Source: a virus
Strand: one strand, 5' to 3'
Virus record (IMG/VR): IMGVR_UViG_3300030090_001225
Location: 1 to 22,260 of that record
Length of the DNA stretch: 22,260 nucleotides
Shown here: positions 1 to 22,260 of the stretch, piece after piece
Layout: every line of letters starts with the position of its first letter
Position numbering within the stretch: the stretch's first letter is position 1
Translations under genes and position numbers: made by a program
The notes under the pieces: model-generated
What the model was told of the DNA's origin: nothing
Seen by the model: only the letters and a program-made list of their open reading frames with translations
Databases searched by the model: none

Positions 1-733
1 GGGCAGGATTTGTAGTGATGACGGGCGTTTCTATCTCTTGAGTAATCAGATCAATCACTTCTGCCTCTACCAGCGTAACAATATCAAACGTAGTTGAAAG
101 GTGAGGGGCGGCAAACCGTGGTCCGAAAAAGCCGCTTGAGAAGCCAGCATCAATGCCGAACAACTCAAACCCCCCTGTCAGCCCTGAGAAACTGTTGGCT
201 GGAATAATTTGTGAAAAATCAAAAGAGCGGACACCAGTAAAGTCCAACTCTACCTCGTGTTTAAACTGGTGAACTACAGTGTTTTGCTGAGAGAGCGTGA
301 GAGTAAGGTTGAAAATATCCCGACAATCTGATGACTGCATAACATTTCCACCCACACACGAAGACAGCACAGAGTTGCTTGGATGGGACTCTACATCTAC
401 ACCGTAATCCATAGTGAAGCCGCGATTGATATCATCGATTGTCATCTTCTCTTCAAGATCAAAGGTCGTGGAATATGTACCGCCCGGTCCCTGAGTACCT
501 GCCGTGCAGAATTTTCCTGTCGCACAGCCCCTTTGACTGCCACTTCCCGATCCTGTTTTAGTGCCGCCAGTTGTGGTGAACTCTCCCATGCTTGGCAGAA
601 AGTTTGTTGTGGTTTCTGTGCCCGTAACGATCTCGGTGCTTTGGGCATACGCTGACCCAGCACAGACAACGGCAATGCAGAAAGCCCGTATTGACTGATA
701 AATAAGCCTACGGAGTATGCGGTGGATAACCAT
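1..733 (-). CDS. Exported protein of unknown function, 3' end outside the window
   Basis: The reading frame is open from an ATG at 731-733 to the left edge, giving 244 codons without a stop. The N-terminus looks like a signal peptide: a basic n-region, the hydrophobic stretch AFCIAVVCAGSA, then AYA followed by QST, suggesting cleavage near residue 30. The mature part is Thr/Gly/Ser-rich at first. It then becomes a probably beta-rich domain with two nearby Cys (SSCVGG and SDCRD) and aromatic/Gly-rich stretches such as SGFFGPRF. The start overlaps the end of the upstream gene by 26 nt, and this overlap favours translational coupling. A shorter frame at 675-442 on the same strand is a shadow. 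I do not recognise a characterised family. Export by a phage gene after the lysis cassette suggests a periplasmic or envelope role, which is inference. Confidence 0.75.
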   Translation of the reverse strand, partial: MVIHRILRRLIYQSIRAFCIAVVCAGSAYAQSTEIVTGTETTTNFLPSMGEFTTTGGTKTGSGSGSQRGCATGKFCTAGTQGPGGTYSTTFDLEEKMTIDDINRGFTMDYGVDVESHPSNSVLSSCVGGNVMQSSDCRDIFNLTLTLSQQNTVVHQFKHEVELDFTGVRSFDFSQIIPANSFSGLTGGFELFGIDAGFSSGFFGPRFAAPHLSTTFDIVTLVEAEVIDLITQEIETPVITTNPA

Positions 734-1292
734 CTTCATTCCATTCATCAGGTTCATCTTGCTGGCGTTTAGCCCGTTCTTCTTCTTCTCTCTGCTCTTC
801 GAGTTTTTGTTCTTCCTTCTCAGCCTGACTTAAAGAATTTTTGTAGAACAAAGAATCCTCTGGTGCTTCCAAGTAATTTATATTCCACGCCTTCATAGCA
901 TCTGCCCCAATGCTTCCCCTGTATGGACACGGCGTTCCTGACATCATCATAGCGTCAAAGACTCGTGCGTCCTGACACAGCAAGCTAACGCCAGCAACCT
1001 TCATGCCCATTCCATACAGACTACGGGCAAGTTTAATTCGCTCACAATTTTTATCGATAACAGTGTGCCCTGTGGAAAGACCAAGGAAACCTGTCTGGGC
1101 ACCGACACTCATGCCTGATCTACAAACGTCGTTGTTATTTACAACGATGGAGGGTGCCGATGCAGTGGGGGGAGCTTTGTCAGTGACAACTGTTGAACTA
1201 ACGGTATTAGTGTCAGCAGCTTTTATTCTATCTGATGTTAAAACTCCAATCGCTCCTAAAGCGAGTATGAATATCAGTATGTGTTGTTTCAT
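708..1292 (-). CDS. Exported protein with charged C-terminal tail, unknown function
   Basis: A 194-residue protein starting with a typical signal peptide (MKQH, then hydrophobic ILIFILALGAIGVLT, with cleavage likely near IKA-A). The mature part has a Cys-containing core with the segments VCRSGMSVGAQTG, KNCERIK and LLCQDARVFDAMM, then GTPCPYRG. The spaced cysteines suggest disulfides in the periplasm. The last 45 residues are a Glu/Lys/Arg/Gln-rich, probably helical tail ending in DGYPPHTP. Its ATG overlaps the stop of the lipoprotein gene as ATGA. From memory, similar Cys-containing exported proteins occur in uncultured marine phages, but I know no function. A membrane-barrier or superinfection role is possible but unsupported. 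Confidence 0.8.
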   Translation of the reverse strand: MKQHILIFILALGAIGVLTSDRIKAADTNTVSSTVVTDKAPPTASAPSIVVNNNDVCRSGMSVGAQTGFLGLSTGHTVIDKNCERIKLARSLYGMGMKVAGVSLLCQDARVFDAMMMSGTPCPYRGSIGADAMKAWNINYLEAPEDSLFYKNSLSQAEKEEQKLEEQREEEERAKRQQDEPDEWNEDGYPPHTP

Positions 1293-1705
1293 TTCTTAGT
1301 CTGTTCATTGTTGCCTTTCTTGGGCTTTGGTTTAGGTGCAACTGCTTGTTCATAATAAATAATAATTTGTTTTTGTTGACCAATGTATCTCTGCAACTCT
1401 GCCATGTTTAGTGCCAGAGTTTCGTAATCCCTGACGCTAAATGCATAGAATAAAAACTCACCGTTCTTTTTGGTGTACCGTTTTTTAAAAGCTGCAAAGT
1501 TTTGATCGGTAACAACATACCAAGTAATGTCACTAAGACTTAAAGGTCGTGGTCTTTGTTGCGTAGGAATGACACGTTCGACCTGTACAGACTTTACCTC
1601 TATCTGTTTGATGGGGTTCCAGCTACCGCAGCTACTTAGTAGCAGGATCAGTGGGCAAAGCAGTAATGCCTTCCAGCTTTTCAAATAATTTCTTTGTTCC
1701 AGCAT
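1289..1705 (-). CDS. Lipoprotein, candidate outer-membrane spanin (o-spanin-like)
   Basis: A 138-residue predicted lipoprotein. A basic N-terminus and hydrophobic LLLCPLILL lead to a lipobox LSSC with Cys26 as the lipidation site, followed by GSWNP. The mature domain contains RPRPLSLSDITWYVV and then YETLALNMAELQRYIGQQK, a pattern I recall from proteins next to lysis genes in large phages. The C-terminus is Pro/Lys-rich. The gene starts 74 nt inside the upstream inner-membrane coiled-coil gene in another frame, the arrangement seen for Rz/Rz1 pairs. In Gram-negative phages, o-spanins join i-spanins across the periplasm to disrupt the outer membrane at lysis. The sequence is longer and more globular than classical Rz1, so the exact class is uncertain. 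Confidence 0.7.
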   Translation of the reverse strand: MLEQRNYLKSWKALLLCPLILLLSSCGSWNPIKQIEVKSVQVERVIPTQQRPRPLSLSDITWYVVTDQNFAAFKKRYTKKNGEFLFYAFSVRDYETLALNMAELQRYIGQQKQIIIYYEQAVAPKPKPKKGNNEQTKK

Positions 1706-2030
1706 TTATTTTCTTCTCCACCAGATTGGGTTTCTTTTGACTCAATCTAGTTAAGTCGTGCTTGCGAAGTTTATCAATTAGAGAGTTTCTGTATTCTTCT
1801 GCCTTTTGTAGTTTGGTCGTCAAATTTTTATTAAGCTTGCGAAACTCTGTCGCATCATCAAGCAAGGTTTGTATCGTATTGTCTTGCTCTGCCTTTGCCG
1901 CTTCCAGTTTAGCACTGTTTTCTGTCAGCGTTTGGATTCTTTGTTGGGTGTCCTTGTAGTAGTAGTAGCCACCATATGCCACGCTACCCACAAAACCGAA
2001 CACTATTATAAGAGCATATACCTTTAGCAT
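1632..2030 (-). CDS. Inner-membrane coiled-coil protein, candidate i-spanin (Rz-like)
   Basis: A 132-residue protein with one N-terminal membrane segment (about residues 4-21, YALIIVFGFVGSVAYGG). A long heptad-like helix follows at about 26-95, rich in Glu, Lys, Gln and Leu, then a C-terminal part LTRLSQKKPNLVEKKINAGTK. An N-terminal anchor with a periplasmic coiled coil is the hallmark of Rz-type i-spanins. The position directly after lysozyme and the holin candidate, and the 74-nt overlap with a downstream lipoprotein gene, fit a two-component spanin. AGGAG lies about 11 nt upstream of the ATG. The call rests on architecture and context, since spanins diverge too fast for a firm sequence-based family assignment by eye. 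Confidence 0.72.
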   Translation of the reverse strand: MLKVYALIIVFGFVGSVAYGGYYYYKDTQQRIQTLTENSAKLEAAKAEQDNTIQTLLDDATEFRKLNKNLTTKLQKAEEYRNSLIDKLRKHDLTRLSQKKPNLVEKKINAGTKKLFEKLEGITALPTDPATK

Positions 2031-2044
2031 TGCATTTCTGGCTC

Positions 2045-2389
2045 CTACTTTTTAGCACTCATGTAAGCTGTCATCCCCATGTACGCCCCGACGACACCAG
2101 CCATCCCAATGTAGAAAAGACCGAAGAGATCAGCCAAAGCTTTAATCCGAGAGTCAGGAAAAATAGGAAGAAAAACGGCAGCAGTAAAAATGAGCATGGC
2201 AATAATGCTAACCCAAGCCATCTTCCTTTGTGCGTCTGCTTTTTCCTCCGCAGCCTCGGCTTCGTGTATGGCTTTGACTGTTGCAAGTTCAGCATCGCTA
2301 ACCACACCATCCCCATCAACATCATACTCCTCGTAAACACTGTCCTTCTGGAGAACTTTTTTTCCTTTTGTCGGTTTGTTAGTAGCCAT
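2045..2389 (-). CDS. EF-hand protein with two membrane segments, holin candidate
   Basis: A 114-residue protein. Residues 23-34 form a canonical EF-hand calcium loop, DVDGDGVVSDAE, with Asp at loop positions 1, 3 and 5, Gly at 6 and Glu at 12. A charged Ala/Glu helix follows (about 35-56), then a membrane segment (about 58-77, MAWVSIIAMLIFTAAVFLPIF) and a second one (about 85-109, ending GAYMGMTAYM). The tail is SAKK. Its start overlaps the lysozyme gene end by 11 nt and it is followed by spanin candidates. The lysozyme lacks a signal peptide, so a holin is expected here. GGAG lies 8 nt before the ATG. The holin call is from topology and context; the EF-hand is seen directly. Confidence 0.68.
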   Translation of the reverse strand: MATNKPTKGKKVLQKDSVYEEYDVDGDGVVSDAELATVKAIHEAEAAEEKADAQRKMAWVSIIAMLIFTAAVFLPIFPDSRIKALADLFGLFYIGMAGVVGAYMGMTAYMSAKK

Positions 2390-2804
2390 GATCTTCTCCT
2401 GTTTTCATCATGTTACTCAAAACATTTGCACGGTCACCCACTTGCCTCGCCCACTTGGAGTCTAGCATTTCCACACCAGCCTCTTCGTATCTTCCGTTCT
2501 CAATGTGAGACAATGTGTTCACAAACTTGGAGAGGGAGCCAAGACCCATGTTAAAAGCCATGTCTACAACAACTCTCTGCCTGACATCATCAAGGTCCGA
2601 CCACCACGAAAAAGCACGTTCCACTTCTTCCTGAAAATCCCTGATATCATTGGCAAGCATCAACTCAATCTCGTCATCTGACAGCCCTCTGTCCCTGAGA
2701 TTGCGTCCTACGCCAATCGTTTCAATACCTTCGGTATCTAGGTACACCTTGGATCGCACCCCTTCGTGAACCTTTAACTGTGCTATTAACTTGTCAATAT
2801 CCAT
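2379..2804 (-). CDS. T4-type lysozyme (GH24 endolysin)
   Basis: A 141-residue muramidase predicted to cleave the beta-1,4 bond between MurNAc and GlcNAc in peptidoglycan during lysis. The active-site region reads HEGVRSKVYLDTEGIETIGVG. Glu14, Asp23 and Thr29 have the same spacing as the T4 lysozyme triad Glu11, Asp20 and Thr26. The later MAFNMGLGSLSKF region matches the family's second conserved block. There is no signal peptide or signal-anchor, so it should accumulate in the cytoplasm until a holin opens the membrane. A strong Shine-Dalgarno (AAGGAGG) precedes the ATG by 9 nt, the best in the window, and there is a 15-nt gap to the upstream dioxygenase gene. The gene overlaps the holin candidate by 11 nt. 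Confidence 0.93.
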   Translation of the reverse strand: MDIDKLIAQLKVHEGVRSKVYLDTEGIETIGVGRNLRDRGLSDDEIELMLANDIRDFQEEVERAFSWWSDLDDVRQRVVVDMAFNMGLGSLSKFVNTLSHIENGRYEEAGVEMLDSKWARQVGDRANVLSNMMKTGEDHGY

Positions 2805-2813
2805 ATCTCTTTA

Positions 2814-2820
2814 CCTCCTT
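2814..2820 (-). promoter_or_regulatory. Strong ribosome binding site of the lysozyme gene
   Basis: AAGGAGG, read on the minus strand, lies 9 nt before the lysozyme ATG at 2804. Most neighbouring genes rely on stop/start overlap, so this full-length site suggests lysozyme is translated independently and at a high rate. Confidence 0.8.
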
Positions 2821-3533
2821 CAAGTTACTGGTAACTTGTCACTATAAAATTTTCGTGACCAGCGTCGGTGCCTCAACAACGGTCTCCATATATAGGGAAA
2901 AGCCCAGCTTGCTTTCATGACCGTCCAGTTAAACAGGTTATAGGGAAACTTCATTGGTCTCATGTAATCCAAGAAAAGGATTACCCGTAACTGATCAGTC
3001 TCATTAACGGCGTAGTGGTTGTATGTGTCATCAAACAAAACAACCTTGCCATTTCTCCAATGGTACTTGTCACCCTCAACATTGATGTGGCACTTCTCAG
3101 GATCAGGTATAATCAAACCCATATGCATACGCAGAACACCAGCCCACGGTCCTTCGTGGGGGTTGAGTGCCTTGTCAGGACCAAGCACTGAAAGATAGGC
3201 AGAGACGACTGACTTGTGCCTGTTTAAAACTTTCATAAGCACAGGAAAGTTTGCGGCATTTTTCTTGAACGTCATGCCAGCACCCCTGAGAAAAAACATA
3301 CGCCACTTGTCATCATTGCTGATGTATGTCTGATCAGGTGATATATCCTGAAAGGGTGCGAAGTCATCATACCTCGCCATGATCTTCTTGGTCTCAGCCA
3401 AGATGTGAAAATAGTTTTCTTCCAGTTCTCTTGATAGCGGAGTGAGGGAAGGCTCAAAGAACTTCCTGTCCCCCCAAAGACAAGCCTTGCGGAAAGGTTT
3501 CTTTACAATCTGTGCAAGCTTGTAAGCACTCAT
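2820..3533 (-). CDS. Aspartyl/asparaginyl beta-hydroxylase-like Fe(II)/2-oxoglutarate dioxygenase
   Basis: A 237-residue protein of the AspH/LpxO-type hydroxylase family (PF05118-like), which uses Fe(II), O2 and 2-oxoglutarate. The visible core is NPHEGPWAGVLRMHMGL (about 124-140), then HWRNGKVVLFDDTYNHYAVN (158-177) and LRVILFLDYMRP. By comparison with human AspH, the iron ligands would be His137 and His173. Gly139 stands where other dioxygenases have Asp, and Arg183, ten residues after the second His, would hold 2-oxoglutarate. The last 40 residues are aromatic and basic, but I see no clear membrane anchor. The start overlaps the stop of the giant gene as ATGA, and lysozyme follows. The substrate is unknown: a virion or giant-protein side chain, a host protein, or a lipid A acyl chain (as for LpxO) are options. 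Confidence 0.85.
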   Translation of the reverse strand: MSAYKLAQIVKKPFRKACLWGDRKFFEPSLTPLSRELEENYFHILAETKKIMARYDDFAPFQDISPDQTYISNDDKWRMFFLRGAGMTFKKNAANFPVLMKVLNRHKSVVSAYLSVLGPDKALNPHEGPWAGVLRMHMGLIIPDPEKCHINVEGDKYHWRNGKVVLFDDTYNHYAVNETDQLRVILFLDYMRPMKFPYNLFNWTVMKASWAFPYIWRPLLRHRRWSRKFYSDKLPVT

Positions 3534-6500
3534 TGTAAACCTATTTGTCTGAGAACGGGCACTGCCGCTGTAATGGCTAACTCTTGTTGCCTTATAATAT
3601 TAAGAAGCTCTCTTTTCTTTGACGGATCAATGGGAGAGTTAAGAATCTGGTTCTTTTGTTGACGAACTTCCTTGAGTTGGTTGCGTATGTCTTTCATGCT
3701 TTCTTCAAGAGCCAGAAGTTTTGGTCTTTCTGTGCGGACTTCTATGATCTTATCTACATCGCCTTCTTTTTCAGCCTGAGCTAAAGCATTAACCGCTTGT
3801 CTGACAAGCCTGTCTAATTCGTAAAACTGCACTACCGTGCCACGGCTATTGGGGTCTTGGAAAAAACTCCTGACCAAAGGCAGGTTGTACCAATCTTTGT
3901 CGGGCGGTAACGAAGTGTCAGTAGGTTGAAAGGCATCAACCATATGACTTGCGGCAGATAAAGCGTAGCTTCCTAAAGTGCCTGTATACCCCTTGATTAA
4001 ATGGTCAAGTTTAAGGGGAGACATGTTCAGTTCTTTACCAAGGGCTATAGCAAAGCTACTGGTGCCTTGATATTTTTGTTGATCGGGATCAAGCCCCTTC
4101 ATGTAATACGGAACAATTTCTCTACCAGTAAAGGCAGAATAGTTGGTTCTCACTTCTTCCAGTGGCTTAATAAATTGGGGGAAATCAACCTGAAAAGTTG
4201 ATCGTATATTTCGGTCTAAGGAATCCAGAACATCTCTTCCTAAATCAGAACCCCCGCTCCACTGAAAAATTCTTTCAGGCATAACCTTGAAAATAAATCC
4301 TACTTCAAAAGGCGTGGGTATTTTAAGACATGGACCGCCAAATGGAGTAGGCACAAACCAGTTTAGGTCTCTGGCTTCAGGCGTTGCATTTTTATAGCAC
4401 TCAGAATCCCTCATCAGCATTGTATATAAAACAGTTGTGCCGATTATAAATGATGCCTTAGCAGCAAAAGCTTTACGGGTCGCGTCGGGATTTGCTGTTT
4501 CTTTGTTAACCCCAGCACGATAAAGAACATCCAGTCCCTGTATACGGGCATTCAAGAAAGGAATGACAGCAGTCAACAAACGTATCTCTGCGCTTGCCCC
4601 CCTCCTGTTAAAGTTAAGAACTTCCAAAGCCTCGAATAAAGCCTGAGCTTCGTTGCCCGTTCTTTCCAGCACTCTTTTGTAAACTGCAATTCTTGTCGAA
4701 GATTCAGAGGCGTTGGTAAGCACGGTCGTTGCGTCCCATACTTTTTTGAAGGGACTAGCAGCTTTTTCCGCCACTCCTTTGGGGCTTTTTGTTTTAACCC
4801 TGCTTTCGACATAACGAGCCATATCTTGCGGTGTGCCAGCAAAATCGTACCCACCAGAAACGCCGCCAGTCCGCAATGCTGTTCCAGCTTCTTTACCTAA
4901 AAGGGCGTCCACAGCACCCTGTAAACTACCAATAATCGGAACGTAATTTTGACCTGATGTGACCCAAGCACTTAGCGTATCACGCAACATATTACGCAAC
5001 ATAAAGCCGGGGTCTCTGGTGACCAGTTCTCTTAGCACTCTGGCAGGAGTAGCAAGATAACCCACAAAAACACTATCCATAATGGTGTCAGTGTTCTGAG
5101 ACAGGATAGTCATGGCGGTGTAAAGGAAAGGATCGACAATCTCAAAGTACCTATCCTTGCCGTCTACCCTGATCTGCACCGTGCTTAGGGGGTTATCTCC
5201 TGACTGGTCAACTTCAAATGCCAGTTCCAAGGCTAAAGAATCTCTAATAACTCTTTGGGCAGCAATGTTTTTCATGCCGCCTTGGATAGCTGTTGCTGCG
5301 TTCCTAGCCACATTGTCAAGAAAATCATCTACTCTGCGCGGTGCGGAATACAATTCAATCTTTGCGTCAGGTCTTGTTTGACGTGATGCACGAACAGCGG
5401 CAACAGCTTTGTTATAGCTGTCATATTCTTCTGGCTGTATCTGACCATCGATTGAAATTTGAAACGCCCTGCCAGCGCCAAGAAGTTTTTTGTCTACCCT
5501 CTTTCCGTCGAGCGGTACTTTTGTTGCTTTCTCTCCAGCAATATATGCAAAGTCCTGATCTGGGTAAAAGAACGACATCTCCTGCTTGACGCCAAATCCC
5601 TGCTGCTCCTGCCTGTAGTATGGCGTGTAGTCAGCAGTATCGATCCATGTCTGCCCCATCTCTTCTGTAATCAGACCAGTGTCTACCATGAACTGAACAA
5701 GGTAGCTGTTCCATACCTGATACTGATCAAAGACATCTGCAAAGTATTCATACTTGTCACCAAGGGACAGACCGTTAGCAATATCCTGCTCAGTCATGCC
5801 AGAGTCTCTGCCCTCTGCGTTTAGCCTTACCGCCCTCCTTGCCTGAGCATAAGTGCCAAACTGAGATGTAACACGAGCCTCCATGACAGGCTCCAGTATT
5901 TCGGCAAGACCCGTTATTGTTTGACCGTCCACTTCGTCAACTACCTTAAAAACTCCTGCTTCTTTGTCGTACACGGGTACGCCGTCATACCAAGCTGCCT
6001 TAGTTAACTGGGCATGTTGCTCTGACATGATCACAGCTTTAAATGCATTCGCGTCTGCGAGTGTTTGCCCAGCCAACAACCGACTTACTTTATCTGCAAG
6101 AATTGAAATTATTTCGTACTTGTTTACATACCTTTGCCGAAACTGGCTTTTAATCAAATCCCAGTTGTTACTGAACAAGACACTGTTTTTGTAGTCACCA
6201 AGAATTGCACTTAGAAAAGCCTGACCTGCCGTCTCTTCTTCGTTAACGGCTTGCGTTCTTCTAATTGTTTCCTGAACTTCAGGGCTTTCGTCTTTTACAG
6301 TGCCGCCCCTAGAAAACTTTTCCTTAGCCTTTTTATTAAGAGTTAAAGTGGGGCGACCAGTCGGCTTTTTAGTTTTGAACGTAAGCGCAGTTTCCTGAGC
6401 CGTCGTAGACAAAGCCGAAAAATTTGGACCAAGAGCGTTTGCTTTTCTATATTGTTCTACGTCTTTGCGAAGATTGTCTTGTGACAACACTTTGCTGGTG

Positions 6501-9500
6501 GGATAAGCAGTTGTTATTGAAAAGAATACTCCCTGCCCTTTAGCAGTGACCCTATCAAAAACTATCTTGATGCCAGTCTTAGAGCCTTCTGGTGTCCATA
6601 TCATGTCCTGACCACCACCACGACGACCCTCAGTAATTTTAAATGCTGATGTGCCAACGCCAGATACCATTGCCTCCATATAAGCATCAAGAGCAGCAGC
6701 GATGGCAGCGTTTGCTGAAGTAAACGGCAAGTCTGGGATAGCTCTAAAATCGTCGTCATGTAATGCGGCATGAACCTGACCATAGCCCCTGCCATCTTCG
6801 TAGTTTATTCCTGCCGCCATACGGACATTAAGCCGCTGACCGTCGTTGGTTTTTAAAACGCCCCAGTTATCGCTGCGTTTCCCGTCAGCCCTTGCTCTTT
6901 TTACAAACCTGTTAGGCGCATTATTACGAGGGTCTTGGGGATATTTACGGGAGAATCTTTCGTCAGGGACAAATGAGTCTTGCGTATTAAAGTTGGTTTC
7001 GTCCCGAAGTTCCTGAAGATTGACAGGCTCTACAAGATTTTCAATGCCCTCGTTAATAACAAACTCTGGCATTATCCCGACTTTCTGGTCCGCATAAACT
7101 GTATCAGCGGCAGAAGCATTTTCATTTTGCTTGGCTGCTGGTCCGAAGTTAACCCAAGAATTTTGTCCACGGGTTTCACTAGCCAGTGCCGCTCGTGCCA
7201 AGGGACTAAACATAACCGCATGGCTGGCATATGCGGCATCTTCTCCAGCGGCTCTGAACCCAAAGCCTTCCTTAACGTGCCCGAAGTAATCGTGAACCAC
7301 TCGGAAGATGTCATTCACCCTCGCCCGCCGACCTGATATAAACTCGTCAGTAAGGCGAAGCATCGGGTTATTAGCTACTTCTTCAGCGGTTACCCCGTCC
7401 ATGCCGTACCCTGCATCGGTGGGGAAGACATACATATGGTTGTTTTGTTTTACATCTTCGATCATCTCACGCGGCGAGGCGGCGTAAGGGTCAACGTCAG
7501 ATGGGTAGAACTCTACCTCAAGACCAGTGTCTTTGATGAAGTCATACTGCGTCATGACCTCTTCTGCCAAAGCGTCATAAGCCGCTTGCGTAAAGGAATC
7601 CTCTGGGGTGTTCGGCATATCTTCGTATGCTTGCGCTATACGAGTTGACCGTTCTCCGTCCACTGATTCGTAAACGTAATTGCCAACAAGCTCAGGCACA
7701 CTGCGTCCAACTGTCTGCCCGTAATCACGAGCAGCTTGTCTTGCTGGTGCAAAAGGCTCAGTCGGAACTGGACCTGTGCCGGGGATGTTATAAGAAGCTG
7801 GTAGCCCTTCTACTCTTTCTTCTTCTTGCGAGGTAGCACCCGACCTATCCTGTGCCTGTAGCTGTCTCTCGCTTCGAGATAAGCTTCCGCTGTCTTGAAC
7901 TGGTCTCTCCTCGGCGGGTTCGGTACGCCGACGACTGAAGCGTTCCCTGCCTCCGTATTTGAGCCTTGCGCTGGTGATGGAGTCTTCGAGTAGAGGTTCA
8001 AGTTCGCTCCGCTTAAAATTCTTGACCCTTTCTGCAACAGCGGGTCCGTATCTTTGATGAATCCTTTGTATGTAGCTACCACCTGTTTTCTCCTGCGTGT
8101 AATCATTTCCTATAAATTCAGATTCGTAAAAGCTGGCCTCAACGTCTAAATCAAAACCAATCTCTTCAGATATGGCACTAATAGCATCTATTACATCACC
8201 ATCAGGACTAAGGCGGGAAGCCAGTGTCTTCCCCCTACCATCAAGGAGAATGAGCATTGCGGAATTACCGTTCTCATCAATGGTTGAGGTGTAGCCCTTG
8301 ATTAAGGTGTCTGCCTCATCCAGACGAGCATCCGCTATTCCAGCCTTTCGATCCTTAGCAAGTTTATTAGCAGCTTTCTTTGTAGTCGCTAGGTCGGCTT
8401 TGCGTAACTTGTCCCACAGTATGGACATATTTGTGTCATTGTTCAACAAATCTTTTGACACATCGGTCGGTCGTATTTGCAAAGCAAGCTTAGACTTGGA
8501 TGTCTGTCTGGGCAGCACCCGATAGGAAAGCATTCCTGTTTGCTCTAGCAAAAATCCGATTATGCTTGCCATATCTGTCATGGCTTCTGGAGATGCCACA
8601 ACCTGTTCTGTCATATTCGGATTAATTGTATCGTCCATCCAGCCGCCCGTAGCGTGGATGCGATTTATTTCAGCAATTCCTGTCACGTCTCTGGCAAAAT
8701 CAGTAGCAGCTTCTGCCGCTCGCTCTGTAACTTCTTTTTGCCCGACAGCGGGTAACTGATAATAATCTACAAACGTCTCGGAGTAGGGAGAACCATCTCC
8801 AAAAGCCACTTCAAATGGCAGGTTCCTGATATTAAACAGAATAGAATCTTCGGCTGTTTGTCCCGGTTTTCCAAGGAATTTTGTTGTCGCCATCCAGCCA
8901 ACAGACTGTACCTGTGACGGTGTCCACCCGCCTCCCTTATAGTTTATGTCATTAAGGTAATCACTGAGTGCCCTCAAAAAATCGCCTGAACGCTCGTACT
9001 GGTTTTCTCCCGGTGACCCTGACGTGTCAGTCTCAACACGCACACCGTAGTTTTCCCTTAAAAACTTTTGATAGACTTTATCAACAAACCCAGTGTCCCT
9101 GAGGGAATGAACGTCTGCTACCGCAGGGGCACCACCACGAACATCGTTGCCCATCCATGATCGCGTTTCTTTAAGCAACCCAGCGTCTACAAAGTCATAT
9201 AATTTTTGTGCCCCGCCTGACGGAAGCTCTCCTCCAGCCTCCATTGCCATCCAGAAATTAAATAGTTTGTTTGCGGCTAAACCAGCTTTTACTTCTTGTG
9301 AAACAGGAGCTTGTGCTGCTTGCGTAAGAGCTTGCTCTCTTGAGCGAACAGCATTCATCGCCGCTGTTGAAGGACTGGCCTGTTGGTTAGCCATAAGCCA
9401 CGCGGCTAAAAAGTTCATCCAGTCTTTACCAAAATACTTTTGATAAGCCTTAGCTGCTTCTGGATACCACTGACGTGCAGCAGCTATTTCTGCATCATCG

Positions 9501-12500
9501 ATACGACCTTCTGTCTGATTAATCCAATCATCAAATGTCATCTTACCGATAACGGCGACTACATCACCTTCATTATTAAATACTTCTTGTCTCTGGTTTC
9601 TCGGTCCTGTTGATGTTGTCGCGCCCACAACATCGGTTCGCCCCGCCTTCCTGCGTAACCGTGCGTCTATCTCTTCTTGCGGAGGAGTAGGAAAAGGACT
9701 TTCCCCAACAGGTGTTGGTTTTTTGCGAGAGCGTTTCCTAGAAAATTTTTCTTCTACTGGAAAATCAGCAACTCTGCCTTTGGCTTTTTCTGCTGGTTTA
9801 ATTTTTGCAGAACGAGCAGTTGTTGTTCGTCTTCCTGTAGAGGGCGGCACACCAGCATCAAGACGCTCGAAGATTTCATTGCCCGTAACAATGTCTACGT
9901 CTGCTGCCGCTTCTTTTACAAGCCTAAAGAACTCGGCAATTTTACGAAAGATGCTTCGCACCTTAGGCGGGAACACACGACGACCTGCGGCATAGTCTCT
10001 AAACGCTTCCGCCACAGCTTCTTCTACAAGCATTTCTTCGCTGGTGTTTGTTCCCTCAAGAGCCGCAACTCTATCATCGTAGTATGTTTGGTCAGTGCCG
10101 GGACGCTTTGCTTTTCTTACAAAAGTCTCTAACGCGGCTTTTTCCTGATCTGTTACAACACCAGCCTCATAAGCTGCGTGTATAAATTCGTGATCAAGAA
10201 CCTCGGAAAGGGCGGCTATGTTTTCCCTGTCTGATTTTGACGGGTCAGTAACAACATCCAAAGCCAACCGTATGGTTTTTAAAAACTGACCGGCCTCACC
10301 AGATTTTCCCTTGCCCTCTTCTGTCCGATAGACTCCTTCAGCATCAGGCTGAATTTCTCCAGTCTCAATACTATCAATCAGGTTATTAAATCTAAGCCTA
10401 ACGTCCGCTAACGCAGGATTAGCCTTTATCCTTGCTTGGAACCTGTCATTGATTGCTCTGGCTAACGGGCGAAGTTTTTGTAAAAATTCTTGTTTCTTAA
10501 CACTAGGGGGCGGTGTTCTTTCGGGGCTACCCCTTAGGACAACTCTTTTCTTTACCTTTCCATCCTTATTCAATATCCCGCGACGGATAAGTTCACGCCG
10601 TATTTCGCTGGATATCTCTTTTCGTCTTGTGCCCTTGATATTTGGGGCACCGATAGTTTCCATAATTAGTTTGTCTGTAATACGTCCTGTTTTACGAATA
10701 GCTTTAGCCACATCAGAAATTTGCTGTGCCGTAAAGTGTGGGTACTTAATGACAGGAATAGACGTTTCTGTAGCAAACTCTGGCATAGCATCCAGACGTT
10801 CAAACAAAACATTTCTCTGTACCTGAGACATATTTTGCGGCATTGATTTGCCTGTTGTCCGCAAAGCAAATGTCTTAAAAGCCCCGTCTCCAAACCTAAT
10901 ATTTTTTGTTGACGCTAAATCCTCTATGTCTCTAACCGTAACATTAAGGGATGCATCTTCTGTAATTGGCTTTTTCTTAGCAATAATATTGCTAAGAGTT
11001 TTGTTGGAAGCTCCTGTTTCAGCTACCTCTTCAATAGTATACAAGCCATCATTTTGAACAGTCTCTCCCGGTCTAAGAGCAACAGAAAGAAGACGCTTGC
11101 GATCTATCTGAGCAGCAATTTTTTTGCCGACTTCTTCGCGGCTAAAAAATCCCAAAGGAGTAACTGTCTCTTTTGCAGCCTCTAGGGTAGCAGCGGTTTC
11201 TTCAATCTTGTTATCTTCTAACGCTCGCCGTGCGCTCGCTTCTGTAAACTCTATTTCAGCAGATTCTATAGCTGTTGGCACTCGTTCGGTAAGAAGGTTG
11301 GCAGCTTCTTGAGCTTGATCAAGGGTTTGGAAAGTGGGCGTTCTAACTTCGCCAACACTGTTGACTACAGCAAAACCACCATTAGGCATTTCACGAACAG
11401 TAAACGGACCCAAGGGTGCTGCTGCACCAATGTCTTCTCCTAAACCTGTTGGAGCAACGTCATTGATTGACTCGTCAATAATAGTTTCTACAACGTCAGC
11501 AGGAGTGTCTGTTGTGAACTCGCCTTCCTGATAAGTCAGAAGCAAGGGACCATCTGGGTCAGGCATAACCTCTTCCTGAACTTTCTTTGCCCGTGCCTCT
11601 TCTTGTTCTTTTAAAAGCTTTTCGGCTTGATCTACTTCTTCCTGAGTTCTTGTTCTTTTAAATCTTTCGGTAACGCCTCTTGCTGTGCCGCCCATCAATG
11701 CACCAGCAGCACCAGCATTAATCATCATCTTTCTTAGTTCTGGACCATCAAGCTCCTGACCCGTGGTGTAAACCGCTGTTACTTCCGCTATCGCTTCTTG
11801 CATAGCTTCGGTAATTCCCTCAGTAGCCATGCCCTTGCCAGCAGCTTTGAGGTATTCTCTCTTGATAGGTTTAAGCAAGGTTCTCTGTGCAACGTCTTCG
11901 GCTACTTCAGTGCCAAATCGTTTGGCAAGTTGCCCGCCAATTTTCCCCGGCAAGATTGTATCCAGTGCCGCGATAGCTGTGCCTCCAGCAAAAGCCATCT
12001 CTGGGGCTACTACACTAGGGTCTTTTGACTTGATTGACTCTTGTACTTCGCCAACGCCAAGACCAAAAGAAGGGATAAATGCGCCCAACAAGCCGCCAAT
12101 AGTCCCACCTATTGCGGCTCCCGGTATTGCACCAACGCCGCCAAAAAACGCTCCTATTGCCGCCCCTGATTTTGCACCCAGCTTTGCCCCTATCAAACCA
12201 CCAGCAACTGAAGGAGCAAACATAACTGTTTGTTCGGGGATGGTGTCTACCATCCACTCACCCACGTCACCTAAGTTTTCAATGTCGGTAAATTGTATCG
12301 CAGGGATTTCGCGCTTTTGCTCTCTTTTAACAAAAGCTTCACGACCTTCCCGCCCAAATTCTGTAAGGCTTTCAGAATCAAATAGTTCACCTGTAGCCTC
12401 AACAGCGGCTCCCCCCAAAAGTCCACGAACCTTGCTAACGCCAGACTCAAAAGACTCGCCTATACGACCGAAAAGACTTGCTTCGTCCCGTGCGGCATAG

Positions 12501-12625
12501 GGGTAGACGTATTCTGGTTTAGGTAAACCAGCAATATACTCTTGGACTGCTTGGTCTATAACGGAATCTGGAGTTCCATCTGGAAACTCAAGTATTGTCC
12601 CGTCTGCTTGAACAGCCTGTATCAT
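3530..12625 (-). CDS. Giant polyvalent protein (3031 aa), likely virion-ejected, LPD38/PLxRFG-like C-terminus
   Basis: Residues 1-35 form a small module (FPDGTPDSVIDQAV) also recalled at the head of other phage ejection proteins. Residues 138-192 are Gly/Ala-rich and hydrophobic, like a membrane-inserting glycine zipper. A zincin-like motif HEFIH is at 812-816, with possible third ligands Glu868, Glu869 or Glu873. A motif E-(K/R)-F-S-R recurs with Phe at 961, 1563, 1891 and 2104, each beside charged or Pro-rich linker, giving five blocks. The third block has VHDYFGH (1777-1783), GEDAAYASHAVMFSPLAR and GQNSWVNFG. The fourth ends with a TTAYPT strand (2038-2043). The last block resembles LPD38/PLxRFG polyvalent proteins: YTPYYRQ, RDPGFMLRNMLRDTLSAWV (near 2540), FNRRGAS (near 2675), a membrane-like helix near 2730 and a terminal coiled coil (about 2925-3010). 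The start overlaps the upstream stop as TGATG. The position equals T7 gp16. Ejection is inferred from context; domain names are from memory. Confidence 0.85.
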   Translation of the reverse strand: MIQAVQADGTILEFPDGTPDSVIDQAVQEYIAGLPKPEYVYPYAARDEASLFGRIGESFESGVSKVRGLLGGAAVEATGELFDSESLTEFGREGREAFVKREQKREIPAIQFTDIENLGDVGEWMVDTIPEQTVMFAPSVAGGLIGAKLGAKSGAAIGAFFGGVGAIPGAAIGGTIGGLLGAFIPSFGLGVGEVQESIKSKDPSVVAPEMAFAGGTAIAALDTILPGKIGGQLAKRFGTEVAEDVAQRTLLKPIKREYLKAAGKGMATEGITEAMQEAIAEVTAVYTTGQELDGPELRKMMINAGAAGALMGGTARGVTERFKRTRTQEEVDQAEKLLKEQEEARAKKVQEEVMPDPDGPLLLTYQEGEFTTDTPADVVETIIDESINDVAPTGLGEDIGAAAPLGPFTVREMPNGGFAVVNSVGEVRTPTFQTLDQAQEAANLLTERVPTAIESAEIEFTEASARRALEDNKIEETAATLEAAKETVTPLGFFSREEVGKKIAAQIDRKRLLSVALRPGETVQNDGLYTIEEVAETGASNKTLSNIIAKKKPITEDASLNVTVRDIEDLASTKNIRFGDGAFKTFALRTTGKSMPQNMSQVQRNVLFERLDAMPEFATETSIPVIKYPHFTAQQISDVAKAIRKTGRITDKLIMETIGAPNIKGTRRKEISSEIRRELIRRGILNKDGKVKKRVVLRGSPERTPPPSVKKQEFLQKLRPLARAINDRFQARIKANPALADVRLRFNNLIDSIETGEIQPDAEGVYRTEEGKGKSGEAGQFLKTIRLALDVVTDPSKSDRENIAALSEVLDHEFIHAAYEAGVVTDQEKAALETFVRKAKRPGTDQTYYDDRVAALEGTNTSEEMLVEEAVAEAFRDYAAGRRVFPPKVRSIFRKIAEFFRLVKEAAADVDIVTGNEIFERLDAGVPPSTGRRTTTARSAKIKPAEKAKGRVADFPVEEKFSRKRSRKKPTPVGESPFPTPPQEEIDARLRRKAGRTDVVGATTSTGPRNQRQEVFNNEGDVVAVIGKMTFDDWINQTEGRIDDAEIAAARQWYPEAAKAYQKYFGKDWMNFLAAWLMANQQASPSTAAMNAVRSREQALTQAAQAPVSQEVKAGLAANKLFNFWMAMEAGGELPSGGAQKLYDFVDAGLLKETRSWMGNDVRGGAPAVADVHSLRDTGFVDKVYQKFLRENYGVRVETDTSGSPGENQYERSGDFLRALSDYLNDINYKGGGWTPSQVQSVGWMATTKFLGKPGQTAEDSILFNIRNLPFEVAFGDGSPYSETFVDYYQLPAVGQKEVTERAAEAATDFARDVTGIAEINRIHATGGWMDDTINPNMTEQVVASPEAMTDMASIIGFLLEQTGMLSYRVLPRQTSKSKLALQIRPTDVSKDLLNNDTNMSILWDKLRKADLATTKKAANKLAKDRKAGIADARLDEADTLIKGYTSTIDENGNSAMLILLDGRGKTLASRLSPDGDVIDAISAISEEIGFDLDVEASFYESEFIGNDYTQEKTGGSYIQRIHQRYGPAVAERVKNFKRSELEPLLEDSITSARLKYGGRERFSRRRTEPAEERPVQDSGSLSRSERQLQAQDRSGATSQEEERVEGLPASYNIPGTGPVPTEPFAPARQAARDYGQTVGRSVPELVGNYVYESVDGERSTRIAQAYEDMPNTPEDSFTQAAYDALAEEVMTQYDFIKDTGLEVEFYPSDVDPYAASPREMIEDVKQNNHMYVFPTDAGYGMDGVTAEEVANNPMLRLTDEFISGRRARVNDIFRVVHDYFGHVKEGFGFRAAGEDAAYASHAVMFSPLARAALASETRGQNSWVNFGPAAKQNENASAADTVYADQKVGIMPEFVINEGIENLVEPVNLQELRDETNFNTQDSFVPDERFSRKYPQDPRNNAPNRFVKRARADGKRSDNWGVLKTNDGQRLNVRMAAGINYEDGRGYGQVHAALHDDDFRAIPDLPFTSANAAIAAALDAYMEAMVSGVGTSAFKITEGRRGGGQDMIWTPEGSKTGIKIVFDRVTAKGQGVFFSITTAYPTSKVLSQDNLRKDVEQYRKANALGPNFSALSTTAQETALTFKTKKPTGRPTLTLNKKAKEKFSRGGTVKDESPEVQETIRRTQAVNEEETAGQAFLSAILGDYKNSVLFSNNWDLIKSQFRQRYVNKYEIISILADKVSRLLAGQTLADANAFKAVIMSEQHAQLTKAAWYDGVPVYDKEAGVFKVVDEVDGQTITGLAEILEPVMEARVTSQFGTYAQARRAVRLNAEGRDSGMTEQDIANGLSLGDKYEYFADVFDQYQVWNSYLVQFMVDTGLITEEMGQTWIDTADYTPYYRQEQQGFGVKQEMSFFYPDQDFAYIAGEKATKVPLDGKRVDKKLLGAGRAFQISIDGQIQPEEYDSYNKAVAAVRASRQTRPDAKIELYSAPRRVDDFLDNVARNAATAIQGGMKNIAAQRVIRDSLALELAFEVDQSGDNPLSTVQIRVDGKDRYFEIVDPFLYTAMTILSQNTDTIMDSVFVGYLATPARVLRELVTRDPGFMLRNMLRDTLSAWVTSGQNYVPIIGSLQGAVDALLGKEAGTALRTGGVSGGYDFAGTPQDMARYVESRVKTKSPKGVAEKAASPFKKVWDATTVLTNASESSTRIAVYKRVLERTGNEAQALFEALEVLNFNRRGASAEIRLLTAVIPFLNARIQGLDVLYRAGVNKETANPDATRKAFAAKASFIIGTTVLYTMLMRDSECYKNATPEARDLNWFVPTPFGGPCLKIPTPFEVGFIFKVMPERIFQWSGGSDLGRDVLDSLDRNIRSTFQVDFPQFIKPLEEVRTNYSAFTGREIVPYYMKGLDPDQQKYQGTSSFAIALGKELNMSPLKLDHLIKGYTGTLGSYALSAASHMVDAFQPTDTSLPPDKDWYNLPLVRSFFQDPNSRGTVVQFYELDRLVRQAVNALAQAEKEGDVDKIIEVRTERPKLLALEESMKDIRNQLKEVRQQKNQILNSPIDPSKKRELLNIIRQQELAITAAVPVLRQIGLQ

Positions 12626-14841
12626 CAGTTTATACGCTTGCCTGTTTTGTCGTATCGAATTGTTTTGGTAGCGGCTGGATCACCAACTGGTACGCCCTGT
12701 ATTTTCAAAACACTGTTTATTTGATTTTGGAGAGCCTGTTTTCGAGCTTTTAAATTTCGATACTCTGTCCGCACACCTGCTTCTGGTCGCCCTGCCCCAT
12801 ACATTTTGATGTAATCTTCTTCTGTAAATTTTAATTTTGTATCTAAATCGTCAATGGCGCTTTGATAACTTTTTACTAACTGCTGATTTCTCAGGGCCGT
12901 CATAAGATCAGTACCTTTTAAATCTTTCTTAGTCTTAGTTATCTCAGACCTTTGCCCTTCTAATTGTTTCTTTCTATTTTCCAACGCAGTAATTTCGGGT
13001 TGGGTCAAGGGCTTCCCTGTCGCACTTTTGCCACTAGAAAGTATTTCGTTAATTTCAGTAATATCAGATTGAGTTCTCGCAAGCTGGTTTGCAAGAGAGT
13101 TCTGTTCTCTCGCTTCTCTTGCTTGCCCAAGCGCAATTCTTGCTTTTTCACGCTCTTCACCGGTTTTTGCAGTAGCCAAGTTTTGCTCTGCTGTAACGAA
13201 TCTTAAATTTAATTCTTGTGTTGTTTTGAACCTGTTAAAAGCTTTTTCATTAATATCTCGCCGTACCTTTTCTAGGTCGCGTATCTCTGACCGTAGTTTT
13301 CTAACCTCGTCTTTTCTGCCAGCTTTTTCTGCTACTTCTAACTGGGTCAGTTTAGCTTCTGCATCAAACAAAGCATTTTCCTGCTTCCTGACTTCACTCA
13401 GACTTTTACCATAGGTAGCAATAGCAGGAGCAGCCTCACCTATTGCCTGACCAATATAAGGACTTTTAGTGCCCGCAATCCTAAGGGCAGCTTCGAGAAG
13501 TGCCAGACCAGCCGCCTCATCACGTTGACCGCCAATGTCGTCTTTTCTGGCACTCAAAGCCGTAGTTAAATCTTTATACGCAGAGTCAGCCGTTAAATTA
13601 GTTTGTGCTTCCGTTAGGGCTTTATCAGCAGCACCTCTTGCAGTAAGAAAAGATGGACTCATCGTGGGAGCAACAAACTGTTTTCCCTTAATTTCTGCTA
13701 TGCGTTTTGCGAATGGATCAAAATTAGTTGAAGTGTTTGTTCCAGCTACAGCGTCTTCAGATTTTTTCAATAAAGATGCAACATCCACAGGACTGTTAGC
13801 TTTTTCTGCTGCTTTTAAATCTCGTTGCGATAAACTGGTTGACAATAATTCCGTAACATCCCGTTTCATTTCATCGCTAAAATTTTCATTCGTTAGAAAA
13901 GCTTTAAAATCTTCGTCATAATTTTTACTTTCCCTTAATCTGTTAGCCGTTGTTCTTACGCCTTCTAAATAGCTAGGGTCACTTCGCATAAGGGCTACTT
14001 GGGATTCACGAGTAGTGCCTACCGCTTCAGGTACGACAGTTGACACCGCTTTAGGTACGACAGTTGACACCACTTCAGGTTCGACGCCGCCCGCACCGCC
14101 CCCGGCGACGGGCACCACGTTCAGCGTCTGCTTCAGATTTCGCGCATTCGCATCCCGCGCTTTATTTTGCGCCTCTAAGATTGCTTGCCTGTAGGCATCG
14201 GGGTCACGCAAAAACCTTTGCAAAGAACCTACAGCTTCCCTTCTACCCCTTCGATCATACAAAGGATCGTTGGGTTGCTGCGGGAAAAGCCTATCCATTG
14301 CTGTTGCCGCTCTAAAACTTGGTGATCTTTTTGTAGCGGCTGGACTAAATCTTGCGTAAGGAGAGCCGGGATAACTAGGGTCATAAAATTCCGCAGCAAA
14401 CCTTTGTGGATCAAAAACACCTCTACGAAAAAAATTGTCTCTATTAAAAGATATCCCATCTTGCGCCTTGATTTTTGCAAGACCACCGTCAGCCATACGA
14501 GTTACTGGTAACTTATTCGCCATCGGTTGGGGAGAAGGTGGCATTGTTGTCATTGACTGCTCAATGGGCAGGTTCTGCGGTTGTGTAGCCATCCTGTTCT
14601 GGGGACGTGCCAAAGCACCAAGACCCTGAGCCATGTTCGTTGCGGGGTTTAGTATGTCTTCCGCAACAGTTGTCGCAGCCTGAGCTTGGTTCTTTTGATA
14701 CTCTTCCTTCATTTCCTTGCGGCGACCCATTTCGGTCATCACCAGAAACTGGGGAACAGTGCCTTTGGAAAATACGTCTCGAAGCTGATTGTCGCTTAGG
14801 TCTTTCAGCTTGTCTTGAATCTGAACAAGATTTCCTACCAT
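12625..14841 (-). CDS. Coiled-coil internal virion protein, T7 gp15-position homologue
   Basis: A 738-residue protein. Its N-terminal 60 residues include LSDNQLRDVFSKGTVPQFLVMTEMGRR, a helical module I recall from marine phage virion proteins. A Pro/Met/Gln-rich linker follows, with the motif MADGGL near residue 115. A low-complexity Val/Gly/Ala section with an 8-residue repeat covers about 225-275. Long Glu/Lys/Arg/Gln-rich helices covering about 470-720 predict a coiled coil. Its length is close to T7 gp15 (747 residues), and it lies between a gp14-like and a giant gp16-position gene, so I infer a part of the ejected core. No enzymatic motif is visible. AGAGG lies about 10 nt before the ATG; the stop overlaps the giant gene start. 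Confidence 0.75.
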   Translation of the reverse strand: MVGNLVQIQDKLKDLSDNQLRDVFSKGTVPQFLVMTEMGRRKEMKEEYQKNQAQAATTVAEDILNPATNMAQGLGALARPQNRMATQPQNLPIEQSMTTMPPSPQPMANKLPVTRMADGGLAKIKAQDGISFNRDNFFRRGVFDPQRFAAEFYDPSYPGSPYARFSPAATKRSPSFRAATAMDRLFPQQPNDPLYDRRGRREAVGSLQRFLRDPDAYRQAILEAQNKARDANARNLKQTLNVVPVAGGGAGGVEPEVVSTVVPKAVSTVVPEAVGTTRESQVALMRSDPSYLEGVRTTANRLRESKNYDEDFKAFLTNENFSDEMKRDVTELLSTSLSQRDLKAAEKANSPVDVASLLKKSEDAVAGTNTSTNFDPFAKRIAEIKGKQFVAPTMSPSFLTARGAADKALTEAQTNLTADSAYKDLTTALSARKDDIGGQRDEAAGLALLEAALRIAGTKSPYIGQAIGEAAPAIATYGKSLSEVRKQENALFDAEAKLTQLEVAEKAGRKDEVRKLRSEIRDLEKVRRDINEKAFNRFKTTQELNLRFVTAEQNLATAKTGEEREKARIALGQAREAREQNSLANQLARTQSDITEINEILSSGKSATGKPLTQPEITALENRKKQLEGQRSEITKTKKDLKGTDLMTALRNQQLVKSYQSAIDDLDTKLKFTEEDYIKMYGAGRPEAGVRTEYRNLKARKQALQNQINSVLKIQGVPVGDPAATKTIRYDKTGKRIN
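14021..14085. repeat. 24-bp direct repeat, 2.7 copies, inside the coiled-coil gene
   Basis: Two 24-bp units at 14021-14044 and 14045-14068 differ at one base; a third partial unit (17 bp) at 14069-14085 has further changes. The unit core is GGTACGACAGTTGAC. On the minus strand they encode an 8-residue period, VSTVVPxA. The period is a multiple of three, so copy number can change without breaking the frame. It is a protein-level linker repeat; there is no spacer structure. Confidence 0.85.
14086..14165. other. GC-rich patch of unusual codon use
   Basis: Directly after the 24-bp repeats, 30 of 35 bases at 14086-14120 are G or C, and high GC continues in part to about 14165. The surrounding gene is visibly AT-rich. 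On the minus strand it encodes NVVPVAGGGAGGVEPE and preceding residues with almost all-G/C third positions. Either Gly/Ala/Pro composition or a recombined foreign segment could explain it. Confidence 0.55.
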
Positions 14842-14853
14842 CTTACTTACCCT

Positions 14854-15909
14854 CTATCCTAATAGTTTAGACAAGCCAGCAGCACCCAGACCAAGGCTTA
14901 AAAGAGGTGCATAAGGACTTGGGGGTGGCTCCAGCCGTCTAACTTCTGACTCTGGCGTAATCGGCACACCACGCAGAATAGATGACAAATATTGAAGCTG
15001 ACCTCTTTCGTAATCCCTTTGGTTAACAAAGTCCTGATAAGCCAAATCAAGCTCTGACTGTCGCCGCAGTCTTTCAGTTTCCCCAACACCAGCAAGGGCA
15101 GCAGCCTGTTCCAGCCGTGCTTTTTGTTTGGCTGGTGCCGCTGTCATAAGAGCCTCTGCACCTGCCAGACCAAGACGATCAGCAGTTTCTGCTGCTTGCA
15201 ATCGTCGCTGTTGCTGTGCCGCAGCATCAGCTAACGCCTGTGCCCTTGTCTTTACAGCTAATTGCTGTTGTCCCGTAGCCGCCGCTAATGCTGTATCAAA
15301 TGCTCTTGATCGTGCTTGGGCACCCATTTCATCTAGCCGCTCATCAAGATCACGCCGTGCTAAAGAATCTGCTACGGCTCTACGGCTACCACCAAAAGCA
15401 CCGCCCTGTATTGCTGACGCATCTCTACCAGCCTGTGCCTCGGCAAATCTCCTCTGGGCTGAGGCTTCTTGTTGGGCTAATACATTTTCCAGATAAGGAT
15501 TTACGAAACTCTGCACCTGAGTGCGGGGGTCTGTAGCAGCCAAAACAGCTTCGGTAGGCGCAGCGTATTGTGCAAACGCAGTTGACGGATCAAACTGTGC
15601 AGCAAGATCGGTGCCTGTAAATTGTGTGGGTCGGGCGACCTGCTCTAAAAACTCTCCACCAGCAACGTCAAATGATGCCGCCGTTGTAGGATCACCAGCT
15701 ATATCGGTAACCATTTTTTCTGAGCCAGAGCCTGAAGCCGTAGGCTCCGCAATTCTTGCCTGTTGATAAGCTTCATATGGAAGCTCTGATTGAATCTCAG
15801 TCCTGTCCAGCAACCTTTTAAAATACGGTTCTGCATACTCAGGGAGATTGCTTGTTGTCTGCGTTACCTGTGATGTTTGTGGTGTAGACCCACCGCCGCC
15901 CTTGCCCAT
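14854..15909 (-). CDS. DNA-ejection-type internal virion protein, T7 gp14-position homologue
   Basis: A 351-residue protein that begins Gly/Ser/Thr-rich (MGKGGGGSTPQTSQ). The middle is a long Ala/Gln/Arg-rich helical region with the signature GGAFGGSRRAVADSLARRDL (about 168-187). That signature is common, from memory, in ejection or pilot-type proteins of short-tailed and marine phages. The C-terminus is hydrophobic (LLSLGLGAAGLSKLLG), possibly membrane-interacting. T7 gp14, its positional equivalent, is 196 residues and inserts in the outer membrane during ejection; whether this one does is inference. GGAGG sits 7 nt before the ATG, inside the end of the upstream gene, with only 2 nt between the two genes. 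Confidence 0.75.
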   Translation of the reverse strand: MGKGGGGSTPQTSQVTQTTSNLPEYAEPYFKRLLDRTEIQSELPYEAYQQARIAEPTASGSGSEKMVTDIAGDPTTAASFDVAGGEFLEQVARPTQFTGTDLAAQFDPSTAFAQYAAPTEAVLAATDPRTQVQSFVNPYLENVLAQQEASAQRRFAEAQAGRDASAIQGGAFGGSRRAVADSLARRDLDERLDEMGAQARSRAFDTALAAATGQQQLAVKTRAQALADAAAQQQRRLQAAETADRLGLAGAEALMTAAPAKQKARLEQAAALAGVGETERLRRQSELDLAYQDFVNQRDYERGQLQYLSSILRGVPITPESEVRRLEPPPSPYAPLLSLGLGAAGLSKLLG

Positions 15910-15911
15910 AG

Positions 15912-16328
15912 CTAAACCTCCATACGATAAGAATAATACTCAGATGTCCAACCGATTTTTTTCAACTTTCTTTCCCAACCTTTTCGTCCAATGAACTCAA
16001 CAAACTTGCACCCGTTATCGTCAGCCCATCTTTTAATAAAATTATTAACCTCTTCAAACCAGTCATCGTAACCAGAACCACCAATAAACAAAGTCTGCAA
16101 AGACCTCGCACCGGGATGTTCTACAAACTTGGAGGTCCAAGCAGCTTTTGTTTCTTCGTTGTCTTCATCATATATTAAAAACAAATGCTGCTTACCTGCT
16201 TTTACTTCTTCGTATACTGATCCGATATCCCAACGCCCACCTGAATATTGAATAGCTTTAGCTAAAAGATTGGCAACATGCGGCCATTCCTTATCAACAT
16301 ATTCTGGAGGAACAAGGGATACAATCAT
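15912..16328 (-). CDS. GNAT-fold-like protein, T7 gp13-position homologue
   Basis: A 138-residue protein with an apparent acetyltransferase-like fold order: N-terminal helices, a strand HLFLIYDED, a second strand SLQTLFIGGSG, the helix WFEEVNNFIKRWADDNG, a strand FVEFIGRKGWERKLKKIG, and a terminal strand YYSYRMEV. The GRKGWERKLKKIGW ending matches the pattern of phage GNAT-like proteins. T7 gp13, which lies at the same place in its operon, is of similar length and also looks like a GNAT fold. No obvious acetyl-CoA pyrophosphate loop (Q/RxxGxG/A) is seen, so an enzymatic role is doubtful and an assembly role is more likely. The ATG overlaps the previous stop as ATGA. Confidence 0.65.
   Translation of the reverse strand: MIVSLVPPEYVDKEWPHVANLLAKAIQYSGGRWDIGSVYEEVKAGKQHLFLIYDEDNEETKAAWTSKFVEHPGARSLQTLFIGGSGYDDWFEEVNNFIKRWADDNGCKFVEFIGRKGWERKLKKIGWTSEYYSYRMEV
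15917..15921 (-). promoter_or_regulatory. Ribosome binding site of the 351-aa gene
   Basis: GGAGG on the minus strand, 7 nt before the ATG at 15909. It lies inside the last codons of the upstream GNAT-like gene and supports the chosen start. Confidence 0.75.
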
Positions 16329-17893
16329 GCTGGCATCACCTCACCAACCATGTTCGGCGGCTCTTTTGTCCCAGTGCGCCGTGTCCGAACACGATCAATT
16401 AACCTCATCAACTCATCCTCTCCTGCCTTTGAACTGCCATCTCCGATACCTGAGACAACATCAGCAGGAAGAACAAACTCGCCATCAGAAAGAAGAACAT
16501 CCTTTTCTCCCTCCAGAGTCGCCTGAACCATATCGTCACGACCTTTGCCAATGCCCTCAATCATGCCGTCACCTTCAACAAGCATGTCTTGGTTCTGACC
16601 CATTTGCTCCAGCATCATTTCCTGATTGACCTGCTCAACAAGAACATCAAGAGCGTCTTGACCGTACTGATCTACAAAAGCTTGAATGGCAAATTCTGGA
16701 TTAGCGTGTTCTCCTCGGATAGCAGAGATAGCTTCCACAACAACAATGTCCTGCATCTGCCCATCAGGAGACGGAGCTTCCATCATCATCTCCTGTATCT
16801 GCATCATTGACGAGTCAGGATCAGCACCCTCCATAACACCAGCCATCGCGCCTAAGCCCGATGCTGCGGGGTCCATCCCCTGCATTTCTTCCAAAGCAGC
16901 GAGTCCACCCATCTGCATACGCACGGGTCCACCATCAGCAATAAATCTTGTTGGAGAAAAGTAGTTAAACTCTGGGTCTATACCGCCACGATAATCAGGG
17001 TCTGGCTCAAACCGATCCCGCGTACCAAACCGTTGCGGACTATACACTCTTTCTTTTTCTTCTGGGAAGTCAATCTCCGTAGGAAACGCAGCCTCTTCTA
17101 GGACCGCACCACCAACACCAGACACAGCCTGACCCAGTGGGTTTATTTGTCCTTTAACCAAAAGCCCCGAATCTGGATCAACATATGCAGAACGCGAAGG
17201 CTCGAAAATTTTATCCATAAGACCAACGTCCGCACCCTTAGTCGTTGCATACTGCCCCGCACCAAAGGCACTTGAAGAAGCTGGCAACCTTGTGGTTATT
17301 CCTTCGCCGGGCAAATAATTATCAGGAAGAGCGTCGAGAGCATCTACATTCACTGACCCTGAACCAAAAATCACATCACCACTTGGTCCCGCTGGTAAGG
17401 CTAAAGCAGCATCACTAGGAGCCACGTTAGCCGTAGCCGTATCTGCTGCCGCAGCTAGTGCTTCTTGCCCGCCAATAGCATCGGCTGACCTGATAAAATC
17501 ACCGCCCTGCGTCAAGCCCTGCATCAAGCCGCCTGTAATACCTGATATCAGTCCTGTTTTAACACCCTCACCAAGATCACCTGTTGCGACAGTCTGTCCC
17601 AGTGCTGAACCAACAGCCCCAGCAACATAAGGGTTTGCCATCAAGAACGCACCTAGACCACCAGCACCTGCTAACGCACCAGATGTTGCCAATGCTGTTC
17701 CCCCTAGTCCTCCCAGTATAGGAAGGAGTGCAGGAAGAAATGCTTCGGGTAATCCTGTGTCTGGGTTGGTAGTCAGATAACCACCTGAACCAGCAGCCAG
17801 TGCCTGTGCTTCCTGAGGGTTAACATGCATCAGGACGCTATCACCGTAACGACCTTTTTGTCTTACAGCTTCCGCTGCTTCTACTAGGCTCAT
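16325..17893 (-). CDS. Gly/Ala-rich virion structural protein with ADGG/MGGL motifs
   Basis: A 522-residue protein from the ATG at 17891-17893. A longer reading from a TTG at 17905 is possible, but GGAGG lies 5 nt before the ATG and would fall inside the longer version. The N-terminus (MSLVEAAEAVRQKGRYGD, VLMHVNPQEA, GYLTTNPDTGLPEAF) matches a theme I recall in marine phages. Residues of about 50-105 are a hydrophobic Gly/Ala region able to enter membranes. Further on come FIADGGPVRMQMGGL (near 318), Met-rich acidic helices, and a C-terminal LSDGEFVLPADVVSGIGDG (near 468), a conserved small domain of these proteins. The gene lies between tail and ejection genes. Likely a tail or internal virion component; no enzyme motif is seen. 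Confidence 0.75.
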   Translation of the reverse strand: MSLVEAAEAVRQKGRYGDSVLMHVNPQEAQALAAGSGGYLTTNPDTGLPEAFLPALLPILGGLGGTALATSGALAGAGGLGAFLMANPYVAGAVGSALGQTVATGDLGEGVKTGLISGITGGLMQGLTQGGDFIRSADAIGGQEALAAAADTATANVAPSDAALALPAGPSGDVIFGSGSVNVDALDALPDNYLPGEGITTRLPASSSAFGAGQYATTKGADVGLMDKIFEPSRSAYVDPDSGLLVKGQINPLGQAVSGVGGAVLEEAAFPTEIDFPEEKERVYSPQRFGTRDRFEPDPDYRGGIDPEFNYFSPTRFIADGGPVRMQMGGLAALEEMQGMDPAASGLGAMAGVMEGADPDSSMMQIQEMMMEAPSPDGQMQDIVVVEAISAIRGEHANPEFAIQAFVDQYGQDALDVLVEQVNQEMMLEQMGQNQDMLVEGDGMIEGIGKGRDDMVQATLEGEKDVLLSDGEFVLPADVVSGIGDGSSKAGEDELMRLIDRVRTRRTGTKEPPNMVGEVMPA

Positions 17894-17898
17894 AGCAT

Positions 17899-17903
17899 CC
17901 TCC
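17899..17903 (-). promoter_or_regulatory. Ribosome binding site that decides the 17893 start
   Basis: GGAGG on the minus strand with 5 nt to the ATG at 17893. It argues against the TTG start at 17905, which has no comparable site. Confidence 0.7.
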
Positions 17904-17929
17904 AATCGTATTGACTCATCATAATCCTA

Positions 17930-18235
17930 CTAACTTATTGTTACTGTTACAGAACCAACTGATCCTGTGCCGACGTTTCCAGCAACATGAGGATTATTTA
18001 TTCTACTTACTTTTAGAAATCCATCCACCTCAAAAACGTCCCCAACAGCAAGAGTTGTGTCGTTGTTAAGTAAATTTGTAATATTTAACCCAGATGTTTT
18101 AACGAGGCCGGGGTTTTCTATTTGTGCCACCAAGATGTTTAAGTTAGCCGAAAGGGTGCCAAAATAGCCCACGTCATAACTAAAGGGTGGCGACAAAAAT
18201 GTAGGTTTTGTGGGGGCTATTGGCCTACTTGACAT
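17930..18235 (-). CDS. Small virion-region protein, unknown function
   Basis: A 101-residue protein, Asn/Thr/Val-rich, with mostly beta-type sequence and no signal peptide or membrane segment. It begins MSSRPIAPTKPTFLSPPFSYD. Later parts read VGDVFEVDGFLKVSR and end GSVTVTIS. The start is coupled to the upstream tail gene as TGATG, and 36 nt separate its stop from the next ATG. The position after the nozzle-type gene and the beta-rich composition suggest a small tail or head-tail accessory. I do not recognise a characterised family. Confidence 0.75.
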   Translation of the reverse strand: MSSRPIAPTKPTFLSPPFSYDVGYFGTLSANLNILVAQIENPGLVKTSGLNITNLLNNDTTLAVGDVFEVDGFLKVSRINNPHVAGNVGTGSVGSVTVTIS

Positions 18236-20094
18236 CAGCGCCTCCCATCAGGACGCACGTCCATACGCGGCGTTCCAAGCTTCCACTGCACTCCAGTGCT
18301 GCTAGATTCAACCCGAAGAGTCATAGACCGACCCCGTAAACGCACGTCTGCTTTTTCTGTGTAAAGCTCTATGGGGGAAGATGAGGTTTGCGTCACACCT
18401 GATGTGTCGGTTTGCTCGTAATTGGCACCGGGGTAGTTGCGACTCTTCAATATTAAATTTGCACTTGGGGAAGAATCAGTGCTGGTAGTAAACGAAATGT
18501 CAGGGATAATCCTGCTTACAAAAGAAAATTTGTCACCCTGCCCGATATCAACCTGAGACGACTCGATGTAAGAAGAGATTGCAGAAGCTGGCTCCGTTGA
18601 TCCGTCATCCAGCCCAAGCTCTTGGTTGTATAAATATTTATCGCTCGATGCAGCAACAGGATAATTTTTTATCCCACGATCCAACCACGCAGTGCGGGGC
18701 AGCGTTCCGTAAAACCAAAGGTTGTTAGTGTAATTCCAGACAACATACCTGTCATTTTCTGATGAGGAAGAAGAGGGATAAAACCACCATATCTCACTGA
18801 ATGCCGAGTTAACACCGCAACATATTTTTTGAACTTGGTCGAGATTCATGTCGCTGAAGACATACTGTTTTACCGAACAGGGCAACGTAGACACACCGCC
18901 CTTATATACATAAAAGTCATCCCGCCCCATCCATGCAGAAAAATCTTCAACTGCTATAGCTGCATTCGGAGAAATAATTGTAATCAAACCAGATATTTGC
19001 GTTATACCAAATGTAAACGGAGGACCAAGAAACCGCATCGAGTGCAAAGAAACATCAGTCCAAACCAGTATTTCTTCTCGTGCTTCCTTGGCACAAACAA
19101 TCTCAGACCCAGTACCTAGTTTAAGGCTACCTGCTGTGTTGTCTGTTCTTGTTTCCCAATCAGTCAAAGACTCCTGATCAGCAAACCTGATTAACAAAGG
19201 GTCTTGTGTGCCAATCGCAGTCTCGTCATCACAGCCAAACGCTATAACATGCCGATCTCTGTCAGAAACCATGATCTGCTTGGCAACTGTGGGAGCAAGA
19301 TTAGACCCAGACAAGCCAGACAAAACAACAGCCCTGTTGGTTACACCACTGGATGCGTCCCAATAATATATATTTCCCTGACGCTGATTAATGAGGAGGT
19401 CTTCGCCAAAGTTATCCTGCGTCCACAAACCAAGTTGTGTTTCTGCGCCAGAGCTAGAAGCCCCCGAACCCCACGTCCCGCGTCCGTAAGTTCCAATTCC
19501 CCAACCTGTTCCTGTTACACCCGTATCTAACGCTGTGTTTATTTGATAAGCAGACGTAACCGATCCGCCACCATTACCAGAGTCGCTGGCATTTGCAGTT
19601 ACAGAAACAGTAATTGTGTATGTGTTACTTGTAGGAGTAGTAACAATTTTATGCTCTGCGTTAAGAACCGCAGCAGTAACATTCCCACCTAAACTTGCCG
19701 CACCGCTGAATGTAACAAAATCTCCGTCTACTGCGCCATGCGAATTATCGGTAACCGTTATTGTAGAAGAGCCGTTGGTTGCAGCAAAGGTTGTAGTGTT
19801 TGTTGTGGTCCTGCGTATAGGCGTAACGTCATAATACGTCTCGCCTTCCTCAACATAAAATTTAGAGTTAGTGCCAACGCCAAGGTATATTGACCCGTCA
19901 AGAGCAACCCATGAATACAAAGATCGGCACGTTCCTTCAAACAGGCTTCCTGAATATTTTTGCCAACCACCAATTTTTTCAGGAAACTGATCACGAAACC
20001 TAATTTTATCAGAGTCGAACCACCCGCCTTCGTTGGAATACGAAGTAAATTCTCTGTTGATTCCAGCACGAAATTTCAGGTCTTGTAACGCCAT
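18235..20094 (-). CDS. Tail nozzle / DNA-stabilisation-type tail protein with an inserted beta domain
   Basis: A 619-residue protein. The N-terminus (FRAGINREFTSYSNEGGW, KIRFRDQFPEKIGGWQKY) followed by repeated short beta segments is typical of the phage tail family that includes P22 gp10-type stabilisation proteins. It resembles, by fold expectation, propeller-like T7 gp12 nozzles. Repeated propeller-like strands include GSIYLGVGTNSKFYV, LLINQRQGNIYYWD, FYVYKGGVSTLP and DRYVVWNYTNNLWFYG. Residues of about 97-190 are a Thr/Ser/Gly-rich Ig-like insert (STITVTDNSHGAVDGDFVTF, SNTYTITVSVTA) that interrupts the pattern. The C-terminus is a beta domain ending RMDVRPDGRR. The stop of the preceding gene directly abuts the ATG (TAAATG). 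The structural assignment is confident; the exact ring (nozzle or adaptor) is inference. Confidence 0.75.
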   Translation of the reverse strand: MALQDLKFRAGINREFTSYSNEGGWFDSDKIRFRDQFPEKIGGWQKYSGSLFEGTCRSLYSWVALDGSIYLGVGTNSKFYVEEGETYYDVTPIRRTTTNTTTFAATNGSSTITVTDNSHGAVDGDFVTFSGAASLGGNVTAAVLNAEHKIVTTPTSNTYTITVSVTANASDSGNGGGSVTSAYQINTALDTGVTGTGWGIGTYGRGTWGSGASSSGAETQLGLWTQDNFGEDLLINQRQGNIYYWDASSGVTNRAVVLSGLSGSNLAPTVAKQIMVSDRDRHVIAFGCDDETAIGTQDPLLIRFADQESLTDWETRTDNTAGSLKLGTGSEIVCAKEAREEILVWTDVSLHSMRFLGPPFTFGITQISGLITIISPNAAIAVEDFSAWMGRDDFYVYKGGVSTLPCSVKQYVFSDMNLDQVQKICCGVNSAFSEIWWFYPSSSSSENDRYVVWNYTNNLWFYGTLPRTAWLDRGIKNYPVAASSDKYLYNQELGLDDGSTEPASAISSYIESSQVDIGQGDKFSFVSRIIPDISFTTSTDSSPSANLILKSRNYPGANYEQTDTSGVTQTSSSPIELYTEKADVRLRGRSMTLRVESSSTGVQWKLGTPRMDVRPDGRR

Positions 20095-20619
20095 TTAACT
20101 TCCTAATTCTGGCCAATCATAAAGAATGCCGGATTTGTTCCCATCTTTATCGCGAGTAACAAACAGTGCAGCTACAGCATCGGTGTTTGCCGCACCATCA
20201 ATCGCGCTTTCCATTGCGGTTGCCTTGGTGCGGATCGCATCCCGATACGTTTGAATGTTAGACGGAATAGCCGTTCCCTTATCAGCTTTCCTGATAACTG
20301 CCCAATCCGTATCAGCTAACAAGCGGTATTGCTGTGCCTGAACTTCTCGCTTTAAAGCTGTTTTGACGCCTTCGTTAGTAACACCGTCAACTGTTGTGTC
20401 TGCCAAGTTTTTAGCGGTTTTCTCAATCGTCACACCATCAGCAGCATAGTTCCATGTATACAGGCGGGAGTCTGGAGGAGTTTCGGGATTAACTTCCGTC
20501 ATCCCTGCAGCTTCTTTCTCAGACTTAGACCAGATGTGCCAGTTAGGAGGGTGCTGAATGCCGTCGCTGTTAGCCCAAGAACTCCCCTCCCGAATAATTT
20601 TTCCGTCATATTTCCACAT
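20095..20619 (-). CDS. Tail-fibre-assembly-like protein
   Basis: A 174-residue protein. The first half is Trp-rich (MWKYDGKIIREGSSW, PPNWHIWS). The second half carries a helical pattern LLADTDWAVIRKADKGTAIPSNIQTYRDAIR. The pattern of W-x-V-x-R, a short turn, IP-x-x-I, and YR-x-x-IR is typical of tail-fibre assembly chaperone and DUF4376-like proteins of many phages. Its place directly after the SPRY adhesin gene (5-nt gap) fits a fibre-folding partner. A GAGG site about 8 nt before the ATG overlaps the end of the fibre gene. It could instead be a structural fibre-tip subunit. Confidence 0.65.
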   Translation of the reverse strand: MWKYDGKIIREGSSWANSDGIQHPPNWHIWSKSEKEAAGMTEVNPETPPDSRLYTWNYAADGVTIEKTAKNLADTTVDGVTNEGVKTALKREVQAQQYRLLADTDWAVIRKADKGTAIPSNIQTYRDAIRTKATAMESAIDGAANTDAVAALFVTRDKDGNKSGILYDWPELGS

Positions 20620-20624
20620 AGTTT

Positions 20625-22256
20625 TTACCTCGCATTCGCGTATTTTAAGGGAAATTCAGCAAACGCAAGATATAGATATGTGTTACTCGCGTTGATTGTT
20701 GCGTTTGATGTTCTAATTATGAAACCATTACTGAGTATGTCTATTTCTCGACCACTGCCAGAATACTCAGCAGCACTGCTATCCATTCGCAGTACAGTAT
20801 CAGCAATGTTAATCGGGTCACGTTTGGTATCGTAAATTACCCAATCATCTGCGTTGTCCATTTCCTTGAGTGTAATCCATGCGGGGCGAAATCCTGTGTA
20901 TATAAATGTTCCATCTGCACTCGAATTGCCTTCGTATGTTCCAAATTTACTAAAGCCATCGACTGCTGCAAATGCATAACAGATCATATTACCTGTTCCA
21001 GAGTCTCCGTTTGTGCCCACATTGCTGCCAAGATTTATAACGCTTGAAGTGGGATGTGTGCTGTTAAAAACAGCAGCATCACCTGTAGCAAGCGCATCAT
21101 TGTTATTTATTGAAAGATAAGCAGTAGCTGCATACACTGTTGATCCAACTACCCAACTGTTTGTTGTAGCAGTGTTTTTCAGTATGTAGAGATTTGGTTG
21201 AACCCCAAGCCCATGCCCAATAGTTCCGTTGGCTCCTGTTCCTGTCCACCTAATAATAGAAAATCCCGCTGTAGTATTAGCAGACGTAGCGGTTGTGTTA
21301 ATACTGCCATCCTCGTTGGATGATCCAGAGCCGCCAGCTTCCCAGTTCCACGCGACATGCGTAACTCCACTTTGGTTAATGTTGTTACTGCCATCATCAT
21401 CAACTTGAAAACCACCATCAGCAAACGCAATAAATTCTCCTGTTAAATCTGCTTGAGCGTTAGTCGTGCTTGACTCTAAAGAGTAACCCAGCGTCCTCAC
21501 ACTATCGAAAAGTTTTGAGTTGTAAGCTGCGGAACGTGGTTTAATCCACACCCAATCAGGCGTCCAACTTGTTCCAGAGCTATTTTCCAATCCAGTAATA
21601 GTTTGTCCTGTCGTGCCATTACCAGTGTAAAGAAGTGTGTCAAAATATCTTTTAGGGTCTTCTACTTGTGGGTCTGCTAAATTGTTTGAAGAGATTGCTT
21701 TATATCCGCTGGGGGTCGTTCCCCAATCTGCTTTATCGAACCTCATTTCCCATGCGGCTGCGGTGCCTGATCCAGCATCGTAAAACACTGTCGGTAACAT
21801 ATATCCCGTTAACCCTGTCTTAGCCGCTGTCCCTGAATTTTGAATTGTGCCGTCGATGCTAAAATATAATGCACCAGCTTTGACAAGAACTCCGATGACT
21901 TTATCAGCAGTGCCCGCCCAAGCAGAACCATAACTTGAACTGCTGCCAGCATCGTTAAAGTTTCCATCGCTGCCAGTAAAAGAATAACGACCTGTGCTAT
22001 TCCCCGACAAACTAGTAACTGCTCCAACTTGTGACGGGCTTTCAACCGTTCGGATGCCTACGTTTGGGTAAGTGGCGGCGGTCGTTACTTTCGCCTCAAA
22101 ATAATAACCGTCACTATCGGTAACATCAAAAGCCATCGTACCGATTGCTGCGCTGTCAGCGGCGGCAGAGGCAACCAAATTACCGTCGCTTAGTGTGTGC
22201 TGGTCTACCCAAAGTGGGTTAAGAGTACAGTGGTTGTCAGTTGGGCTGTCAGACAT
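20625..22256 (-). CDS. Tail fibre / adhesin with SPRY-like domain and repeated beta modules
   Basis: A 543-residue protein from the ATG at 22254-22256, 4 nt from the window edge. Residues of about 45-175 form a SPRY/concanavalin-like domain (YYFEAKVTTAATYPNVGIR, DKVIGVLVKAGALYFSIDGT). After it come three related beta modules. Each repeats a P-x-W-(V/I)-x-x-K strand, a short (F/Y)D-x-x-R segment, an FADGGFQV- or LSNGFIIR-like strand and a YAFA-, LAFA- or W-rich strand; they span about residues 205-320, 330-450 and 450-543. Such modules are common in receptor-binding fibres of marine phages. The opening TLNPLW and GNLVAS resembles the place where longer fibres have an upstream attachment domain, so the ORF may extend beyond this window. 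Confidence 0.75.
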   Translation of the reverse strand: MSDSPTDNHCTLNPLWVDQHTLSDGNLVASAAADSAAIGTMAFDVTDSDGYYFEAKVTTAATYPNVGIRTVESPSQVGAVTSLSGNSTGRYSFTGSDGNFNDAGSSSSYGSAWAGTADKVIGVLVKAGALYFSIDGTIQNSGTAAKTGLTGYMLPTVFYDAGSGTAAAWEMRFDKADWGTTPSGYKAISSNNLADPQVEDPKRYFDTLLYTGNGTTGQTITGLENSSGTSWTPDWVWIKPRSAAYNSKLFDSVRTLGYSLESSTTNAQADLTGEFIAFADGGFQVDDDGSNNINQSGVTHVAWNWEAGGSGSSNEDGSINTTATSANTTAGFSIIRWTGTGANGTIGHGLGVQPNLYILKNTATTNSWVVGSTVYAATAYLSINNNDALATGDAAVFNSTHPTSSVINLGSNVGTNGDSGTGNMICYAFAAVDGFSKFGTYEGNSSADGTFIYTGFRPAWITLKEMDNADDWVIYDTKRDPINIADTVLRMDSSAAEYSGSGREIDILSNGFIIRTSNATINASNTYLYLAFAEFPLKYANAR

Positions 22257-22260
22257 CTGA

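What the first reader, a model, noticed from the sequence alone, without database searches (positions are those of the whole stretch)
3530..12625. A 3031-aa polyvalent protein replaces T7 gp16: possible ejected multi-effector cargo
The gene order 138, 351, 738 and 3031 aa parallels T7 gp13, gp14, gp15 and gp16. The last protein is more than twice gp16's length and has no transglycosylase motif that I can see. It carries an N-terminal module, a glycine-zipper-like hydrophobic patch, a zincin motif, at least two further globular domains and an LPD38/PLxRFG-like C-terminus. Ejected giant proteins are known in other phages (N4 virion RNA polymerase). The inference is that this protein travels in the virion and brings several activities into the host.
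Basis: partly seen in the sequence, partly recalled or inferred. Interest (0 to 1): 0.75.

Follow-up and report, generated by a model that had tools for sequence, protein, structure and literature searches.

The report
Phage giant protein carrying swappable cargo
This is one of a large family of giant phage proteins, almost certainly packed in the virus particle, with fixed ends, a peptidase and an exchangeable middle of effector-like domains; a short repeated motif between the domains may mark where it is cut apart inside the host.

Summary
In detail: a 3031-aa ORF (3530-12625, -) follows genes of 138, 351 and 738 aa and precedes a hydroxylase and the lysis genes. It is an LPD38 polyvalent protein, a class described in 2017 (PMC5512222). 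Its C-terminal ~930 aa is a conserved, well-predicted helical region far larger than LPD38. My profiles of it match the C-terminus of JC1 gp69, a 4515-aa virion protein proven by mass spectrometry. T7 gp16 kinship was not found; the likeness is positional. In 45 full-length relatives (2.2-4.1 kaa) the ends are constant, a zincin is present in 42, and the 480-2400-aa middle varies; 26 of 39 middles carry an ADP-ribosyltransferase. This one carries instead block B (unknown), block C (HDYFGH...E; also a solo gene in bacteria beside an AdoHcyase-like gene) and block D (weak BECR-RNase-fold matches). New here: a junction motif, [RKQ][FY]S[L/R][RK], lies between the modules. It is strongly enriched (65 versus 1 for the reversed motif), never lies inside a profiled domain, and occurs only in giant proteins that have an HExxH. 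Best reading: a virion-borne cargo polyprotein. Packaging is very likely by homology; ejection is likely; cleavage at the motif is a testable inference.

The parts
3530..12625 (-). 3031-aa giant polyvalent protein (whole gene)
11576..12625 (-). N-terminal module, residues 1-350, with glycine-rich hydrophobic patch at ~139-187 (window 12065-12211)
   Evidence: phrog_6958 virion structural protein E 9e-28 at 54-350; DUF6861 sub-threshold
9746..10528 (-). zincin-type metallopeptidase region, residues 700-960; HEFIH at 812-816 (window 10178-10192)
   Evidence: HExxH conserved; profile found in 42 of 45 full-length relatives
9734..9748 (-). junction motif 1, KFSRK (residues 960-964)
7943..9733 (-). 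block B (residues 965-1561), fold not resolved
   Evidence: occurs in the order C-B instead of B-C in L027/L029/L031/L032; low model confidence
7928..7942 (-). junction motif 2, RFSRR (residues 1562-1566)
   Evidence: invariant FSR in all 8 relatives aligned
6986..7825 (-). block C core (residues 1601-1880), HDYFGH at 1778-1783 and E1817; predicted metal-binding enzyme
6944..6958 (-). junction motif 3, RFSRK (residues 1890-1894)
6320..6943 (-). block D (residues 1895-2102), candidate BECR-fold RNase
   Evidence: VIA-align rows BrnT, colicin D, CdiA-CT, HigB at Z 2.7-4.4; two H and one T invariant in 7 diverse copies
6305..6319 (-). junction motif 4, KFSRG (residues 2103-2107)
3533..6304 (-). 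conserved C-terminal region E (residues 2108-3031), helical, includes LPD38 at 2743-2917 (window 3875-4399)
   Evidence: Pfam PF18857; AF2 pLDDT 79, pTM 0.73; 595 confirmed viral relatives; JC1 gp69 match
12625..14841 (-). 738-aa protein, likely internal virion partner
   Evidence: conserved position in relatives; function inferred
14854..15909 (-). 351-aa putative DNA ejection protein
   Evidence: phrog_4287 E 3e-6; conserved position
15912..16328 (-). 138-aa protein
   Evidence: phrog_7642; conserved position

Best explanation
The 3031-aa product is a virion-borne polyvalent protein of a podovirus-like phage. Its constant ends (the N-terminal module with a glycine-zipper-like, possibly membrane-active patch, and the ~930-aa C-terminal LPD38 region) load it into the particle and send it out with the DNA. 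The middle is exchangeable cargo: here block B (unknown), block C (a probable metalloenzyme) and block D (a probable BECR-type RNase). Once in the host, or just before, the built-in zincin may cut at the [RKQ][FY]S[L/R][RK] junctions and free the cargo modules. Shown: constant ends, variable middle, module permutation, the junction motif, and homology of the C-terminal region to a proven virion protein. Inferred: ejection, cleavage, and what each module does.
For: E2/E3 profiles hit the C-terminus of JC1 gp69 (E 1e-31 and 3e-25); gp69 is in purified JC1 virions with 51 unique peptides and carries LPD38 at 4195-4401. The N-terminus matches virion structural phrog_6958. Gene order (526-, 138-, 351-, 738-like genes, then the giant, then AspH/lysozyme) recurs, in whole or part, across IMG/VR relatives. 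Of 45 full-length relatives, 45 have E, 42 the zincin, 15 C, 6 D, 3 B1. Middles of 39 relatives: ART-PolyVal in 26, DUF7178 in 13, NUDIX in 2. B and C are swapped in order in L027/29/31/32. Junction motif: 65 hits versus 1 reversed in 94 nonredundant giants; 0 of 40 inside profiled domains, p 2e-5. An unbiased DNA scan for DIRYSLR found 8 of 22 hits in ORFs of at least 600 aa (all of them over 1100 aa) versus 0 of 19 for the reversed peptide, p 0.004. The motif occurs in 25 of 56 complete giants with HExxH (or the zincin profile) and 0 of 12 without, p 0.0025.
Against: No proteomics exists for this phage. JC1 gp69 itself lacks the junction motif, and about half of the giants with HExxH lack it, so motif and peptidase are associated but not tightly coupled. 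The giants are related to each other and differ in length, so the Fisher tests overstate independence. Block D fold matches are individually weak (Z under 5), block C has no PDB match, and block B is unresolved. Zincin activity and specificity are unknown; the motif could be a docking or flexible hinge element.
Confidence: 0.72

Rival explanations
1. It is an ejected virion protein that works as one intact chain (conduit or DNA-protecting protein); the FSR motifs are only flexible hinges that let the giant chain thread through the tail, and the zincin acts on host or virion proteins.
For: P22 and T7 internal proteins act as assembled conduits (established knowledge; P22 in PMC8402733, abstract). 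N4 virion RNAP is packaged uncut although it has an MPTase domain (PMC5512222). Some giants have zincin but no motif.
Against: The motif has a specific sequence, [D/E]-[IV]-[RK]-[FY]-S-[L/R]-[RK], not a generic flexible composition; the reversed sequence is nearly absent.
Confidence: 0.35
2. It is a T7 gp16 counterpart by descent: an internal core protein that builds a trans-periplasmic channel, with its transglycosylase lost.
Against: No sequence or structure match to T7 core proteins was found for region E; the tail-side 619-aa protein is LUZ24/PaP3-like. T7 RNAP and connector models did not match four relatives, but the controls did not ring either, so that test is inconclusive.
Confidence: 0.08
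3. It is an early, non-virion enzyme made in the infected cell.
For: Block C exists as a smaller gene outside giants in mycobacteriophages and bacteria.
Against: The gene lies between structural and lysis genes in relatives with context, and the C-terminal relative JC1 gp69 is in virions.
Confidence: 0.05

Closest known systems
Polyvalent proteins of phages (Iyer et al. 2017, PMC5512222), LPD38-bearing
   Same: Very long, several dissimilar domains, zincin peptidase, LPD38, late/virion gene context.
   Different: Carries blocks B, C and D, none of which matched a Pfam model; the E region is much longer than the LPD38 model; a repeated junction motif that my search of that paper's text did not find described.
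JC1 / Bcep22 DarB-like giant virion protein (gp69, 4515 aa)
   Same: Homologous C-terminal region E2-E3 with LPD38; last gene of the virion module, before lysis; shown in virions by MS.
   Different: gp69 has an N-terminal transglycosylase, a methylase-helicase and LPD3, and no junction motif.
Marine LPD38-zincin giants with ART-PolyVal cargo (IMG/VR)
   Same: Same ends, zincin, gene order.
   Different: Here the ADP-ribosyltransferase is absent and blocks B, C and D stand in its place.
T7 gp16
   Same: Position in the internal-protein gene cluster.
   Different: No transglycosylase match and no sequence or fold match found.
N4 virion RNA polymerase
   Same: Giant packaged protein with an MPTase domain (PMC5512222).
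   Different: No RNA polymerase domain match here.

Membership tests
Phage polyvalent proteins | several domains of different predicted activity in one chain | tested here: met
   zincin, block C, block D and LPD38 regions are distinct and separately mobile; activities themselves untested
Phage polyvalent proteins | a domain restricted to the class (LPD38) | tested here: met
   PF18857 E 1.3e-31, 110.6 bits against cut-off 27
Phage polyvalent proteins | virion/late gene neighbourhood | tested here: met
   between tail/ejection genes and lysis genes
Phage polyvalent proteins | packaged and injected | not testable with these tools
   only by homology to JC1 gp69
Zincin MPTase of polyvalent proteins | HExxH plus downstream glutamate | tested here: met
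   HEFIH 812-816 and EEAVAEAF; profile in 42 of 45 relatives. No Pfam peptidase model matched.
BECR-fold RNase (block D) | BECR fold | tested here: inconclusive
   many BECR toxins among the best VIA rows for this region but Z only 2.7-4.4
T7 gp16 family | sequence or fold similarity | tested here: inconclusive
   none found in PDB sequence or Foldseek searches of region E; other regions less well tested
T7 gp16 family | lytic transglycosylase domain | tested here: not met
   no such Pfam or NCBIfam match at E<=1
PLxRFG proteins | match to a PLxRFG model | tested here: inconclusive
   NCBIfam scan gave no match to this protein; whether that release holds a PLxRFG model was not checked

The most novel reading that the evidence does not exclude
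Phage polyvalent proteins of this family are true polyproteins: a conserved junction motif ([DE][IV][RK][FY]S[L/R][RK]; KFSRK/RFSRR here) is the recognition site of the built-in zincin, which cuts the ejected giant into separate effectors, so that any module flanked by the motif can be swapped in as cargo.
Probability: 0.35. Interest if true: 0.82.

Novelty: new member of a known kind. Interest (0 to 1): 0.55.

Why it matters
Iyer et al. (PMC5512222) proposed that MPTase domains free the parts of polyvalent proteins after packaging or injection, but named no cleavage site in the text I searched. The junction motif found here gives a concrete site to test, a way to find module edges in many unannotated giant phage proteins, and a search handle for new effector domains such as block C. 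If block C acts on S-adenosyl compounds, it would be a candidate early counter-restriction enzyme.

Tried and rejected
Sequence search of the whole protein against PDB gave only chance matches. Profiles of block C and region E against PDB sequences found nothing credible. Region E had no convincing PDB fold match by Foldseek or VIA-align; the best VIA rows, Z about 7, cover only the C-terminal helices. A likeness of block C to the 2-His-1-Glu iron site of aromatic amino acid hydroxylases (HxxxxH...E) was considered from memory and not supported by any search. Block D has no tblastn match in the GenBank phage set. T7 RNAP, T7 connector and P22 portal families did not match four relatives; the first two controls did not ring, so nothing follows from those. 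Homology of JC1 gp62-gp68 to the upstream genes was not found. PADLOC had no match for the giant. The solo form of C is rare in bacteria (1 of 369 and 1 of 395 genomes, each the seed genome itself).

Full report
Observation. The ORF, its length and its neighbours are as described. The 3031-aa gene overlaps its two neighbours by start/stop codons and is under protein-level selection: compared with L001, codon-position differences are 500/326/1345 and 1003 codons differ only synonymously. The window is a whole 22.3-kb viral record, probably a fragment. Genes run tail fibre (543 aa), fibre assembly (174), 619-aa virion protein, 101, 526, 138, 351, 738, 3031, AspH-like hydroxylase, lysozyme, spanins.

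Domains. Pfam finds LPD38 at 2743-2917 (E 1.3e-31). PHROG finds a virion structural family at 54-350, phrog_3170 at 1623-1826 and long unnamed families over 2480-3020. The zincin motif HEFIH lies at 812-816. NCBIfam finds nothing in this protein.

Family. A scan with the C-terminal region found at least 595 encoded relatives in IMG/VR; the 45 nonredundant full-length ones examined (a few from GenBank phages) are 2215-4069 aa. All 45 have region E; 42 have the zincin profile upstream of a variable middle. That middle is 479-2405 aa long. A Pfam scan of 39 middles finds ART-PolyVal in 26, DUF7178 in 13, NUDIX in 2, and single DUF3990, DUF4258, ASCH and others. C occurs in 15 of 45, D in 6, the first half of B in 3. 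In L027/L029/L031/L032 the order of B and C is reversed. The giant sits at the same place in the operon in the relatives with context. This is the pattern of constant delivery ends around exchangeable cargo.

Virion evidence. Profiles E2 and E3 match the C-terminus of Burkholderia phage JC1 gp69 at E 1e-31 and 3e-25. JC1 gp69 (4515 aa; transglycosylase, methylase-helicase, LPD3, LPD38) was found in CsCl-purified virions with 51 unique peptides (PMC9144972). Hence residence of this protein in the virion is very likely; ejection follows from the class (PMC5512222) but is not shown here. T7 gp16 kinship has no support beyond position; the 619-aa tail-side protein is related to LUZ24/PaP3-type podoviruses.

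Blocks. C: AlphaFold2 pLDDT mostly 80-95. Invariant H, HxxxxH, H, E and RGQN residues in 35 diverse copies suggest a metalloenzyme. It is common in giants, and smaller, non-giant genes carry it in mycobacteriophages (446-aa ORF) and in some bacteria. In four distant bacteria (Enterovibrio, Aquimarina, BD1-7 clade, Ruegeria) the solo gene lies beside a conserved AdoHcyase-NAD-like gene (44-55% identical between them) and a DUF3293 gene or fused tail; DUF3293 weakly resembles the S-AdoMet lyase family in one case (E 0.0066). This points, as inference only, to S-adenosyl chemistry. D: predicted alpha/beta fold; VIA-align rows for this region include BrnT, colicin D, CdiA-CT toxins and HigB at Z 2.7-4.4; two histidines and a threonine are invariant in seven diverse copies. 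B: unresolved. E: pLDDT 79, pTM 0.73, mostly helical, no convincing PDB match.

Junction motif. FSR is kept at the junctions in relatives down to about 50% identity; at junction 1 it drifts to LSR or FNR in L010, L026 and L024. An independent LPD38 giant, L039, has FSRR on both sides of block C. Across the family the general form is [DE][IV][RK][FY]S[L/R][RK]. In 94 nonredundant proteins of 1500 aa or more the motif occurs 65 times and its reversal once. It is never inside a profiled domain (0 of 40; such domains cover 24% of the searched region; p 2e-5). An unbiased scan of viral DNA for DIRYSLR codons put 8 of 22 hits in ORFs of at least 600 aa, all of them over 1100 aa, against 0 of 19 for the reversed peptide (p 0.004). 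Complete giants with the motif all have an HExxH or zincin-profile match (25 of 56), and none of the 12 without has it (p 0.0025). These tests ignore common descent and length, and the motif was defined on part of the same set, so the p-values are optimistic; the DNA scan is the most independent of them, although two of its eight giants (L221, L216/L217 as a pair) are duplicates or already known. No paper in the open library names the motif, and the 2017 paper's text does not mention a linker; subscription papers were not searched.

Mechanism. Most likely: packaging and delivery by the constant ends, cargo in the middle, possible release by the zincin at the motif. Packaging is supported by homology; cutting is the open, testable step. 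The finding is a new member of a known class. Its added value is the junction motif and the cargo comparison.

Noticed in passing
window 2820-3533 (-): 237-aa aspartyl/asparaginyl beta-hydroxylase-fold protein, nearest to OlsC/LpxO lipid hydroxylase models (E 1.6e-57 and 2.4e-34 but far below their cut-offs), placed next to or near the giant and lysozyme genes in several relatives: a possible phage lipid A or ornithine-lipid hydroxylase.
   Followed up: no
L188, L189, L192, L194 around 8800-12200: Bacterial solo block-C gene with an AdoHcyase-like gene and DUF3293: a conserved, uncharacterised two- or three-gene set.
   Followed up: partly
L203 7394-14083: In Micromonospora-type genomes a solo block-C gene lies between an N-6 DNA methylase and a protein kinase (nearest PADLOC models PD-T4-6 and mad6), with a UvrD helicase downstream: a possible defence island.
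   Followed up: partly
L107 2159, L113 1958, L157 1304, L160 2613, L169 1932, L134 1270 (residues of the giant ORFs): HEGRHR motifs in the middles of several relatives, probably DdrB/ParB-like domains.
   Followed up: no
H1, H2, H3: Synechococcus phage MinM2, Planktothrix phage Pag-Yong1 and Pra-JY27 records are all 65,014 bases with identical hit statistics despite different stated hosts: probably the same genome.
   Followed up: no
residues 11-25 of the giant (window 12551-12595): N-terminal 'EFPDGTPDSVIDQA' motif; L010 has 'IEFPDGMSRDEILNI' although the first ~12 residues otherwise differ: possible loading signal.
   Followed up: no
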